Of a stretch of 64,000 nucleotides of DNA, positions 1 to 64,000 are shown one piece after another (position 1 is the stretch's first letter; each line of letters opens with the position of its first letter). The stretch is from positions 4,649,501-4,713,500 of the forward strand of contig NC_009523.1 of the NCBI RefSeq assembly GCF_000016665.1, written 5' to 3'. Below the pieces are notes generated by a model. That model was not told the origin of the DNA. It worked only from the letters and a program-made list of their open reading frames with translations, and made no database searches. The position numbers and the translations under genes were made by a program. Source of the stretch: Roseiflexus sp. RS-1 (GTDB lineage: Bacteria; Chloroflexota; Chloroflexia; Chloroflexales; Roseiflexaceae).

Positions 1-953
1 AGACCGTAATCGACCGGCAGGTTGTACCACGCCGCCAGACGCGGCGTAATCGGTACGAATTCGATCGGCAGGTATGGACGTGCCACCCTGCCGCGTGTTA
101 TCAGTTGATCGGCGACATAGCGCACGGTGTTACTGGGAATGGCGAACCCGATCCCTTCCGCCTGTTCGGCGCCGCCGCGTATGATCGCCGTATTGATCCC
201 GATCACCTCGCCATCCAGGTTCAACAATGGACCGCCAGAGTTACCGCGGTTGATAGTTGCATCCGTCTGGATCAGGTCGTCCAGTACGACGTCGCGGGTT
301 TGCAGCGACCGTCCAAGCCCGCTGACCACACCGACCGTTACCGAGTTGCGCAGGTCGCCCAGGGCGCTGCCGATGGCAACCACCCAATCGCCTGCCTGGA
401 CTGCGTCAGAGTCGCCCAACCGGGCTGCGGGATAGGTATCGCCTTCGATCTTGATCAGCGCCAGATCGCTGAACGGGTAGTCGCTCCCGATCAATTGCGC
501 CGGGCGCTGTCGTCCGTCGGCAAGAATGACGTACAACTGCCGCGCGCCTTCAACCACGTGGTGGTTGGTGATAATGTACCCGCGCGGATCGATAATCACT
601 CCTGAACCACGCGCTGGCGGCGGTTGGAATGTGCCGAAGAAACCGACCTGCGGCGGCAACTGCGACACCACCGTCACCACCGATGGTCCTGCCTCGCGCG
701 CGATACGCGCCGGCGCCGTGCGCACCGGATCGTCCGTGGCGACGACCAGCGGTGTTGGAGATGGGAGAAGGGTGGAGGGGAGCGTGGCTGGTACGGTCGT
801 CTGCGCTGTTTGATCGGCAATCGGGCGCGCAACAAAGAACCAGATCAACGCACCGCCGACAAGTGTGCCGACAACGCCGCTCACCAGGCTCAATCCGCCA
901 AGGAGCGCATAGATCACACAGGGGGAACGTTTCTCGCCGGAGCGGTTTTCCAT
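1..953 (-). CDS. HtrA/DegP-like trypsin-type serine protease (C-terminus beyond window)
   Basis: Membrane-anchored S1C protease of the HtrA/DegQ family, expected to degrade or sense misfolded proteins outside the membrane. A short cytoplasmic start is followed by one hydrophobic segment at about residues 12-40, then a Pro/Thr-rich linker and the protease domain. The triad is readable: His132 in TNHHVVEG, Asp163 in FSDLALIK and Ser239 in GNSGGPL. The frame runs off the left edge just after the protease domain, where a PDZ domain would be expected, so 3' completeness is unknown. The ATG at 951-953 opens the frame immediately before the membrane segment. It reads away from the AI-2E gene, with about 210 bp of leader between them. 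Confidence 0.9.
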   Translation of the reverse strand, partial: MENRSGEKRSPCVIYALLGGLSLVSGVVGTLVGGALIWFFVARPIADQTAQTTVPATLPSTLLPSPTPLVVATDDPVRTAPARIAREAGPSVVTVVSQLPPQVGFFGTFQPPPARGSGVIIDPRGYIITNHHVVEGARQLYVILADGRQRPAQLIGSDYPFSDLALIKIEGDTYPAARLGDSDAVQAGDWVVAIGSALGDLRNSVTVGVVSGLGRSLQTRDVVLDDLIQTDATINRGNSGGPLLNLDGEVIGINTAIIRGGAEQAEGIGFAIPSNTVRYVADQLITRGRVARPYLPIEFVPITPRLAAWYNLPVDYG

Positions 954-1132
954 GATGCTGCGTGGCACACGTATCGAACCAGCCAGGGCGCCGTTTCTGC
1001 ACTCACAAACCCGGAAATGCGCGGAAGGAAATTCGGATCGACACGAGAGACGTTGTACCGCAACGCCCCTGCCTTCTCAGGTGTACAGGGCGAGGTCGCA
1101 TTTGAGGTGCGACACCGTTTCTCGACAGCGGT

Positions 1133-1159
1133 ATTGTAGAAGAGAGCTGCCGATGCGTC
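1133..1159 (-). promoter_or_regulatory. Possible promoter for the htrA-like gene
   Basis: On the minus strand, TTGACG (1154-1159) and TACAAT (1133-1138) are separated by 15 bp, which is short for a vegetative promoter. A 6-bp-stem hairpin (GTCGCA/TGCGAC, 1095-1113) lies in the resulting leader. The matches are suggestive only. Confidence 0.3.
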
Positions 1160-1164
1160 AAGCG

Positions 1165-2403
1165 CTACGACGGGGGATGACCGGAGACCGGATCGACAAC
1201 CGGGGCGGGCGAGGGATGACCGGCGACCGGATCGGCAACCGATGCAGGAGCAGCGGGAGGGACTGATGGAGATGTCTCGTCGGTTGGAAGCATCATCGCT
1301 GTGCGCCTGGCGCGTTCATAGAAGAACTGGGTGATCGAGGCAATCACGCCAGCGACCGGGATGCCAAACAGAACGCCCCAGCCCCCGGCGACTGTTCCAC
1401 CGAGAAGCAGTGCTGCAAAGACGAGCAGTGGATGCAACCCGATTGCCTGCCCGACCAGACGCGGCATGACAATATTGAACTGCACCTGCTGAACGATGAG
1501 CAGCGTCAGCAACAGCCATCCCAACCGATCAGGCGCAAACAGAATGGCGAAAAGCGCCGGCGGGATCAGCGCGAAAAACCCCCCTACCAGTGGAATGAAC
1601 ACAAGTATGGCAGCGACGACACTGGCAAGCGCAATATCGCCGAGACCGAACATCGCCATCACAATCGCGTTTGCAACCCCGTACAACAGTGAGTTCACAA
1701 ACTGCGCCCGCATGAACCCGCCAAACACCCGGTCGATCACGGCAAAAAGGTTATCGACTTCATCGTGCCAGGATTGGGGCAGGACAGCCACGAAACTCTT
1801 ACCCATGCGCGGACCGTCAAGCGTGATATAGAAACTGAGGATCAGCACCAGAAAAATATTGAACAGGACGGTGGCAATGCTGCCGGCAATACCAAGCGAC
1901 TGCTGGAGCATTGCACTGCCAAAGCCGGTCAGTTGCTGGGCGATCGCTTCAGGTTGCACAATTGCGGTAAGATCGCCGCGAAATCCGAAGCGTTCCAGAC
2001 TTTCATCCAGTCGCCCGATCCAGCGGGCGATCGATTCGACCGTTGTCGGCACCGATCCGGTCAGCGTGGTCAGTTGCTGGGTGATGGCCGGTACGAACGA
2101 CAGGATCACCACGATCAGCGCGGCGAACAGCGCCAGGTAGATCAGCGCCACCGAGAGCATGCGCGAAAGGTGGCGCGGTGGTGGAGGAACCCGACGGGCG
2201 CGGATTGTAATCGGTGGGAGATCGAGCGCTGTCAGGCGTGACACCAGCGGTTGCAGGACGACCGCGATCAGCCAGGCAAGGGCGAAAAGGAGGAGCGGCG
2301 TAGCAAAAAAACTAACGACAACTACTGCGCGCTCGAACAGAAAAACCGCAGCGCAAATGATCAGCAGCCACAATGCTACTGTTGCGAGTCGTCCAGATAG
2401 CAT
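1165..2403 (-). CDS. AI-2E family transporter (TqsA/YdiK-type permease)
   Basis: Polytopic inner-membrane protein of the AI-2E/UPF0118 family, 412 residues. Two hydrophobic segments fill residues 5-55. A long soluble region follows, and then a block of membrane helices from about 165 to 365. The C-terminal half carries the family features PLVGGFFALIPP and MPRLVGQAIGLHPLL. Family members have been linked to autoinducer export, or to Na+/H+ antiport in extremophiles; the substrate here cannot be told. The last 30 residues form a Pro/Ser/Ala-rich tail with a duplicated DPVAGHPSP-like motif that is not part of the family core. It is transcribed in the same direction as htrA and thpR but is separated from them by leaders, so it is probably a single-gene unit. 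Confidence 0.85.
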   Translation of the reverse strand: MLSGRLATVALWLLIICAAVFLFERAVVVVSFFATPLLLFALAWLIAVVLQPLVSRLTALDLPPITIRARRVPPPPRHLSRMLSVALIYLALFAALIVVILSFVPAITQQLTTLTGSVPTTVESIARWIGRLDESLERFGFRGDLTAIVQPEAIAQQLTGFGSAMLQQSLGIAGSIATVLFNIFLVLILSFYITLDGPRMGKSFVAVLPQSWHDEVDNLFAVIDRVFGGFMRAQFVNSLLYGVANAIVMAMFGLGDIALASVVAAILVFIPLVGGFFALIPPALFAILFAPDRLGWLLLTLLIVQQVQFNIVMPRLVGQAIGLHPLLVFAALLLGGTVAGGWGVLFGIPVAGVIASITQFFYERARRTAMMLPTDETSPSVPPAAPASVADPVAGHPSPAPVVDPVSGHPPS

Positions 2404-2443
2404 GGTCCTATTATACCATCAGAGACAAGTTGGGAAGGTGGAC

Positions 2444-2490
2444 GTTGAAGGTTGAAGGTTGAAGGTCGAAGGTCGAAGTGAAGGTTGAAC
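2444..2490. repeat. Heptamer repeat array, GTTGAAG family
   Basis: Three GTTGAAG units, two GTCGAAG units and, after a 5-bp break, one GTTGAAC lie in the gap between the AI-2E gene and thpR. GTTGAAG is the reverse complement of CTTCAAC, the unit of the big arrays at 6.2 and 7.3 kb. Confidence 0.9.
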
Positions 2491-2492
2491 CC

Positions 2493-3095
2493 CTAACCGC
2501 TGGCAGCCTCTAGCCCCTGTAAATCCACTTCCGCCAGCGCCGTATAGCGTGGTCCTTCGGGACGCAGATCGCTGCGGAACAGCACCACGCGCTGAAGATT
2601 CCACGTATGGTTGGAAGAGAGTTTCAGAGAGCGGAGCGCAGCGCCAAGCCGCTGCTGCTGTTCCGCCGACGCCTCGTGGCGCACTCGCCCCAGGGTCAGA
2701 TGCGGTCGAAACGGTCGGGGGTCAGGGTGAAATCCGAGAGATGGCAGGCGACGCGCCAGCGCATCATACCACGAGCGCAGGTGCGCTTCGCCTTCCGCCA
2801 GCCCAACCCAGATGACCTGTGGGCGTTGCAGGTTGGGGAAAGCGCCGGGAGCGCCAAGCCTGATGTGCGCTGCCTGCTGCCCGGCGAACGACAACATCAT
2901 TGCAATCTTCAAATGCGAAACCTGATCGCCTGGAACATCCCCCAGGAACCAGAGCGTCAGGTGCATCGCTTCAGGTTTCACCCAGCGCACTGGCGGCTGA
3001 TCGCGCTTAAGACGCGTTTGCAGATCTGCCAGTTCCTCGCGGAGCGTGTCGGGCAGTTCAACAGCAATGAATAGACGATATGTCGCCATATTCAT
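2493..3095 (-). CDS. thpR: RNA 2',3'-cyclic phosphodiesterase (2'-5' RNA ligase family)
   Basis: Soluble 2H phosphoesterase of about 200 residues, the usual length for ThpR. Both catalytic HxTx motifs are intact: HLTL at residues 45-48 and HLTL at 132-135. The family opens 2',3'-cyclic phosphates on RNA and can ligate tRNA halves in vitro; the physiological substrate is unknown. No clear Shine-Dalgarno sequence precedes either candidate start (MNMATYR at 3095 or MATYR at 3089). The gene ends next to a heptamer array and stands alone between ppk1 and the AI-2E permease, all on the minus strand. Confidence 0.9.
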   Translation of the reverse strand: MNMATYRLFIAVELPDTLREELADLQTRLKRDQPPVRWVKPEAMHLTLWFLGDVPGDQVSHLKIAMMLSFAGQQAAHIRLGAPGAFPNLQRPQVIWVGLAEGEAHLRSWYDALARRLPSLGFHPDPRPFRPHLTLGRVRHEASAEQQQRLGAALRSLKLSSNHTWNLQRVVLFRSDLRPEGPRYTALAEVDLQGLEAASG

Positions 3096-3352
3096 GGTTG
3101 TACTAACAGAGACATTGAGGCATTGAGGTGTTGATCGGATCGCCTCCCGCCGCCGCCACTGCTCCCGCTGCCGGCACGGGCGCAGCAGCGCTGCGCCTCT
3201 CCGCTGCCTCTCGCCGCCACCCCCGCCATTGCTCCTGCTGCCGATACGGGCGCAGCAGCGCTGCGCCCCGTTGCCTCTCGCGCCTCATCCCCTCGCGCCT
3301 CTCCCACTCTCAGTTCTTGGTTCCTGGTTCTCGGTTCCTGGTTCCTGGTTCT
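3096..3352. repeat. Low-complexity intergenic block with 70-bp-period direct repeat and heptamers
   Basis: No gene is seen here. A segment of about 45 bp (3153-3197) recurs at 3223-3267 with a few changes; both contain GGGCGCAGCAGCGCTGCGCC. Pyrimidine-rich CCTCTCG-like units follow. From 3311 to 3352 there are exactly six heptamers of the form (C/T)(A/G)GTTC(C/T), the reverse complement of the AGAACC(A/G) units found beside tRNA-Ser. The array ends four bases before the ppk1 stop codon. Confidence 0.8.
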
Positions 3353-3355
3353 CCC

Positions 3356-5482
3356 CTACCGCGGCGTCATATTATCGCGGCTGAGGAACGCCTGACTATC
3401 GAACGGCGCCTCGCCTTCGGGCGGGCGGGCGCGCACATATGAACCATCGGGCATCAGAATGCGTGCACGCGACGTATCCCGCAAATACACATCGAGCAGT
3501 TGACGAATCTCCGCTTTCAAAGGCTCAGACTCGATGGGGAACAGTGTCTCGACGCGGCGGTCGAGGTTACGTTCCATCAGGTCGGCGCTGCCGAGGTAGA
3601 TATCTGGATTGCCGTTGTTCGCAAAGTAGTAGATGCGACTGTGCTCAAGGAAACGCCCGACGATACTGCGCACAGAGATGCGTTCGCTCAAGCCTGGCAC
3701 TCCGGGGCGCAGGCAGCAGATGCCGCGCGCGATCAACTCAATAGTTACGCCTGCCTGAGAAGCCCGATAGAGGAGATCGATAATCTTTTTATCGACGATT
3801 GCGTTGCATTTGAAAATCAGATGCCCCTGCCGTCCCGCCTGCGCGTGGGCGATCTCGCGTTCGATCAACGCTTCGAGACATTCGCGCATGCTCACCGGCG
3901 CGACGAGCAGTTTGCGATAGTGCCGCTGACGCGAGAAACCGGTGAGATGGTTGAACAGTTCCGATACATCGGCGGCAATATCGGGGCGCGCCGTCAACAG
4001 ACCAAGGTCGGTATAGATGCGAGCGGTGGTTGCATTATAGTTGCCGGTGCCGAGGTGGACATAACGGCGCAAGCCATCGTGCTCGCGGCGAACGATCAGC
4101 GCCAGTTTGGCATGCGTTTTCAGCCCGACCAACCCATACACGACGTGCACACCCGCGCGTTCGAGTTGTTTCGCCCAGATGATATTGTTCTCCTCGTCGA
4201 AGCGCGCCTTCAACTCAACCAGCACGGTCACCTGCTTATCCTGCTCGCGCGCGTGCATAAGCGCCTTCACGATTGGCGAATTCGACCCGACGCGGTAGAG
4301 CGTCTGCTTGATCGCCAGCACATTCGGGTCCTCAGCAGCCGCCTGGATCAGCGATACCAGCGGCTGGAAGGAGTGAAATGGATGGTGCAACAGGATATCG
4401 TGTTGACGAATCGCAGCGAAGAGTTCCTCACTGCTGCGCGCGTTCTGCAACGGCGCAGGGGGTATCGGGTAGAACGGCGGATCTTTCAGGTCGGGGCGGT
4501 CAATTTTCGTCAACTGCATCAGATCCGACAGACCGAGCGGTCCACGCATCTCATACACGTCGTCGGGGGTCAGTTTCAGATTGGTGAGCAACAGATTGCG
4601 CACCCGTTCCGGCATCGAGTGCTGCACCTGCAGACGCACAACGGCGCCAAATCGTCGCTGACGCACCCCTTCTTCGATCACGCGCAGCAGATCGTCCGCC
4701 TCTTCTTCCTCGATTTCCATATCGGCGTTGCGCGTAATGCGGAACAGATAGCATTCGACGATCTCCTCGCCGGGGAAGAGCGATGCGACATTGGCGGTAA
4801 TGATCTGTTCGAGCCAGGTGAAGCAGTAGCGTCGTTCCGGTGGAATATCATCCGGAGAATCGCACAGACCGCCTTCGATTGGCACCAGGCGCGGCAGCAC
4901 TGCTGGCACCTTGACGCGCGCAAAGAGTTCGCCCTCATCCGGATCGTGGATCACCACTGCAAGATTCAGGCTCAGGTTTGAGATATGCGGGAATGGATGC
5001 GCCGGATCGATGGCCAGCGGCGTCAGAACCGGAAACACCTCACGCTCAAAGTATTCGGCGCATGCTGCACGTTGCGCTGGCGTCAGTTCGTGGTAATCGA
5101 ACACATGAACGCCCTGCTCATGCAACTTCGGCTTGATGTCGTCGAGCCAGCAGGACCGATGCTGCTCAAGAAGCGGAATAACGACGCGGCGAATGGCGTG
5201 CAATTGTTCAGATGGGGTCAGCCCGTCCGGTGAGCGACTGGCGACGCCGGCGGCGATCTGTTGCTTCAAGCCCGCGACACGGATCATGAAGAACTCATCG
5301 AGGTTGGTGCTGAAGATCGAAAGGAACTTCACGCGCTCCAACAGCGGATGGCGCTCGTCCATTGCTTCTTCCAGCACCCGGCGGTTGAATTCGAGCCAGC
5401 TGAGCTCACGATTGAAGTATGGCGAAGCAGCGCTCAGAAGTGCCATATCATTCTCGATCGTCTCAAAAGCAACACTCGTCAT
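3356..5482 (-). CDS. ppk1: Polyphosphate kinase
   Basis: Reversible transfer of ATP gamma-phosphate onto polyphosphate. At 708 residues it is full length for PPK1. The N-terminal domain (FNRELSWLEFNRRVL) is followed by the middle domain and the two phospholipase-D-like C-terminal domains. The autophosphorylated histidine lies in RYVHLGTGNYN and the second conserved histidine in GRFLEHSRIYYF. The frame is open to 5512, but the ATG at 5480-5482 has AAGG eight bases upstream, so the shorter start is preferred. That Shine-Dalgarno lies in the loop of a perfect hairpin (5483-5500). No ppx neighbour is present; the gene appears monocistronic. Confidence 0.95.
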   Translation of the reverse strand: MTSVAFETIENDMALLSAASPYFNRELSWLEFNRRVLEEAMDERHPLLERVKFLSIFSTNLDEFFMIRVAGLKQQIAAGVASRSPDGLTPSEQLHAIRRVVIPLLEQHRSCWLDDIKPKLHEQGVHVFDYHELTPAQRAACAEYFEREVFPVLTPLAIDPAHPFPHISNLSLNLAVVIHDPDEGELFARVKVPAVLPRLVPIEGGLCDSPDDIPPERRYCFTWLEQIITANVASLFPGEEIVECYLFRITRNADMEIEEEEADDLLRVIEEGVRQRRFGAVVRLQVQHSMPERVRNLLLTNLKLTPDDVYEMRGPLGLSDLMQLTKIDRPDLKDPPFYPIPPAPLQNARSSEELFAAIRQHDILLHHPFHSFQPLVSLIQAAAEDPNVLAIKQTLYRVGSNSPIVKALMHAREQDKQVTVLVELKARFDEENNIIWAKQLERAGVHVVYGLVGLKTHAKLALIVRREHDGLRRYVHLGTGNYNATTARIYTDLGLLTARPDIAADVSELFNHLTGFSRQRHYRKLLVAPVSMRECLEALIEREIAHAQAGRQGHLIFKCNAIVDKKIIDLLYRASQAGVTIELIARGICCLRPGVPGLSERISVRSIVGRFLEHSRIYYFANNGNPDIYLGSADLMERNLDRRVETLFPIESEPLKAEIRQLLDVYLRDTSRARILMPDGSYVRARPPEGEAPFDSQAFLSRDNMTPR

Positions 5483-5500
5483 CGCAACATCCTTGTTGCG
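5483..5500 (-). promoter_or_regulatory. Hairpin presenting the ppk1 ribosome-binding site
   Basis: CGCAAC and GTTGCG form a perfect 6-bp stem around the loop AAGGAT, on the minus strand, ending one base before the ppk1 ATG. The Shine-Dalgarno core AAGG is in the loop. This could expose or occlude initiation. Confidence 0.5.
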
Positions 5501-5689
5501 TATACTTCTCAATGATACGCAATCGTCTCGATCCGGTCGCCATTGGGCGTTGAGGTTTTGATGATCCAGTTCAACAGTATGGCGCGTTGTTCGAGGAACA
5601 CGATAGTGTCAGTATACCATTGTGGATAGCAGGGGCGCAACCGTGAGATTAACAAAGTGGCGGAATACGCCATAACAACGCGCCCCCCG

Positions 5690-5726
5690 GCAGGGCAGGC
5701 AAAGGCGACCCCTTCGTTTGCCCTGC
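5690..5726 (+). other. Stable intergenic hairpin upstream of tRNA-Arg
   Basis: GCAGGGCA pairs with TGCCCTGC, and the stem continues inward with two G-U pairs and one mismatch, giving about 14 pairs as RNA from the plus strand. No T-tract follows, so it is not a typical terminator. The rest of 5513-5789 shows no gene. Confidence 0.45.
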
Positions 5727-5743
5727 TTCCACGTGATCCCCGG

Positions 5744-5772
5744 TTGCACAGGACGCCGATTCGTGGTATAGT
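5744..5772 (+). promoter_or_regulatory. Sigma-70-type promoter for tRNA-Arg(GCG)/tRNA-Ser
   Basis: TTGCAC (5744-5749), a 17-bp spacer and TATAGT (5767-5772) end 17 bp before the mature tRNA 5' end, the expected distance for a tRNA promoter. Confidence 0.7.
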
Positions 5773-5789
5773 AGCAGCGTACAGAACAT

Positions 5790-5866
5790 GACTCTGTAGC
5801 TCAGCGGATTAGAGCGCTTCCCTGCGGAGGAAGAGGTCGGGCGTTCGAATCGCCCCAGAGTCGCCA
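5790..5866 (+). tRNA. tRNA-Arg, anticodon GCG, CCA encoded
   Basis: A full cloverleaf can be folded: acceptor GACTCTG/CAGAGTC, D-arm GCTC/GAGC, anticodon stem CTTCC/GGAAG, T-arm GGGCG/CGCCC with loop TTCGAAT, discriminator G at 5863 and CCA at 5864-5866. The 7-base anticodon loop is CTGCGGA, placing GCG at 5824-5826 (reads CGC). Most bacteria decode CGC with an A34 (inosine) tRNA-Arg instead. Confidence 0.93.
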
Positions 5867-5876
5867 GCACAAACAG

Positions 5877-5905
5877 GGGCGGCTGCGCCGGCTGGCGAGC
5901 CGCCC
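5877..5905 (+). other. Hairpin between the two tRNAs
   Basis: GGGCGGCT pairs perfectly with AGCCGCCC around a 13-base loop, followed by TTCATCTAGCCCTT. It could be a weak terminator or a processing signal separating the tRNA-Arg and tRNA-Ser transcripts. Confidence 0.45.
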
Positions 5906-5924
5906 TTCATCTAGCCCTTAAGAT

Positions 5925-6014
5925 GGGGAGGTGACGGAGCGGTTGAACGTGCTCGTCTCGAAAACGAGTTGGGTCTGAAAGCCCACGTGGGTTCGAATCC
6001 CACCCTCCCCGCCA
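5925..6014 (+). tRNA. tRNA-Ser, anticodon CGA, CCA encoded
   Basis: Class II tRNA with a long variable arm. Acceptor GGGGAGG/CCTCCCC, anticodon stem CTCGT/ACGAG with loop CTCGAAA (anticodon CGA, reads UCG), T-arm GTGGG/CCCAC with TTCGAAT, discriminator G at 6011 and CCA at 6012-6014. The next base begins a heptamer array. It is probably co-transcribed with the tRNA-Arg 58 bp upstream. Confidence 0.93.
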
Positions 6015-6105
6015 AGAACCGAGAGCCGAGAACTGAGAACCAAGAACCAAGAACCAAGAACCAAGAAGCGAGAACTGAGAACCGAGAACTGAGAACTGAG
6101 AACAG
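6015..6105. repeat. Thirteen perfect-length heptamers, AGAACCA/G/TG family
   Basis: Thirteen consecutive 7-bp units of the form AGAAC(C/T)(A/G), with two variants (AGAGCCG, AGAAGCG) and a final AGAACAG, start on the base right after the CCA of tRNA-Ser. The period never slips. The reverse-complement form occurs at 3311-3352. Confidence 0.95.
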
Positions 6106-6187
6106 GATCAGGGGTTATGGGTTAGATCGCTTGATGGAATCTGCAACCCGTTTCCTGTACAGTCCTCACTTCCTCGACCTCTGTGTT

Positions 6188-6631
6188 TAACCTTCAACCT
6201 TCAATGCTCCACCTTCAACCTTCAACGTTCAACGCTCCAACCTTCAACGTTCCACCTTCAACGCTCCCGCCTTCAACGTTCCACCTTCAACGCTCCACCT
6301 TCAACGCTCCACCTTCAACGCTCCCACCTTCAACGCTCCCACCTTCAACGCTCCACCTTCAACCTTCAACGTTCAACGCTCCCACCTTCAACGTTCAACG
6401 TTCCACCTTCAACGCTCCACCTTCAACCTTCAACGTTCAACGCTCCCGCCTTCAACGTTCCACCTTCAACGCTCCCACCTTCAACGTTCCACCTTCAACG
6501 CTCCCACCTTCAACGTTCCACCTTCAACGCTCCCACCTTCAACGTTCCACCTTCAACGTTCCCACCTTCAACGTTCAACGTTCAACGTTCAACCTTCAAC
6601 CAATGTGCCAACCTTCAACCTTCAACCCCCT
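6188..6631. repeat. Large heptamer-type array, CTTCAAC / GTTCAAC / GCTCCAC mixture
   Basis: About 440 bp made almost wholly of CTTCAAC, GTTCAAC, GTTCCAC and GCTCC(C)A(C) blocks. Long open frames here on the plus strand encode only repetitive peptide and are not genes. The array ends next to the 3' end of the DUF1405 gene. No promoter or other signal is evident in 6106-6187. Confidence 0.93.
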
Positions 6632-6642
6632 AACCTCTCCCA

Positions 6643-7269
6643 CTATCCCTCGACCGTCGTGGTCGACAGGCGCGCCGGTTGTGCGACGGTGCGCGGCAGC
6701 GCCAGCAACGCGATGCTCAACCCGCCCGTGAGCGCAACCGTTAACCACATGATGAAATCGAACGTCACGTGGCTCGCCAGCGGCGGGTGATACCCCAACC
6801 CGTAATCGACGCCAAATGCCAGGACAAACCAGCCAATGACAGTGAGTCGTTGCGGAAACGATACATCGCCCAGGCGCGTGGCGAACAGTACCCCCTCGCA
6901 CAGCAAACCAATATGGGTGACGAACAGCACCATCTCGAACGGATCGATCACGCCTGATCCTGTCCACTGACGCAACCAGAATACCAGCGTCCAGATGCCG
7001 TAGTGTATGCACGCGAACGCTGTCAGCGTATAGAAGAGAGTCCAGCGTCGTCCTGCACGCATGCCAAAGAGCGCAATTGTGCCGAGAAACGCTGCGAGTG
7101 GGCAATCGGGAATGAAGGGCCATGCCCACAGCGGCGATGCCGCCAGCATCGGACCATACCAGACCGCTGCGCCCCACACCGCGCCGATCAGGTTAGCGAC
7201 GACGCAGCACCAGAAGATAATCGGCGTGCGCAGAATGAACTCGAAGAGCCAGTGTGTCAGGCGTATCAT
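6643..7269 (-). CDS. DUF1405 family membrane protein (YpjA-like)
   Basis: Integral membrane protein of 208 residues with five to six hydrophobic segments (about 12-35, 50-70, 75-100, 115-130, 140-155 and 165-190). It resembles the B. subtilis YpjA/DUF1405 family in length and in the WPFIPDCPLAAFL stretch, which corresponds to the family's FVPDSP motif. Function is unknown. The gene is flanked on both sides by heptamer arrays and has no operon partner. An overlapping frame starting at 7177 on the same strand is a shadow. Confidence 0.75.
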   Translation of the reverse strand: MIRLTHWLFEFILRTPIIFWCCVVANLIGAVWGAAVWYGPMLAASPLWAWPFIPDCPLAAFLGTIALFGMRAGRRWTLFYTLTAFACIHYGIWTLVFWLRQWTGSGVIDPFEMVLFVTHIGLLCEGVLFATRLGDVSFPQRLTVIGWFVLAFGVDYGLGYHPPLASHVTFDFIMWLTVALTGGLSIALLALPRTVAQPARLSTTTVEG

Positions 7270-7323
7270 TGTGATGAACCCTTGAAGTCAGAACTCAACT
7301 CCCGCGCTGCGCCCAGGGCAGGC

Positions 7324-7561
7324 GTTCAACTTTCAACCCACAACCTTCAACCTTCAACCCACAACCTTCAACCTTCAACCTTCAACTTTCAACCCACAAC
7401 CTTCAACCCACAACCTTCAACCTTCAACCTTCAACTTTCAACCCACAACCTTCAACCTTCAACCTTCAACCTTCAACCTTCAACTTTCAACCCACAACCT
7501 TCAACCTTCAACCTTCAACCTTCAACCTTCAACCTTCAACCTTCAACGTCCACCGTTCAAC
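7324..7561. repeat. Heptamer array, CTTCAAC / TTTCAAC / CCACAAC
   Basis: About 34 units with strict 7-bp periodicity over most of 238 bp. Only the first three bases of the unit vary; the last four bases (CAAC) are nearly fixed. The array overlaps the last codons and stop of the acyltransferase gene on the minus strand. Confidence 0.95.
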
Positions 7562-8172
7562 ATTCGCACCGGCACTCCGCCGACAAACGCTCCCGGCGGC
7601 ACATCACGGTTCACCAGGCTCATCGCCGAGACCGTCGCGCCATCACCGATCACGACACCCGGCAGGATCGTCGTGTTTGCGCCGATGGTTACGTCCCGTC
7701 CGATCCAGACCGGTCCGCGGCGCCATTCATGACGGGTGAATTCGTGACAGAGGATGGTTGAATTGTAGCCGATGATGCAGTTGTCGCCAAGGGTGACATC
7801 CTGCGGGAAAAAGATATCGAACATAACCATCAGACCAACCGAGACGTGGCTGCCGACCCGCATACCGATCAGGCGGTAGAGTGCGTTCTTGAGCGCCAGT
7901 GATGGCGTGTATCGGGCGATCTGAATGATCAGCGCATTACGCGCGACGCGCAGGTGACCGCCGGTGACGCGCGGAAAATACCAGAGCGCGTTGTGCGGTC
8001 CTGGCGATGGTGCGATGTGCAATCGCGCCTTACGCGCCGCACTGCTTCCCAATCCATCGGGACCGGGCGCCGGGAGCGACGGCGCGTTGATGCCAGCGAC
8101 TGGCGTCAGAGGCGGCATGATCGGGTGTGGCAGGGCGGATGTTTGTCCGGCAATGTCGAACGATTCGTCCAT
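7543..8172 (-). CDS. Hexapeptide-repeat acyltransferase (LbH family)
   Basis: Left-handed beta-helix acyltransferase of 209 residues, of the maltose/colanic-acid O-acetyltransferase type. Residues 1-60 are a Pro/Ala-rich, probably disordered leader, and hexapeptide repeats run from about 100 to 200 (VTLGDNCIIGYNS, VWIGRDVTIGANT, VVIGDGATVSAMS). The active-site-like His lies in LCHEFTRHEW. Such enzymes acetylate sugars or glycolipids; the acceptor is unknown. Six bases separate it from the cyclophilin gene upstream, so the two are probably co-transcribed. The stop codon lies inside a GTTGAAG heptamer, so the repeat array touches the coding sequence. Confidence 0.85.
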   Translation of the reverse strand: MDESFDIAGQTSALPHPIMPPLTPVAGINAPSLPAPGPDGLGSSAARKARLHIAPSPGPHNALWYFPRVTGGHLRVARNALIIQIARYTPSLALKNALYRLIGMRVGSHVSVGLMVMFDIFFPQDVTLGDNCIIGYNSTILCHEFTRHEWRRGPVWIGRDVTIGANTTILPGVVIGDGATVSAMSLVNRDVPPGAFVGGVPVRMLNGGR

Positions 8173-8178
8173 GCGCGG

Positions 8179-8670
8179 CTACAGAACCTCGATGGTTACA
8201 TTCAGGATCTGGTCCCCCTGGCGGATAGCGTTGACAACGTCCATCCCGCTGGTGACTTTGCCGAAGACAGTGTGCTTTCCATTGAGGTGTGGTTGCGGCG
8301 AGTGGGTGATGAAAAACTGGCTGCCGTTCGTGTTTGGTCCGGCATTCGCCATCGATAACACCCCGGCCTCGTGTTTCAGCAGGTTTTTCTTCGGATCGAC
8401 CTCATCCTCGAACGTATAGCCGGGCCCGCCGCGCCCTGTACCGGTCGGGTCGCCGCCCTGAATGACGAAGTTGCTGATGACACGGTGGAAGACGACGCCG
8501 TTATAGAACCCCTCGTTTGCCAGAAAGACGAAATTATTGACCGTCTTCGGCGCATACCGGGCAGCCAGGTCGATGACGATTTCGCCTTTGGAGGTCATCA
8601 TCCGTGCACGGTACTGGCGGTTCGGGTCGATCTGCATCGGTGGAGGGGATGCCCATTGTTTTGGCGGCAT
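8179..8670 (-). CDS. Cyclophilin-type peptidyl-prolyl cis-trans isomerase
   Basis: Cytoplasmic cyclophilin of 163 residues, the usual compact bacterial length, without signal peptide. Conserved elements are [11 protein letters not shown], the catalytic [32 protein letters not shown] and [11 protein letters not shown]. The conserved Trp for cyclosporin binding is replaced by His ([11 protein letters not shown]), as in many bacterial forms. AAGGAACAGAATC precedes the ATG and supports the start. It leads a two-gene unit with the acyltransferase. Confidence 0.93.
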
Positions 8671-8773
8671 GATTCTGTTCCTTGTTCAATCGAAAGAAAT
8701 GGCGATCATCTTGCTGCTGATGTACGTGGTGGCAGAAAAAATTATAGCACAGGTCACTGTGATCGGAATGGTA

Positions 8774-9169
8774 TTATGGTTCACTGCGCATGCGCGCAAC
8801 TGCGCGACGAACCGCGCGCGCCGGATGAGCGGCAAGCATGTCCAGCGCCGTCTCCCGCTCCGGCGCCGGGAGGATTGCATGCAGCGCCCTGACAATGGCG
8901 AGCGCTTGCACGACATCGATGGGATGCGCCAGGGCGCATTCGGCAAGCGGAAGCGCAGCCCGCGGGTCGCGCCGGTTACCCAGCGAAATAATCGCGCCCA
9001 TGCGCACTTCCGGGTTAGGATGTCGGAGCGCATGGATGAGGCGTTCGGTATAGTCGCGGCGCTGCCACTCCTCCGCGCGAGCGCCGCAGACGCGGCACGG
9101 CGCATCACGCTCATCAGCCGCGACCTCGGCAAAACAGACAGGACAGTAGAACTGCACGGCAGTGCTCAC
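8774..9169 (-). CDS. Zinc-ribbon plus HEAT-repeat small protein
   Basis: Protein of 131 residues. The N-terminus has two CxxC pairs (CPVC at about 9-12 and CRVC at about 25-28), a zinc ribbon. Residues 40-125 read as two to three HEAT-like helical repeats (HPNPEVRMGAIISLGNRRD, then HPARAVRRAVARM). This suggests a small scaffold or binding protein; no enzymatic motif is visible. It begins 8 bp after the GH13 stop on the same strand, so it is probably translated from the amylase transcript. Confidence 0.65.
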   Translation of the reverse strand: MSTAVQFYCPVCFAEVAADERDAPCRVCGARAEEWQRRDYTERLIHALRHPNPEVRMGAIISLGNRRDPRAALPLAECALAHPIDVVQALAIVRALHAILPAPERETALDMLAAHPARAVRRAVARMRSEP

Positions 9170-9177
9170 GCTCCATA

Positions 9178-11118
9178 CTATGGTCGGTTTGTCAGCACCA
9201 GCGTCTCGGCTGGCGGCAGGTTGCGAATTTCAACATACGACGTTCCATTCCGCTCTCTAACCGTCAATTGCCGTCCTTTGGGATACAGACCGTCATAGCC
9301 GTCTGGATCAGCGGCCTGGGCGGTATTCAGGATGACCGTCATGGTATCACCGGGGCGGTTCAGTGCGGCATCGACCACTACATCGCCGCCACGTGCCGCC
9401 AGACCATTCGGATTGATCACGCACAACGCCTCCTCGTCATCGAGGATGCGCGACCAGGCGACGATTTCTCCGGCTGGCGGGAATGCGAATGGCTGGTTGA
9501 AGTTTGAAATCGGGCGCAGATACTGGCGACCGTGGCGTAACACCGGGAAGGCGGCGCGCAGGGCTGCCAGCGCCGCGATGCGCAGGTAGACTGGAAAGCG
9601 CTCGTCGAAGCAGTGATGCCCGGCAGTGCCAAAAGGTCCAAATCCTGGCAACGATGTATCGAGCGCCTGGGGGTCGATCCCGGCGCGACCGGACGCGCGC
9701 GGGTGGAGTGGACCGAACATCGCCTCGCGCAGGTAGCGGTCGGCGCGTCCCCACTCCGGCAACCACTGTCGCTCCGATGGTTCAGGACCGCCGAGCGCCT
9801 GTTCGGTGCCGTAATAGATGCATGGAATGCCGAGCGTGAAGAGTTGCAGTGCGACTGCTGCCGCCGCATGATGCTGCGACATCACATCGGTTGAGAAACG
9901 GAGTTTTGTTCCAAAAACGTGGTCGTGATCGTCGAGGATTGAGATATGGCGACTGCCGAGATTGCGGTGCGACCCCATGATTGCCAGCCCCGGCACGAAC
10001 CCGTCGAAATAGGCGCGCGCTGGCGCCAGCCCCTTTGCAACATCTCCGAGCGCCAGGCGCATTTCGCCGATATCGAGTGCGGCATTCAGGTTGCGCTCCA
10101 GCGCGTCGAGGTAGCGTGTTGCGGCAAAATCGCCCCCGGCGACTTCGCCGACCAGGAAGAAGTTCGCTTTGCCCAGGTTGGCGGCGAACTCCTTGATCGT
10201 GCCGCAGAAATTGCGCGCCTGCTCGAATGAGACATGTTTGAGCGTATCGATTCGAAACCCATCGCAGTCGGTCAACGCAATCCAGTATTTGTAGCACAGC
10301 GCCAGATCGGTGAGCGCGCCCGGCGCATCGAGATTGATGTCGCGCAGCGTGAAAAAGTCCGACCGTTTATGCTCGGCATCCGGATCATCGATAGCGCCAG
10401 CGCCCAGATCGCCGGCGCCAGCGCGCGTATAATAGTCGATCGTGCGCATCTCTTCGGGCCAGGCAGCATCGTTCACATCAGGAATGCCCACGAGCGGCGC
10501 ACCCGCAGCATCGACCCAACTGCCGAACGGGTAGCGCCCGCTCGTATAGCGCGGCATGTCTGCGCCACCGGGAACATCGGGCGGGTAGCGCCAGTTGGGA
10601 CCGGTGTGCTGGAACACGATGTCGAGCAATACCCGCATGCCACGCTCATGCGCAGCGCTCACCAGATCGACCAGGTCCTGGCGCGTGCCGAAGCGCGGAT
10701 CGACATCCAGAAAATCCTGAATGGCATAGCCGTGATAGGTGTCGAGGTGGACGCGCTGTTTGCAGACCGGGCTGAGCCACAGGGTGGTGATGCCGAGCCG
10801 CTGCAGATAGCCGAGTTTCGATATGATTCCACGCAACGTGCCGCCCTGAAATCGTTCACCGCCCGACAACGCCCAGCGATCCCAGCGCCAGGGGTCGCCG
10901 TTGGGCAGCGCCGGTCGCGCTGCCGCCAGGTAGCGCCGGTCGAGCAACGGGCGGGTATCTTCCTGTCCATCGCTGAAGCGATCAACCATCAAAAAGTAGA
11001 TCACCTCGTCACGCCAGTCGACCGGTGACGGGTAGTATGCAACCCGACGCGGCAACTGAACATCATGCCTGATGCGTGGCGGGCGTGGTCGGCTTAACAT
11101 ATCGCGGACGAACGTCAT
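9178..11118 (-). CDS. GH13 alpha-amylase family protein
   Basis: Glycoside hydrolase family 13 enzyme, 646 residues from the preferred ATG at 11116-11118, which has GGAAGGA six bases upstream; the frame is open ten codons further. The (beta/alpha)8 domain starts at VIYFLMVDRFSDG. Nucleophile Asp291 lies in GFRIDTLKH, the general acid Glu325 in LVGEVAGG and the third Asp399 in LDDHDH. A C-terminal beta domain follows (about 545-646). There is no signal peptide, so the substrate is probably internal glycogen or imported maltodextrin. It is divergent from the SDR gene at 11330. Confidence 0.9.
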   Translation of the reverse strand: MTFVRDMLSRPRPPRIRHDVQLPRRVAYYPSPVDWRDEVIYFLMVDRFSDGQEDTRPLLDRRYLAAARPALPNGDPWRWDRWALSGGERFQGGTLRGIISKLGYLQRLGITTLWLSPVCKQRVHLDTYHGYAIQDFLDVDPRFGTRQDLVDLVSAAHERGMRVLLDIVFQHTGPNWRYPPDVPGGADMPRYTSGRYPFGSWVDAAGAPLVGIPDVNDAAWPEEMRTIDYYTRAGAGDLGAGAIDDPDAEHKRSDFFTLRDINLDAPGALTDLALCYKYWIALTDCDGFRIDTLKHVSFEQARNFCGTIKEFAANLGKANFFLVGEVAGGDFAATRYLDALERNLNAALDIGEMRLALGDVAKGLAPARAYFDGFVPGLAIMGSHRNLGSRHISILDDHDHVFGTKLRFSTDVMSQHHAAAAVALQLFTLGIPCIYYGTEQALGGPEPSERQWLPEWGRADRYLREAMFGPLHPRASGRAGIDPQALDTSLPGFGPFGTAGHHCFDERFPVYLRIAALAALRAAFPVLRHGRQYLRPISNFNQPFAFPPAGEIVAWSRILDDEEALCVINPNGLAARGGDVVVDAALNRPGDTMTVILNTAQAADPDGYDGLYPKGRQLTVRERNGTSYVEIRNLPPAETLVLTNRP

Positions 11119-11329
11119 GGCATGTCCTTCCCTGATGAATCGCGCCATTCCTGGGCGCGGAACCGGTGATGATGTGCGCTGCGGCTATCGTTTTCTGCGG
11201 ATGCAGGTTTCCCACGTCTCTTCCCTGCCGAAATGATGCCCGTTGTGATAGCCCTCGCGCATCTATGCTTCCTGCGATGGGAATGTGCGTCTATGGTACC
11301 ATACCCGGCAGCCGACAGGAGCGCGCGCA

Positions 11330-12163
11330 ATGTCTGAGCCATTTCTTCACTCCCTGTTCAGCCTGGAGGGGAAAGTTGCCGTGGTCACCGGCGGAAGCGG
11401 TGCGCTGGGTGCGGCGATGGCGAAAGGTCTGGCGCAAGCCGGTGCGCGCGTCGCCGTTCTTGCCCGACGGATCGAACCGGTGACCGCAATCGTCGCCGCC
11501 ATCGAAACGGGTGGCGGCACGGCGCTGGCGCTCAGCGCCGATGTGCGTGAGCGCGCCCAGGTCGAACGCGCGTGTGCCACCATCGTTGATCGCTGGGAAC
11601 GGGTCGATATCCTGGTCAATGCCGCTGGCGGCAATATGCCTGGCGCGACGCTGGCGCCTGAGGCTTCATTACTTGATCTCGACCCTGAGGCGTTTCGCGC
11701 CGTCGTCGATCTGAACCTGATCGGTGTGCTGCTGCCGTCACTTGTGTTTGGTGCGACAATCATTACTGCGCCGGGGCAGGGAACGATCATCAACATCTCA
11801 TCAATGGCAGCGCAGCGTCCACTGACGCGGATCGCCGGCTACAGCGCCGCCAAAGCTGCCGTCGAAAACCTGACGCGCTGGATGGCGATTGAACTGGCGC
11901 GGCGGTACGGTTCTGGATTGCGGGTTAATGCCATTGCACCCGGCTTTTTCATCGGTGAACAGAACCGTGCGTTGTTGCTCAATCCTGATGGGTCGCTCAC
12001 CGCGCGTGGTGAGCACATTCTCGCGCATACGCCCGCCGGGCGCCTTGGCGTCCCGGAAGACCTGATCGCAACCCTGATCTGGCTCTGTAGCCCGGGTGCG
12101 GCATTCGTCAACGGCGCCGTCATACCGGTGGACGGCGGCTTTTCAGCGTTCAGCGGCGTGTGA
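11330..12163 (+). CDS. Short-chain dehydrogenase/reductase, D-mannonate oxidoreductase-like
   Basis: NAD(P)-dependent SDR of 278 residues. The Rossmann motif TGGSGALG sits at about residues 19-26, NAAGG at about 100, and the catalytic Ser plus YSAAK (Tyr/Lys) at about 165-185. The C-terminal part (GFFIGEQNR, LLNPDGSLTARG, HTPAGRLGVPEDL, PVDGGFSAFSGV) matches SDRs assigned as fructuronate reductase/D-mannonate oxidoreductase in hexuronate use. That assignment is from memory of the family and is not proven here, since no uxuA or other uronate gene is nearby. GGAG nine bases before the ATG at 11330 favours this start over an upstream one. Confidence 0.8.
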   Translation: MSEPFLHSLFSLEGKVAVVTGGSGALGAAMAKGLAQAGARVAVLARRIEPVTAIVAAIETGGGTALALSADVRERAQVERACATIVDRWERVDILVNAAGGNMPGATLAPEASLLDLDPEAFRAVVDLNLIGVLLPSLVFGATIITAPGQGTIINISSMAAQRPLTRIAGYSAAKAAVENLTRWMAIELARRYGSGLRVNAIAPGFFIGEQNRALLLNPDGSLTARGEHILAHTPAGRLGVPEDLIATLIWLCSPGAAFVNGAVIPVDGGFSAFSGV

Positions 12164-12235
12164 CATCGTCCAATCGGGGCAGGTTCGTTCCCCGCGTGTA
12201 GTAACTTCTTCTCTCTCTGTTCGAGAAACATGAAC

Positions 12236-12310
12236 TATACTTCTGTCTGGAAGGAACGATTTTCCTCCAGAGATGGCGGCTGACAGTCCTCGTGGTCAGC
12301 CGGGAGACAA
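12236..12310 (+). promoter_or_regulatory. Candidate -10 and structured leader of the secreted-protein gene
   Basis: TATACT at 12236-12241 has no convincing -35. Two hairpins follow: TCTGGA(A)GGAA with TTCCTCCAGA, and GGCTGAC with GTCAGCC around a 10-base loop. With the start at 12404 this gives a leader of about 155 nt. Confidence 0.35.
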
Positions 12311-12403
12311 TTGCGCCGGACCTCGAACATCGCCTCGCCTGCTTCCATCTTCATCCGCTATCCGCCGGCGCACAGCGCGATGATGCGCAGAAAGGACGCT
12401 ACG

Positions 12404-13273
12404 ATGCGACGCATAGTGTTTCTCACTCCCCTTCTGATCATTGCAATACTGGCGGCAGCAATGCCCGTCTCAGCTTCGGCGCCACCCTTCGGCAATGACG
12501 CATTCCGTCGAGTCTGGGAGCGCCAGGATCGTCCGGTCGCGGAACAGATCAGTGGTCGGTCGTGGACGTGGGGACCGGCGCCGAACACTCCGGCGCTGCG
12601 TGAACCGTTGCTGGAAGGGTATGAGGGTATGCGCGTGGTGCAGTACTTCGACAAGAGCCGTATGGAGATCAACGATCCAACTGCGAACCCATTTTCGCCC
12701 TGGTACGTCACCAATGGTCTCCTGCCCATCGAGTTGATGACCGGGCGTATGCAGGTCGGGTACAATCTGTTCGAGTGGCGTCTGCCAGCCCGGATCAGCG
12801 CTGTCGGCGATCCGGATCAGTTCCCGACCTATGCCGATCTGCTCCGCTTCTATCAGAATCCCGGCGCGGTCAATCCCAATGACCTGTATCGTCCGGCGAC
12901 CGGATTTATCAACCCGGACGGCAGTATCACCGGCTTCAACGACTACGTGAACGATCCGGCGACGGTGCTGCTGCCCGGCGATAATAATCACGGCGTTGCG
13001 CGCGCATTCCTGGACTTCATGAACCAGTCTGGTCTGGTATATGAGAATGGGCGCTATGTGACGGCGAAAGTGTACGATCCGCTGTATGTCTTCGGGTTGC
13101 CGGTCACCGGTGCATACTGGGTCAAAGTCAGGGTTGGCGGCGTTGAGCGACCGATCCTGTTCCAGGTCTTCGAGCGGCGCGTGCTGACCTACAACCCGGC
13201 GAATCCGCCCGCGTTCCGCGTCGAGATGGGAAATGTCGGGCAGCACTACTACTGGTGGCGGTATGGACGTTGA
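12404..13273 (+). CDS. Secreted protein of a Chloroflexota-type family
   Basis: 289 residues from the ATG at 12404, which has AAGGA seven bases upstream; the frame is open 31 codons earlier. A signal peptide is clear (MRRIVFLTPLL, hydrophobic core, cleavage near ASA-P). The mature part begins FGNDAFRRVWERQDRPVAEQ and ends ERRVLTYNPANPPAFRVEMG...HYYWWRY. I recall these two signatures recurring in exported Chloroflexota proteins, but no function is known. The N-terminal module includes YFDKSRMEI and WYVTNGLLPIELMTG. No catalytic motif, lipobox or sorting signal is visible. Confidence 0.75.
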   Translation: MRRIVFLTPLLIIAILAAAMPVSASAPPFGNDAFRRVWERQDRPVAEQISGRSWTWGPAPNTPALREPLLEGYEGMRVVQYFDKSRMEINDPTANPFSPWYVTNGLLPIELMTGRMQVGYNLFEWRLPARISAVGDPDQFPTYADLLRFYQNPGAVNPNDLYRPATGFINPDGSITGFNDYVNDPATVLLPGDNNHGVARAFLDFMNQSGLVYENGRYVTAKVYDPLYVFGLPVTGAYWVKVRVGGVERPILFQVFERRVLTYNPANPPAFRVEMGNVGQHYYWWRYGR

Positions 13274-13360
13274 GCCGGAAATATCGGGGAAGTCGTCCGC
13301 ATTCCAGAGAGACGCAGGGTGGAAGGGAGTGGTATACTGTTTACCATGATATGAGGCTTA

Positions 13361-13987
13361 ATGATCGGGGGACGTATGCCGCGCCGACGTAACTGGATCG
13401 CAGGAGGGATTCTGGTCGGGTTGCTGGTTGGATGCGGACAAGCGGCGCCGCTCAGCGTCCAGACAACCAGCACCCCGCTGGCGCCCGCGCGTGCTACGGC
13501 AGCGGTCGTGCTGACATCGGTTGCAGAAGGGGTTGAGGTGCGGATCGAACCGGCAACTGCTGGACAGTCTGGCAGCATCGGCGACGTGACTGCAACCCCG
13601 GAAGCGCTCGTACAGGCGACGTCCGAAGGCGCTCCGGCGGCGAACATTGCTGCCGCCGAGCAAACGGTGCGCGCCTACTTTGCTGCATTCGGCGGGCGGC
13701 GCGCAGCGGAAGCCTGGGCGTTGCTGACGCCCGCCATGCAGGCAATCACCCCCCTCGACATGTTCGAGAGCACAACCCAGGCGGTGCAGTCGCTCACCCT
13801 GACCCGGATCGATTCGGTCGTCGCCGCCGACGGGCGATTGATCTACGGCGTCACGGTTGATGCTGAGCCGGTTCCCGACCTGCCGACGCGCTGGAAGCGC
13901 GGGTCTAATCAACTCTACGTGGTGGTGATCAACACGCCGGAAGGATGGCGTATTGCCGCAATTACTGAAGAGCCGCCGTCGCTCTGA
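13361..13987 (+). CDS. Predicted lipoprotein, NTF2-like C-terminal region
   Basis: 208 residues with positively charged start, hydrophobic stretch and lipobox LLVGCG (Cys at about residue 25), so an exported lipid-anchored protein. Residues 30-95 are Ala/Thr-rich linker. Residues 100-208 (AAEQTVRAYFAAFGGRRAAEAWALLTP ... WRIAAITEE) have the helix-then-sheet pattern of the NTF2/SnoaL fold; this fold call is an inference. GAGG four bases upstream supports the ATG at 13361, but MPRRRNW at 13376 is an alternative. Three bases separate it from the convergent next gene. Confidence 0.7.
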   Translation: MIGGRMPRRRNWIAGGILVGLLVGCGQAAPLSVQTTSTPLAPARATAAVVLTSVAEGVEVRIEPATAGQSGSIGDVTATPEALVQATSEGAPAANIAAAEQTVRAYFAAFGGRRAAEAWALLTPAMQAITPLDMFESTTQAVQSLTLTRIDSVVAADGRLIYGVTVDAEPVPDLPTRWKRGSNQLYVVVINTPEGWRIAAITEEPPSL

Positions 13988-13990
13988 TGG

Positions 13991-14566
13991 CTATGCCACC
14001 GTTTCGTCCGGTTCGTGCTCCTCGTAATAGCGCGCCAGCCCGCTGACGAGCATCTGCACCAGCAACGGCGTCGCTGCATCGCTCATCACCGTCATATAGC
14101 AGTTGTGTTCGATTGCCAGCGCTTCTTTATACTGCCCGGCAGCCACATACTGCGGCAGGAAGCGGCGCGCCTGTTCCGCCATGGTGCGTCGCACGCGCGC
14201 AGAAGCGACGACTCCCAGCGCTCGCAGCAAATAGTTGGTGAACGATGGATCGCTGTCATCCTCAACGACCGGCGGCTCACCAATCTCTTCCAGGATCATC
14301 TCGATCATGTCGTCGCTGAAGTGCAGCGGCGCAAAGCGTTCATCACGAAAGATTTCGAGACTGAACCGGTTGAACGCATCACGGTCGGCGCCGAGTTGCA
14401 GCGCCTGCATACGGAAGCGGCGCAGGATTTTGCCAGCGGAGTCGATCTTCGCCTGCTCGTCGGCGTCTGGCGGACGCTCGAGCCATGTCCCCTCGCAATT
14501 GCTGACTGTTGCCAGATATGTTGCATGTTCGCGGCGTTCGCGCTTGATGCGTGATTGCTTGCCCAT
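13991..14566 (-). CDS. Conserved hypothetical protein
   Basis: 191 residues, soluble, without signal peptide or membrane segment. The start MGKQSRIKRERRE is basic and the rest is mostly helical and acidic (ADEQAKIDSAGKILRRFRMQAL; FSDDMIEMILEEIGEPP). No family was recognised. The basic N-terminus resembles that of small SEC-C-motif proteins, but no SEC-C cysteines are present. It is convergent with the lipoprotein gene and divergent from the cyclic-nucleotide-binding gene. Confidence 0.6.
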   Translation of the reverse strand: MGKQSRIKRERREHATYLATVSNCEGTWLERPPDADEQAKIDSAGKILRRFRMQALQLGADRDAFNRFSLEIFRDERFAPLHFSDDMIEMILEEIGEPPVVEDDSDPSFTNYLLRALGVVASARVRRTMAEQARRFLPQYVAAGQYKEALAIEHNCYMTVMSDAATPLLVQMLVSGLARYYEEHEPDETVA

Positions 14567-14667
14567 GGCGGAATTGCTCCTCTTTCAAACGGTTCTGAAT
14601 CGATTTCTCATCGGAATGACAGGAGTGATCGGCATGCATCAGTATGCACCTGTGTCGGATAATGGCG

Positions 14668-14676
14668 TGCTATACT
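14668..14676 (+). promoter_or_regulatory. Extended -10 element for the cNMP-binding gene
   Basis: TGCTATACT, a TGn-extended -10, lies 52 bp before the ATG at 14728. No good -35 is seen. Confidence 0.4.
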
Positions 14677-14727
14677 GTATTGTACCCGAAACTTGATAAA
14701 AGGCAGCATGCCTGCCGGGAGACGCGA

Positions 14728-15231
14728 ATGAACCCGCGCGTGCTCGAAAATCTGCGTAAAGTCGAGATCTTTGCCGGTTTGAGCGACGATGAACTGATGC
14801 AGGTTGCGGGAGTGTGCAGAGCGATCCGCACGCCTGCGAGCCAGACGGTTTTCAATGAAGGCGACACCGGCGACGAGTTGTACATCGTGCACGAAGGTAC
14901 GGTGCGCGTCATGATCACAACGCGCCTGTCGGATGGGACGGTAGCGCCATCGACGATCAACACCCTGTATCCGGGTCAGTGTTTTGGCGAGCAGGCATTG
15001 CTCGGCGGTGCAGCGCGCACCGCAACGGTGATGACGAATGAACCGACGGTGCTGATCGTTATTCGGGCGCTGGATTTTGATGCGCTGGCGGAACGCAGCC
15101 CGCGGATCGGCTTCGTTGTGATGCGCAATCTGGCGCGCGACCTGGCGTATAAACTCAATGCGTCCAACCTGCTGTTGCGTGGCAACATCCGCTGGCGTGG
15201 CGATGAATTGGGAAAGCGGATGGGCGGGTAA
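14728..15231 (+). CDS. Cyclic-nucleotide-binding domain protein
   Basis: 167 residues, nearly all one cNMP-binding beta-roll: NLRKVEIFAGLSDDELMQVAG, FNEGDTGDELYIVHEGTVRV, then the phosphate-binding cassette YPGQCFGEQALLGGAARTATV. The cassette has the Gly-Glu and Arg-Thr/Ala positions expected for nucleotide binding. No helix-turn-helix or effector domain follows, so it is a stand-alone sensor and not a Crp regulator. GGGAGA before the ATG at 14728 supports the start; the frame is open upstream to 14644. Its partner is unknown. Confidence 0.85.
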   Translation: MNPRVLENLRKVEIFAGLSDDELMQVAGVCRAIRTPASQTVFNEGDTGDELYIVHEGTVRVMITTRLSDGTVAPSTINTLYPGQCFGEQALLGGAARTATVMTNEPTVLIVIRALDFDALAERSPRIGFVVMRNLARDLAYKLNASNLLLRGNIRWRGDELGKRMGG

Positions 15232-15295
15232 CGCCTCCCTGTACCCTCGTCTATGCGAACCTGCGAGGCATGCACTACGGCGCCATAGAGGACGT

Positions 15296-15425
15296 AGAGT
15301 CCACCTTCAACCTTCCCGCCTGCGTCCTCCAACCCTCGCGCCTCTGGTCCATCCCGCCTCATCCCCTCTCACCTCTCGCCTCGCTTCACCTTCCCGCCTG
15401 CAACGTTCAACCTTACAACCTTCAG
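15296..15425. repeat. Degenerate heptamer-rich block
   Basis: CTTCAAC, CCTTCCCGCCTG (twice), CCTCTCA/CCTCTCG and GTTCAAC pieces fill the gap between the cNMP protein and the sortase stop codon. It is a decayed version of the arrays at 6.2 and 7.3 kb; no gene is present. Confidence 0.7.
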
Positions 15426-16156
15426 CGTGCAACAATCTCCGGCTCCGCAATCGTAATCAGGCGATGGGTCATTTCAATGCTGCCATCGGCAATGATCTTG
15501 TCGCCAATGCACGAAATCATGGTCACCATCTCGCGTCCCTGCGGCAGCATGTAGTGAACCTCGTCCGGCGTGGCCCATACCTGGCGTGTCACGGTATAGC
15601 GATGTTCGACACCGCGTTCGTCGATCAGAATCACGGTCGCTCCAGGACTCAACTCCCTCAGACGCGCGAATGGCGCAGGGATATGCGGCGTCTTGCGGAA
15701 GCGCAATACGTGTCCCCAAAGCACGATATTATCACCCTGTCCCGGCATTGCGCCGAGTCGGTACCATCCCACATCGTGATCGGGCACCACCGGGACACGG
15801 TTCGCATCGAGACCTACCGGGATCAGGACGCGATCCAGATCAATGGCATTGATGACTAAACGCGCAGGCGGCACGGCTTGCGGGCGGGCAGTTGGAACCG
15901 GGGAGGGCGCCGTGGTTGGTGGCAGCGTCGGTGCGGGGGTAGCAGTTGGAATTGCAGTCGGTACAGTGGTTGCGGTTGGCGCCAGGGTTGGCAGGGGCGT
16001 CGCAGCAACCGGCGGCGCCGACGCGGTGGGCAACAGGGCTGCTGGAGATGCAGCGCGCATATTGGACGCGGACGACATCTGCGCAGGCGGCGCGCCACAA
16101 CCGGCGATGAGCACTCCCATCAGCATCACCAATATCCATCGAATAACGTGTGTCAT
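15422..16156 (-). CDS. Sortase-domain lipoprotein
   Basis: 244 residues. The N-terminus is a lipoprotein signal with lipobox LIAGC (Cys20). Residues 40-95 form a Pro/Thr/Ala-rich spacer. The sortase beta-barrel (about 98-244) has the three active residues: His149 in NIVLWGHV, Cys216 in VTMISCIGD and Arg232 in THRLIT. Sortases transpeptidate surface proteins in Gram-positives; in Chloroflexota their role is unclear. A lipid anchor in place of a transmembrane helix is unusual. No LPXTG-type substrate gene is adjacent. The stop codon touches a degenerate heptamer block. Confidence 0.85.
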   Translation of the reverse strand: MTHVIRWILVMLMGVLIAGCGAPPAQMSSASNMRAASPAALLPTASAPPVAATPLPTLAPTATTVPTAIPTATPAPTLPPTTAPSPVPTARPQAVPPARLVINAIDLDRVLIPVGLDANRVPVVPDHDVGWYRLGAMPGQGDNIVLWGHVLRFRKTPHIPAPFARLRELSPGATVILIDERGVEHRYTVTRQVWATPDEVHYMLPQGREMVTMISCIGDKIIADGSIEMTHRLITIAEPEIVAR

Positions 16157-16407
16157 GCAATCTTCTCCCCCTTGCGTCGTTGAATAAAAGTTCCTGTACG
16201 ACCTCTGTGTCTGGTGTGATGCAGACGTTGCGCTCTCGGATCCTCCGTGGTGCGATCATCACCTCACTGCCGAGATTATACTGGAACGTAGCGAGAAACC
16301 TTTAAACTCTGACGTCGCGGCGAACTTCTGGATACGCTCGTGCAGGGCTGGATGACTGTGTATAATGGGTTCAATCCCAGGCGAGCATCAGCGCAGGTGA
16401 GAACTGC

Positions 16408-17589
16408 ATGGACCTTGACGACAAACTTGCCATCCTGTCGCCAGCGGCGCGTTTTGATGCGTGTGATCGCTTCCTGGGGAAGCGGCGCGCCACGCCGCGC
16501 ACGGTGCTGTGGGACGATCGTGCAGTTGCTGCCGATACCGACAACGCGGGGCGTGCGCTGCCAGTCTTCCGCCTGTTGCTGAGCAATCGCTGCGAATGGA
16601 ATTGCGCCTACTGTCCGCTGCGCTCCGGAAACGACATACCACGCGCGGCGCTGACGCCCGATGAACTGGCGCGCGTCTTTCTTCCCCGCGTCGAACGTGG
16701 TGCAGTGCAGGGGTTGCTCCTCTCCACCGGCGTCGATGGCAATCCGGCGGTTGCGACCGGTCGGATGCTCGATGCTGTCGAGATGCTGCGCACGCGCTAC
16801 GGCTACAGCGGGTATGTGCATCTGAAACTGCTGCCCGGCGCGCCAGCCGCTGAAATCGAGCGTGCTGCGCGCCTTGCCAACCGCATCAGTCTCAACCTGG
16901 AAGCGCCGACTGCGGCGCATCTGGCGCGTATTTCGCCCGAACGCGACTGGCTGCGCGACCTGATCGCACCGCTGGCGCTGGCGCGTGACTGGAGTCGAAC
17001 GGGCGCGATCGGTGCAGGGCTTGCGACGCAGTTCGTTGTGGGTGCAGCCGGAGAGAGCGACCGCGATCTGCTGGTGACGACCACCTGGCTCTACCGCGAC
17101 CTGGCGCTGCGTCGGGTCTATTTTGGCGCATTCCGACCGGTGACCGGCACACCGCTGGAGAGTCGTCCGCCGACGCCGTTTGTGCGCGAGCAGCGTCTCC
17201 GTGAAGCAGACTGGTTGCTGCGACGCTATGGCTTCGAGCAGCAGGAACTCCCGTATGATCCTGATGGCAACCTGCCGTTACACCTCGACCCGAAACTGGC
17301 GTGGGCGCTGGCGCATCCGGAACGCTTCCCGGTCGAACTGAACCGTGCCGACCGGGACGAACTTCTGCGCGTACCGGGGTTGGGTCCGGTAAGCGTGGCG
17401 CGCATTCTCCGCCTGCGCCGCGAAGGGCGTTTCCGCTATCCGGATCATCTTGCAGCGCTGGGTGGGGCGCTCGCGCGCGCGCGTGACTTTATTACGCTCG
17501 ATGGGCGCTTTTTCGGACGCAATGAACGTGATCGCCTGCGACACTATGCGCGCCGGTCGCCGATCGCCGAACAGTTAACGCTGTGGTAG
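16408..17589 (+). CDS. Radical SAM protein with helix-hairpin-helix tail (putative DNA modification/repair)
   Basis: 393 residues. The [4Fe-4S] radical SAM motif is CEWNCAYCP (Cys62, Cys66, Cys69), in the family's CxxxCxxC spacing. Opening residues MDLDDKLAILSPAARFDAC and the NDIPRAALTPDELARVF stretch match the family described as putative DNA modification/repair radical SAM protein. Residues 310-345 (NRADRDELLRVPGLGPVSVARILRLR) are a helix-hairpin-helix, a DNA-binding element. In most genomes this family is paired with a uracil-DNA-glycosylase-like partner; none is adjacent here. Start codon ATG; a TATAAT at 16361 is a plausible -10. Confidence 0.85.
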   Translation: MDLDDKLAILSPAARFDACDRFLGKRRATPRTVLWDDRAVAADTDNAGRALPVFRLLLSNRCEWNCAYCPLRSGNDIPRAALTPDELARVFLPRVERGAVQGLLLSTGVDGNPAVATGRMLDAVEMLRTRYGYSGYVHLKLLPGAPAAEIERAARLANRISLNLEAPTAAHLARISPERDWLRDLIAPLALARDWSRTGAIGAGLATQFVVGAAGESDRDLLVTTTWLYRDLALRRVYFGAFRPVTGTPLESRPPTPFVREQRLREADWLLRRYGFEQQELPYDPDGNLPLHLDPKLAWALAHPERFPVELNRADRDELLRVPGLGPVSVARILRLRREGRFRYPDHLAALGGALARARDFITLDGRFFGRNERDRLRHYARRSPIAEQLTLW

Positions 17590-17613
17590 AACGGTGCAAC
17601 CGGCAGGCGAGAC

Positions 17614-19242
17614 TCAGTAAGCAACCGCGCATCCGTCTTTGCGCGGATCAGAACCGGCATGGCGCACTCCGGCTTCATCGACAACAATAATCTGCCCGCC
17701 GCCAAAGCCGAACATGCCCTGACGATCTACAATGGAGTGCCCACACTCCCGGAGCGCTTCCGCTACTGCCTGGTCGTGCTCCAGCGCGACGGCATCCTGG
17801 TTGAGATAGGGATCGATCAACTCAAAGCGCGGCGCATCAAGCGCCTCCTGCGGATTCATCCCGAAGTCGATCATGTTCACCAGCATCTGCACATGCCCCT
17901 GGGGTTGCATGAAACCGCCCATCACGCCAAAACTCGCCCACAGCCGGTCACCGCACGTCACCATGCACGGAATAATCGTATGGTACGGTCGTTTGCCAGG
18001 AACGACACAGTTGGGATGCTGCGGATCGAGCACAAACCCGGCGCCGCGATTCTGCAGGCAGATGCCGGTGTCTCCCGCCACCACCCCGGAGCCGAAGCCC
18101 ATGTAGAGGCTGTTGATGAACGAGACCGCGTTGCCATCGGCATCGACCGCCGTAACATAGACGGTATCGTGCCCGCCGGGGAGCGTGCTGGCATGAACAT
18201 GAGGCAGAGCGCGCTGCGGATCGATCTGTGCGCGGCGTTCGGCGGCATAGACGCCGGAAAGCAACCACGTGGTCGGCACATGCGCATGCGCCGGATCGGC
18301 GACATATGCCGCTGCATCAGCAAATGCCAGGCGTAACGCTTCGATCTGGAGATGCAACGCTTCTGGCGAAGCTGGCGTATATGCTGACAGGTCGAACCCT
18401 TCGAGGATATTCAGCGCCATTAGCGCAGTGATGCCCTGACCATTCGGCGGACACTCATAGACGGTGTAACCGCGATATGTCACACTGATCGGCGTGTCCC
18501 ATGTCGAGTGATGCGCCGCCAGGTCTTCCAGGGTCAACACGCCGCCATCGCGGGCGCTGGTTGCAGCGATTGCGGCGGCAATGGCGCCGCGGTAAAAGGC
18601 GTCGCGCCCACCTTCAGCAATCAACCGCAACGAGCGTGCCAGTCCTGGCTGGCGGAACAGTTCACCGGCACGCGGTGCGCGACCCTGCGGCAGGTAGGTG
18701 CGCGCCGTGTCGGGGTGAGCAGCCAGTTTTGGTTCTGCCAGTGTCCAGCTGCGCGCAATGATCTCGCTTACAGGGAATCCATAGTCGGCATACTCGATAG
18801 CTGGCGCGAGAACCTGCGCCAGCGGCAACCGTCCATATGCCGATAACAGTTCAACCCACGCATCCACCGCACCGGGGACGGTCACAGGCAGCATACCGGT
18901 CAACGGAATGCTGGTCAATCCACGCTCAACAAAGAGTTCACGCGACAACGCCGCAGGCGCTCGCCCGCTGCCGTTCAATGCCCGCACGGTGCGGGTCTGC
19001 GCATCGTACACCAGCGCGAACGCATCGCCGCCGATGCCGGTGCTCATCGGCTCGACGACGTTGAGCACCGCAGCAGCGGCAATGACCGCGTCGGCTGCGC
19101 TTCCGCCTGCAAGCAGCATTCTCAACCCTGCCTGCGCTGCCAGCGGTTGACTGGTTGCTACCACGCCCCGGCTGGTCATCACGACTGAACGACGCGAGCG
19201 AAAGCGTTCGCCGGTGATGGGAGGGAGATTGAGATGAGACAC
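17614..19242 (-). CDS. ggt: Gamma-glutamyltransferase family protein
   Basis: Ntn-hydrolase that cleaves itself into two subunits and transfers gamma-glutamyl groups, for example from glutathione. A GTG at 19240-19242 with AAAGGAG five bases upstream is the real start (542 residues); the frame stays open a further 112 codons only because of shadow coding. The catalytic Thr is in the GGHDTVYVTAVD segment; the usual second Thr-His (TTH) is Val-Tyr here. The oxyanion/substrate region NSLYMGFGSGV and the C-terminal GFGGGQ are present. No signal peptide is visible, so it may act in the cytoplasm. Divergent from the 19389 gene. Confidence 0.87.
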   Translation of the reverse strand: MSHLNLPPITGERFRSRRSVVMTSRGVVATSQPLAAQAGLRMLLAGGSAADAVIAAAAVLNVVEPMSTGIGGDAFALVYDAQTRTVRALNGSGRAPAALSRELFVERGLTSIPLTGMLPVTVPGAVDAWVELLSAYGRLPLAQVLAPAIEYADYGFPVSEIIARSWTLAEPKLAAHPDTARTYLPQGRAPRAGELFRQPGLARSLRLIAEGGRDAFYRGAIAAAIAATSARDGGVLTLEDLAAHHSTWDTPISVTYRGYTVYECPPNGQGITALMALNILEGFDLSAYTPASPEALHLQIEALRLAFADAAAYVADPAHAHVPTTWLLSGVYAAERRAQIDPQRALPHVHASTLPGGHDTVYVTAVDADGNAVSFINSLYMGFGSGVVAGDTGICLQNRGAGFVLDPQHPNCVVPGKRPYHTIIPCMVTCGDRLWASFGVMGGFMQPQGHVQMLVNMIDFGMNPQEALDAPRFELIDPYLNQDAVALEHDQAVAEALRECGHSIVDRQGMFGFGGGQIIVVDEAGVRHAGSDPRKDGCAVAY

Positions 19243-19271
19243 GAATTCTCCTTTGATGACAAAACTTAAAC

Positions 19272-19302
19272 TTGACAGCCTTGCTCTGCCTTTTGCTATA
19301 AT
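19272..19302 (+). promoter_or_regulatory. Promoter of the 19389-23325 operon
   Basis: Consensus TTGACA (19272-19277) and TATAAT (19297-19302) with a long 19-bp spacer, compensated by an extended TGC before the -10. It lies 87 bp upstream of the first gene's ATG. Confidence 0.75.
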
Positions 19303-19388
19303 AGTTCGTAAGTTCCCAAACGGCAAGTTGCATCTCCGTCTCAATGCATCGGTTCTGCCCCGCCAGCGTCTCCTGAGGGGGGTATCAT

Positions 19389-19892
19389 ATGAGTCGCTCC
19401 AGTATTCGTGTCGCCAGATCCGCAGTGCAACTGCGACGTCCAATCGGGTTGGCGCTGCTGTCTGGTACAGGCGTGGTGTGTGGTCTGGCGCTGACCGTGC
19501 TGGCGATGGCGTTGATTGCGTACAAGGCGTCGCTTGGGATCCCGCTTGCGGTGCAGATCGTCGAAATAACGCTCGCAATTCTTGTGCCGTTCACCATCGT
19601 CTGGTTCTATTGGGGTTTGTGGGACGTCATGCAGAGTGCGTGGTGGTCGCATGTCCTTGGCGGTCCGCTGGCAATTGTCGGACTGGGGGCAGCATTTATG
19701 TGGCGCAATGGTATCATTGGCCTGCTGGTGCGCGGTCTTCCTGTCGCTGTGCATCCGCTGGTGGCAACCAGTTTTGCCTGGTTTACGCTGGGGCTTCTGG
19801 TTCTCGAGGTTGCTACCGTGGCGTACCTCCTCACTGCATGGAAAGCGTTCGGTATCGGCGCACCGAAGCCGTTATGGGAACGTCGCAGATAG
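19389..19892 (+). CDS. Four-helix membrane protein, unknown function
   Basis: 167 residues with four clear hydrophobic segments (about 20-45, 55-78, 90-107 and 122-150), a basic start and a basic end (WERRR). A strong purine-rich Shine-Dalgarno (GAGGGGGG) precedes the ATG. No family recognised. It is the first gene of a plus-strand run with the amidohydrolase (12 bp gap), the degenerate kinase and the GH57 enzyme, but nothing in it links it to sugar metabolism. Confidence 0.65.
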   Translation: MSRSSIRVARSAVQLRRPIGLALLSGTGVVCGLALTVLAMALIAYKASLGIPLAVQIVEITLAILVPFTIVWFYWGLWDVMQSAWWSHVLGGPLAIVGLGAAFMWRNGIIGLLVRGLPVAVHPLVATSFAWFTLGLLVLEVATVAYLLTAWKAFGIGAPKPLWERRR

Positions 19893-19904
19893 TCCGGTGT
19901 TGCC

Positions 19905-20762
19905 ATGAACGATGCCATCATCGATGCACACCTCCATTTGTGGGATCCGACACGGTTTCGCATCCCCTGGCTTGATGGCAATGATCTGCTCAATCGGGTG
20001 TACGACCTGCGCGTGTTCCAGGAACATACGGCAGGTCTGAACATCACGGCAATGGTGTATGTGCAGGTGGATGTCGCCCCTGCATATGCACTGCTGGAGG
20101 CGCGGCATATTGCGCAGATAGCGGCAGACGAGCCGCGCCTTCAGGGTATTGTGGCATGGGCGCCGCTCGACGATGGCGCCTGTGCACGCTCGTTCCTCGA
20201 TGCACTGGTTGAGATCAGTCCGTTGATCAAGGGGGTGCGGCGTATTCTGCAGGGTGAGCCAGACCCTGCACACTGCCTGCGTCCTTCATTCGTGCATGGC
20301 GTTGAGATGCTGGCAGAGTACGGCTTGTCGTTCGATATCTGCATCTATCATTATCAGTTGCCAGCGGTCATTGAACTGGTGCGCGCCTGCCCGGATGTCA
20401 GTTTCGTTCTCGACCATCTGGCGAAACCGGATATTCGCAGTGGCACGCTCGATCCGTGGCGTTTGCATATGGAGACGCTAGCGCGTTTACCGAATGTGGC
20501 GTGCAAAATCAGCGGCGTGGCAACCGAAGCAGACCATCAACGCTGGACGGTCGATGACCTGGCGCCCTACATCCGTCACGCACTCGAGGTATTCGGCGAA
20601 GATCGCGTGTTGTTCGGCGGCGACTGGCCCGTGGCGCTCCTGGCAACCAGTTATCGCCGCTGGGTCGAAACCCTGGCGACGCTTACGGCGGATCTGACGC
20701 CGGAGGCGCAGCGCAAACTTTGGGTCGAGAACGCTCGTCGCATCTACCGTTTGTCCCCGTAG
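19905..20762 (+). CDS. Amidohydrolase-fold lactonase (COG3618, fucono/rhamnono-lactonase-like)
   Basis: TIM-barrel metal-dependent hydrolase, 285 residues. The metal-binding HxH is in DAHLHLWDP at residues 7-15; later conserved stretches are VLDHLAKPDI, ACKISGVATEADH and the terminal VLFGGDWPV with the catalytic Asp. The family includes L-fucono-1,5-lactonase, L-rhamnono-lactonase and 2-pyrone-4,6-dicarboxylate lactonase, so hydrolysis of a sugar or aromatic lactone is likely. No dehydrogenase of such a pathway is adjacent, so the substrate is open. Confidence 0.83.
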   Translation: MNDAIIDAHLHLWDPTRFRIPWLDGNDLLNRVYDLRVFQEHTAGLNITAMVYVQVDVAPAYALLEARHIAQIAADEPRLQGIVAWAPLDDGACARSFLDALVEISPLIKGVRRILQGEPDPAHCLRPSFVHGVEMLAEYGLSFDICIYHYQLPAVIELVRACPDVSFVLDHLAKPDIRSGTLDPWRLHMETLARLPNVACKISGVATEADHQRWTVDDLAPYIRHALEVFGEDRVLFGGDWPVALLATSYRRWVETLATLTADLTPEAQRKLWVENARRIYRLSP

Positions 20763-20797
20763 TTGCGCACTGGCGAACTCCGTGGTATCTTGCGCCT

Positions 20798-21793
20798 ATG
20801 TGGGCGCATCTGAATCTCCATCTCGATCCGGAAGATCCGGCATATTCCGACCCTTTGCGTCGTGTTATGGCGCGTCTGGGTGATTATGCCGCCTTGATCG
20901 TTGAACCGCTCAAGGCGCGCCTGATCGATGCAACCCTCGTGCGTGCCACGAACCAGCGCATCGAGGTGCGCCTGACGACTGCGACCCGTCATCTGCTGCT
21001 GGTCATTGCGCCTGAAGCAGATCTGGCGCACGAGGTCTTTTTCCTGCGCTCACTGGCAGCATACGACCTGCCGGCGCCGCGTCTGATTGCGTATGATCTG
21101 AGTTGCGTGAACGTTCCTTTTACCTATGCGATCGAAACCTATCCCGGCAGTCTGACGCTTGATCGTATCAACGATGCAACGCTTATGCGCATCGCCGGGC
21201 GACAGACTGGACGAATGCTTCGGCGGGTGCATCGTATCGAGGCACCCGGCTATGGCGCGCCAACACCAACCGGTCGCTGGTCGGCGCGAACGTGGCGCGA
21301 AGCGCTGGCAGGCTGGCTTGAGCAACGCAGTTTCGATGACCGGGCAGAAGCGGTGCTGGGCGCCGATATCACCTCTGCTCTTCGGGCTGCCACGCTCGAT
21401 CATCCCACCCTTGCCTGCACCCAACCACGTGTTCTGCATGGCGCCGTCGAGCCTGCGCGCATCGTTGTCACCGTGGGCGAATCGGTGCAACTCGAAGGTC
21501 TGGTTCAACCTGCTCAACCAGTAGGCGGCGATCCCCTGTTCGATCTGGCATATGCCCTCGCTTCGCGTCAGTCGGCTGCGTTTCGGCGGGGAGTTATGGA
21601 AGGGTATGAAATGGCGGGAACGCTGACCGCAGAACAGCATACGCGGATTGATCGTTTGCGTCTGCTGATCGATGTGGCGCAGGCGCTCGAGGAGGGCGAT
21701 CCGGCAGTGCTTGCCGGTCTTCCTGCTGCGGTTATGGCGCGTCTGGAGGCGCTGGGTGAGGGTATTGTGAACAGAGCGACGGTCAGTCAATGA
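20798..21793 (+). CDS. Degenerate phosphotransferase (APH/choline-kinase fold, catalytic loop lost)
   Basis: 331 residues from the ATG at 20798; no good Shine-Dalgarno precedes it, and an upstream TTG would overlap the lactonase gene. The two-lobed aminoglycoside-phosphotransferase pattern is visible: LLLVIAPEADLAHEVFFLRSL, a linker, TGRMLRRVHRIEAPGYG and FDLAYALASRQS. The catalytic loop, normally HGDxxxxN, reads HGAVEPARIV (His214 onward), so both the Asp base and the Asn metal ligand are missing, and the following DxD motif is also lost. It is therefore probably a pseudokinase or binding protein. Its stop overlaps the GH57 start (ATGA). Confidence 0.65.
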   Translation: MWAHLNLHLDPEDPAYSDPLRRVMARLGDYAALIVEPLKARLIDATLVRATNQRIEVRLTTATRHLLLVIAPEADLAHEVFFLRSLAAYDLPAPRLIAYDLSCVNVPFTYAIETYPGSLTLDRINDATLMRIAGRQTGRMLRRVHRIEAPGYGAPTPTGRWSARTWREALAGWLEQRSFDDRAEAVLGADITSALRAATLDHPTLACTQPRVLHGAVEPARIVVTVGESVQLEGLVQPAQPVGGDPLFDLAYALASRQSAAFRRGVMEGYEMAGTLTAEQHTRIDRLRLLIDVAQALEEGDPAVLAGLPAAVMARLEALGEGIVNRATVSQ

Positions 21794-23325
21794 CGACATC
21801 GTTTACAGGCGGTCTGGCGCTCATTCTCGTCGGGCATATGCCATACCTGCGTGCAGCCGGTCGCCGTCCCGACGGCGAAGACCCGCTGCACGAGATGATT
21901 GCGTTTTCGATCGTGCCGGTGATGAATGTGTTGTACGATCTGCGCGAAAGCGGTATGCGCCCCGCTGTCTCGCTGGCATATTCGCCGATCTTGCTCGAAC
22001 AACTGGCAGATATTGTTGTCCAGAAGCATTTCGTGGTCTGGATGGAGCGCTGGCTGGCACGGTGTGAAGCGGCGCTGCGACGCTGGCAGCGTCAGCGACA
22101 GGGACATCATGCGTACCTGGCGCGCTTCTATCTTGATTGGGGACAGGGCATCCTCCGCAGTTTTACTGAGCGCTACGGGCGCAACCTGGTGGCAGCGCTG
22201 CGCGAACTGTGTGCGGATGGAACCGTCGAGCCATTGGGAGGCGCCGCAACGCATGCCTATCTGCCACTGCTTGCACACGAGGAGTCGGTGCGGGCGCAAC
22301 TCGGCGCGGGCACACTCACAATCACGCGATTGCTCGGTCGTCGTCCACGCGGCATCTGGTTGCCGGAATGCGGATTTCGGGTTGGAGTGGAACACGCACT
22401 GCGTTTCAACGGTGCGCGCTACTTTATCATCGATCCGGCGAGCGTGGCATCCGGTGCTTCCGTGACGCACCTGCGTCCCCGCTGGGTTGCTTCCCGCCGT
22501 CTGATCGTCTTCCTGCGCGCAGTCGATGCATCACTCCAGATCGTTTCACCCGGCATCGGGTATGTCGGCGATCCGCTCTACCTGGCAACCCGACGCGAGC
22601 GCTCCACCCATCTGCCGATCTGGCGCAACGGCATGGGGGATGCCATCATCGAGCCTTATGATCCGTATCACGCCTTTCGGCGTGCACAGGAGCATGCCGT
22701 CCATTTCGTCGAATGGGTGACAGCGGAACTGCATGAGTTTGCATCCCGTCACGATCGCCCCGGCATTGTCGTCGTGCCGCTCGACGCCGATGTGCTTGGG
22801 CGACGGTGGTTTGAGGGACCCGCCTGGTTGCGCGCATTGTTCGAGACGGTGCTTGAACGACAGCCATTTGCATTGACAACCCCTTCACCATACCTGCGCG
22901 CGTTTCGTCCGCGTCAGACTGTCGTGTTGCGGGATGGATCGTGGGGACCTGAAGGCGATCACTCAGCCTGGAGCACTCCGGCAAGTGACCGCCTTCGTGC
23001 TGCTGTCGCTGAGGCGGAGAATCTGGTGGTCGAAGTTGTGCGTCGCTTTCCTGATGCCCATGGTGATAGGGAACGCGCGCTCAACCAGGCTGTGCGCGAA
23101 TTGATGCTGGCGCAGTCGAGCGACTGGTTGCTGTTAACTGGACGAAACGATCCCGGCGAAGCGTACCGTGCGTGGATGCACCTGACGCGATGCTGGCACA
23201 TGTGCGAACTGGCGGAGCGCGATATGCTCGATGACGCCGATCAGTCGACACTGGCTACAATCGAAGAGATTGATAACCCGTTTGCGTATCTGAACTACCG
23301 TGTGTTGACGGCGGAAACCGCCTGA
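21790..23325 (+). CDS. GH57 family glycosidase, alpha-glucan branching-enzyme-like
   Basis: 511 residues, a full-length GH57 catalytic domain plus helical C-terminal domain. The start HMPYLRAAGRRPDGEDPLHE and Glu193 in GIWLPECGF (nucleophile region) match the GH57 1,4-alpha-glucan branching enzymes; Asp332 in VPLDADVLGRRWFEGP is the expected acid/base, with the usual following Glu changed to Asp334. Substrate is expected to be linear alpha-glucan in glycogen synthesis. Translation is coupled to the preceding pseudokinase by a 4-bp overlap. No glgA or glgC lies nearby; the GH13 gene at 9-11 kb is the only other alpha-glucan enzyme seen. Confidence 0.85.
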   Translation: MTTSFTGGLALILVGHMPYLRAAGRRPDGEDPLHEMIAFSIVPVMNVLYDLRESGMRPAVSLAYSPILLEQLADIVVQKHFVVWMERWLARCEAALRRWQRQRQGHHAYLARFYLDWGQGILRSFTERYGRNLVAALRELCADGTVEPLGGAATHAYLPLLAHEESVRAQLGAGTLTITRLLGRRPRGIWLPECGFRVGVEHALRFNGARYFIIDPASVASGASVTHLRPRWVASRRLIVFLRAVDASLQIVSPGIGYVGDPLYLATRRERSTHLPIWRNGMGDAIIEPYDPYHAFRRAQEHAVHFVEWVTAELHEFASRHDRPGIVVVPLDADVLGRRWFEGPAWLRALFETVLERQPFALTTPSPYLRAFRPRQTVVLRDGSWGPEGDHSAWSTPASDRLRAAVAEAENLVVEVVRRFPDAHGDRERALNQAVRELMLAQSSDWLLLTGRNDPGEAYRAWMHLTRCWHMCELAERDMLDDADQSTLATIEEIDNPFAYLNYRVLTAETA

Positions 23326-23363
23326 CACCAGATACGGTGCGCATCGCTGCATGGCCTGGGTGC

Positions 23364-23380
23364 GCGGGCGTCTCGCCCGC
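23364..23380 (+). other. Hairpin after the GH57 gene
   Basis: GCGGGCG/CGCCCGC with a three-base loop, 38 bp after the GH57 stop, without a T-run. It is a possible weak terminator. Nothing else was seen in 23326-23572. Confidence 0.35.
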
Positions 23381-23572
23381 CTGCGTGCAGCGGTATATCG
23401 ACGACGACGGCTTTCGGTGGTTCTCGCCCAGTCTCGCCCGTGTGCCTACAGCAATGCGACCCATCGCGGGAGTGCGGGCGCCTTGTCCTCGGCCGCCCTC
23501 GCTCCGTGGCGAACAGCGCACAGTGGAAACGAACACTTGCGGACCGCACACAGGGTTCTACCAGATGGGATA

Positions 23573-23914
23573 TCACATAACCAGCGGCAGTCCCGCCCGC
23601 GCCCATGCAATGATCCCGCCGCGCAGGTTGAGCACATTGCTATATCCGGCGCGGCGCAGCAGATCGGCGGCGACGCCGCTGCGATTGCCGGAGCGACAGA
23701 TAGCGATGATCGTCGCATCTTTGGGAATGCTGCTCAGTTTGCGCGATAGTTGCCCCAACGGAATGAGCACACTGTCGGGAATGTGCGCTTCGGCGTACTC
23801 TTCCCGTTCACGCACATCGAGCAGGTAGAGTCGTTCCCCCTGCGCGAGACGCTGCTGCACCTCGACCGGGGTGATTTCGTCCTGTTTGGGCTGCGCTCGA
23901 AAAAAGTTGAACAT
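23573..23914 (-). CDS. Single-domain rhodanese (sulfurtransferase)
   Basis: 113 residues, one rhodanese domain with the active Cys73 in ICRSGNRSG, preceded by LLDVREREEYAEAHIPDSVLIPLGQL. It carries persulfide sulfur or acts as a redox/thiol enzyme in the cytoplasm; no signal peptide is present, although the start MFNFFRAQPK is hydrophobic. AAGGAGA lies before the ATG. It follows the histidine kinase by 28 bp on the same strand and may be part of that transcript. Confidence 0.88.
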   Translation of the reverse strand: MFNFFRAQPKQDEITPVEVQQRLAQGERLYLLDVREREEYAEAHIPDSVLIPLGQLSRKLSSIPKDATIIAICRSGNRSGVAADLLRRAGYSNVLNLRGGIIAWARAGLPLVM

Positions 23915-23942
23915 GGTTCTCCTTTATTCTTTGTTCCGATCT

Positions 23943-25394
23943 TCACCAGGAATATGATGCATCGAGCGGCGTCGAGGTTACAGGCGCCCGCGCCACCGGG
24001 AGGGTGAACCAGAAGCAAGCCCCTTTGCCCGGTTCGCTTTCGACACCGATTGCGCCCCCGTGCGCCAGCACAAGTTGCCGCGCGATTGCCAGTCCCAGTC
24101 CTGCGCCGCCCTGCGCCCGCGCGCGTCCGCGGTCAGCGCGCCAGAACCGGTCGAACACATGCGGCAGGTCGTCGGCAGGAATGCCGGGACCGGTATCGAT
24201 CACGCGAGTGCAGATCATATCAGTATCCGACGTGGCGCAGCCTGCCTGCTGTGCGTGTGAAGCGACGATGCGAACGATGCCATCGGCGGGCGTGTGGCGC
24301 AGCGCGTTCGACAGGAGATTGTTGAGCACCTGGGCAATCCGGTCAGCATCAGCCAGAACAGGCGGCAGGTCCGGCGCACAGTCCATCTGAAGCGTCACCC
24401 GTTTTTCATCGGCATGCGCAGCGAACAGCGTCACACTCCGGGCGATGATCGCAGTCACATCGACCGGTGTTCGATACAGGTGCAGCTGCCCGGCTTCAGC
24501 CAGCGTCAGTTCACGCAGATCGGCAACCAGGCGACTGAGCAACAGCGTTTCATCGTAAATGGTCGCAATTTCTTTTTTTTCGAGCGGAAAGACATCATCG
24601 AGCAGAGCGCGCAGATTCCCCTGGATAACACTGAGCGGTGTCCGTAGTTCGTGCGCAATGTCGGCAATCAACCGACGACGCGCCTGTTCCGCCTGCTCAA
24701 GGCTGGCCGCCATCGTGTTGAACGCTTCGGCGACGCTGGCAACCTCTGACGGTCCTGCGACCGGTGCGCGTTGGGTCAGATCCCCTTCAGCCAGGCGTTG
24801 CGCAACATATGCCAGGCGATTGAGCGGCGCAGCCAGCCTGCGTGCCACGATGATCCCGGAAATCAACCCAAGCGCTCCTGCAATCAAACCTGCCTGGATC
24901 AATGCCTGATTGAACTGATCGAGGAAGAGGTGAGCAGCGGATGAAAGTGCAGTGTCGCGTTGAAGTTGCGCTACCAGATATCCAACTGGTGCACCCTGAA
25001 CCATCACCGGCATGGCGCGGCGCAATTCGGCGCTGCCGAGGCTACCCTGCGTCATGTTCGCCGTGGTGCTGCGATAGACAATCCGGCCATCAGCATCGGT
25101 AAGGATCAACGCAAGCGGTCCGCGCATCATCCCCGGTCCCCCCGGTCCCATCCCACCCGGTCCCATCCCGCGAATGCTGGCAAACACGGTTTCGACGCCG
25201 CTCCAGTCTTGATGAGCCGCATAATATTCGGCAAGACGCGGTATCAGGTCGAGTTGCTGCACCTGGTTCTGCGCCACGAACGTGCGAAACTCATCACCGG
25301 CGCGCATATTCACCACGAGCGCTGCCGTCAGCACGCTCACGATCGTCACAAGCGCAAATGCCAGAACGAGTTGGAACCAGAGACGCCGGATCAT
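23943..25394 (-). CDS. Membrane sensor histidine kinase
   Basis: 483 residues: transmembrane helix 1 at about 7-28, an external sensor region (30-165), transmembrane helix 2 at about 168-187, HAMP (188-240), HisKA with phosphorylated His248 in ADIAHELRTPLS, and HATPase_c with N box VLNNLLSNALRHT, G1 DTGPGIP and G2 GAGLGLAI. The sensor loop contains a repetitive Gly/Met/Pro segment at residues 76-93 (GMGPGGMGPGGPGMMRGP), unusual and suggestive of metal or peptide contact. The start overlaps the response-regulator stop by 4 bp (ATGA), so the two are translationally coupled partners. Confidence 0.92.
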   Translation of the reverse strand: MIRRLWFQLVLAFALVTIVSVLTAALVVNMRAGDEFRTFVAQNQVQQLDLIPRLAEYYAAHQDWSGVETVFASIRGMGPGGMGPGGPGMMRGPLALILTDADGRIVYRSTTANMTQGSLGSAELRRAMPVMVQGAPVGYLVAQLQRDTALSSAAHLFLDQFNQALIQAGLIAGALGLISGIIVARRLAAPLNRLAYVAQRLAEGDLTQRAPVAGPSEVASVAEAFNTMAASLEQAEQARRRLIADIAHELRTPLSVIQGNLRALLDDVFPLEKKEIATIYDETLLLSRLVADLRELTLAEAGQLHLYRTPVDVTAIIARSVTLFAAHADEKRVTLQMDCAPDLPPVLADADRIAQVLNNLLSNALRHTPADGIVRIVASHAQQAGCATSDTDMICTRVIDTGPGIPADDLPHVFDRFWRADRGRARAQGGAGLGLAIARQLVLAHGGAIGVESEPGKGACFWFTLPVARAPVTSTPLDASYSW

Positions 25395-26086
25395 ACAACC
25401 ACCGCCAGACGATACCCCACGCCGTAGACGGTCTCGATCCTGACGCCAGCACCGGCGGCATCGAGTTTCCGGCGCAGGTTTTTGATATGACTGTCAATAG
25501 TGCGTTCCATGCCTTCATAATCGTATCCGGGACCCTGTTCGATCAGTTCTCGCCGTGTGAACGCATGCCCCGGATGACTCAACAAGATGCGCAGCAGCTC
25601 GAATTCGGTCGGTGTCAGGTTGATCGTCCGATCCGCCACCCGTGCTTCGTGCCGGTCGAGGTCGAGACGTAATCGTCCGGCTTCGAGGATGACCGGCGGC
25701 ACCGGTGATCCGCCGCCGGTGCGTCGCAGAACAGCCCGCACCCGCGCCACCACCTCGCGCGGGTTGAACGGTTTGGTGATGTAATCATCGGCGCCGAGTT
25801 CGAGACCAACAATCCGGTCAGTATCATCGACCCGCGCTGTCAGCATAATAATCGGCATGGAGGCAAGGTGGGGATCGGCGCGGATCGTGCGGGTCAGATC
25901 GGCGCCATCAACATCCGGCAGCATGAGATCGAGCACCATCAGATCGGGGCGCTCGGTGCGCGCCAGGCGGAGCGCCGCCGCGCCATCATACGCGGTCAGG
26001 GTCTGAAATCCGGCATGCTCCAGATAGGCGCTGACCAATCGCACGATCTGACGGTCGTCATCAACGACCAGAATACGCTGAGGCAT
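25391..26086 (-). CDS. OmpR/PhoB-family response regulator
   Basis: 231 residues. Receiver domain (1-120) with acidic pair Asp10/Asp11, phosphoacceptor Asp53 in LMVLDLMLPDVDG, Thr in MLTARVDD and Lys in DDYITKPF. The C-terminal winged helix (135-228) has LTPTEFELLRILLSHPGHAFTRRELI and TIDSHIKNLRRKL. It is a DNA-binding transcription factor controlled by the kinase encoded immediately downstream. The small exported protein gene lies 155 bp upstream on the same strand and is a good candidate target. Confidence 0.93.
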   Translation of the reverse strand: MPQRILVVDDDRQIVRLVSAYLEHAGFQTLTAYDGAAALRLARTERPDLMVLDLMLPDVDGADLTRTIRADPHLASMPIIMLTARVDDTDRIVGLELGADDYITKPFNPREVVARVRAVLRRTGGGSPVPPVILEAGRLRLDLDRHEARVADRTINLTPTEFELLRILLSHPGHAFTRRELIEQGPGYDYEGMERTIDSHIKNLRRKLDAAGAGVRIETVYGVGYRLAVVV

Positions 26087-26115
26087 ACCATTCCCTCACT
26101 GTCCGACTTGAACCG

Positions 26116-26158
26116 ATTGTACCAGAAGCAAGCCCCACGTCGTTGTGAGGCTTGCTTC
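26116..26158 (-). promoter_or_regulatory. Hairpin and promoter between the exported-protein gene and the two-component genes
   Basis: A 10-bp perfect stem (GAAGCAAGCC/GGCTTGCTTC, 26125-26158, extended by three more pairs after one mismatch) lies 83 bp after the exported-protein stop. On the minus strand it is followed at once by TGGTACAAT (26116-26124), an extended -10. It probably ends part of the upstream transcript and starts a new one 30 bp before the response regulator. Confidence 0.5.
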
Positions 26159-26241
26159 GGCGGTTCTGGCAGGCGAGCCCGCCAGGGGTCATTGGTCACG
26201 AAACCTTGGGTGTGCGTGATCGGAAGAATATACGCATATGC

Positions 26242-26802
26242 TCACCGGTTCCACCGCGGACCGCGCCCGCCGGGTTGCGTGGTCGGTCCCAATCCCGCAT
26301 GCGCTGGCCGTTGTCCAATGATCGGATCGTGCGCCTGGCGCACCCAGCTGTCGATGGGTGAACTGACCAGCACAGTAATGTGAGTGCGCATGCTCGTCTT
26401 TGCCTCATCAGCCTGTTGCTGCGTGATCACGCCGCTCTTGACCAGTGCGTCGATGCGGACGAACTGTGGTGCAACAAAGGTATCGACGATCTTCAGTGGA
26501 TCAACCTTCTTCGCCTGCGCGACATCCGCAATGGTCTTTCCGCTTTGCAGCTCGACCAGCAGGTCCTGTCGCGACATGTCTAACACATCGGCAGCCACGC
26601 CGATCAGTCCGCCATTGCGCCCCTGCACCGGCATGCCGCTGCCTGTGCGGAGCGCCAGCGGCGTCCCCATGGGACACACGCCGCCGAATGGACAATTCCC
26701 CGGAGAACCGGGACCGTTCTGCGCTGCAACGGTCGGGATGCCGAACATTAACGCTCCGACGGCCAACGCACCAACAATGAACATGAAGATCCGTGATGTC
26801 AT
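26242..26802 (-). CDS. Small exported protein next to two-component system
   Basis: 186 residues from the ATG at 26800-26802, which has AAAGGAG eight or nine bases upstream; the longer open frame is not used. A signal peptide fits MTSRIFMFIVGALAVGALMFG with cleavage near AAQ. The mature part starts with a Gly/Pro region holding CPFGGVCPMG, then helical segments VLDMSRQDLLVELQSGKTIADVAQ and ALVKSGVITQQQADEAKTSM, and a Pro/Gly/Arg tail. The helical repeats resemble small periplasmic chaperone-like proteins that partner stress sensors. No direct homology is claimed. Confidence 0.7.
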   Translation of the reverse strand: MTSRIFMFIVGALAVGALMFGIPTVAAQNGPGSPGNCPFGGVCPMGTPLALRTGSGMPVQGRNGGLIGVAADVLDMSRQDLLVELQSGKTIADVAQAKKVDPLKIVDTFVAPQFVRIDALVKSGVITQQQADEAKTSMRTHITVLVSSPIDSWVRQAHDPIIGQRPAHAGLGPTTQPGGRGPRWNR

Positions 26803-26929
26803 GGCTTTATGCTCCTTTCGAGAAACGTGCTTGCTGTTGATCGCATCTGAAGTGTAGCAGGCAGAGATGGAGAACCGATGGAGAAACCTTGCAAACATTG
26901 TTGAAGCAGCGCAGCAGGTTAATGAAACG

Positions 26930-26958
26930 TTGCATAATGTAACTCTCTGTGATACACT
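26930..26958 (+). promoter_or_regulatory. Promoter of tRNA-Arg(TCG)
   Basis: TTGCAT (26930-26935), a 17-bp spacer and TACACT (26953-26958), 13 bp before the mature tRNA. Confidence 0.65.
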
Positions 26959-26971
26959 AAAGTTGCTGTAC

Positions 26972-27047
26972 GGTCCAGTAGCTCAATGGATAGAGCACCA
27001 GTCTTCGGAACTGGGTGTTGGGGGTTCGAGTCCCTCCTGGACCGCCA
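26972..27047 (+). tRNA. tRNA-Arg, anticodon TCG, CCA encoded
   Basis: Cloverleaf: acceptor GGTCCAG/CTGGACC, D-arm GCTC/GAGC, anticodon stem CCAGT/ACTGG with loop CTTCGGA (anticodon TCG), T-arm GGGGG/CCCTC (one G-U) with TTCGAGT, discriminator G at 27044 and CCA at 27045-27047. It reads CGA and, by wobble, other CGN codons. Confidence 0.93.
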
Positions 27048-27252
27048 CTTTATTTATGCCTCATCGCCGATGATGCTCGTTCCTGCAATTCATTGCAGCA
27101 GATGTTCTTGCACAAACCAACCCTGCCTGCAACCCCGGCAGCAAGACAGGGCTATGCATGCAGGCAACATCGCGCTTGCAGCGCTGGTATCACGAGAAGG
27201 CGTCCGTTGTCGCTGTGACCCATGCCCTTCTTTCTGACGAATACGAGGCGCT

Positions 27253-29643
27253 ATGAATGATGAGACGCCCCTCAGAGTGCTGTTGATTGCCCAGAATGAT
27301 GATGTTGCAGGCAGGATACGGTCAGTGTTCGGTGATCTTGCGATCACGCTCGAACACGTCTCTCCCGAACAGGCGTTGCAAACATTGCTCGTCTCCCGCA
27401 CCGATGCAACCCTGCTCGACATCAGCCCGTTTCCCGAAGTTCCCCTGGAACTGATCGCCTCGATTGTAGCGGTTGCCCCCCACGTGCCAATTCTGGCGCT
27501 GGTGGTCGACGATGTTGATTCGCGTGCATCAGCGGCGCTGGCTGCCGGTGCACATGATGTGATCAGGTCTGACGCTGCAGCCAGTGTGCTGGTCAGCCGC
27601 CTGCGCAGCGCGGTGGCGCATCATCTGGACGTGCATCGAGATCAACCGGTTTCACTCAAGGAGTTGGTGCTGCGGAGCAGCAATCCAGCGCTGCTGATCA
27701 ATCGTGACGGGCGGATTACGCAGGCGAACCCGGCGGCAGTCACCCTGTTCGGCGATCTGACCGGGCAGTTGATCGGCGAGCCGTTTGGGACGCCAATCGT
27801 CTCGAACCTGGTGACCACAATCGAGATTCCGCAGCGCAACGGTGCGCCGATTACGGCAGAGCTGTTTTTGCTCCATGTGCTCGATGAGCATTCGGACGAT
27901 GCCTACCTGGCGATCTTGCGCGCCGCGTCGCGGCAGCATCGCCTCGATGTCGATCTGCGCCTGATGATGGCCGCCATTTCCAGCACCAGCGATGGCATCG
28001 TCATTGCCGATCTCGACGGAATCCCGCACTATCAGAATCCCGCTTTTCAAGCCATGGTCGGCCTGACGCTCGATGATCTGCGAGCGGCTGGCGGTTTGCA
28101 GCGCCTGTATCGTGATCCCGGCGTGGCGCGCGCGGCGCTGGCAGCGGTGCGCAACGGTCAGTCGTACCGTGGCGAGATGCGCCTGATTGATCATCGTGGC
28201 AATGCGCTCAATGTGCATGTGAATCTCGATCCGGTGCTGGATCCCTCAGGGCGGGCGATTGCTCTGATCGCTGTGCATACCGATGTGACGCAGCGAAAGT
28301 TGACCGAAGCGCGCCTGGCGTATCTTTCATCACACGATCCGCTCACCGGTCTGGCAAACCGGACGTTGCTGCTCGACCGGTTGCAACAGGCGTTAGATCG
28401 GCGGAATCGGGAGCGGTCGTTACCGTGCGGCGTCCTGCTGATCAATCTGGATCGTTTCAAACAGATCAACGATAGTCTGGGGCACGCCGTTGGCGATGAG
28501 GTGTTGATTGCCGTTGCAGGACGATTGAAGCACATTACCCGACCAGGTGATACCGTGGCGCGCTTTGGTGGCGATGAGTTCGCGGTGGTGATCGACTCGC
28601 CGGGATCGGTAGAGGATATCTGGCGTGTTGCGAAGCGCGTTCAACACACGCTGAACCATCCGGTCACGGTGCAGGATCATTCATTGACCGTCGGCGTCAG
28701 TATTGGCATTGCGGTCGATGATGGTCGGGCGAAGGATGCGATGACGCTGCTGCACAATGCTGATACGGCATTGCATCAGGCGAAAGCGCGTGGACGGTCA
28801 CGGATTGTCATGTTCGAGGAAGCGATGCACACGGAGGCTGCACGGCAGTTGCAACTCGAGATCGAGTTGCGCCAGGCCGTACAGCATCAGACGCTGGAGA
28901 TGCACTATCAACCGATTGTCGATCTGTGCAGTGGTGAGTTGTACGGCTTCGAAGCGCTTATGCGCTGGCAACACCCGTCCCACGGACTGCTGTTCCCCGA
29001 TAGTTTCTTGCCGATTGCGGAGGAAGCCGGCATCATCCCGACGCTTGGCAACTGGAGCATCGCCGAAGTCTGCCGTCAGGCGCGCCGCTGGCGCGACCGG
29101 TTTGGCGCAGCCGCCGATGTGCCGATCAGCGTCAATATCCACAGCCAGCACCTTGATCAGGCGGATCTGTTTGCGCAGGTCGAACAGGTGTTGCGTCAGC
29201 AGAATCTGCCCGGTGCGGCGTTGACCATCGAAATCACCGAGAAGGCGGCGCTGAACGATCTCGATCTGGTTCTGTCACAGTTGCTTCCGCTCAAGGCGCT
29301 GGGTGTGCGTGTGATGCTGGACGATTTTGGCACCGGGTATTCGTCGCTCAGCCATCTGGCGCGTCTGCCGGTGGACGGGGGCAAGATCGATCGGTCGTTT
29401 GTCCAGTCGATGATGCACGATCCGCACGCGGCGACGATCGTGCGCGCTGTTATCACGCTTGCCCGGGAGTTGCAGTTGAACGTGGTCGCCGAGGGGGTGG
29501 AAACCGAAGAGCAACGCGCAGCGCTCCTCCAGCTCAGGTGTCCGTATGCTCAGGGATGGTTGTTCGGTCGCGCCGCCGATGCCGATACGATGACCAGAGT
29601 GCTGGCGGCGCGACCACATATGTCACGGTCATGCGTTGGATGA
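27253..29643 (+). CDS. Pseudo-receiver/PAS/GGDEF/EAL cyclic-di-GMP protein
   Basis: 796 residues, no membrane segment. Residues 5-125 look like a receiver domain lacking part of the acidic pocket (LLIAQNDDV in place of the usual acidic pair) and with Arg where the conserved Lys should be. Two PAS-like domains follow (about 135-225 and 235-355). The GGDEF motif is intact (FGGDEFAVV, about residue 439), as is EAL (GFEALMRW, about 567) with DDFGTGYSS and the late EGVET. Both synthesis and hydrolysis of c-di-GMP are possible. A BcsA/BcsB-like pair lies at the far end of the window. Confidence 0.92.
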   Translation: MNDETPLRVLLIAQNDDVAGRIRSVFGDLAITLEHVSPEQALQTLLVSRTDATLLDISPFPEVPLELIASIVAVAPHVPILALVVDDVDSRASAALAAGAHDVIRSDAAASVLVSRLRSAVAHHLDVHRDQPVSLKELVLRSSNPALLINRDGRITQANPAAVTLFGDLTGQLIGEPFGTPIVSNLVTTIEIPQRNGAPITAELFLLHVLDEHSDDAYLAILRAASRQHRLDVDLRLMMAAISSTSDGIVIADLDGIPHYQNPAFQAMVGLTLDDLRAAGGLQRLYRDPGVARAALAAVRNGQSYRGEMRLIDHRGNALNVHVNLDPVLDPSGRAIALIAVHTDVTQRKLTEARLAYLSSHDPLTGLANRTLLLDRLQQALDRRNRERSLPCGVLLINLDRFKQINDSLGHAVGDEVLIAVAGRLKHITRPGDTVARFGGDEFAVVIDSPGSVEDIWRVAKRVQHTLNHPVTVQDHSLTVGVSIGIAVDDGRAKDAMTLLHNADTALHQAKARGRSRIVMFEEAMHTEAARQLQLEIELRQAVQHQTLEMHYQPIVDLCSGELYGFEALMRWQHPSHGLLFPDSFLPIAEEAGIIPTLGNWSIAEVCRQARRWRDRFGAAADVPISVNIHSQHLDQADLFAQVEQVLRQQNLPGAALTIEITEKAALNDLDLVLSQLLPLKALGVRVMLDDFGTGYSSLSHLARLPVDGGKIDRSFVQSMMHDPHAATIVRAVITLARELQLNVVAEGVETEEQRAALLQLRCPYAQGWLFGRAADADTMTRVLAARPHMSRSCVG

Positions 29644-29699
29644 ACCGGCTGCCGGATCGGACGCTGCCAGACGGCGCTCCATCCACGCCGTAACACGTG

Positions 29700-30392
29700 C
29701 TAACGCCGCCGCATAAGGAGCGAAACGTAGTACAGCATTTGCAGGATAGCAGTGGCGGCAGCAGCAACATACGTCAGCGCAGCCGCGTCGAGCACCGCTT
29801 TGACACCTTCCGCTTCCTGTCGGGTAACCAGACCATACCGTTCAAGCATTGCGCGCGCGCGGGCGCTGGCGTCGAACTCCACCGGCAGCGTCACCAGGCT
29901 GAAAATGGCGCCGCTGCTCATCAGCAGCACGCCGATCCACGCAATTGCCAGCCCTGCCCGCGAAAATGTGCCGAGCACCAACCCGGCAATCAGGAGCAGA
30001 CCGCCGAGTTGTGAGCCAGCATTGACAATGCCCACGATGCCGGAGCGTACCCGCAACCAGGCATACCCCTGCTGATCCTGGAGCGCGTGCCCCAACTCGT
30101 GGGCGACGACCGCCATCGCCGCAACGGAAGGGTGGGCGATTGAACCGGCAGAGAGACGCATCACTTTCGCGCGAGGGTCGTAATGATCGGTCAATTCGCC
30201 GCCGATCTGCTCGATGCGCACATGATCGAGACCTTCATTGCGCATCAGCACGCGCGCCACGTCGAGACCGGTCATGTTGCGCACATTGCGCACCTGCGCA
30301 TATTTCTTGTACGTGGACTGTACCTTCCACTGCGCCCATAGCGTGATGCCTGCGCCCAGCAGCATAACAATCAGATAGAGCGGGCTGAACAT
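29700..30392 (-). CDS. YugP-family neutral zinc metallopeptidase
   Basis: 230 residues. An N-terminal transmembrane segment (about 4-20) is followed by the family block NMTGLDVARVLMRNEGL, DHYDPRAKVMRLS and the zinc site VVAHELGHALQDQ (His98, Glu99, His102). Three further hydrophobic segments run from about 115 to 230. Matches the COG2738 (YugP) membrane-protease family, whose substrates are unknown. It stands alone between the GGDEF/EAL gene and the ABC exporter. Confidence 0.88.
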   Translation of the reverse strand: MFSPLYLIVMLLGAGITLWAQWKVQSTYKKYAQVRNVRNMTGLDVARVLMRNEGLDHVRIEQIGGELTDHYDPRAKVMRLSAGSIAHPSVAAMAVVAHELGHALQDQQGYAWLRVRSGIVGIVNAGSQLGGLLLIAGLVLGTFSRAGLAIAWIGVLLMSSGAIFSLVTLPVEFDASARARAMLERYGLVTRQEAEGVKAVLDAAALTYVAAAATAILQMLYYVSLLMRRR

Positions 30393-30545
30393 ATTCGTTT
30401 CCTTCTAGCGTTATTTTGCCTGTTGATTGCAACCGGCTTCCTGTTCTCCTGTCGCAGAATCGGCGACGATAAGGTGACGACCTGACTGGCGACTCTTCAT
30501 CGTGCGTGGACGCGGGTTGTTTTCAGAAATCGATCCATGTGGACA

Positions 30546-32117
30546 TTATGCGCGACGGAACTGTCGCTGCGTCAGGAAGGTCACCAATCCAAACGTTGCT
30601 GCCGCAATGATCCCCAATTCAATCCAGACCTCCGGATCGGGCGGAATGCCGCGGAGCATCACATCCTGGAATCCTTCAACCCCATGGCTCATCGGAATGA
30701 GTGCGATGATCGGCGCAACCCATGCCGCAAAACTGTCGCGACTGATGAAGAACCCGCTAAAGAAGATCGATAACAGCAGACTGATCATCGCAAACTGGAT
30801 CGCCTGGCTATCCGATCCGGCGACGGTCGAGATGAGAAACCCAACCCCCAACGATGCAATAGTGAGCAACAGGAGCAGGAGCGCAAACAGGAACCAGTTC
30901 CCCAGGAGCGGCACTCCCAGCAGACGCATTGCTGCCGCGAGCGCAACTGATGCAAGGGCGATAAAGACGGTATAGCCGAGATATTTGCCGATCAGCAGTT
31001 GCACCATATTGGCGGGCGAAACGCGGAACAACTCGAACGCTCCCATCATTCGTTCGCGCACAAGCGCCAGCGCACCGAGCGACACTGCCGTGTGCTGCAC
31101 CAGGAGCGCCAGGACGCCTGGTGCATAGTATACCACTGCCGGATAAGCGCCGCTTGCCTCACCGCTCGCTTCGGTGCGAATGTTCTGATACCGCTGTTGC
31201 ACAGGCGAGACGATCGTCTCAGGCGCGATGCTGATAAAAATCGTGATCTGCTGGTTGAGCAGGGTCAACAATTCCTTTGAGTCGCGCAGTTCCTTCAGTC
31301 CCTCTTCGATGTTTCCCGACGCCAGGACTGCGTCAACGTCGTCGAGCGCGCGGATCGCATCGTCGGTGCGCGTGCGCACCTGTTCGATATCCTCGCTCCG
31401 ACCGGCAAACAGGTTCTCCGGCGGTATCGTTGCGCGAAACTGCACCAGGAATGCGCGCAGGGCGCGCAATTCCTGACGAATCGCTTCCTGTTCGGCGCGA
31501 CTCACCTCGCGTTCGAGTTCGGTCAGACGGTTCGCTCCAAGCGCAATGCGCACCCCTACTTCGCGCGCCTGTTGTTGCGCCAGACGGGTCTGCTCGGTGA
31601 GCAACGCTTTGTTGATCTCGTTGACCTGCGCGTATGCCAGGTACTGAACCCATCCCTCGACCAGTGGATTGATAGCGTTGGAGTAGACCAGGATCGTTGG
31701 GTGTTCGCCGCGCTGCAGTTTGCCAGATATATCATCGGGAATCACCTGCACCACATCGAGATCGCCCTGCTCCAGGGCAGTGCGCGCCTCGGATAACGTG
31801 TAGGCGCGGTTGGTGATCTGAAAGTTGAGACCGATCAGGCTCACCAGTCGGGTGCGCACATCGTCCGGCAGATCATCCGGCATGATGAGCGCCGTCCGCA
31901 GCACCGGATTGCTGTTGACAAACCCGATGCCAAACAGAACCAGCACCAGCAGGGGACCGGCGATCAGGCTGATGATCAGGAGCGGTTGACGCCGGATTTC
32001 GCGGATTTCTTTCAGAAAGCAGGCGCGGATGCGAATGAACCACTGCGATAACCCGTCGGATGGACGCGATGTGGTATGAGAACGTTGTGTTGGTCGTACC
32101 GGCGATGCACTATCCAT
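30546..32117 (-). CDS. ABC-2 type transporter permease
   Basis: 523 residues from the ATG at 32115-32117, with GGGGGAG six bases upstream; the frame is open 28 codons earlier. One transmembrane helix at about 45-65 is followed by a large extracytoplasmic domain with coiled-coil character (RLTELEREVSRAEQEAIRQE region), then five helices in the last 200 residues. This is the YhaP/NatB-like ABC-2 exporter layout. The start overlaps the ATPase stop by 8 bp, so the two are one export system; the cargo is unknown. Confidence 0.87.
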   Translation of the reverse strand: MDSASPVRPTQRSHTTSRPSDGLSQWFIRIRACFLKEIREIRRQPLLIISLIAGPLLVLVLFGIGFVNSNPVLRTALIMPDDLPDDVRTRLVSLIGLNFQITNRAYTLSEARTALEQGDLDVVQVIPDDISGKLQRGEHPTILVYSNAINPLVEGWVQYLAYAQVNEINKALLTEQTRLAQQQAREVGVRIALGANRLTELEREVSRAEQEAIRQELRALRAFLVQFRATIPPENLFAGRSEDIEQVRTRTDDAIRALDDVDAVLASGNIEEGLKELRDSKELLTLLNQQITIFISIAPETIVSPVQQRYQNIRTEASGEASGAYPAVVYYAPGVLALLVQHTAVSLGALALVRERMMGAFELFRVSPANMVQLLIGKYLGYTVFIALASVALAAAMRLLGVPLLGNWFLFALLLLLLTIASLGVGFLISTVAGSDSQAIQFAMISLLLSIFFSGFFISRDSFAAWVAPIIALIPMSHGVEGFQDVMLRGIPPDPEVWIELGIIAAATFGLVTFLTQRQFRRA

Positions 32118-33129
32118 GCTGTTCTCCCCCGATGATCGCATCTGCGGTTTGATCCTCCGGTTGCGCTTCCCACTGTCGAATGATGCGGATGAAGACATCA
32201 TCGAATGTCAATGCCAGTTCTTCGGCGCTTTCGACGACGATATTGGGACCCTGCGGGTCTTCCAGCACATTGAGCACCTCCGGAAGCCAGTCGCCAGCAT
32301 CATCAACGGTGACGTAGAGTTCACGATCCGAATCTGGCACATGCCGCACTTCTTTGACGTGTGGATAACGGCGTAGCGCCCCAATCGCCTTTGCCAGATT
32401 CGCCGGATTCGCCAGCGTCAGGTGGATGATCTCGCCGCCTAATGCGCGTCGTTTGAGGTTCTGGGGCGTATCAATCGCAAGCAGGCGCCCTTGCCGCATG
32501 ACAGCGACATAGTCGCAGTACATCGCTTCGCTAACGATCTGGGTTGTAATCAGCAGGGTGCGCCCTTCGTCACGCAGGGTGCGGAAATACTCCCAGAATC
32601 GCCCGCGCAGCACCGGGTCGATGCCTGCCGTCGGTTCATCGGCAAACAGCAGATCGGGGTTGTGCATCAACGCGCCAACCAGCATCAAACGGCGCTGCAT
32701 TCCGCCCGATAGCTGACGTCCCAGACGGTTGCGTGCAGCAGCGAGATCAACGAATTCGAGCAGTTCATCGAGTCGCCTGCGGATCTGATGACTGCGCATG
32801 CCGTACAGGGATGCGATGAACTCTGCATTTTCCGCAACGCTCAGATTGGGGTAGAGCACGAACTGTTGCGGGATGTAGCCGATGCGTGCCCGATGTTCGG
32901 CACGGAATGTCGCCGGGTCGGCGCCAAGGACGCGAATGGTTCCCTTCCGCGGTCGGTAGAGACCCAACGCCAGGCGAACGGTCGTGGTTTTGCCGCAGCC
33001 ACTCGGTCCAATCAAGCCGAGGATCGTTCCTTCAGGCACACGGTACGTCTGATCGAAGACGCCAGCATGCTCACCAAAAACCAGACTGACATTCGTGGCT
33101 TCGATAGCATTCGCGTGCGTCGATGTCAT
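32110..33129 (-). CDS. ABC transporter ATP-binding protein
   Basis: 339 residues from the second of two adjacent ATG codons, which has AGGAG at better spacing; the frame is open 69 codons further up. Walker A GPSGCGKTT, Q-loop YIPQQFVLYP, signature LSGGMQRRL, Walker B LLFADEPTAGID and switch His in LLITTQIVSEA (His replaced by Gln). A C-terminal extension (230-339, LAKAIGALRRYPHVKEVRHV) is typical of ABC-2 exporters. Partner of the downstream permease. A possible -10 (TATAAT at 33251) in the divergent region serves purF rather than this gene. Confidence 0.9.
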   Translation of the reverse strand: MTSTHANAIEATNVSLVFGEHAGVFDQTYRVPEGTILGLIGPSGCGKTTTVRLALGLYRPRKGTIRVLGADPATFRAEHRARIGYIPQQFVLYPNLSVAENAEFIASLYGMRSHQIRRRLDELLEFVDLAAARNRLGRQLSGGMQRRLMLVGALMHNPDLLFADEPTAGIDPVLRGRFWEYFRTLRDEGRTLLITTQIVSEAMYCDYVAVMRQGRLLAIDTPQNLKRRALGGEIIHLTLANPANLAKAIGALRRYPHVKEVRHVPDSDRELYVTVDDAGDWLPEVLNVLEDPQGPNIVVESAEELALTFDDVFIRIIRQWEAQPEDQTADAIIGGEQHG

Positions 33130-33369
33130 CATACGCTCCTGCACGGTGGCACACCCCCTGTCTATTGTACAGGATGGCGAATGCGGCAAAGAACGCAGTA
33201 TTGCTCCATCACAAACCGCCCCGGATCGTATGTTCTCGCGGGTATTGCGGTATAATACCTGTGCGCAGGTCGCGGCGATACACACCCCCGGCGCGACGTT
33301 CCGGTCCGCGTCGGCGCTCCATCGTTCAAACCACAACCGCCGGGGAAGCCAGCATCAGGAGTCATTCTC

Positions 33370-34770
33370 ATGGCAAGGGGCGACAGGCCAGAGCACGAGT
33401 GCGGCATCTTTGGCATTTACGCGCCGCACGAGGACGTGGCGCGCCTGACATTTTTCGGTCTCTATGCGTTGCAACATCGGGGTCAGGAGAGCGCCGGCAT
33501 CGCTGTATCCGACGGACGACGCATTCATCTCCATAAGGAGATGGGTCTGGTTGCGCAGGTGTTCAACGAAGAGAAACTGCGCCCGCTCAAGGGGCATATT
33601 GCCATCGGGCATACCCGCTATTCCACAACCGGCTCTTCACGCCTGCAAAATGCGCAACCTTTCGTTGTCGAGAGCGCCCTGGGTCCTCTGGCGGTCGGTC
33701 ATAACGGGAATCTGACAAATGCGCCGCAATTGCGGCGCGAATTGTTGCAACGGGGCGTTGGGTTGACCTCGTCGAGCGACAGCGAAGTGATTATCCAGAT
33801 GCTGGCTGGCGGCGAGGGTCGCACGTGGGAAGAGAAACTGCGCGTCTTCATGATCCGTGCCGAAGGCGCCTACTGTCTCACTGTTTTGACGCGCGACACC
33901 CTCTATGCCGTGCGTGACCCATGGGGGCTGCACCCGCTCTGCTACGGGTATCTCGGAAATGGCGGATGGGTGGTGGCGTCGGAGAGTTGCGCGCTGGCAA
34001 CCATTGGCGCTACCCTGGAACGTGAACTTGCGCCCGGCGAGATTATGGCGTTCGATGAGCGCGGTCCGCGCACGATTGCGCATTCACCTGCGCCGCAACG
34101 GGCGATGTGCCTCTTCGAGTATATCTACTTTGCCCGCCCCGACAGCGTCATCGATGGTCAGACACTGCATGCCGCGCGTGTGGCTGCCGGACGCGAACTG
34201 GCGCGCGAAGCGCCTGCCGACGCCGATATTGTCATTCCGGTTCCGGATAGCGCGGTTCCTGCTGCAATCGGCTATGCGCAGGAGTCGGGCATTCCGTACC
34301 AGGAAGGGTTGATCAAGAACCGCTATATCGGGCGCACCTTTATTCAACCGGACGACCGCCTGCGCAAACTGGGCGTGCAGTTGAAGTTCAATCCGCTGAG
34401 TGATAGCCTGGCGGGGAAGCGCGTCGTGCTGGTGGATGATAGTATTGTGCGCGGAAATACGTCGGGTCCGATCGTGCGCCTGCTGCGCGATGCCGGTGCG
34501 ATCGAGGTGCATATGCGCGTCTCATCGCCGCCGATCCGCCATCCCTGTTTCCTCGGTGTCGATATGGCGACGTATCCAGAGTTGATCGCCCATCGGATGA
34601 CGTTGCCGCAGATTCGCGATCATCTGGGGGTCGATAGTCTGGCATATCTCAGCCTGGAGGGCCTCGTTCGCGCAACAGGAAGCGTCAACAAGGGGTTCTG
34701 TCATGGGTGTTTCACCGGTAAATACCCCGTTGATGTGCACTTCCTCGAAAAAGAAGCATTTGAGGCGTAA
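33370..34770 (+). CDS. purF: Amidophosphoribosyltransferase
   Basis: First committed step of purine synthesis: PRPP plus glutamine to phosphoribosylamine. 466 residues. The catalytic Cys follows a ten-residue leader in HECGIFGIY, which is probably removed. The glutaminase domain has HRGQESAGI and YSTTGSS. The PRTase domain has the PRPP loop VVLVDDSIVRGNT. Cysteines near the C-terminus (HPCFLGVD, GFCHGCFTG) fit the Fe-S-containing Bacillus-type enzyme. AGGAG lies eight bases before the ATG. A 116-bp palindromic element begins two bases after the stop. Confidence 0.96.
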   Translation: MARGDRPEHECGIFGIYAPHEDVARLTFFGLYALQHRGQESAGIAVSDGRRIHLHKEMGLVAQVFNEEKLRPLKGHIAIGHTRYSTTGSSRLQNAQPFVVESALGPLAVGHNGNLTNAPQLRRELLQRGVGLTSSSDSEVIIQMLAGGEGRTWEEKLRVFMIRAEGAYCLTVLTRDTLYAVRDPWGLHPLCYGYLGNGGWVVASESCALATIGATLERELAPGEIMAFDERGPRTIAHSPAPQRAMCLFEYIYFARPDSVIDGQTLHAARVAAGRELAREAPADADIVIPVPDSAVPAAIGYAQESGIPYQEGLIKNRYIGRTFIQPDDRLRKLGVQLKFNPLSDSLAGKRVVLVDDSIVRGNTSGPIVRLLRDAGAIEVHMRVSSPPIRHPCFLGVDMATYPELIAHRMTLPQIRDHLGVDSLAYLSLEGLVRATGSVNKGFCHGCFTGKYPVDVHFLEKEAFEA

Positions 34771-34772
34771 AT

Positions 34773-34888
34773 ATGGAGATTGAAAATTAAATCCGCTATA
34801 CTGCGCTAGCCGTGGGGCTGAAGCCCTCGGCTATCCAGGGCAAAGCCCGCCTGCGCGGGCTATACCGGATTATTTATTCAAAGACCAT
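34773..34888 (+). mobile_element. 116-bp palindromic element, copy 1
   Basis: Runs from ATGGAGATTGA to TTCAAAGACCAT. Termini are imperfect inverted repeats about 28 nt long: ATGG-AGA-TTGA-n7-ATCCG-C-TATA against ATGG-TCT-TTGA-n7-ATCCG-G-TATA read from the other end. Internally there are two hairpins, AGCCG...CGGCT and AGCCCGC/GCGGGCT. No open frame. It starts 2 bp after purF. Confidence 0.88.
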
Positions 34889-34948
34889 ATAAGCGCCGCA
34901 CGAGCCGATCATATGTGAAACAGTCGCGCACCTCCATCACATCCAGGC

Positions 34949-35965
34949 ATGATCGAACGTCTACCGCCAGATCCACGCATGATTGCGCTCCCCACCGAAC
35001 TGCGCAATGCCATAGCGCAGGCGCTCAATACCGTACCGGAAACGCGCTGGTTGAACGCTGCGCGGGCGTTGAGCGAGCAGTACCGCAATCTCCAGAGCGC
35101 CGACGCCGCTCCAATCGTGCGCACCCGCCTCGATGCGCTTGGCTATGCCGCTCTGCTTATGCCGGCTACGTATGCGCAACTGTATGGCGCAATGCACGCC
35201 GCTGCTGCGCTTGTGCCGTCATGGCAACCGAAGACCATGCTCGATATGGGGAGCGGTCCTGGCACGGCATTGTGGGCGGCGATCGTGTGCTGGCAATCGC
35301 TCCACGACCTCACCGCCTGGGAGCGCGAACCGATGCTGATCGCCCTGGGGCGCGATCTTGCGCGCGCGAGTGCGAATCCTGCGTTGCGCCATGCGCACTG
35401 GGTTCAACGGAATCTGAGTGCTCCCATCGAACGCGGGATCACGTTCGATCTGGTTGTTCTCGGACATGTTCTTGGCGAGATTCCGCCAGAAGAACGTGGC
35501 GCCGTGGTCACATCCGCCTGGCGTATGGCGCGCGGTATGCTGCTGATCGTCGAACCCGGTACGCCTGGCGGGTTCAGCGTTGTGCGCGCCGCGCGCGACC
35601 GGTTGCTTGCCGATGGCGCTGTCACCATTGCGCCGTGCGCCCACAATCTCCCCTGTCCGCTCAACGATGACTGGTGTCACTTCCCGCAACGATTGCGCCG
35701 CCCTGAGTTCCAGCGGCGCGCGCGCGGCGCGCCGTCGCCGTGGGAGGACGCAAAGTACAGTTATGCCGCACTTGCTCGTTTTCCTCCCGAACGACCAATC
35801 TGGGGGCGCGTCATTCTTGAGCCGTCCTTCAACAAAGCCTATGCCGAAGTCCTGATCTCGTCACGCGACGGCATTGTGCGTCATCGCGCACTCAAACGTG
35901 ATCGGGACGCCTTTCGATGGGTTAAACATCTTGAATGGGGACAGACACTTGAGGAGAAGCCATGA
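34949..35965 (+). CDS. Rsm22/METTL17-like methyltransferase
   Basis: 338 residues. SAM-binding motif MLDMGSGPGTALWAA at about residues 93-107 and LVVLGHVLGEIP at about 170-181. The segment with Cys230, Cys236 and Cys243 (CAHNLPCPLNDDWCHF) is the signature of Rsm22 family proteins, which in mitochondria act in small-subunit ribosome assembly and bind an Fe-S cluster. The fourth cysteine expected near the C-terminal strand (family pattern like DLCTPDG) appears as Ser in EVLISSRDG. The start has no strong Shine-Dalgarno; MIALPTELRN (34979) is an alternative. Overlaps the next gene by 4 bp. Confidence 0.82.
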   Translation: MIERLPPDPRMIALPTELRNAIAQALNTVPETRWLNAARALSEQYRNLQSADAAPIVRTRLDALGYAALLMPATYAQLYGAMHAAAALVPSWQPKTMLDMGSGPGTALWAAIVCWQSLHDLTAWEREPMLIALGRDLARASANPALRHAHWVQRNLSAPIERGITFDLVVLGHVLGEIPPEERGAVVTSAWRMARGMLLIVEPGTPGGFSVVRAARDRLLADGAVTIAPCAHNLPCPLNDDWCHFPQRLRRPEFQRRARGAPSPWEDAKYSYAALARFPPERPIWGRVILEPSFNKAYAEVLISSRDGIVRHRALKRDRDAFRWVKHLEWGQTLEEKP

Positions 35966-36951
35966 AAGCTATTCTGTTCGATGCTCCCGGCAGCCCGGAA
36001 GTTTTACGGTATGACGATGCGCCTGACCCGACCCCCGGCGCTGACGAGGTGTTGGTGCGGGTGCGCGCCACGGCGGTTAATCGCGCCGATCTGCTCCAGC
36101 GACGCGGGGTGTATGCACCGCCTCCGGGTGCGTCACCCATTCTTGGGCTGGAACTCGCCGGCGAGGTGCTGACGCCTGCCGGTCCTTGGCGCGTCGGTGA
36201 TCGGGTGATGGCTGTGGTAACTGGCGGCGGCTACGCCGAACTGGCGGTCGTGCCCGTCGGCATGGTCATGCGTATACCGGATTCCCTTTCGTTTGAGGAA
36301 GCGGGCGCCATTCCGGAAGCCTTCCTGACTGCGTTTCTCAACCTGTTCACGCTAGGGCGGTTGCAGGCGGGGGAGACGGTGCTGATCCATGCTGGCGCCA
36401 GCGGCGTCGGAACCGCAGCCATCCAGCTGGCGCGTGTTGCCGGCGCACGTGTCTTTGCCACTGCCGGCTCACCGGAAAAATGCGCGCTCTGTCGTGAACT
36501 CGGCGCAGAGCTGACAATCAATTACCGCGAAGAGTCGTTCGCGGCGCGAGCACTCGATGCAACCGGCGGTCGCGGCGTTGATCTGGTGCTGGATTTCGTT
36601 GGCGCTCCCTACTGGCAGCAGAATACTGCGGCGTTGGCGCTCGATGGACGATTGCAGTTGATCGGATTTCTGGGAGGATCGGCGGGGCAGATCGACCTGG
36701 GACCGATCCTGGCAAAACGATTGCATGTGACCGGCACAACCCTGCGTCGTATGCCTTTGCCGCAGAAAACCGCTCTCACCGCTGATTTCGTCGCATTCGC
36801 CCATGATCGCCTGGCGAGCGGCGAGTTGCGTCCGGTTATCGATACCGTCTACCCGTTGCACCAGGCTGCAGAAGCGCATCGTGTCATGGAAGCGAACCGC
36901 AACGCTGGAAAACTCGTCCTGCGCGTGGAAGAGTCGGTTACCCAACCGTAA
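35962..36951 (+). CDS. NAD(P)H quinone oxidoreductase, PIG3-like zinc-less MDR
   Basis: 329 residues of the medium-chain reductase family. N-terminal GroES-like domain (VRATAVNRADLLQRRGVY), the Rossmann NADP site LIHAGASGVGTAAIQLA and TAGSPEKCALCRELGAE, and a C-terminal IDTVYPLHQAAEAHRVMEANRNAGKLVL. Zinc-ligand cysteines are absent, as in quinone oxidoreductases. Reduces quinones or enones with NADPH in the cytoplasm. GGAG precedes the ATG, and the gene is translationally coupled to the Rsm22-like gene. Confidence 0.9.
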   Translation: MKAILFDAPGSPEVLRYDDAPDPTPGADEVLVRVRATAVNRADLLQRRGVYAPPPGASPILGLELAGEVLTPAGPWRVGDRVMAVVTGGGYAELAVVPVGMVMRIPDSLSFEEAGAIPEAFLTAFLNLFTLGRLQAGETVLIHAGASGVGTAAIQLARVAGARVFATAGSPEKCALCRELGAELTINYREESFAARALDATGGRGVDLVLDFVGAPYWQQNTAALALDGRLQLIGFLGGSAGQIDLGPILAKRLHVTGTTLRRMPLPQKTALTADFVAFAHDRLASGELRPVIDTVYPLHQAAEAHRVMEANRNAGKLVLRVEESVTQP

Positions 36952-36984
36952 CGTGACGATACGCGCTGTGCTATACTATTCCCT

Positions 36985-37950
36985 ATGACAACCGCGACGC
37001 CACAACCGGTTCCCCTCACCGACGATGACGCCGACCCGTTCCGCTACGGGTGGCGCCTCGTGCCGCGTCCCACCCCCGATAATCCCCATCACTTCGAACA
37101 GGTTCCGCTCACCCTCGACGACGTGCTCCATCCTGAAGTGGGAGACTTCATCGTGCACAGCGATTTCCACGAGACCGACCGGATGTATCTCACCGCCGTG
37201 CTGCGCGCGCGCCTGGAGCCGTCCCGTCGGGCGATTGTGCTCAGCGATGTGCGTATCGCCTGGGACATCCCCGATCTGCGCGCGCACGGACCGGACGTGA
37301 TGGTCATCCCCGGCGTGCGCAAACGGCGCAACTGGAGCACGTTCGAGGTCGTGGTCGAGCGAGCGCGCCCGGCGCTGATCATTGAGATCGTCTCGCCGGA
37401 TGCGCGCGAGAACGATGTGGTGATCAAAGTGGAGCATTACGCGCGGGCGGGGGTGGCGCAGTACGTGATTGTGGACGATACGGGGCGCGGCGGGGTGCGG
37501 CGGTTGCGCCTGCTCGACTATCGTCTGGAAGGTACGGCATACCGGTTGCAGGAACCGGACGCCGACGGGCGGGTGCATCTGGCGATTGCCGACGTATGGC
37601 TCGGAATACGACGCGACCACGTGGTCTGCTATGATGCGACGGGGCGGGAGATCGGGGACTATGTGACGGTGGTGCGGCAGGCGGCGAAGGCGGAGGCACG
37701 GGCGAAAGAAGCGGCAGCACGGGCGCGGCGCGAAGCAGCAGCGCGTGCCGAAGCGGAGGAGCGCGCGCGGCAAGAAGCGGCGGCGCGGGAAGCCGAAGCG
37801 CGCGCGCGGATGGAGGCGGAAGAGCGTGCGCAGCGTGAAGCGGCAGCGCGGGAAGCCGAAGCGCGGGCGCGGGCGGAAGCCGAAGCGCGTCTGCGCGTGC
37901 TACGTGAGCGTCTGCGAGCGCTGGGGATTGAACCGGAGGATGAATTATAG
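36985..37950 (+). CDS. Uma2 family (DUF820) protein with long coiled-coil tail
   Basis: 321 residues. Residues 20-210 match the Uma2/DUF820 restriction-endonuclease-like fold: VMVIPGVRK, LIIEIVSPDARENDVVIKVEHYARAGVAQYVIVDD (PD-(D/E)xK-like core). Residues 230-310 are a highly charged Ala/Arg/Glu coiled coil made of near repeats such as REAAAREAEARA, built from repeated DNA. The family is greatly expanded in cyanobacteria and Chloroflexota; cellular role unknown. Preceded by a TATACT-like -10 and standing alone. Confidence 0.87.
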   Translation: MTTATPQPVPLTDDDADPFRYGWRLVPRPTPDNPHHFEQVPLTLDDVLHPEVGDFIVHSDFHETDRMYLTAVLRARLEPSRRAIVLSDVRIAWDIPDLRAHGPDVMVIPGVRKRRNWSTFEVVVERARPALIIEIVSPDARENDVVIKVEHYARAGVAQYVIVDDTGRGGVRRLRLLDYRLEGTAYRLQEPDADGRVHLAIADVWLGIRRDHVVCYDATGREIGDYVTVVRQAAKAEARAKEAAARARREAAARAEAEERARQEAAAREAEARARMEAEERAQREAAAREAEARARAEAEARLRVLRERLRALGIEPEDEL

Positions 37951-38281
37951 TCCAAAGGCAATGGCGTCTTCCTGCTGGAAAGAGATACTCGTTCCTGATC
38001 GAGAGATACCAAAACCTCAGAACGTCATCAGACATGCTACACGCGGCTTGACAGAGGTGTCAGCGCACGGGCAAACACTCTTCCAGGCGCGCCGGAACAT
38101 TGCACGTCCCTGCACTGCCTGAAAGCGTCAGCTTCTCGCCTGCATGCAGCAGTGTGACCTATTCATAGGATCGAGGACATCCCGCCCTTGATCGCCCTGC
38201 AAGGGCAGGATGCCTTCGCTCCGTGGCGAATGTCGCGGATGGTGAACGGCTCGACAACGAACTGAACGCGGTCAATGCAAC
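37951..38281. other. Gene-free stretch, nothing recognised
   Basis: 331 bp between the Uma2 gene and the CPBP gene. No convincing open frame, RNA gene or promoter was seen. It contains a small hairpin (GCCCTTG...CAAGGGC near 38190-38212) without T-run. Confidence 0.5.
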
Positions 38282-38956
38282 GTGAACGATATGCAGCGCC
38301 AGATACCCGGTGAACGACGAACCTCGAAGCCGCGCACCGATCCGGTGAACTGGCTGCTGGGCGAATCATTGTCGTTCGACTGGAATATCGTTGCGATCAG
38401 CGTTGTCAGCGTCTCACTGCTGGTATTTGACAGATATTACAGCATGACGCCGTATAAGTACTGGGATCGGGTCATCCTCTACCTGTTTGTGCCACTGTTC
38501 GTCATCATCATTATCTGTCGCGAACACCCACGCATTTACGGCTTTACCGTTGGCGACTGGAAAGCTGGCATTGTTCTCACGCTGCTCGGCATTGGCGTCA
38601 TGACGCCGCTTCTGTACGTCTTCGGGCGGCACGATCCGGCGCTCAACGCCTACTATCGCGGGCTAACGACGGGTTTGCCGTGGACAACCCTGCTTGATCT
38701 GATCGGCTGGGAGTTTCTGTTCCGTGGATGGATCCTGTTCGGCTACGCGCGTCGATTCGGTCCCGAAGCGCTGTGGCTCCAGTCTGTTCCGTTCGTCCTG
38801 GTGCATATCGGTAAGCCGGAACTGGAGACCTTCTTCACAATCATTGGCGGGTTTGGCTTCGGCTGGCTGGCGTGGCGCACGAAGTCGTTCGTCTGGCCCT
38901 TCCTCGTTCACTGGTTCGTGGCAACGTTTCTCATCCTCGTTGCTGCATCACGATGA
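38282..38956 (+). CDS. CPBP-family intramembrane protease (CAAX protease-like)
   Basis: 224 residues with six hydrophobic segments. The conserved Glu/Arg motif is WEFLFRGWILFGYARRFG (a single Glu where many members have Glu-Glu), the His motif is VLVHIGKPELE and the second His lies in FLVHWFVATF. Type II CAAX-prenyl-endopeptidase/bacteriocin-processing family; substrate unknown. The frame starts with GTG at 38282 or ATG at 38291 (MQRQIPG), neither with a strong Shine-Dalgarno. Confidence 0.82.
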   Translation: MNDMQRQIPGERRTSKPRTDPVNWLLGESLSFDWNIVAISVVSVSLLVFDRYYSMTPYKYWDRVILYLFVPLFVIIIICREHPRIYGFTVGDWKAGIVLTLLGIGVMTPLLYVFGRHDPALNAYYRGLTTGLPWTTLLDLIGWEFLFRGWILFGYARRFGPEALWLQSVPFVLVHIGKPELETFFTIIGGFGFGWLAWRTKSFVWPFLVHWFVATFLILVAASR

Positions 38957-39011
38957 TCCTGCGCGCGATCGGTGGGCGCAGGTTTTTGTGCGCAGAGTCC
39001 GTCACTGTGCT

Positions 39012-40529
39012 TCACTCCATCTGGTGGAAGCGGTACTGGAGCGCCTCGGCAATATGTTGCGCAGTGATTCGCTCAGCGCCGGCGAGATCGGCAATGGTGC
39101 GCGCCAGTTTCAATACCCGGTGATACCCGCGCGCCGACAGGTCGAGCTGCCGCATTGCGCTCTGTAACACCAGTTGACTCTTATTGTCGAGCACACAGTA
39201 CCGATGCACCTCCGCAGGTCCCATATCGCTGTTGGTGAGCGCGCGTGTGCCGCGAAAACGGCGCTCCTGGATCTGCCGGGCGGCGATGACCCGCTCGCGG
39301 ATCGTTGTTGATCCCTCGCCAGGTTGCAGGCTGTTCAATTTCTCGAAGGGCACACGTGGCACGGTGACAAAAATATCGAACCGGTCGAGCAGCGGTCCGC
39401 TCACGCGCCGCTGGTAGCGCGCAACGGCGGATGCTGTGCAGGTGCATGGACGCTCCGGATCGCCGTACCAGCCGCACACGCAGGGGTTTTGAGCGGCGAC
39501 CAGCATGAAGGATGCCGGGTAGGTAATGCTGCCGACGGCGCGGCTCAACGTCACCACCCGATCTTCCAGCGGCTGGCGCAGCACGTCGAGTTTGCTGCCG
39601 AATTCCGGCAATTCATCCAGGAACAGCACACCCCGGTGCGCCAGTGACACCATGCCGGGTTTGACCCGCACGCCGCCGCCGCCAACCAGCCCGGCGAGCG
39701 AGGTGGTGTGGTGCGGTGCGCAGAACGGTCGCTGGCGGATCAGCGGCGTGTCTTTGGGCAACTGCCCGGCGACACTGTAGATTTTTGTTACTTCGATGGC
39801 TTCGCTCATCGTGAGGGGTGGCAGGATCGAGATCAAGGCGCGTGCCATGAGGGTTTTCCCCGCGCCCGGACTGCCGGTCATCAGCACATTGTGTCCACCG
39901 GCTGCAGCGACCTCCAGGGCGCGCTTGACGTGTTCCTGTCCGCGTACGACGCTGAAATCAACCGGATATTCAGGTACAAGTTCGGTGTGTACGGGTGCAC
40001 CGGTATACTCCGGCAACTGTCGTGCGCCGCTCAGATGCGCCGTCAGATCTTCGAGGCGCTCCACCGGCACAATCCGCACGCCGTTGATAAGCGACGCCTC
40101 GGCAGCATCTTCCTTCGGCACGAAGACCTGCCGGATACCACGCTCGTGCGCTACGGCGACCATTGGCAAGACGCCATCGGTGTGGCGTACTGCGCCATCG
40201 AGTCCCAATTCGCCAATGAAGACTGCATCGCTCGCATCGCCCTGGATCTGTTCTGATGCAAGCAACAAGCCGATGGCAATCGGTAGATCATACGCTGGAC
40301 CTGCTTTGCGCAGGTCTGCCGGCGCCAGATTGACCGTGATCCGCTTCATCGGAAATGAATACCCGCTGTTGCGCACCGCTGCACGCACCCGTTCGCGACT
40401 CTCCTGCACGGCAGTATCGCCCAGTCCGACAATGGTAAAAGCCGGCAATCCCTGGGCAATATCCACTTCGACCTCGACCAGCACCCCCTCGAGACCAATA
40501 ACAGCGCTGCTGTAGACCTTCGCCAGCAT
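39012..40529 (-). CDS. comM: YifB/ComM-family Mg-chelatase-like AAA+ ATPase
   Basis: 505 residues from the ATG at 40527-40529, which has GGGAGG six bases upstream. N-terminal Lon-protease-like domain (MLAKVYSSAVIGLEGVLVEVEVDIAQGLP ...), AAA+ domain with Walker A GSPGAGKTLMA and Walker B GVLFLDELPEF, zinc-type cysteines CVCGWYGDPERPCTC, and a C-terminal Mg-chelatase domain (LDLSARGYHRVLKLARTIADL). In naturally competent bacteria ComM is a branch-migration helicase that helps integrate incoming DNA. Convergent with the CPBP gene. Confidence 0.92.
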   Translation of the reverse strand: MLAKVYSSAVIGLEGVLVEVEVDIAQGLPAFTIVGLGDTAVQESRERVRAAVRNSGYSFPMKRITVNLAPADLRKAGPAYDLPIAIGLLLASEQIQGDASDAVFIGELGLDGAVRHTDGVLPMVAVAHERGIRQVFVPKEDAAEASLINGVRIVPVERLEDLTAHLSGARQLPEYTGAPVHTELVPEYPVDFSVVRGQEHVKRALEVAAAGGHNVLMTGSPGAGKTLMARALISILPPLTMSEAIEVTKIYSVAGQLPKDTPLIRQRPFCAPHHTTSLAGLVGGGGVRVKPGMVSLAHRGVLFLDELPEFGSKLDVLRQPLEDRVVTLSRAVGSITYPASFMLVAAQNPCVCGWYGDPERPCTCTASAVARYQRRVSGPLLDRFDIFVTVPRVPFEKLNSLQPGEGSTTIRERVIAARQIQERRFRGTRALTNSDMGPAEVHRYCVLDNKSQLVLQSAMRQLDLSARGYHRVLKLARTIADLAGAERITAQHIAEALQYRFHQME

Positions 40530-40702
40530 GCCATGCCTCCCATCTGCCACGGCTTCACAGGTATACCGCGCCGGTGACAGATGCGGATCGGGTCAGGGAT
40601 TGGGAACAGGAAGAAAATCTCGCCAGAATGACGATTCTGTGCGTCTATGGTGAAGCTGACGGCAATGTTTCTGGTATACTGAGCCTGGATCAGCGATGAG
40701 GT

Positions 40703-40894
40703 ATGCGTGATATGATGCCGGCTTTTCGATGGATCTTTGCTCTGTTGATCGGTGTGGCGCTGTTGGCTGCCTGCGAGACGGTTGAGGGCGGGCGTAAGCC
40801 CGGCACACCTGTTCCGCGCCCGGTGGCGCCGGCGCCGCCGGTGATTCCAACTGCGACCGCGCCAGGCTCGTCGTATCCCTATCCGTCGCCGTAA
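40703..40894 (+). CDS. Small Pro-rich lipoprotein
   Basis: 63 residues. Signal with lipobox LLAACE (Cys at about residue 24) followed by 40 residues rich in Pro, Ala and Thr (TPVPRPVAPAPPVIP). No domain. Probably a surface lipid-anchored peptide. It ends 14 bp before the nusA promoter -35. Confidence 0.6.
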   Translation: MRDMMPAFRWIFALLIGVALLAACETVEGGRKPGTPVPRPVAPAPPVIPTATAPGSSYPYPSP

Positions 40895-40907
40895 TAACGA
40901 ACGGAGT

Positions 40908-40936
40908 TTGCGCCCATTCCGCGAAAATGGTATACT
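40908..40936 (+). promoter_or_regulatory. nusA operon promoter
   Basis: TTGCGC (40908-40913), exactly 17 bp, TATACT (40931-40936). It starts an approximately 105-nt leader before the nusA ATG. Confidence 0.75.
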
Positions 40937-40963
40937 ATAAACCACGAGTTCGCGGTTGCGTCG

Positions 40964-40995
40964 AAAAGTGGGCGTCCCCCACTTTTCTTGTTGTT
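40964..40995 (+). terminator. Intrinsic-terminator-like hairpin in the nusA leader
   Basis: AAAAGTGGG pairs perfectly with CCCACTTTT around the loop CGTCC, followed by CTTGTTGTT. It lies between promoter and start codon, so read-through must be allowed. This fits attenuation or NusA autoregulation. Confidence 0.65.
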
Positions 40996-41048
40996 AGCGC
41001 GATCATCGGGCGGTTGAGCGACCGCGCAAGCACGACGCTGAGGATACG

Positions 41049-42377
41049 ATGAAAAGCGACTTTTATGCGGCAATCTCTCAGATTGCCTCCGAACGCGGTA
41101 TTCCAAAGGAAGCCATCGTCGAAGTGATGGAAAAAGCGCTGGCGACTGCCTATCGTCGGACACTGGGACCGAACCCGCCGCCAATGGAGATCTCGGTCCG
41201 GCTCGACCCTGTCACCGGTATGGCGCGTGTCTATGCCGAAAAACAGGTCGTCGACGATGTCTTCGATGAGCGCTTCGAGATCGACCTGGAGAGCGCGCGC
41301 AAGATCAAGCCCGACGTCGAATTAGGCGAGTCGGTTGTGGTCGAGGCAACGCCCAGGGATTTCGGGCGGATTGCCGCACAAACGGCGAAGCAGGTCATTC
41401 TTCAGGGAATCAAAGAAGTCGAGCGCGAGCATATCTACGGCGAGTATATGGATCGCGAGGGCGAACTGGTGACCGCGACGGTGCAGCGGATAGCGAAGGG
41501 CAACGTCATCCTCGAAATGGGGAAAGCCGAGGCTATTCTGCCGCCGAAAGAGCAGGTCGAGACCGATCGGTACTACCACGGGCAGCGCCTGAAAGTCTAT
41601 CTGATGGAAATCCGGCGTGAGGATCGCGGTCCGAAATTGATCGCGTCGCGTGCGCACAAAAATCTGATCACGCGCCTGTTCGAGATGGAGGTGCCGGAGA
41701 TTTATAATGGCGCGGTTGAGATTAAGTCGATAGCGCGCGAGCCGGGCATCCGCACAAAAGTGGCAGTCGCCGCGCGCCAGGAGGGAATCGACCCGGTCGG
41801 CTCTTGCGTCGGTATGCGCGGGATCCGGATCCAGAACATTGTCAATGAACTAAATGGCGAGAAAATCGATGTGGTTCAGTGGTCGTCCAATCCGAAAGAG
41901 TTCATTGCCAATGCACTGTCGCCAGCGCAGGTGGTTGAGGTGCAACTGCGCGATGATGAACACGCGGCGACGGTGATTGTGCCGGATAAGCAACTTTCGC
42001 TGGCGATCGGCAAAGAGGGGCAGAATGTGCGCCTGGCAGCAAAATTGACCGGATGGCGCATCGATATCAAGAGTGCATCGGCGTTGCTCGATGAAGAGCG
42101 CGCTGCTGCCGAAGCACGCGATGCTGCGGAAGCCGAGGCGCTGGCGACTGAAGCAGCGCTGGCGACGGCGAAAGTCGAGACGCGCAAAGTCTATGCCGAT
42201 GGCACGATCGTCTATCGCAAGCACCGCTATGGTCCGCTCGGCGATGATCTGGTCGGTGAAACGGTTCAGTTGCGCGCGACGCCGCAGAAACTGTACATCT
42301 ATCGCGGTGACCGCCTCGTGGCCTCCTATATTCTGGTTGAAGAAGACGACGACGAAGAGGATGAAGACGAGGAGTAG
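41049..42377 (+). CDS. nusA: Transcription termination/antitermination factor NusA
   Basis: 442 residues. N-terminal RNA-polymerase-binding domain (1-125), S1 domain ([21 protein letters not shown]), and two KH domains ([21 protein letters not shown] and [21 protein letters not shown]). A short C-terminal extension ends in a run of Asp/Glu ([12 protein letters not shown]), in place of the acidic repeats seen in proteobacteria. GAGGATACG precedes the ATG. rimP, which usually comes before nusA, is not here. First gene of the long translation operon. Confidence 0.96.
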
Positions 42378-42425
42378 TGGCTGATAGTCGTGAAGGGTGC
42401 ATCGCGCCCTGATCGGAGTACAGCA

Positions 42426-42746
42426 GTGACGCAGACGGCAAAAAAGAAGAAAGGACCGCGTCAGAAGCATGTGCCGCAGCGTACATGCGTTGCCTGTCGC
42501 CATACCGATGCCAAGCGCACGCTGATTCGTCTGGTGCGCGACGCTGACGCTCGGGTGCATATCGATCCGACAGGAAAACGAAATGGGCGTGGCGCTTATC
42601 TGTGCAACGATCCGGCGTGCTGGGATCAGGCGCTCCGACGTCATGCACTGGAACGTGCACTGCGGGTAAGTGCACTGCATCCTGATGATCTGGCGGCGCT
42701 TGAGGCATACGCACGAACCCTGCCGTCGGTGACGGGTGTGAAGTAG
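42426..42746 (+). CDS. ylxR: YlxR family RNA-binding protein
   Basis: 106 residues from a GTG with GGAG seven bases upstream; another GTG 36 bp earlier is less well placed. Contains the DUF448 signature PQRTCVACRHTDAKRTLIRLVR and GRGAYLC at the expected distance. Lies between nusA and infB as in many bacteria; proposed to bind RNA or regulate rnpB. The ribosomal-protein-like ylxQ gene usually present next to it is absent. Confidence 0.92.
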   Translation: MTQTAKKKKGPRQKHVPQRTCVACRHTDAKRTLIRLVRDADARVHIDPTGKRNGRGAYLCNDPACWDQALRRHALERALRVSALHPDDLAALEAYARTLPSVTGVK

Positions 42747-42846
42747 GTCGGTTGCTTCCTCCGCCAGAGCCAGAGCGAAGCACTGCTGATAGAGTACAAC
42801 AGAGCGTACCAACCGCGGGCCTGGCCTGTAGTGAGGAGGAACGACA

Positions 42847-45036
42847 ATGAGTGACATGCAAATCTCCGGTTATCAGAGCGCTATTAATGCGCGGCATTAT
42901 ATCCAGTTCGCTGGCGGCGGGCGCGGTCCGGGCAATCCGGGTGGCGGGCGCGGTCCGGGCAATCCGGGCGGCGGGCGCGGTCCGGGCAGTCCAGGCGGCG
43001 GGCGCGGTCCGGGCAGTCCAGGCGGCGGGCGCGGTCCGGGCAGTCCGGGTGGCGGGCGCGGTCCGGGCAATCCGGGTGGCGGGCGTGGTCCAGGCGGCGG
43101 GCGCGGCGGTGGGCGCGGCGGCGACGGTCGCCGCCGTGATGAGAGTTTTGTTGAAAATGAAGGGGGGCGCGGCAATCGGAGCGGACGTACGACCAGCACC
43201 GCGACAACCGCGCGTACTCCGGGCGGATTGGCGCGTCCGACAACCACTGTGCGCGCGCCTGTGCGCCCGAAAGGACCGATCGCGCTGCCAGTGACAATGA
43301 CGGTGCGCGAGTTCTCGGAGGCGACCGGCGTCGGCGCTTCTGAGATTTTGAAGGCGCTCCTCAAGGCTGGCGTGGTCGCTAATATCAATCAGCAGATCGA
43401 CTATGAAACCGCTGCGGTGATTGCTGCCGATTTCGGCATCGAGACGGTCGAATATGTGCCGCCGCAACTGGAAGGGGTCGTTGAGAATATCCGCGATGTG
43501 CTGGCTGCACAAGATCCGAAGGATATGAAACCGCGCCCGCCGGTTGTCACCATTATGGGTCACGTTGACCACGGGAAGACGAAACTGCTCGACGCGATCC
43601 GTTCAACACGGGTGGCGGAGAGCGAGGCTGGCGGCATCACGCAGCATATCGGCGCCTATCAGGTTGAATTGCACGGACGGAAAATCACCTTCCTTGATAC
43701 GCCAGGGCACGAAGCGTTCACTGCAATGCGCGCGCGCGGCGCCCAGGTGACCGATATCGTGGTGCTCGTGGTTGCTGCCGACGACGGGGTGATGCCGCAG
43801 ACGCTGGAGGCGATTTCACACGTGAAAGCGGCGGGCGTGCCGATGATCGTGGCGATCAATAAAATTGATGCGCCCAACGCCAATCCGGATCGCGTCCGCC
43901 AGCAACTCGCCAACGCCGGTGTGATTGTCGAGCAGTTCGGCGGCGATGTTCCATCGGTTGAGGTATCTGCCAAACTGAAGAAGAATATCGATGGGTTGCT
44001 CGAGATCATTCTGCTCGTCGCCGACCTGAATGAGTACAAGGCGAACCCCAACGCGCCAGCAGTCGGAACGATTATCGAAGCCGAAATGGATCGCACGCGC
44101 GGTCCGGTGGCGACCGTGCTGGTGCAGAACGGGACACTGCGCCTGGAAGATAATGTGCTGGTTGGAAGTACGACCGGCACGATCCGCACAATGTTCAACG
44201 ATGCGGGAAAGCGTCTGCGTTTCGCCGAACCGGCAACGCCGGTGGTCATTCTTGGTCTGCATGATGTGCCGCAGGCGGGCGATATTTTGCAGGTCATGCC
44301 CGATCTGGCGGTGGCGCGCGAGATTGCGCTGCAACGACAACGCAAGCAGCGCCTCGAAGCCATGGCAACCTCGCGCGGCGTCAGCCTCGATGGACTGTTC
44401 AGTTCCATCCAGCAGGGAAAAATCAAAGAACTGAACATCATCCTCAAGGCGGATGTCCAGGGGTCGATTGGCGCAATCGAACATGCCCTGAGCCAGCTCA
44501 ACACCGATGAGGTGCAGATCAGGATTATTCATCGCGGCACCGGGACGATCACCGAGAGCGATGTGAACCTGGCGATTGCCTCCCATGCGATCATCATCGG
44601 CTTCAATGCCCGCCCCGATCCGGCGGCGCGCCGGCAGGCTGAACAGTACGGCGTCGATATCCGGTTCTACAATATCATCTACCAGTTGACCGAAGACATC
44701 AAAAAGGCAATGATCGGTATGCTGGAACCGGAGTATCGTGAGGTGACCGAAGGATTCGCTGAGGTGCGCAATACCTTCCGCCTCCCAACCCGTGAGATTG
44801 TGGCGGGTCTGTATGTGACCGAGGGGAAGATTTCGCGCCAGTACAATGTGCGTGTTCTGCGGAACGGCGTTGTTCTGCACGACGGGAAGATCGCCAGTCT
44901 GAAGCGCTTCAAGGATGATGTGCGCGAAGTGCAGGCGGGCTATGAGTGCGGCTTGATCGTTGAAGGGTTCAACGATATTACGCCCGGCGATACGATGGAG
45001 TTCTATCGCAGGGAGCGTGTGGAACGAACAGTATGA
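42847..45036 (+). CDS. infB: Translation initiation factor IF-2
   Basis: 729 residues. After 22 residues there are six exact-length copies of a nine-residue repeat (GGGRGPGNP or GGGRGPGSP, residues 23-76) and a Gly/Arg run to about 90; then IF2N ([22 protein letters not shown]), the GTPase domain with G1 [11 protein letters not shown]3 DTPGHEAF, G4 NKID, and domains II-IV. The GTPase delivers fMet-tRNA to the 30S subunit. The usual charged N-terminal region is replaced by the Gly-rich repeat. The DNA repeat (27 bp) produces long open frames in all phases. Overlaps rbfA by 4 bp. Confidence 0.96.
42913..43074 (+). repeat. 27-bp tandem repeat within infB
   Basis: Six 27-bp units plus a partial seventh, nearly identical at DNA level (GGCGGGCGCGGTCCGGGCA... 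form). They encode GGGRGPG(N/S)P. Confidence 0.9.
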
Positions 45037-45425
45037 GTAAGCGCACCGAACAACTTGGTCACGAGATCCAGCGGATCCTGGGAGAGGTCATTCAGTATGA
45101 ACTGAAGGACCCGCGGGTTGGGTTTGCGACGGTTGTGGGGGTTGAGGTGACTGCCGATCTGCAGATCGCGCGGGTGCGGATCTCGGTGATGGGAACGCCA
45201 GATGAGCGGCGGGAAACGATGGCGGCGCTTGAACGCGCCAGAGGCTTCCTGCGCCGGCGCCTGGCGGAAGAACTGAACTATCTGCGCTTCGTGCCAGAAT
45301 TGCGGTTGATCCTCGATACGTCTGTTGATTACAGTCTGCATATCGATGAACTGCTTCGGCGCGCCGCTGAAGAGCGCGCCGACTCCCCTCCCCAGCAACC
45401 TGAAGATGACAAACCGGCGGAGTAG
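45033..45425 (+). CDS. rbfA: Ribosome-binding factor A
   Basis: 130 residues with the KH-like RbfA fold: [41 protein letters not shown] and [32 protein letters not shown]. Binds helix 1 of 16S rRNA during 30S maturation. Start coupled to the infB stop (ATGA). A charged, Pro-rich C-terminal tail follows the domain. Confidence 0.95.
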
Positions 45426-45467
45426 CGGGTTGGTTTGCGATTGCCTGCGTCTGGAAATGGATGCGCA

Positions 45468-46064
45468 ATGACGACGGTTGCGACCCCGGTCGATGTGTAT
45501 TACAAAAAGCGGATTCCGTACACCTGTCGGGGACAGACGTTCGCGTTCGATGTGGCGCACACGCTTTTTTCGTCCTATCAGGTCGATGAGGGGACTGATT
45601 TGTTTCTGCGCACGATTGCGCCAGACTCACCGCAGACGATCCTCGATCTGGGATGTGGGTGCGGTGTGATCGGGATCGTTCTGGCGCGCTGGTTCCCGCA
45701 GGCGCGCGTTATTTTAGCCGACCGCGATCTCCTGGCGGTGCGTTATGCCCGTCATAATGCTGCACTCAATCAGACCCCCAATGTCGAGGTGATCGGCAGC
45801 GTCGGGTTCGAGCATATTCCCGCGCTTCCCTTCGATCTGATCGTCTCCAACATCCCGGCAAAAATTGGCGATGAGGCCATCGAACGCGAGTTCATTCTCG
45901 ATCCGCTCGACCATCTCCGTCCCGGCGGCGACTACTGGTTTGTGGTGGTCAGCGGACTCAACCGCCTGATACCGGCGCTGGGGCGTCGCCACAACCTGCG
46001 CCTGAAAGAAGTCAAGAAGCGTGCCGGACATACGGTTTATCACATCCACAGGGTGCCTGCATGA
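45468..46064 (+). CDS. Class I methyltransferase (RsmC/PrmC-like small domain)
   Basis: 198 residues from the ATG at 45468; the open frame upstream would need a TTG. Motif I ILDLGCGCGVIGIVLA, then ADRDLLAVRYARHNAALN and the motif IV region IVSNIPAKIGD, where the usual NPP(Y/F) is NIPAK. Likely methylates RNA or protein in translation, given its place between rbfA and nrnA; target unknown. Overlaps nrnA by 4 bp. Confidence 0.85.
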   Translation: MTTVATPVDVYYKKRIPYTCRGQTFAFDVAHTLFSSYQVDEGTDLFLRTIAPDSPQTILDLGCGCGVIGIVLARWFPQARVILADRDLLAVRYARHNAALNQTPNVEVIGSVGFEHIPALPFDLIVSNIPAKIGDEAIEREFILDPLDHLRPGGDYWFVVVSGLNRLIPALGRRHNLRLKEVKKRAGHTVYHIHRVPA

Positions 46065-47062
46065 TCTACAACGATCCAGCTCTTGCAGCAGCGCCGCTTG
46101 CTGAACGTATCGCTGCCGCGCAGCACATTCTCATTCTGACGCATATCAACCCCGACGGTGATGCGGTCGGGGCGACGCTGGGCATGTGGCACGCGCTTGG
46201 CGCCCTCGGCAAACAGCGCACGGCGATCCTCATGCCGCCTGTGCCGGGGTATACGCAGTGGCTCCCCGGCGTCGATCAGATCATTCTCTATCAGTCAGGG
46301 ATGGCGCTCCCGCCGGTCGACCTGGCGATCCTTGTCGATACAGCGCATCTGACCCGCATCGGATCGATCTACGATGAGCATGCGGCGTTCCTGGCAACAC
46401 TGCCGGTTGTGGTGATCGATCACCACGTAACGAATGATGGCAGTGCGACGTTCAACCTGATCGACCCGGACTCCGCCTCCACCTGTGACCTGCTCTATCG
46501 GCTGTTCTGCGCCATGGGAGTGGATATCGACAGGACAATCGCCACCTGTCTGCTGCTCGGGCTGACGACCGATACCCAAAGTTTCCAGACGAACGCCACC
46601 CGTCCGGCGTCGCTGCGCGCTGCGGCTGCGCTGCTCGAAGCCGGCGCCGACCATGCGCAGATCATTCGGGCGGTGTACTATGGGTTGCCCGCAAGCAGCG
46701 CGGCGTTGATGGGACGTGCGCTCGCCGGATTACGCTGTGAGGATGGCGTCGCCTGGGTGACGGTGAGCAGGGAGATGTTCGCGGCGACCGGCGCTGAGGA
46801 GGAAGCGGCGGACGAAGTCATTCGCGTGCTGCAACGCATCGGCGAGGCGCGGGTGATGGCGCTGTTCAAAGAACGTCACGATGGCACGACGAAGGTGAGC
46901 CTGCGGGCGCGTGCGCCGCTGAATGTGGCGGATATTGCGCAGCGCTGGGGGGGTGGCGGGCACGCGCAGGCAGCGGGCGCCAATATCCCAATGACGCCAG
47001 CAGATGCCGCCGATGCCGTGGTTCCGCTGCTCAAGGCGCTGGCTGCGCGCGATCTGCCCTGA
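46061..47062 (+). CDS. nrnA: DHH-family phosphoesterase (nanoRNase/pAp phosphatase)
   Basis: 333 residues. DHH domain motifs: LTHINPDGDAVGA, LVDTAH and VVIDHHVTND; DHHA1 domain ends with WGGGGHAQAAGANIP. Degrades short RNAs (two to five nt) and 3'-phosphoadenosine 5'-phosphate. Commonly found between rbfA and truB, as here. ATG overlaps the methyltransferase stop. Confidence 0.93.
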   Translation: MIYNDPALAAAPLAERIAAAQHILILTHINPDGDAVGATLGMWHALGALGKQRTAILMPPVPGYTQWLPGVDQIILYQSGMALPPVDLAILVDTAHLTRIGSIYDEHAAFLATLPVVVIDHHVTNDGSATFNLIDPDSASTCDLLYRLFCAMGVDIDRTIATCLLLGLTTDTQSFQTNATRPASLRAAAALLEAGADHAQIIRAVYYGLPASSAALMGRALAGLRCEDGVAWVTVSREMFAATGAEEEAADEVIRVLQRIGEARVMALFKERHDGTTKVSLRARAPLNVADIAQRWGGGGHAQAAGANIPMTPADAADAVVPLLKALAARDLP

Positions 47063-47076
47063 CCCGGGTTATCAAC

Positions 47077-47979
47077 ATGCACGGATTTCTTAACATTGAT
47101 AAACCCGCCGGTATGACATCGCACGATGTCGTCGCCCGGATTCGTCGCCTGAGCGGGCAACGGCGCGTCGGGCATGCAGGCACGCTCGATCCGGCAGCGA
47201 CCGGAGTGCTGGTTGTTGCGCTCGGCGGGGCAACCCGGTTGATTGAGTATGTTCAGCATCAGACGCTGAAACAGTATCGGGCGACCGTGTGCCTGGGTGT
47301 GACCACGACAACCGATGATGCAGACGGCGAGATTATTGCCCGGCATCCGCTTCCGCCGCTGGACCGGGAAACGGTCGAACGCGCACTGGCGCCGTTGCGT
47401 GGAACGATCTGGCAGACGCCGCCCATGTATGCGGCGCTGCACCATGAGGGACGACGACTGTATGAACTGGCGCGCGCCGGTGTGACGGTCGAAACGCCGC
47501 CGCGACAGGTGCATATTGAGCGTCTCGACCTGGTCGCGTTCGATCCGCCGCTGCTGACGCTCGATGTGGTGTGCGGCAGTGGAACGTACATTCGCGCACT
47601 GGCGCGCGACCTGGGGGCGGCGCTGGGGTGTGGCGCGCATCTCGCTGCGCTTCGCCGCACCGCAGTCGGCACGTTCCGTATCGAAGACGCACTACCGCTG
47701 AGGGTTCTGGAAGAGGAGGCGCAAGCCGAAGCGCTTCCGACAAGCGACATCGTGCGCCGACATCTTCTGCCGCCTGACATTGCCGTCGCCGACTGGTATG
47801 CCGTCCAGGTCGATGAAGCGAGCGCCCGACGCCTCCGGCACGGCATGCCGCTCGTCGCACCATCCGGCGCAGCGCCACGCGCACGCGCTCACGCTCCTGA
47901 TGGGACGCTGATCGCGATTCTGCGTTTTGATGGCACATACTGGCGTCCGATAAAAGTATTCGATTGGACTGACGCATGA
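47077..47979 (+). CDS. truB: tRNA pseudouridine-55 synthase
   Basis: 300 residues. HGFLNIDKPAGMTSHDVVARIRR, then the catalytic Asp in GHAGTLDPAATGVLVVALG, and QTPPMYAALHHEGRRLYELAR. The C-terminal part is a PUA-like domain. Modifies U55 in the T-loop of tRNAs. 14 bp after nrnA, and overlaps ribF by 4 bp. Confidence 0.96.
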   Translation: MHGFLNIDKPAGMTSHDVVARIRRLSGQRRVGHAGTLDPAATGVLVVALGGATRLIEYVQHQTLKQYRATVCLGVTTTTDDADGEIIARHPLPPLDRETVERALAPLRGTIWQTPPMYAALHHEGRRLYELARAGVTVETPPRQVHIERLDLVAFDPPLLTLDVVCGSGTYIRALARDLGAALGCGAHLAALRRTAVGTFRIEDALPLRVLEEEAQAEALPTSDIVRRHLLPPDIAVADWYAVQVDEASARRLRHGMPLVAPSGAAPRARAHAPDGTLIAILRFDGTYWRPIKVFDWTDA

Positions 47980-48908
47980 ATATTGTTTACGGCCTTCCAC
48001 AACCGATCAACGAACGACCGACCGTGCTGACCATTGGCGCGTTCGATGGCGTGCATCGCGGGCATGCCCACCTGATCAGCACGACCGTGCAACGCGCGCG
48101 TGCGTTGGGGCGTCAGGCGGCGGTGCTGACCTTCGATCCGCATCCGGATGTTGTTGTTCGTCCGGGGAAAGAGCGTCCCACGCTTACGACCGTCGTCGAG
48201 CGGGCGGAATTGATCGCTGCGCTTGGCGTTGATCTGATGGTCATCATACCGTTCACGAGAGAACTGATGGCGCTGACTGCGCACGAGTTTATGGCTCGCC
48301 TGTGCGGAGCGCTGGCAATCCGCGAACTCTGTATTGGCTGGGACTTTGCACTCGGTCGTGGTCGGGAGGGCAATGCTGAGCGTCTGGCGACAATCGGACA
48401 GACCTTCGGCTATACGGTGCATCGCGTTGAGCCGTTTCTGCTCGATGGCGAGACGGTCAGTTCAACGCGCATTCGCGCTGCGCTCGGTGATGGTGACATT
48501 GCTGCCGCCAATCGACTGCTCGGCTACCCGTACAGTCTGCGTGGTCCGATCGTCGAAGGTGATCGGCGCGGGCGAACGATCGGTTTCCCAACTGCCAACA
48601 TCCATGTCGATCCGCGGCGTATGCTGCCAGCGCACGGGGTGTATGTCTGTCGTGCGCTGCTTGGCGGCGTCACCTATGGCGCAGTAACCAACGTCGGCGT
48701 GCGCCCGACCTTCGATGGATCGCGGCGAACGGTTGAGGCGTATCTGCTCGATTTCAGCGATGAGGTGTACGGCGAAGAATTGCGATTGATGTTCCTGCAC
48801 CGTCTGCGCGGTGAGCAAAAATTCGATGGCATTGCAGCGCTGGTGGCGCAGATCAGCCGCGATGTCGCGGCTGCGCGCGACTGGTTGCAGGTACACGATA
48901 TCGGCTGA
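47976..48908 (+). CDS. ribF: Bifunctional riboflavin kinase / FAD synthetase
   Basis: 310 residues. N-terminal FMN adenylyltransferase domain with TIGAFDGVHRGHAHLI and VSSTRIRAAL; C-terminal riboflavin kinase domain with GPIVEGDRRGRTIGFPTANI and GVYVCRALLGG. Makes FMN and FAD from riboflavin. Its position after truB is conserved in many bacteria. ATGA overlap with truB. Confidence 0.96.
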   Translation: MNIVYGLPQPINERPTVLTIGAFDGVHRGHAHLISTTVQRARALGRQAAVLTFDPHPDVVVRPGKERPTLTTVVERAELIAALGVDLMVIIPFTRELMALTAHEFMARLCGALAIRELCIGWDFALGRGREGNAERLATIGQTFGYTVHRVEPFLLDGETVSSTRIRAALGDGDIAAANRLLGYPYSLRGPIVEGDRRGRTIGFPTANIHVDPRRMLPAHGVYVCRALLGGVTYGAVTNVGVRPTFDGSRRTVEAYLLDFSDEVYGEELRLMFLHRLRGEQKFDGIAALVAQISRDVAAARDWLQVHDIG

Positions 48909-48932
48909 CCTGATGCCAACGGCACAACAACC

Positions 48933-50177
48933 ATGAACCTGCTCGAAACCATCCGAATCGCGCTGAACAGCCTGGCAGCCAACAAGTTGCGCTCTGTGCT
49001 GACGATGCTTGGGATCATCATCGGCGTCGGCGCAGTCATTACGCTGCTGGCGCTCGGCGGCGCCATTCAGACGCTGGTCACCCGCGAGTTGCAGGGGTTG
49101 GGGTCGAACCTGGTTTTCCTGTTTCCCGGCACCAACGATCCTGAACAGAACCGGCGTGTTCCGCCGCGCCTGACGAATGAAGATGTTGCTGCGCTCGCCG
49201 ATCCGCTCAATGTTCCGGCAGCCGCAGCGGTGGCGCCCCAGTTGACCCGTGGTGCGCTGATCGTCTATGCCGGCGCCAGTTTCGATGGACGTGTCGCGGG
49301 GGTGACACCAAACTATCCGCAGGTGCGCAACGCCAGAGTGATGAGCGGGCGCTTCTTCGATCAGACGGAGACCGACCTGCGATCACGGGTGGCAGTGATT
49401 GGTGCGGATGTGCGCACATCGCTCTTCCCCAACGAAGACCCGATCGGGAAACGCATCCGCATCAACGATGTCAGTTTTGAGGTGATCGGCGAAATGGCGC
49501 CGCGTGGCGGCAATTTTGGTCCCAGTGAAGATAATCTGGTGTTTGTGCCGATCACGACTGCGCAAACGCGCCTGTTTCCGCCGCCGTCAGGATCTGTGAG
49601 TCGGATTGATGTGAGCGTGGTCTACATTCAGGCAATCGATGAACGCAGCATCGATGCAGTGATCGATCAGGTCACCGACGTTCTGCGTCGCCGGAATGGA
49701 TTGACCTATCAGGACAACAATTTCACGATCGTGACGCAGCAGGACCTGATCGCCTCGTTTGGGACGATCACCGGTGCATTGACGGCGTTTCTCGGCGCAA
49801 TTGCAGCAATTTCACTGCTGGTCGGCGGGATCGGCATTATGAATATCATGCTCGTTTCGGTCACCGAACGCACCCGCGAAATCGGGTTGCGCAAGGCGGT
49901 CGGGGCGCGGCGGCGCGACATTCGTTTTCAGTTCGTTGTCGAAGCGACAACCCTGAGTCTGCTTGGCGGATTGCTTGGGATCGCGCTGGGGTATGCGCTC
50001 TCGGCGCTGGGAACGGTCTTTCTGCGGGGGGTGGCGGAAGGCGCCGAGGCGCGCGTGCAACTCGATGCGATCCTGCTTGCGACGCTCACATCGATTATTG
50101 TCGGGTTGATCTTTGGTATCTATCCCGCTATTCGCGCTTCGCGGCTCAACCCGATCGATGCGCTGCGGTATGAATAA
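48933..50177 (+). CDS. MacB/FtsX-type ABC transporter permease
   Basis: 414 residues. Transmembrane helix 1 at about 20-42 (LTMLGIIIGVGAVITLLALGGA), a large MacB-core periplasmic domain (45-270), and three C-terminal helices (FLGAIAAISLLVGGIGIMNIML, LLGGLLGIALGYALS, LLATLTSIIVGLIFGIYPA). The TREIGLRKAVGARRRDI motif before helix 3 is typical. No ATPase or adaptor gene is adjacent, so it is an orphan half of a MacAB-like system. Its stop is followed at once by the remains of vapC on the other strand. Confidence 0.9.
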   Translation: MNLLETIRIALNSLAANKLRSVLTMLGIIIGVGAVITLLALGGAIQTLVTRELQGLGSNLVFLFPGTNDPEQNRRVPPRLTNEDVAALADPLNVPAAAAVAPQLTRGALIVYAGASFDGRVAGVTPNYPQVRNARVMSGRFFDQTETDLRSRVAVIGADVRTSLFPNEDPIGKRIRINDVSFEVIGEMAPRGGNFGPSEDNLVFVPITTAQTRLFPPPSGSVSRIDVSVVYIQAIDERSIDAVIDQVTDVLRRRNGLTYQDNNFTIVTQQDLIASFGTITGALTAFLGAIAAISLLVGGIGIMNIMLVSVTERTREIGLRKAVGARRRDIRFQFVVEATTLSLLGGLLGIALGYALSALGTVFLRGVAEGAEARVQLDAILLATLTSIIVGLIFGIYPAIRASRLNPIDALRYE

Positions 50178-50677
50178 CGCTCAAATGCAGCAACCTGGAG
50201 CGGTGATCCGCAGTATCGGCGAATCATTTCCAAACGACCACGGATCTGCTCTTCCACAGTGATGATCGTCACTGCTACGCTGTCGTCGTTACCAAGTGCC
50301 TGATGGTCTTTGAGTAATTATTCCGCTATAGCCCGCGCAGGCGGGCTTCGCCTTGCCTGGCCAAGGGCTTATGGTCTTTGAGTAATTATTCCGCTATAGC
50401 CCGCGCAGGCGGGCTTCGCCCTGGCTAGCCGAGGGCTTATGGTCTTTGAAGAAATAATCCGGTATAGCCCGCGCAGGCGGGCTTTGCCTTGGCTAGCCGA
50501 GGGCTTCAGCCCCACGGCTAGCGCGGGATAGCGGATTTATTTCTCAATCTCCATCAGCCCCACGGCTAGCGCGGGATAGCGGATTTATTTCTCAATCTCC
50601 ATAAGGCGTTGCATGATCACCGGATGAGCACGTTGCTGGAGCGAAATGTGATCGGTGTCGAGGATGTAAAGCGTCAT
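50178..50677 (-). pseudogene. PIN-domain (VapC-like) toxin gene, split by repeat elements and truncated
   Basis: The intact start overlaps the antitoxin stop (ATGA) and reads MTLYILDTDHISLQQRAHPV through QRL (50603-50677, 25 codons). It then runs into a 116-bp element that supplies a TAA after five codons. On the far side (50302 downward) the frame resumes as QALGNDDSVAVTIITVEEQI, then RGRLEMIRRYCGSPLQVAAFER, which is the central PIN segment with VEEQ. The two halves join in frame if 50303-50602 is removed. The C-terminal third is missing: the sequence passes into the permease 3' end. Identification as VapC rests on LDTDHIS and TVEEQIRGRL. Confidence 0.85.
50303..50602 (-). mobile_element. 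Cluster of 116-bp elements: two truncated, one complete, plus a 48-bp duplication
   Basis: Read on the plus strand: truncated copy 50303-50370 (68 bp), truncated copy 50371-50438 (68 bp), complete copy 50439-50554 (116 bp), and a 48-bp repeat (50555-50602) of the last part of the complete copy. The truncated copies all stop at GGGCTT and are followed directly by the next ATGGTCTTTGA start. The whole 300-bp block sits inside the vapC-like gene. Confidence 0.9.
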
Positions 50678-50988
50678 GCAGCATGATCCTGAGGTAATTC
50701 CGGAGAGTCTTCATCGTCGTGCTCACGCCGATACCCGGACATAAGTTCGTCAAATTCAGCGGCAAAGGGGTCATCCTTGAATACTCCAGCAGTTTGAAGC
50801 CACGTTCGCTCTGTTTCAATGTCAAGAGGGACAATTCTGGCGTCTTTGAGGTGCGACGCGATCAATTGACGCAATGCATTCATCGCTTCGACTTCTGTAT
50901 TGCCCTGAACCGTCATCGAGGGCCAACCAATTAATGAGGCAGTGACTCTGCCTGTCGGTTTGTTCTCAATCAGCACATACATTGTCAT
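50674..50988 (-). CDS. HicB-like antitoxin partner of the broken PIN toxin
   Basis: 104 residues. Starts MTMYVLIENKPTGRVTASLIGWPSMTVQG, a small beta-beta-alpha domain as in HicB/UPF0150-type proteins, then an acidic, less ordered C-terminus that could wrap the toxin. Its stop overlaps the start of the PIN-domain gene by 4 bp, the usual antitoxin-toxin arrangement. With the toxin destroyed it is a solitary antitoxin. Start ATG preceded by a weak purine tract. Confidence 0.72.
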   Translation of the reverse strand: MTMYVLIENKPTGRVTASLIGWPSMTVQGNTEVEAMNALRQLIASHLKDARIVPLDIETERTWLQTAGVFKDDPFAAEFDELMSGYRREHDDEDSPELPQDHAA

Positions 50989-51056
50989 TGCTGCGCGTAC
51001 CTTTCATATCTTCGTCACTTTCTATTCTAGCACAAGAAGCGCACAACAGGTCACGT

Positions 51057-52556
51057 TTATCCCCCTGATCGCACCAGCACCACCGTCTCCTCGTCTGCGT
51101 ACACTTCGCGCCACACGTCGGCGCGGGTGCGGGCGTATTCCAGCAGCGGCGCCTGTTCTTCGATGCTCAGCATCATGCCGTCAATGCGGTATTTTGCCAG
51201 CAGCGCCTCAACTTCAACCCCCTGCCCCAGCAAGATGTAGTCGCGCCACTGCTCGAACGGATAGAGCTCGATGCGCGGATCGATAAAGACCTTCTGTTCC
51301 GGCGCTGCCCAGATCAGGTACGAACCGTAACTCATGGCATGAAACAGTCGCTGCGGGCGTTGCGGCAATTCCTGGAGCGCACGTGTCGCCGCAACCGGCG
51401 TGCCCTTTGCAATCAAGGCGCCGGTTTCCGGCGGCAAGAGGGCAGGCTTGACCCACGGCGAGCCGATCAGCAGGAGCAGCGCCAGCAGACCGATGAGCGC
51501 AGCATTCATTGCCGGGACGCCCTGGAACCGGCGTTGTGGCGGCGGTGGCAGCAATGTCGTCGCCTGAACCGCCAGGAGCGGCGTCGCCACAAATCCCAGC
51601 CACACGATATTGCGCGTGGCGCCGAGTGCCAGCCAGAGAAACGCGCCAAACAGCACCAGATCGGTCAGGTCGGGTCGGGTGCGCGCATAGATCAGTGTGA
51701 GAGCGGCGACGATCAGAAACAGGAAGAAGATGGCGCCGTTGATGTCCCGAACAGTCGGCGGCGACCACTCTGTGACCAGATCGGTCACCTGACTGCTGCC
51801 GATCAGGTTTGTCACATACCCCAGCACCTCAACGCCGCGCGGGTTGAGGAGCGTTGCGGCTGCGGTTGCCGCCCCCCACACGATGAGCGGTACATCCAGA
51901 CGGGGACCCGGCGCGCCACGCCAGCGCTTGATGGTTTCGCCGGCGAAGACGATGCCGATCAGTCCTAAACCGAGCACAAACGAGCCATGCATATTCACCC
52001 ACAACGCCATGAGGATCGGCAGCAACCACAGGCGACGCGCCATTCCAAGACGATACCCGGTCAGCACTGTTAGAAACCCGGCAAACAGCGGGAATACATA
52101 CGTTTGCGGGCGGACCGTCCAGTTATCGAACGACAGTGGCATGGTCACCAGCAACAGGATCGCCACGCACGCCCGAATCCGATTGGTGCGCAGGATGCAG
52201 AGACGAAGCAGCAGCCCATATGCCAGCGCCAGCACCAGCGCCTGCACCACGATGATCAACGGCAATCCGCCGATCCGATGGATCAGCGCCATCAGCAGTT
52301 GCGCCAGCCATCCCTGATTGAAAAACGGCTCGCCAGCGCGGGTATAGGAGAAAAGATCGTTCTGCGGGATCGTTCCGGTCTCCAGGATCACGCGCCCGGT
52401 CGCCATGTGCCACCAGAAGTCGTGCGGCGGAATAGGGGTCAACAGGGGGCGCAGCACAATCAGCATCAACGCAGCTATGATGTAGACCTGATCGAGCGTC
52501 GGGCGCAGGCGGGTCTGCTGTTTTGCGACGGCGTCAAGCGTTGAAGGCGAGGTCAT
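51057..52556 (-). CDS. Polytopic membrane protein, paralogue A
   Basis: 499 residues from the ATG at 52554-52556; earlier codons are open, but the previous gene ends at 52567. About ten to eleven transmembrane helices are followed by a soluble C-terminal domain (about 395-499: AMSYGSYLIWAAPEQKVFIDPRIELYPFEQWRDYILLG). Shares with the next gene HDFWWHMATGRVI, the loop TRPQTYVFPLF, WVNMHGSFVLGL, LNPRGVEVLGYV, EWSPPTVRD and the C-terminal block. The layout resembles GT-C membrane glycosyltransferases, but no confident family is assigned. The start lies 10 bp after the paralogue's stop. Confidence 0.75.
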   Translation of the reverse strand: MTSPSTLDAVAKQQTRLRPTLDQVYIIAALMLIVLRPLLTPIPPHDFWWHMATGRVILETGTIPQNDLFSYTRAGEPFFNQGWLAQLLMALIHRIGGLPLIIVVQALVLALAYGLLLRLCILRTNRIRACVAILLLVTMPLSFDNWTVRPQTYVFPLFAGFLTVLTGYRLGMARRLWLLPILMALWVNMHGSFVLGLGLIGIVFAGETIKRWRGAPGPRLDVPLIVWGAATAAATLLNPRGVEVLGYVTNLIGSSQVTDLVTEWSPPTVRDINGAIFFLFLIVAALTLIYARTRPDLTDLVLFGAFLWLALGATRNIVWLGFVATPLLAVQATTLLPPPPQRRFQGVPAMNAALIGLLALLLLIGSPWVKPALLPPETGALIAKGTPVAATRALQELPQRPQRLFHAMSYGSYLIWAAPEQKVFIDPRIELYPFEQWRDYILLGQGVEVEALLAKYRIDGMMLSIEEQAPLLEYARTRADVWREVYADEETVVLVRSGG

Positions 52557-52566
52557 AGTCAGAGTG

Positions 52567-54180
52567 CTACCTTTCTCCGACACGTCGGTACAGAATACTA
52601 TACCGATCCTCGTACTCGATAACCCAGGAAGGATCGGCAGCCAGTGCAGCGACGAGCGGCGCCTGCCGTGATCGACTGAGCAGCGCCCGATCAATGCCGT
52701 ACTGTTCGATCAGCGTGCGATACGCACGCGCTTCGCCGAGCGCCAGGTAATCTTCCCACAGCGCCAGCGGGTAAAGTTCGACGCGCGTATCGACGAACAC
52801 CTGTGGCGCAGGAAGCGCCCAGATCAGGTACGAACCATACGCCATATCGTTGAACAGCCGACCGCCGGGATGATCACGCAGGTATGCCGCCGCGCCGATC
52901 GGCGTATCGGCGCTGTAGATCAGCGGCGCGCCGGGCACATCGGCGAACAAACCCCGGTAGGAGTCCGGCAGGTTGAGTGACGACTTGAACGGTGGTTGCA
53001 GCGCGCCGATCCCAAGGATCAGGGCAAGCGCCATGATTGCGGCGAACAGGTCTCCGCGTTGCGCAGCGACTCGCGGCGCAGGACGCGCCAGACACTGCGC
53101 CAGCATCGGCATCGCCAGCATGCCGAACCAGACCACATAGCGCATGCCGCTCCACGCCAGCCACAGGAAGGCGCACAACAGCAACGTATCGGTCAGGTTC
53201 AAACGCCGCCGACCAAGCGCCAGCGCAGCGATCAGCAGTAACGTCGCCAGAAAGAACGCCTGACCTGCCAGGCTCCGCACGGTCGGCGGTTGCCACTCGT
53301 TCACCAACCCCTGGCTCGGCGGATCGGTCAATAATTTCACTACATATGCGAAAATATCGACGCCGATCGGATTGACGAGCGTGGCGGCCAGGGTTGCCAG
53401 CGCCGCTGCCGCAAGTGCTGCCAGGCGGCCGAGATCGGGCGCATCCGGTTGTCGCAAGAGCGCTCGCGTCCCCTCGCCGATGCCGTACAGCGCCAGCAGC
53501 GCCAGCCCCAACACGAATGAGCCGTGCGCATTCACCCAGAAAACCATCAGCGGTGGCAACGCCAGCAGCGCACGCCATCCCACCTGCTTTGTCGCATATG
53601 CGCCAAGAATGATCGCATACGCCATAAACGGCGCCCATGCCCAGTTTTGCGGGCGCGTCGTCAGATTGTTAATCGTCATCATCCCTGCCAGGAAAACCGC
53701 CAGCCCGGCCAGGCGCCACGAACCGCTGCGTCGCCAGGCTTCCAGCAATACCAGCGCAAACGCGAGCGTTCCCAGGATATTGCGCGCCAGCACCGGACCC
53801 TGCAACCCGCAGAGGAGATACATCTGATAGAAGAGCCAGTCGCTGAGCCAGGCAGCATAGACGAACGGCTGATCGGGCGGAACAGTCCAGGCAAACATGT
53901 TGGTGCGCGGCACACCCGTTTCGGACACAAGCCGCCCCACCCGCAGATGCCACCAGAAATCGTGCGGATCGGTTGGCGCCAGCGCGATCAGCGCTGCCAC
54001 CACAGCCAGGGGGATCAAGCCATACAGATGAATGAGCGCAGGGAACGGCGCATTGCGCACGAGTCCCCCGACGGCATGAAGCACAGACGTGTTCGCGCGA
54101 CGCACAACCGTATCAATCGTTGCTCTGGGTCCATGCCGAGTGCGCCCCGAAACCAGCGAGGAGCGCTTCCCGGCAGACAT
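52567..54180 (-). CDS. Polytopic membrane protein, paralogue B
   Basis: 537 residues, same architecture as the downstream gene: a basic 40-residue start, about eleven transmembrane helices, and a C-terminal soluble domain (FNDMAYGSYLIWALPAPQVFVDTRVELYP). Shared motifs include PHDFWWHLRVGR, TRPQNWAWAPF, WVNAHGSFVLGL and EWQPPTVRS. The two genes probably arose by tandem duplication. The divergent GT2 gene at 54314 (dolichol-phosphate-mannose-synthase-like) may supply a lipid-linked sugar if these are GT-C enzymes; that is an inference. Confidence 0.75.
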   Translation of the reverse strand: MSAGKRSSLVSGRTRHGPRATIDTVVRRANTSVLHAVGGLVRNAPFPALIHLYGLIPLAVVAALIALAPTDPHDFWWHLRVGRLVSETGVPRTNMFAWTVPPDQPFVYAAWLSDWLFYQMYLLCGLQGPVLARNILGTLAFALVLLEAWRRSGSWRLAGLAVFLAGMMTINNLTTRPQNWAWAPFMAYAIILGAYATKQVGWRALLALPPLMVFWVNAHGSFVLGLALLALYGIGEGTRALLRQPDAPDLGRLAALAAAALATLAATLVNPIGVDIFAYVVKLLTDPPSQGLVNEWQPPTVRSLAGQAFFLATLLLIAALALGRRRLNLTDTLLLCAFLWLAWSGMRYVVWFGMLAMPMLAQCLARPAPRVAAQRGDLFAAIMALALILGIGALQPPFKSSLNLPDSYRGLFADVPGAPLIYSADTPIGAAAYLRDHPGGRLFNDMAYGSYLIWALPAPQVFVDTRVELYPLALWEDYLALGEARAYRTLIEQYGIDRALLSRSRQAPLVAALAADPSWVIEYEDRYSILYRRVGER

Positions 54181-54244
54181 TTTGTTGCCATTTTGCTACC
54201 TTCTCGCGTCACGATTGTGATCGCGCAGGAAGCGATGTGACGAG

Positions 54245-54250
54245 TATAAT
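54245..54250 (+). promoter_or_regulatory. Candidate -10 of the GT2 gene
   Basis: TATAAT 64 bp before the GT2 ATG; no matching -35 at normal spacing. Confidence 0.35.
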
Positions 54251-54313
54251 GGACAGGCGCTGGTAGATCAACCGCGCCGGTTCCGGGTCTTTGTGCGCTG
54301 GCAAGGAGATCGC

Positions 54314-55069
54314 ATGACGTTGCCGCAACCGATCACGCAAAAACGAGCGTCCGTGGATGTCGCACTGGCTGACTGCACGGTTGTTATTCCGACGTACAAC
54401 GAACGCGAGAACATCGCGGAACTCATCCAGCGCATCCTGGAGATGTCGCGCTTCCGGGTGCTGGTCGTCGATGACAATTCGCCCGATGGAACCGCTGGCA
54501 TCGTGGCGGATATGGCTGCCGATGAACCGCGCGTCGGACTGTTGCTCCGACCGGAGAAGCGCGGATTAGGCAGCGCCTATGTTGCCGGTTTTCGCCGCGC
54601 GCTTGCCGAAGGCGCAGCGTACATCTGTGAAATGGACGCCGATTTCTCACATGATCCGGCATACCTGCCGCAGTTGCTGGCAGCTGCCGAAACGCGCTAC
54701 GACCTGGCGCTTGGCTCCCGCTATGTCCCTGGCGGCGGCACGACCGACTGGGGGATCGTCCGGCAGATGATCAGTCGCGGCGGCAACCTCTACGCCCGCG
54801 CGATCCTGGGATTGCCGGTCATGGATGCAACCGGCGGTTTTCGCTGCTATCGGCGTCGGGTGCTGGAAACCATCAATCTTGATGATATTCAGTCGAACGG
54901 GTACGCTTTCCAGATCGAACTGGTCTATCGCACCATGCGCGCCGGTTTTCGTATTGGCGAACTGCCGATCATCTTTCCAGACCGGCGCGTCGGGCGTTCG
55001 AAGATGTCGAAGCGTATCGTCCTCGAAGCGCTGATCAACGTCTGGCGGCTTCGGTTCCGCTCCCTATGA
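54314..55069 (+). CDS. GT2 polyprenol-monophosphomannose-synthase-like glycosyltransferase
   Basis: 251 residues from the ATG at 54314 with AAGGAG upstream. GT-A fold: VVIPTYNERENIAELI, VLVVDDNSPDGTAGI, the DxD site in CEMDADFSHDP, GSRYVPGG, and MDATGGFRCYRR with the C-terminal FQIELVYRTMRAGFRIGELPIIFPDR typical of DPM1-type enzymes. No transmembrane segments, so the single-domain cytosolic type. Product would be mannosyl- or glucosyl-phosphopolyprenol. Divergent from the two polytopic membrane proteins. Confidence 0.9.
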   Translation: MTLPQPITQKRASVDVALADCTVVIPTYNERENIAELIQRILEMSRFRVLVVDDNSPDGTAGIVADMAADEPRVGLLLRPEKRGLGSAYVAGFRRALAEGAAYICEMDADFSHDPAYLPQLLAAAETRYDLALGSRYVPGGGTTDWGIVRQMISRGGNLYARAILGLPVMDATGGFRCYRRRVLETINLDDIQSNGYAFQIELVYRTMRAGFRIGELPIIFPDRRVGRSKMSKRIVLEALINVWRLRFRSL

Positions 55070-55085
55070 CGGCAGGCGTCGAGGG

Positions 55086-55094
55086 TGGTATAAT
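55086..55094 (+). promoter_or_regulatory. Extended -10 promoter of the kinase gene
   Basis: TGGTATAAT 51 bp before the GTG start. The position 17 bp upstream lies inside the preceding gene and has no clear -35. Confidence 0.5.
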
Positions 55095-55144
55095 ACCCGA
55101 CGATTGCCCTTTTGTTCTGCCAAAACTGCGCTCTGGAGGCTGTT

Positions 55145-56221
55145 GTGACGGTGAATGATACTGCGCCATCCCTCAAAGAACTCTACGATAAATTGAATGC
55201 CGATCTGGAAAAAACGCGCCGGGAACTGATCGAGATCGAAGCGCTTCTGCGGCAGACATCCAACGAGGTCGAAAAACTCCAGCAGCGCGAACTCACCGTC
55301 TCGAATCGCCTGCGCGATCTGGATGTCAATGTTGATCGGTACAGCAAGGCGGACATTAAGAATTTTTATGCTTCGGCGCAGGAGGTGCAAATGCGTCTCC
55401 TGACGATGCGCAGCCAGCTTGAGCAGTTGCAATACCGTCAGCAGGCCGCCAGGCAACGGCAGAGTCAGGTGTTTGAACTGATCACCGCGCTCGAACCGTT
55501 GCTGGGTGTTGCTGCACCTGCCGGCGGCGCTCCCGGCATGATCGGAAGCGACCAGTTGATTGCCGATATTATTCAGGCGCAGGAAAAAGAACGCTTGCGC
55601 ATTTCGCTTCAGATGCACGACGGTCCGGCGCAATCGATGAGCAACCTTGTGCTGCGCGCCGAAATCTGCCAGCGTCTGCTCGATCGCGATGTTGAGATGG
55701 CGCGCGCCGAACTTGGCGCCCTCAAAAATGCCATCAATGCCACCCTCCAGGACACGCGCCGCTTCATCTTCGATCTCCGCCCCATGATCCTTGATGATCT
55801 CGGTCTTGCGCCGACGTTACGGCGCTATGTTCAGCAGGTGAGCGAAAAGAACAAACTCGACATCAACCTGATGGTGCAGAATCTTGATATGCGCCTGCCT
55901 TCCCACTACGAAGTCGCCATTTTTCGCTTCATTCAAGAGGCGCTCAACAATGTCATCAAGCACGCCAATGCCACCCAGGCGCGTGTGCTCGTCAGCGTGC
56001 GCGATGATGTCGGTGGAACGCGCATGATCCACGTATCGGTCGAGGATGACGGCAGCGGATTCCACGTCAGCGACGTGCTGGCTGATGACAGCGGACGGCG
56101 CAACATGGGAATCGCCACGCTCCGTCAACAGGTCGAAACGCTGCTCCGCGGCGAGTTCGGCATCGAAAGCGCCATCGGGCGTGGTACGCGCGTCGAAGCG
56201 TTGATTCCCCTGCCGATGTAG
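55145..56221 (+). CDS. Cytoplasmic DegS/NarX-type sensor histidine kinase
   Basis: 358 residues from a GTG with GGAGG five bases upstream; an in-frame start at 55112 is poorly supported. Residues 5-120 are a long coiled coil (LYDKLNADLEKTRRELIEIE ... SQLEQLQYRQQAAR) without membrane segments. HisKA_3 has the phospho-acceptor His in SLQMHDGPAQ; HATPase has FIQEALNNVIKHA and EDDGSGF. Such kinases usually pair with NarL-type regulators; none is adjacent. The next gene is a Flp pilin. Confidence 0.9.
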   Translation: MTVNDTAPSLKELYDKLNADLEKTRRELIEIEALLRQTSNEVEKLQQRELTVSNRLRDLDVNVDRYSKADIKNFYASAQEVQMRLLTMRSQLEQLQYRQQAARQRQSQVFELITALEPLLGVAAPAGGAPGMIGSDQLIADIIQAQEKERLRISLQMHDGPAQSMSNLVLRAEICQRLLDRDVEMARAELGALKNAINATLQDTRRFIFDLRPMILDDLGLAPTLRRYVQQVSEKNKLDINLMVQNLDMRLPSHYEVAIFRFIQEALNNVIKHANATQARVLVSVRDDVGGTRMIHVSVEDDGSGFHVSDVLADDSGRRNMGIATLRQQVETLLRGEFGIESAIGRGTRVEALIPLPM

Positions 56222-56405
56222 GAATGCCAGAGAAAAGAACATCGCCTTGAAGCCAGCGGACTGTCCATGCCGTGTGGTCTTCTGATCGTTTTGCCAGGTT
56301 CTGCCTGTTATCGCTTCTACCCGTTATCGTATTGCCCAAAAGTCCTAGCCGTTTCCTAAGAAAGTATTCACAGAGTACCGTCTTTTTTTTGGGACTGATA
56401 GCCTA

Positions 56406-56434
56406 TTGAGAATCAGGGATCGAATATCTATACT
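56406..56434 (+). promoter_or_regulatory. Strong promoter of the Flp pilin gene
   Basis: TTGAGA (56406-56411), exactly 17 bp, TATACT (56429-56434); 48 bp before the ATG. A run of eight T lies just upstream (near 56383-56390). Confidence 0.75.
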
Positions 56435-56482
56435 ATAGACGTGGTTCATTTAGTTCGACCCAATTTCTAAGGAGGTTTCGCA

Positions 56483-56641
56483 ATGGTTCGCAGTTTCTTC
56501 GCCAGGGAAGAAGGCCAGGGTCTGGTTGAGTACGCGCTCATCCTCGTGCTGATCGCCATCGTCGTCATCGGTATTCTCACCCTGCTCGGCAGCCGCGTCA
56601 GCCAGGTCTTCAGCCAGATCAACAGTGGTCTGACCCGCTAG
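56483..56641 (+). CDS. Flp/Fap-type IVb pilin
   Basis: 52 residues: a short basic leader MVRSFFAREEG, then QGLVEYALILVLIAIVVIGIL, a single hydrophobic helix, and a polar end RVSQVFSQINSGLTR. The motif G-x4-EY matches the Flp prepilin cleavage site, after Gly11. Shine-Dalgarno AAGGAGG at ideal spacing and an intrinsic terminator right after give a compact, probably highly expressed single-gene unit. No tad/cpa assembly gene lies in the window, so assembly must come from elsewhere. Confidence 0.9.
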   Translation: MVRSFFAREEGQGLVEYALILVLIAIVVIGILTLLGSRVSQVFSQINSGLTR

Positions 56642-56664
56642 TATCGGTTCGTTCTCGTCGGTCG

Positions 56665-56700
56665 CCGCCCCTCTGGGTATCCAGGGGGGCGGTTTCGTTG
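56665..56700 (+). terminator. Intrinsic terminator of the pilin gene
   Basis: CCGCCCCTCTGG pairs with CCAGGGGGGCGG (12 bp, one G-U) around a 4-base loop, followed by TTTCGTTGTT. It lies 24 bp after the stop. Confidence 0.8.
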
Positions 56701-56949
56701 TTGGTTCGAGGTCGCCGCCTGCGCCCATCGGGTGACTGCCATACCGAATCCGGCATAGTCGTTTCGATTGAGAATGAAACATGATGCAGAGCCGTTATCT
56801 GCTGAACAGGCTGCGCGCCAGCGCACGCGGATGTGGAATGACGATGCTGTCCCGCAGAGCTTTCTTGGGCTACAGCGGGGCTTATAAAGAAAGATTGAGA
56901 ATATAGACCGGTATTTGCCTCTTGCCGTGGGGCTCATGGAGATTGAGCA

Positions 56950-57319
56950 TTATAGCAGTTCTCATAGAGGTTGAACCTCCTCAGACGACTGCGGCACGTG
57001 CGGGCTCAAGCCCTCCCTGAGCGCATAGAAGCCCCTGTGGGGCTGGCGTTTCGGTTATCCTTGCCGTATTCCGGGGGGACCGGGGTTGATCCAGCCCGCA
57101 GGGCTTGCCCGACCTCAGCCAGGGATTATGGAGATTGAAAATTAAATCCGCTATACTGCGCTAGCCGTGGGGCTGAAGCCCTCGGCTAACCAGGGCAAAG
57201 CCCGCCTGCGCGGGCTATACCGGATTATTTATTCAAAGTCCATCAGCCCGCCGGAGGCGAAGATGGAACGCTCCAGAAATCCAGTCAAGGGTTCAGCGTA
57301 TCTGAGAACTGCTATAAAC
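56950..57319 (+). mobile_element. 172-bp-family element, long variant carrying a 116-bp element
   Basis: Begins TTATAGCAGTTCTC and ends GAGAACTGCTATAA, matching inverted ends of the two 172-bp copies downstream. The interior differs and contains a complete 116-bp element (57128-57243), so the extra length is at least partly a nested insertion. Confidence 0.6.
57128..57243 (+). mobile_element. 116-bp palindromic element, nested copy
   Basis: Same length as the copy after purF and almost identical to it (differences near TATCC/TAACC and GACC/GTCC). Same orientation as the purF copy. Confidence 0.88.
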
Positions 57320-57361
57320 CCGGTATACTGCACTATCCGTCGGGCCCATGGAGATTGAGCA

Positions 57362-57533
57362 TTTATAGCAGTTCTCACAAAGTTTGAACCTGATGGACAG
57401 GTTAAACGCTCCTGGGAATAGCGCACCCCACAAGGCGACCGAAATGAATTTCGGTCTACGCTCTGCCGGAAACGGGCGTCGCGCGCGACACGGCAGATAT
57501 GAACGGTGTCAATGTATCTGAGAAATGCTGTAA
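57362..57533 (+). mobile_element. 172-bp element, copy 1
   Basis: Left end TTTATAGCAGTTCTCA, right end TCTGAGAAATGCTGTAA (inverted). Internal 9-bp-stem palindrome GACCGAAAT/ATTTCGGTC (57437-57456) and TACGCTCTGCCGGAA. No open frame. Confidence 0.75.
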
Positions 57534-57599
57534 TCCGGTATTCGCCCTTGCTGTAATCCGGTATTCGCCCTTGTCGTCGAGCTCATGGAGATTGAGAAC

Positions 57600-57771
57600 T
57601 ATAGCAGTTCCCATAGAGGTTGAACCAATTGGACAGGGTTGAACACTCCCAGAATCGCGCTCCCAACACGGTGACCGAAATACATTTCGGTCTACGCTCT
57701 GCCGGAAGCGGGCGCCTCGCGCGATGCGGCAGACCCGGACAAGGGTCAACATATCTGAGAATTGCTATAAA
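57600..57771 (+). mobile_element. 172-bp element, copy 2
   Basis: Same length as copy 1, and similar throughout: TATAGCAGTTCCCA at left, TCTGAGAATTGCTATAA at right, palindrome GACCGAAAT/ATTTCGGTC at 57673-57692. Divergence from copy 1 suggests independent ageing. Confidence 0.75.
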
Positions 57772-57800
57772 TCCGGTATGCGCCGCGCGCTGTCGGGCTC

Positions 57801-57915
57801 ATGGAGATTGAGAAATACATCTGGTATGCGCCCTTGCCGTGGGGCTGAAGCCCTCGGCTATGGAATGCAAAGCCCGCCTGCGCGGGCTATGGCGGATTAT
57901 TTCCTCAAAGACCAT
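57801..57915 (+). mobile_element. 116-bp palindromic element, diverged copy (115 bp)
   Basis: ATGGAGATTGA start, GCCGTGGGGCTGAAGCCCTC and GCCCGCCTGCGCGGGC cores, end CTCAAAGACCAT. The left terminal half is the most diverged among the copies. Confidence 0.8.
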
Positions 57916-58017
57916 CAGCCCTCCCTGAGGACGGGGAAGCCTCTGCCTCACAGGGGTAGATTTTTCGGCAAGCCCCTGCGTGCCATCTCTTGTTTCAGCC
58001 ATCAGGACGCCCAAACT

Positions 58018-58046
58018 CCCCCTTCTCCCCTTGTGGGAGAAGGGGG
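58018..58046. repeat. 12-bp perfect hairpin
   Basis: CCCCCTTCTCCC and GGGAGAAGGGGG around the loop CTTGT, followed by CAGGGGGGATGAGGG. I recall this sequence type as a common dispersed repeat in several bacteria. Confidence 0.7.
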
Positions 58047-58317
58047 CAGGGGGGATGAGGGGCAAAGGCGCACGGGAATGCAGAACATCGCTCACCTCTC
58101 CCAAAAACTCTACATTTGAGAGGAAGCCCCTGCGGGGCTTGCTGCGCGCCGACGTCCCTGGGCCGCACCCCAGGGGATGGTCATCGAGACAGGCCATGCA
58201 ACCCGCTGCCGCGCCGTCGGCGCTCCCGTTCGTGATGCTAACGCGGCGGTGCGCCGGTGCACCCGGATGCGGCATGACGGGATCGCATCGTGATCGCTGC
58301 GGCGCCGGATTGCGGCA

Positions 58318-58412
58318 ATGCCCCGCCGCTGTAGCGATGGAGATGTCGGGGCACGGCATGCCCCGCCGCCGTAGCGATGGAGATGTCGGGGCACGGCATG
58401 CCGTGCCCCGAC
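58318..58412. repeat. 40-bp tandem duplication ending in a 28-bp perfect palindrome
   Basis: Two 40-bp units (58318-58357 and 58358-58397) differ at one base. The end of the second unit and the next 15 bp form a perfect uninterrupted palindrome (58385-58412) centred on GGCATGCC with arms GTCGGGGCACGGCA. It lies 59 bp downstream of the HAD gene stop. Confidence 0.85.
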
Positions 58413-58470
58413 TCCGGGCAATGATTGCGCTGCCGCAGCGTCAGCCGGAAATGCACCTGAAGCCGTTGCT

Positions 58471-59169
58471 TCACTGAGCAAGTATGGCTGTCAGCGCAGC
58501 GCCGGTATCGGTGAGATCGGGGAGCACCACATCGGGGGCGTGCGTGCGCAGTTCTTCGACGCCAAACGGACCGGTTGCAACCGCCACGGCGCGCGCACCG
58601 ACAGCGCGCGCGCATGCAATGTCGTTTGGCGTGTCTCCAACAATAACAATGTCGGGTCCGGCGAAGACACGTCCATAGCGTCGGGCAGCGCGCTCTGCCG
58701 CGATCAAGGGAAGATCCGTGCGGCGCGGACTGTCGCTGCCGTATGCGCCGCTCTCGAAGTCGAAAAACTCAACCAGACTCATCATGCGCAGTTTGAGGCG
58801 CGCTACCGGCGCAAGATTCCCGGTCAGCAATGACTGGACAACCCCCCCGGCACGCAGTTGTTGCAAGATTTCAATTGCGCCCTCCAGGACGCGCCCACGG
58901 GTGCGAAATGCGTCTTCCCACGCGCTCAGAATGTCCAGGTAGGCGGCGGTAAACTCATCAAGCCGACTGAGCAGTTCCTCCGGTGAACGTTCCGGGAAGG
59001 TCTCAAGGATGATCTGCTGATCCGTTTTGCCAGCGTAGGAGCGCCGTTCATTGTCGGATGGACGACCATAGACGCGCGTCATTGCGGCGCGCATCGCTTC
59101 GCCTGCAACGCCGCCACTGTAGAGCAGCGTGCCGTCAATATCCCAGAGAACAAGTTTATGTGCCGTCAT
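58471..59169 (-). CDS. HAD-superfamily phosphatase (phosphoglycolate-phosphatase-like)
   Basis: 232 residues from the ATG overlapping the upstream stop (ATGA); the longer frame is not needed. Motif I LVLWDIDGTLLYSGG, motif II SLLTGN, a Lys-bearing helical stretch, and motif III/IV IVIGDTPNDIACARAVGARAVAV with the acidic pair. A cap domain lies between motifs I and II (about 20-90, with DNERRSYAGKTDQQIILETFPE). Substrate unknown; a small phosphorylated metabolite is likely. Confidence 0.88.
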   Translation of the reverse strand: MTAHKLVLWDIDGTLLYSGGVAGEAMRAAMTRVYGRPSDNERRSYAGKTDQQIILETFPERSPEELLSRLDEFTAAYLDILSAWEDAFRTRGRVLEGAIEILQQLRAGGVVQSLLTGNLAPVARLKLRMMSLVEFFDFESGAYGSDSPRRTDLPLIAAERAARRYGRVFAGPDIVIVGDTPNDIACARAVGARAVAVATGPFGVEELRTHAPDVVLPDLTDTGAALTAILAQ

Positions 59170-59948
59170 GGTTGCGATGATGGTTGATAGCGTGGCGCTG
59201 GCGGCGCAGGCGGAATCGGGTCGAGTCCCAACACCGGCGCAAGGGGACCGACCAGGCGATCCACCAGCCATCCCAGACGCTGGAATTGTGGACCGAGTTC
59301 GGTGTCCTTGAGCGGTATTTCAACCGGTACGTTGAGGCGCACCGGAATGGTGACGTCATCGAGCGGAATATCCATCTTCAGCGCAATGCGCAGCGGCGTG
59401 CCCGCAGGCAGCGTCAGACGGATATTGTTGGCGCGCAGCCGGTTGCCGTTGCCAAGATCGATGTCGGCGCCGCTCAACTGCAACGGTACCGGTTCGACCA
59501 GGGTTACCGTCGTCTGCTGATCGACCGGCACGATCACGCCGGCGCCTTTCAACGGCAGCGGTTGATCGAGCGGGATTGTGGTGCGAATCGTCGCGCCCTG
59601 CAATCCGGCGACGATGCTGCGCAGTTCGGCGACATTATCGGCGGCAAACCCCTGTCCGAGCACGGCGGTCGATGTGATCTGCTGTCGCCATTGCACAATG
59701 AACCCGACGAGCAACAGCACCACTGCCAGCAGCACAATGTTGATCACAAATGATGTGATGATCAATGCCTTCCAGAAGGACGTCAGACGCGAACCGCGCG
59801 ACTGCGGCTTGCTCTCTGCCTGCGAACGAACCTGACGGCTCCACCCGCCAAACAAACTTCTGGATCGGTGCGGTGCGGCGATCGCAGTGGACGATGAGTC
59901 TGGCGGACGAGAGTCTGAAGCGGCGCGACGGGTCTGCGTGTTAGCCAT
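59166..59948 (-). CDS. Single-pass membrane protein, unknown function
   Basis: 260 residues from the ATG at 59946-59948, with AAAGGAGG seven bases upstream; the open frame continues upstream but lacks such a site. A polar Ser/Arg-rich N-terminus (1-70), one transmembrane helix (about 75-100: SFVINIVLLAVVLLLVGFIV), and an external beta-rich domain with repeated strand patterns (VPVDQQTTVTLVEPVPLQLSG, TIPVRLNVPVEIPLKD). Ends in Pro-rich residues. No family recognised; co-translated with the HAD gene. Confidence 0.7.
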   Translation of the reverse strand: MANTQTRRAASDSRPPDSSSTAIAAPHRSRSLFGGWSRQVRSQAESKPQSRGSRLTSFWKALIITSFVINIVLLAVVLLLVGFIVQWRQQITSTAVLGQGFAADNVAELRSIVAGLQGATIRTTIPLDQPLPLKGAGVIVPVDQQTTVTLVEPVPLQLSGADIDLGNGNRLRANNIRLTLPAGTPLRIALKMDIPLDDVTIPVRLNVPVEIPLKDTELGPQFQRLGWLVDRLVGPLAPVLGLDPIPPAPPAPRYQPSSQP

Positions 59949-60081
59949 CTGGAAGCCTCCTTTGTGTGCATGATCGTGACGGTGGCGCAAACGCATACCG
60001 TCGCAAGTATATACCACTGTGTGTGGTAAATCAAGATTCAGGATGCCTCACCTGCCGCCGTGTCGCAATAAAGCCATCGCC

Positions 60082-60597
60082 TTACTGCTTCTGCTGCAAC
60101 TTTTTGACCAGTTTCCAGCAGTTGTACCCGCCGCGCGTGCGATGGTAGCGTACTACATCGAGCGCTGCATACGCGATGCTCAATCCGTACCCGCTCTCCG
60201 GCAGGTCGGCGATGTCAACACTATCATCGGGCAGGTTCGTGGTGCAGGGCGCTGAACGGTACGGCTCGCCCTGATCGATCAGGAGCGCCTCGACGCGATC
60301 CGGAAAAAGGCGCAGCCGCAACCGCAACGGGCGCTCAGGCGTCTCGGGGGCATACGCATGGCGCAAACCATTCGCCACAACCTCCGCCAGCGCCGTCGTG
60401 AACAGGTGTCGCCACGTTTCAGAGGGCAGACAGTCGATGCGTGCTGCGTCTTCCCAGAAGCGTGCCAGCAGATGGTGCATGGCATCGAGACCCTCTGCCA
60501 TCGTCTGTGTGGCAACCTGTGCTTCAATCAGCAGCGATCGAGGTGTAGCCAGCGCGAGCCTCCTCGATAGTTTCGTAGGGTCGCAACACCCGCTCAA
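60082..60597 (-). CDS. RsbW-like serine kinase / anti-sigma factor (HATPase_c_2)
   Basis: 171 residues in the open frame; the ATP-binding domain itself begins near LLIEAQVATQ. N box ALAEVVANGLRHAY, G1 LIDQGEPY and the G2 region LPESGYGLSIAYAALDVVRYHRT. In the RsbW/SpoIIAB system this kinase binds a sigma factor and phosphorylates the STAS partner. The start is uncertain: the ATG at 60597 overlaps the STAS gene by 74 bp; a CTG at 60552 has AGGAGG six bases upstream; an ATG at 60501 would remove the first strand. The STAS gene immediately upstream is its evident partner. Confidence 0.8.
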   Translation of the reverse strand: MSGCCDPTKLSRRLALATPRSLLIEAQVATQTMAEGLDAMHHLLARFWEDAARIDCLPSETWRHLFTTALAEVVANGLRHAYAPETPERPLRLRLRLFPDRVEALLIDQGEPYRSAPCTTNLPDDSVDIADLPESGYGLSIAYAALDVVRYHRTRGGYNCWKLVKKLQQKQ

Positions 60598-60877
60598 GGG
60601 TCGTCAATTTCAGCAATGTGCGAATCTGCTCATTGGCGCGCGCGATCCGCAGATCGCCGCCCACCTGTCGCGCAGCCTTCAAGCCGCTGATCAGCGCGCC
60701 AAGCCCGGAACTGTCCACAAAACTGACCCGTTCCAGGTCGAAAATCAGCCGTCGCCGACCATCGGCAACCAGGTCGGCGAGATCACGCTTGACATCGGCA
60801 GCTGTCAGCAGATCCAGGCGACCTTCCATACGCACGATTGTGACCCCATCATCGCCCTGTTCGCTCTGGAGTATCAT
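60524..60877 (-). CDS. STAS-domain anti-anti-sigma factor (RsbV-like)
   Basis: 117 residues from the ATG at 60875-60877, with AGGAG nine bases upstream. The domain shows VTIVRMEGRLDLLTAADVKRDLADLV and the phosphorylation site VSFVDSSGLGALISGLKAARQ; the Ser in DSSG is the expected target of the RsbW-like kinase. Overlapping genes suggest fixed stoichiometry. No sigma factor or PP2C phosphatase (RsbU/SpoIIE-like) is in the window, so the output may be a non-sigma target. Confidence 0.88.
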   Translation of the reverse strand: MILQSEQGDDGVTIVRMEGRLDLLTAADVKRDLADLVADGRRRLIFDLERVSFVDSSGLGALISGLKAARQVGGDLRIARANEQIRTLLKLTTLERVLRPYETIEEARAGYTSIAAD

Positions 60878-61005
60878 GATTCGGGTCTCCTGCAAATATT
60901 TCACCGCAAAGGCGTAGAGCTCACAGAGAAAAAATCTCTACGGCTGGTTTTCATCACGTTACCCCCAGCACCGATTATGAGAGGAATCCGCCATATCAGG
61001 CACCG

Positions 61006-63039
61006 CTATGCTGCCGACGCAGCCACCGGCATCGATTGTTCCTGTTCGTCCGGTTGATAGAGCGCCGCGTCGATCACCACGCTCAACATAAGCAAATCAT
61101 ACCCGATCCAGAAGACATTGACCAGTGTTGGAACGCCTTCAATCTGCCAGCCCAACGCCAGTCGCGTCAATCCCCAGACGGCAGCCAGCGCCAGGAGCGC
61201 CATGGTGATGAGCTGGATCCGCACCAGGCGCAATACGCCCCAGAGCGGTGCGCCTCCCTGTCGCACTTTCGGCGTCACCACAAAACCAAGCGGTCGTCCG
61301 GCGTACACATTGCCGATGGCGCTGATGACCGCCTGGATCCAGAGTGGGAAGAGCGCCAGACTGTACTGCCTTCCGCGCCAGGTGGGCAGTTTCCAGCCAG
61401 CCGCTGCGAAGACCAGTTCGTTTGTGATCAGGTAGGGCACGAGGCGCCAGAAAAACTCGTCCGCCTGCGTGCGCACCGGCAGCATGCCAAAGATCAGGTA
61501 GAAGATCGGCGCGGACAGGTAGATGACGCTGAAAAAACCGGAAAGATAACTCCACATGGTGGCAAAGTACATCAGGCGCTGTCCCCAGCGCAATCCCGGT
61601 ATGAAAAGCGGATTTTCGCGCAGCATCACCTGGATCGTTCCCTGCGCCCAGCGGAGACGTTGCTGAAGCGCCGAGCGGAGATCCTCCGGCGCCAGACCGC
61701 GCGCCAGGATTTCGTGATGGTAGACGGAACGCCACCCTGCGGCGTGCAGGCGCATCGCCGTCGCCATGTCTTCGGTCACCGAGATCGTTGCCAGCGGCAT
61801 CACCGGTTGCGCTTCATCGGCGCGGTCGATATCGACTGCCAGCAGCAACTCGCGCACGGTGGCGATGGCTGCCAGCGGCGAGCGTTCGCGCGTCGTCAGC
61901 GTGTGCAGGATCGCTTCGTCGTCGAGCGATCGGCTCAGCGTGGTCGTGAGATCATCATCCCCTTCGAGTCCTGGAATGGTCGTCAGTTCGTCGCGCAGGC
62001 GCGCCAGGTCGTCGGCGACGATCGGGCGCGCGGCGGCGGCGGCGCGTTGCTGGAAGTACCAGGTGACTTCCTGGATGGGGTGTCCCTCACGCAACATGCG
62101 ACGACTCGTGCGCACCGCGGCATGCAATTCGTCAATGGCCGCCTGAAGCGCCTGGTTCCCGTTGGTTTTCACCTGCTGCGCAGCCTTGTGCAGCAGGGTA
62201 TCGGCGGTGCGCAGGGCGCGCTGCACCCGCAGTTCCAGGTCACGCACATAATTGGCGATGCCGATCTGCATGAGCGCCTCGCGGCGCAGGACGGCGTTCG
62301 ATCCGCAGAAGAACGCAGCGTTCCAGCCATCTTTCCCCTGCATGATCGGACCATAGAAGAGCGGCGCCTGACTGCCGAGCGGGTCGTCCGGGGGAACGTT
62401 GTAGAACCATTGGGGTGTTTGCACCAGCGCCACACGCTCATCAGCAAAGTATCCAAGCGTGCGATCAAGGATATGGGGTGATGGAATCTGATCGGCGTCC
62501 AGCACCAGCACGAATTCGCCATTGGTGTGGCAGAGGGCGTTATTCAGGTTGCCTGCCTTGGCGTGACGCTGTTTTCCTTTCCATTCCTCGGAGCGCACCA
62601 GATACCCGATGCCGATCTCTTTTGCCATTGCCCGCATCGCTGGCGAATTGCCGTCGTCGAGCAGGTAGGTGCGGTGCGGGTAACGAATATCGCGTGCAGC
62701 GATCGCCGTTTCGCGCACGATCTCGACCGGTTCGTTGTAGCAGGTGATGAAGACATCGACGGTTGCGTTGGGCGGCGGTGGCGGCGGTTCGCCGCGCTGC
62801 TTCAGTTTCCAGAGGGTCAGCCCAAACAGCCATGCGTCGATATAACTGTATGTTTCGGCAATCACCAGACCGATGGCGATGGGCCAGGCGGCCCAATTGA
62901 TCGTTGCGGTGTAGCGCCAGCTCAGATACAGGAAGCCGAGGAGCAGATTGGCGGCAACGAGCACGCGCAGCAACCCCAGGCGCAATTCTGCGCGCAGATC
63001 GGGGTCTTCAGGCAGCAGTTTCTGGACGAAACGATTCAT
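61006..63039 (-). CDS. Cellulose-synthase-like (BcsA family) processive glycosyltransferase
   Basis: 677 residues, GT2 with transmembrane helices at about 25-45, 50-75, and four to five after residue 480. Conserved catalytic residues: DDG at 128-130, DAD at 181-183, TED at 422-424 and QQRLRW at 459-464. Between FFCGSNAVLRREAL and TED there is an extra block of about 145 residues (260-415), largely helical, not present in typical BcsA. The C-terminal PilZ domain that binds c-di-GMP is absent. Product could be cellulose or another beta-glucan. Start overlaps the BcsB-like stop by 4 bp. Confidence 0.87.
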   Translation of the reverse strand: MNRFVQKLLPEDPDLRAELRLGLLRVLVAANLLLGFLYLSWRYTATINWAAWPIAIGLVIAETYSYIDAWLFGLTLWKLKQRGEPPPPPPNATVDVFITCYNEPVEIVRETAIAARDIRYPHRTYLLDDGNSPAMRAMAKEIGIGYLVRSEEWKGKQRHAKAGNLNNALCHTNGEFVLVLDADQIPSPHILDRTLGYFADERVALVQTPQWFYNVPPDDPLGSQAPLFYGPIMQGKDGWNAAFFCGSNAVLRREALMQIGIANYVRDLELRVQRALRTADTLLHKAAQQVKTNGNQALQAAIDELHAAVRTSRRMLREGHPIQEVTWYFQQRAAAAARPIVADDLARLRDELTTIPGLEGDDDLTTTLSRSLDDEAILHTLTTRERSPLAAIATVRELLLAVDIDRADEAQPVMPLATISVTEDMATAMRLHAAGWRSVYHHEILARGLAPEDLRSALQQRLRWAQGTIQVMLRENPLFIPGLRWGQRLMYFATMWSYLSGFFSVIYLSAPIFYLIFGMLPVRTQADEFFWRLVPYLITNELVFAAAGWKLPTWRGRQYSLALFPLWIQAVISAIGNVYAGRPLGFVVTPKVRQGGAPLWGVLRLVRIQLITMALLALAAVWGLTRLALGWQIEGVPTLVNVFWIGYDLLMLSVVIDAALYQPDEQEQSMPVAASAA

Positions 63040-64000
63040 GGCGTTTTCCGTCGGATTCGTCGCCGCACCTGAATAGTCAGCAGAATACCAAGTGCGCTCA
63101 AAAACGCGCCGAGCAACACGGCGCCTGCGATCTGCCAGCCGGGCAAGCGCTCCAGCAGCGGTGTTTCGATCTGCGGCGTGAGACTGATCGGCGGGGGAGC
63201 GATATCTGATGCGCCAGCGCTGTTCTGGGGCGGCGCATCGGTGCGGATCAGCGCAAGCGGACCGCGCAGACGCTCGATGGTTTCACGGCGTTCAAATGCA
63301 GCAATCCCGATGATCAGATCGTCCGGCGTTGCACCGTCGATCAGGAGCAACGCAGCGTCGCGTTGCCAGGGCGAAGAGGTGAGTAGCAGGCGACATTGCC
63401 GGTTGTCGTCGGGACGGTAGACGACTGCCTGGGGTGGCGCCAGACGATCCGGTTGGCGGGCTATCGCTTCGGCGCTGATAGGATTGCGTTCCGCGCTGCC
63501 GATCAGGACGAGATGCCGCCCATTGCGCTCTTCCAGACGATCAGCGGTGATCAGTCGTGGCGCCGGAACGCTGTCGGTGTCCGCCCATCGACCTGATGCC
63601 GCTATCAGGCGCAACGCTGTGGCATACTCCGCTGTGTTGGGTTGTTGCGGCAACACCACGGTCAGCGGCAGACGGGAATCGATGCTCAGCATGGGTGTGG
63701 GAAACCGACCGAGATCGAGCGTCGAAATGACATCGTGCGGCAGACGCCACGCCGAGGTGGGGAGCAACGTCGCGCGCAGACTATTGCCATCGACGACAAC
63801 GCACCCCTCCTCTGGCGGATCGAGGAACAGGCGCACAGTCAGGTCGAGGGTGCGTATCGGTCTGCCGTCGAGGGTTGTGGTGAGCAGATCGGCGGGCAGG
63901 GCGAACGAATACCGCTGAGGGCGATCCGTGTCGAACCGCAGCGGCTGCGCTCCCAGATCGATGCCATTGACGCTGGCGGCAATCCAGGACGTTTCACGGC
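63036..64000 (-). CDS. BcsB-like cellulose synthase partner subunit (N-terminus beyond window)
   Basis: The frame is open from the right edge to 63036 and gives at least 321 residues. Visible features: a jelly-roll-like strand series (ASVNGIDLGAQPLRFDTDRPQRYSFALPADLL ...; TVRLFLDPPEEGCVVVDGNSLRATLLPTSAW), a Rossmann-like region (LVLIGSAERNPIS), and one C-terminal transmembrane helix (IAGAVLLGAFLSALGILLTIQV) followed by a basic tail, as in BcsB. It guides the polymer outside the membrane. Overlaps the BcsA-like gene by ATGA. Confidence 0.75.
   Translation of the reverse strand, partial: RETSWIAASVNGIDLGAQPLRFDTDRPQRYSFALPADLLTTTLDGRPIRTLDLTVRLFLDPPEEGCVVVDGNSLRATLLPTSAWRLPHDVISTLDLGRFPTPMLSIDSRLPLTVVLPQQPNTAEYATALRLIAASGRWADTDSVPAPRLITADRLEERNGRHLVLIGSAERNPISAEAIARQPDRLAPPQAVVYRPDDNRQCRLLLTSSPWQRDAALLLIDGATPDDLIIGIAAFERRETIERLRGPLALIRTDAPPQNSAGASDIAPPPISLTPQIETPLLERLPGWQIAGAVLLGAFLSALGILLTIQVRRRIRRKTP

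Follow-up and report, generated by a model that had tools for sequence, protein, structure and literature searches.

The array of AGAACYR heptamers directly behind the tRNA-Ser(CGA) gene of Roseiflexus sp. RS-1 is probably an ordinary member of a dispersed repeat family that came to touch the tRNA when the common ancestor of RS-1 (genome G000) and its sister genome, G001, lost the intrinsic terminator behind this tRNA gene. We assign this reading a probability of roughly 0.7. The contact with the tRNA is incidental, a small evolutionary accident. By its orientation and order, the array belongs to the convergent protein-coding gene on its other side. The locus lies in a 64,000-nucleotide stretch (positions 4649501 to 4713500, referred to here as the window) of a genome that consists of a single contig of 5,801,598 bp.

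The tRNA-Ser(CGA) gene, located with ARAGORN and by sequence, occupies positions 5925 to 6014 on the plus strand of the window, and its encoded CCA lies at 6012 to 6014. Upstream, tRNA-Arg(GCG) (5790 to 5866, plus strand, identified by the same means) also has an encoded CCA, with a GC hairpin behind it. The first AGAACCG unit begins at 6015, flush with the CCA of tRNA-Ser(CGA), so that the spacer is zero, as the earlier note had stated. Sequence, TRF, and a shuffle test place the array (designated family B; AGAACYR on the plus strand and YRGTTCT on the minus strand) at 6015 to 6103. The earlier description of thirteen in-phase units extending to 6105 was right about the array but slightly generous in count and end: there are 12 full heptamers and a five-base AGAAC remnant (12.7 copies by TRF), and two of the units, AGAGCCG at 6022 and AGAAGCG at 6064, depart from AGAACYR. 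The CCA of the tRNA is in phase with the repeat and falls where the last three bases of an AGAACCA unit would lie. Three-unit matches to AGAACYR with no more than one mismatch numbered 12 in the window and 0 across 100 dinucleotide shuffles, which excludes chance as an explanation for the array.

Behind the family B array, a spacer without repeats (6104 to 6186; delimited by sequence and comparison with relatives) contains AGGGGTTATGGGTTAG. Within it, GGGTTAGATYGCTT matches sequence that immediately follows the tRNA terminator in the relative G004. A second, larger heptamer array that the earlier note did not mention follows at about 6187 to 6628. This family A array, of the GTTGAAS type on the minus strand and C-rich on the plus strand, was delimited by TRF, composition, and sequence. 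It occupies most of what remains of the 628-bp gap up to the convergent gene, which encodes a membrane protein with DUF1405 (PF07187; 6643 to 7269, minus strand). Read on the minus strand, the order is the stop codon of this gene, the family A array, the 83-nt spacer, the family B array, and the end of the tRNA. The stop codon therefore starts a composite, stop-(GTTGAAS)n-(YRGTTCT)n-boundary, that ends at the tRNA. Another family A array, (GTTGAAG)n, at 7325 to 7565 on the minus strand (TRF and sequence), begins at the TGA stop codon of the gene at 7543 to 8172. The array that had previously been noted beside the polyphosphate kinase gene is also real. The gene, ppk1 (3356 to 5512, minus strand; gene call and family model), is followed 3 nt past its stop codon by a family B array (3311 to 3352, minus strand) with AGAACYR on the ppk1 sense strand; this array is shared with G001 and absent in G005. 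The window also contains other repeats. At 50303 to 50602 there are a 68-bp direct repeat in three copies and a 48-bp direct repeat in two, with TATAGCCCGCGCAGGCGGGCTTCGCC, and a similar stretch stands behind a family A array at genome position 3730669. A GC-rich 27-bp repeat (6.8 copies, 94%) at 42913 to 43095 is probably inside a protein gene.

The part of the genome surveyed for arrays comprised 2.46 Mb (42%), included every tRNA, and contained 1894 genes according to a home-made caller. CCA is encoded in all 48 tRNA genes, of which tRNA-Ser(CGA) alone has an array directly behind it (1/48). The heptamer arrays in the sample were of family A (GTTGAAG/C), family B, and a third, CGGCTAT/GATAGSC type that is sometimes embedded in family B arrays (for example, upstream of the gene at genome position 2562572, minus strand). 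They were mostly intergenic: predicted genes contained 3 of the 46 family B arrays and 18 of the 124 family A arrays. One predicted 1352-amino-acid membrane protein (genome positions 1560538 to 1564593) has long array-encoded insertions with PPSTFNVPPATPDV repeats, and therefore family A arrays can lie in frame within a gene. Three-unit AGAACYR matches numbered 456 genome-wide (overlapping counts), and the family was found in all six genomes of the genus. AGAACYR arrays lay within 10 nt after the stop codon at 6 of 1782 gene ends, or at 7, rho among them, when ends near segment edges were included. At the rho stop codon (gene at genome positions 4059452 to 4060777, minus strand), AGAACTGAGAACTGAG begins on the very next base, a contact of the kind seen at the tRNA. 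At the stop-codon rate (7/1782 within 10 nt) the probability that at least one tRNA would touch an array is 0.17, a figure that, like the other array statistics of the sample, refers to one genome covered at 42% with home-made gene calls and fuzzy array matching. Array orientation had no clear relation to genome position of the kind expected from replication-strand bias.

Comparison with relatives, most of them metagenome assemblies, points to the history of the junction. The tRNA-Ser(CGA) orthologues are 97.8 to 100% identical within the genus. A search of the six genus genomes for junctions between CCA and an array recovered only tRNA-Ser(CGA), and only in RS-1 and G001. An intrinsic terminator, a hairpin with a T run, follows the CCA of the same tRNA in G003, G004, G005, G009, and G010, a set of five that comprises three further members of Roseiflexus and two additional relatives that carry this tRNA. 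The same simple test detected none behind tRNA-Ser(CGA) in RS-1 or G001, a result to be read with the finding that it also detected none at 17 of 37 operon-final tRNAs, so that absence is not rare here. RS-1 and G001 are sisters with 100/100 support in a neighbor-gene tree in which the other branches of the genus are unresolved. The distribution of the terminator, together with this sister relationship, therefore suggests that the terminator was lost in their common ancestor and that the junction exists in these two genomes because of that loss. In G003, which like G001 is a metagenome assembly, an AGAACYR array begins 58 nt past the CCA, behind the terminator; its flanking sequences have diverged and align raggedly, and its orthology with the RS-1 array is putative. 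The unit number differs even between the sisters (about 7 in G001 and 13 in RS-1), and at the same locus G004 has no array and G005 has different repeats. The DUF1405 gene adjoins the same tRNA in five relatives. Because this neighbor is the same across relatives, no island has been inserted at tRNA-Ser(CGA); an integrated mobile element at the tRNA 3' end was ruled out by the conserved neighbor gene and the 628-bp gap.

The simplest history is that the terminator was lost through a deletion that joined the CCA of the tRNA to a pre-existing array. Such a deletion would probably have taken place between the CCA of the tRNA and the CCA of an AGAACCA unit, with 3 bp of microhomology, and selection on the tRNA would have halted it at the CCA. 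Microhomology and selection would account for both the phase of the array and the missing spacer, so no tRNA-directed mechanism is needed. The alternative is that the array inserted at or grew from the tRNA 3' end, as the earlier note suggested, with the CCA perhaps serving as target or primer (for example, for a recombinase or reverse transcription); the zero spacer and the in-phase CCA speak for it. However, we regard it as very improbable. The other 47 tRNAs have no such contact, the same family is dispersed over many sites, some stop codons also abut an array directly, and the neighbor gene is unchanged in relatives. The restriction of the junction to RS-1 and G001 likewise argues against tRNA-directed insertion. 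The earlier note had held that a related genome with the same tRNA and array separated by an ordinary spacer would speak against its suggestion, and in G003 a 58-nt spacer that contains the terminator stands between this tRNA and an array of family B, which largely refutes growth or insertion at the CCA. What survives of the idea of the tRNA end as a boundary is passive: a deletion going further would damage the tRNA. It has also been proposed that the array serves as a tRNA trailer. As a description this is likely to be correct, since, with no terminator remaining, the trailer probably opens with the array. The stronger version, that the array is retained because it governs 3' processing or takes the terminator's place, can draw on the persistence of the junction in both sisters despite their different unit numbers and the missing terminator, but we consider it unlikely. 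The array is predicted to be unstructured and has no terminator features, the recent common ancestry of the two genomes means that its persistence does not prove selection, and no other tRNA uses an array.

Loss of the terminator leaves the question of how transcription of tRNA-Ser(CGA) ends. At its rut sites, upstream of the point of release, Rho prefers RNA that is unstructured, rich in C, and poor in G; a rho gene is present in the genome (652 bits). From 6187 to 6640 (454 nt), the plus-strand RNA of the family A array has 45% C and 7% G, and one 78-nt segment of this downstream array has 41 C and 5 G. Judged from this composition, and less firmly than the terminator loss, Rho would with moderate likelihood end tRNA-Ser(CGA) transcription in the C-rich family A array. 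Family A arrays as general sense-strand Rho sites were rejected because their C-rich strand is usually antisense to genes; the idea fits only transcripts arriving from the opposite side, such as that of the tRNA. In the predicted fold of the trailer the first 50 nt are unpaired, and stability is not above that of shuffled sequences (z = -0.69). Because of this predicted lack of pairing, the AGAACYR trailer would be open to the usual 3' nucleases, which would remove it. Two other tRNA trailers, at genome positions 1732065 to 1732138 (minus strand) and 4173039 to 4173122 (plus strand), have terminator stems (GAGAATTGAG / CTCAATTCTC and similar) that resemble family B units beside inverted copies, a resemblance that may be due to chance.

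The composite at the tRNA follows a layout that is general and polar in the 42% sample, in which GTTGAAS arrays tend to begin at stop codons and YRGTTCT arrays tend to end 0 to 10 nt before start codons. Contacts within 10 nt of stop codons in the sample comprised 29 sense and 5 antisense family A arrays and 1 sense and 6 antisense family B arrays. At start codons the corresponding numbers were 2 and 0 for family A and 14 and 0 for family B. Compared with random placement in the same gaps, family A was in excess at 3' ends (38 versus 14.1 expected) and family B at 5' ends (12 versus 3.2 expected). Where a family A and a family B array are neighbors no more than 200 bp apart on one strand, A precedes B in 13 of 13 pairs, the tRNA locus included (binomial P = 0.0002); the contact counts, the placement excess, and this order overlap and are not independent tests. 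Genes adjacent to family A arrays end in TGA in 27 of 29 cases, and the GTTGAAS unit itself contains TGA. It might be argued that the start contacts are an artifact of gene calling, but two lines of evidence oppose this. In a test that requires no caller, ATG outnumbered GTA 67 to 20 at 0 to 6 nt past the ends of family B arrays in the six genus genomes (P = 4e-7). Furthermore, matches to the TrpC, TyrS, mevalonate kinase, and LivF-like family models start at residues 1 to 5 of the proteins, which makes those four array-adjacent starts credible. A Shine-Dalgarno core was found in only 1 of the 14 genes with a family B array at the start, one of which has a TTG start within the array region that may be miscalled, compared with 49% of all genes (P = 0.002). 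The Shine-Dalgarno sequence is missing because the array fills its place, which by itself is no sign of function.

With tandem heptamers at many loci, the Roseiflexus arrays fit the dispersed intergenic heptanucleotide arrays of bacteria, and we know of no agreed function for bacterial heptamer satellites. In Escherichia coli, the rtT repeats behind tyrT are also tandem and directly at a tRNA 3' end, but their units are about 178 bp and include tRNA sequence, whereas the Roseiflexus unit is 7 bp with no tRNA sequence beyond CCA. Chloroflexus aurantiacus belongs to the same order as Roseiflexus. Like Roseiflexus it has a dispersed heptamer satellite family, (GATAGRA)n, but with a different unit, and the portion of its description considered here does not report gene-boundary polarity (PMC6749651). 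The CGGCTAT/GATAGSC family of RS-1 resembles these satellites. Marine Beggiatoaceae have intergenic TAACTGA arrays, many of them immediately ahead of start codons, for which a role in translation was proposed (PMC4679880). Family B arrays similarly stop just short of start codons, and do so in a single orientation (14 sense versus 0 antisense). However, the Roseiflexus units are YRGTTCT and GTTGAAS rather than TAACTGA, and Roseiflexus has a second family at stop codons, a fixed A-B order, and one array touching a tRNA. The dispersed intergenic arrays of 2 to 26 heptamers in Xanthomonas and Nostoc are G-rich (PMC4692102), and their G runs can form quadruplexes. Neither AGAACYR nor GTTGAAS has this capacity; no run of G occurs in either strand of the AGAACYR unit. 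Our literature search found no description of the Roseiflexus heptamers, and one may exist elsewhere. Dispersed heptamer arrays are already known; the GTTGAAS/YRGTTCT unit pair with its division of labor between stops and starts seems to be new.

One interpretation of the arrays is that they arise by slippage, are neutral, and expand through intergenic space until they reach sequence under selection, be it a tRNA, a stop codon, or a start codon. This interpretation is compatible with terminator loss as the origin of the junction and competes only with a functional reading of the arrays. The change in unit number between the sisters and the rapid turnover at the locus in G004 and G005 favor it, and we regard it as a serious contender at somewhat less than even odds. 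However, it leaves unexplained why family A lies in sense orientation after stops and family B in sense orientation before starts, why the A-B order is 13 to 0, and why contact rates exceed those of random placement. A functional reading is possible, if doubtful: the two strand-polar families may mark gene ends, with family A at stops and family B at starts, where it would replace the Shine-Dalgarno sequence and act in translation or as a one-way transcription filter, and the array at the tRNA would be the end of one stop-A-B composite. (GTTGAAS)n carries a TGA every seven bases and hence stops in all three frames. The pattern at gene boundaries carries more weight than the tRNA contact alone, and the strand-specific, ordered placement at core genes (trpC, tyrS, the mevalonate kinase gene, and the livF-like gene) means that a role in translation or termination can be tested directly.
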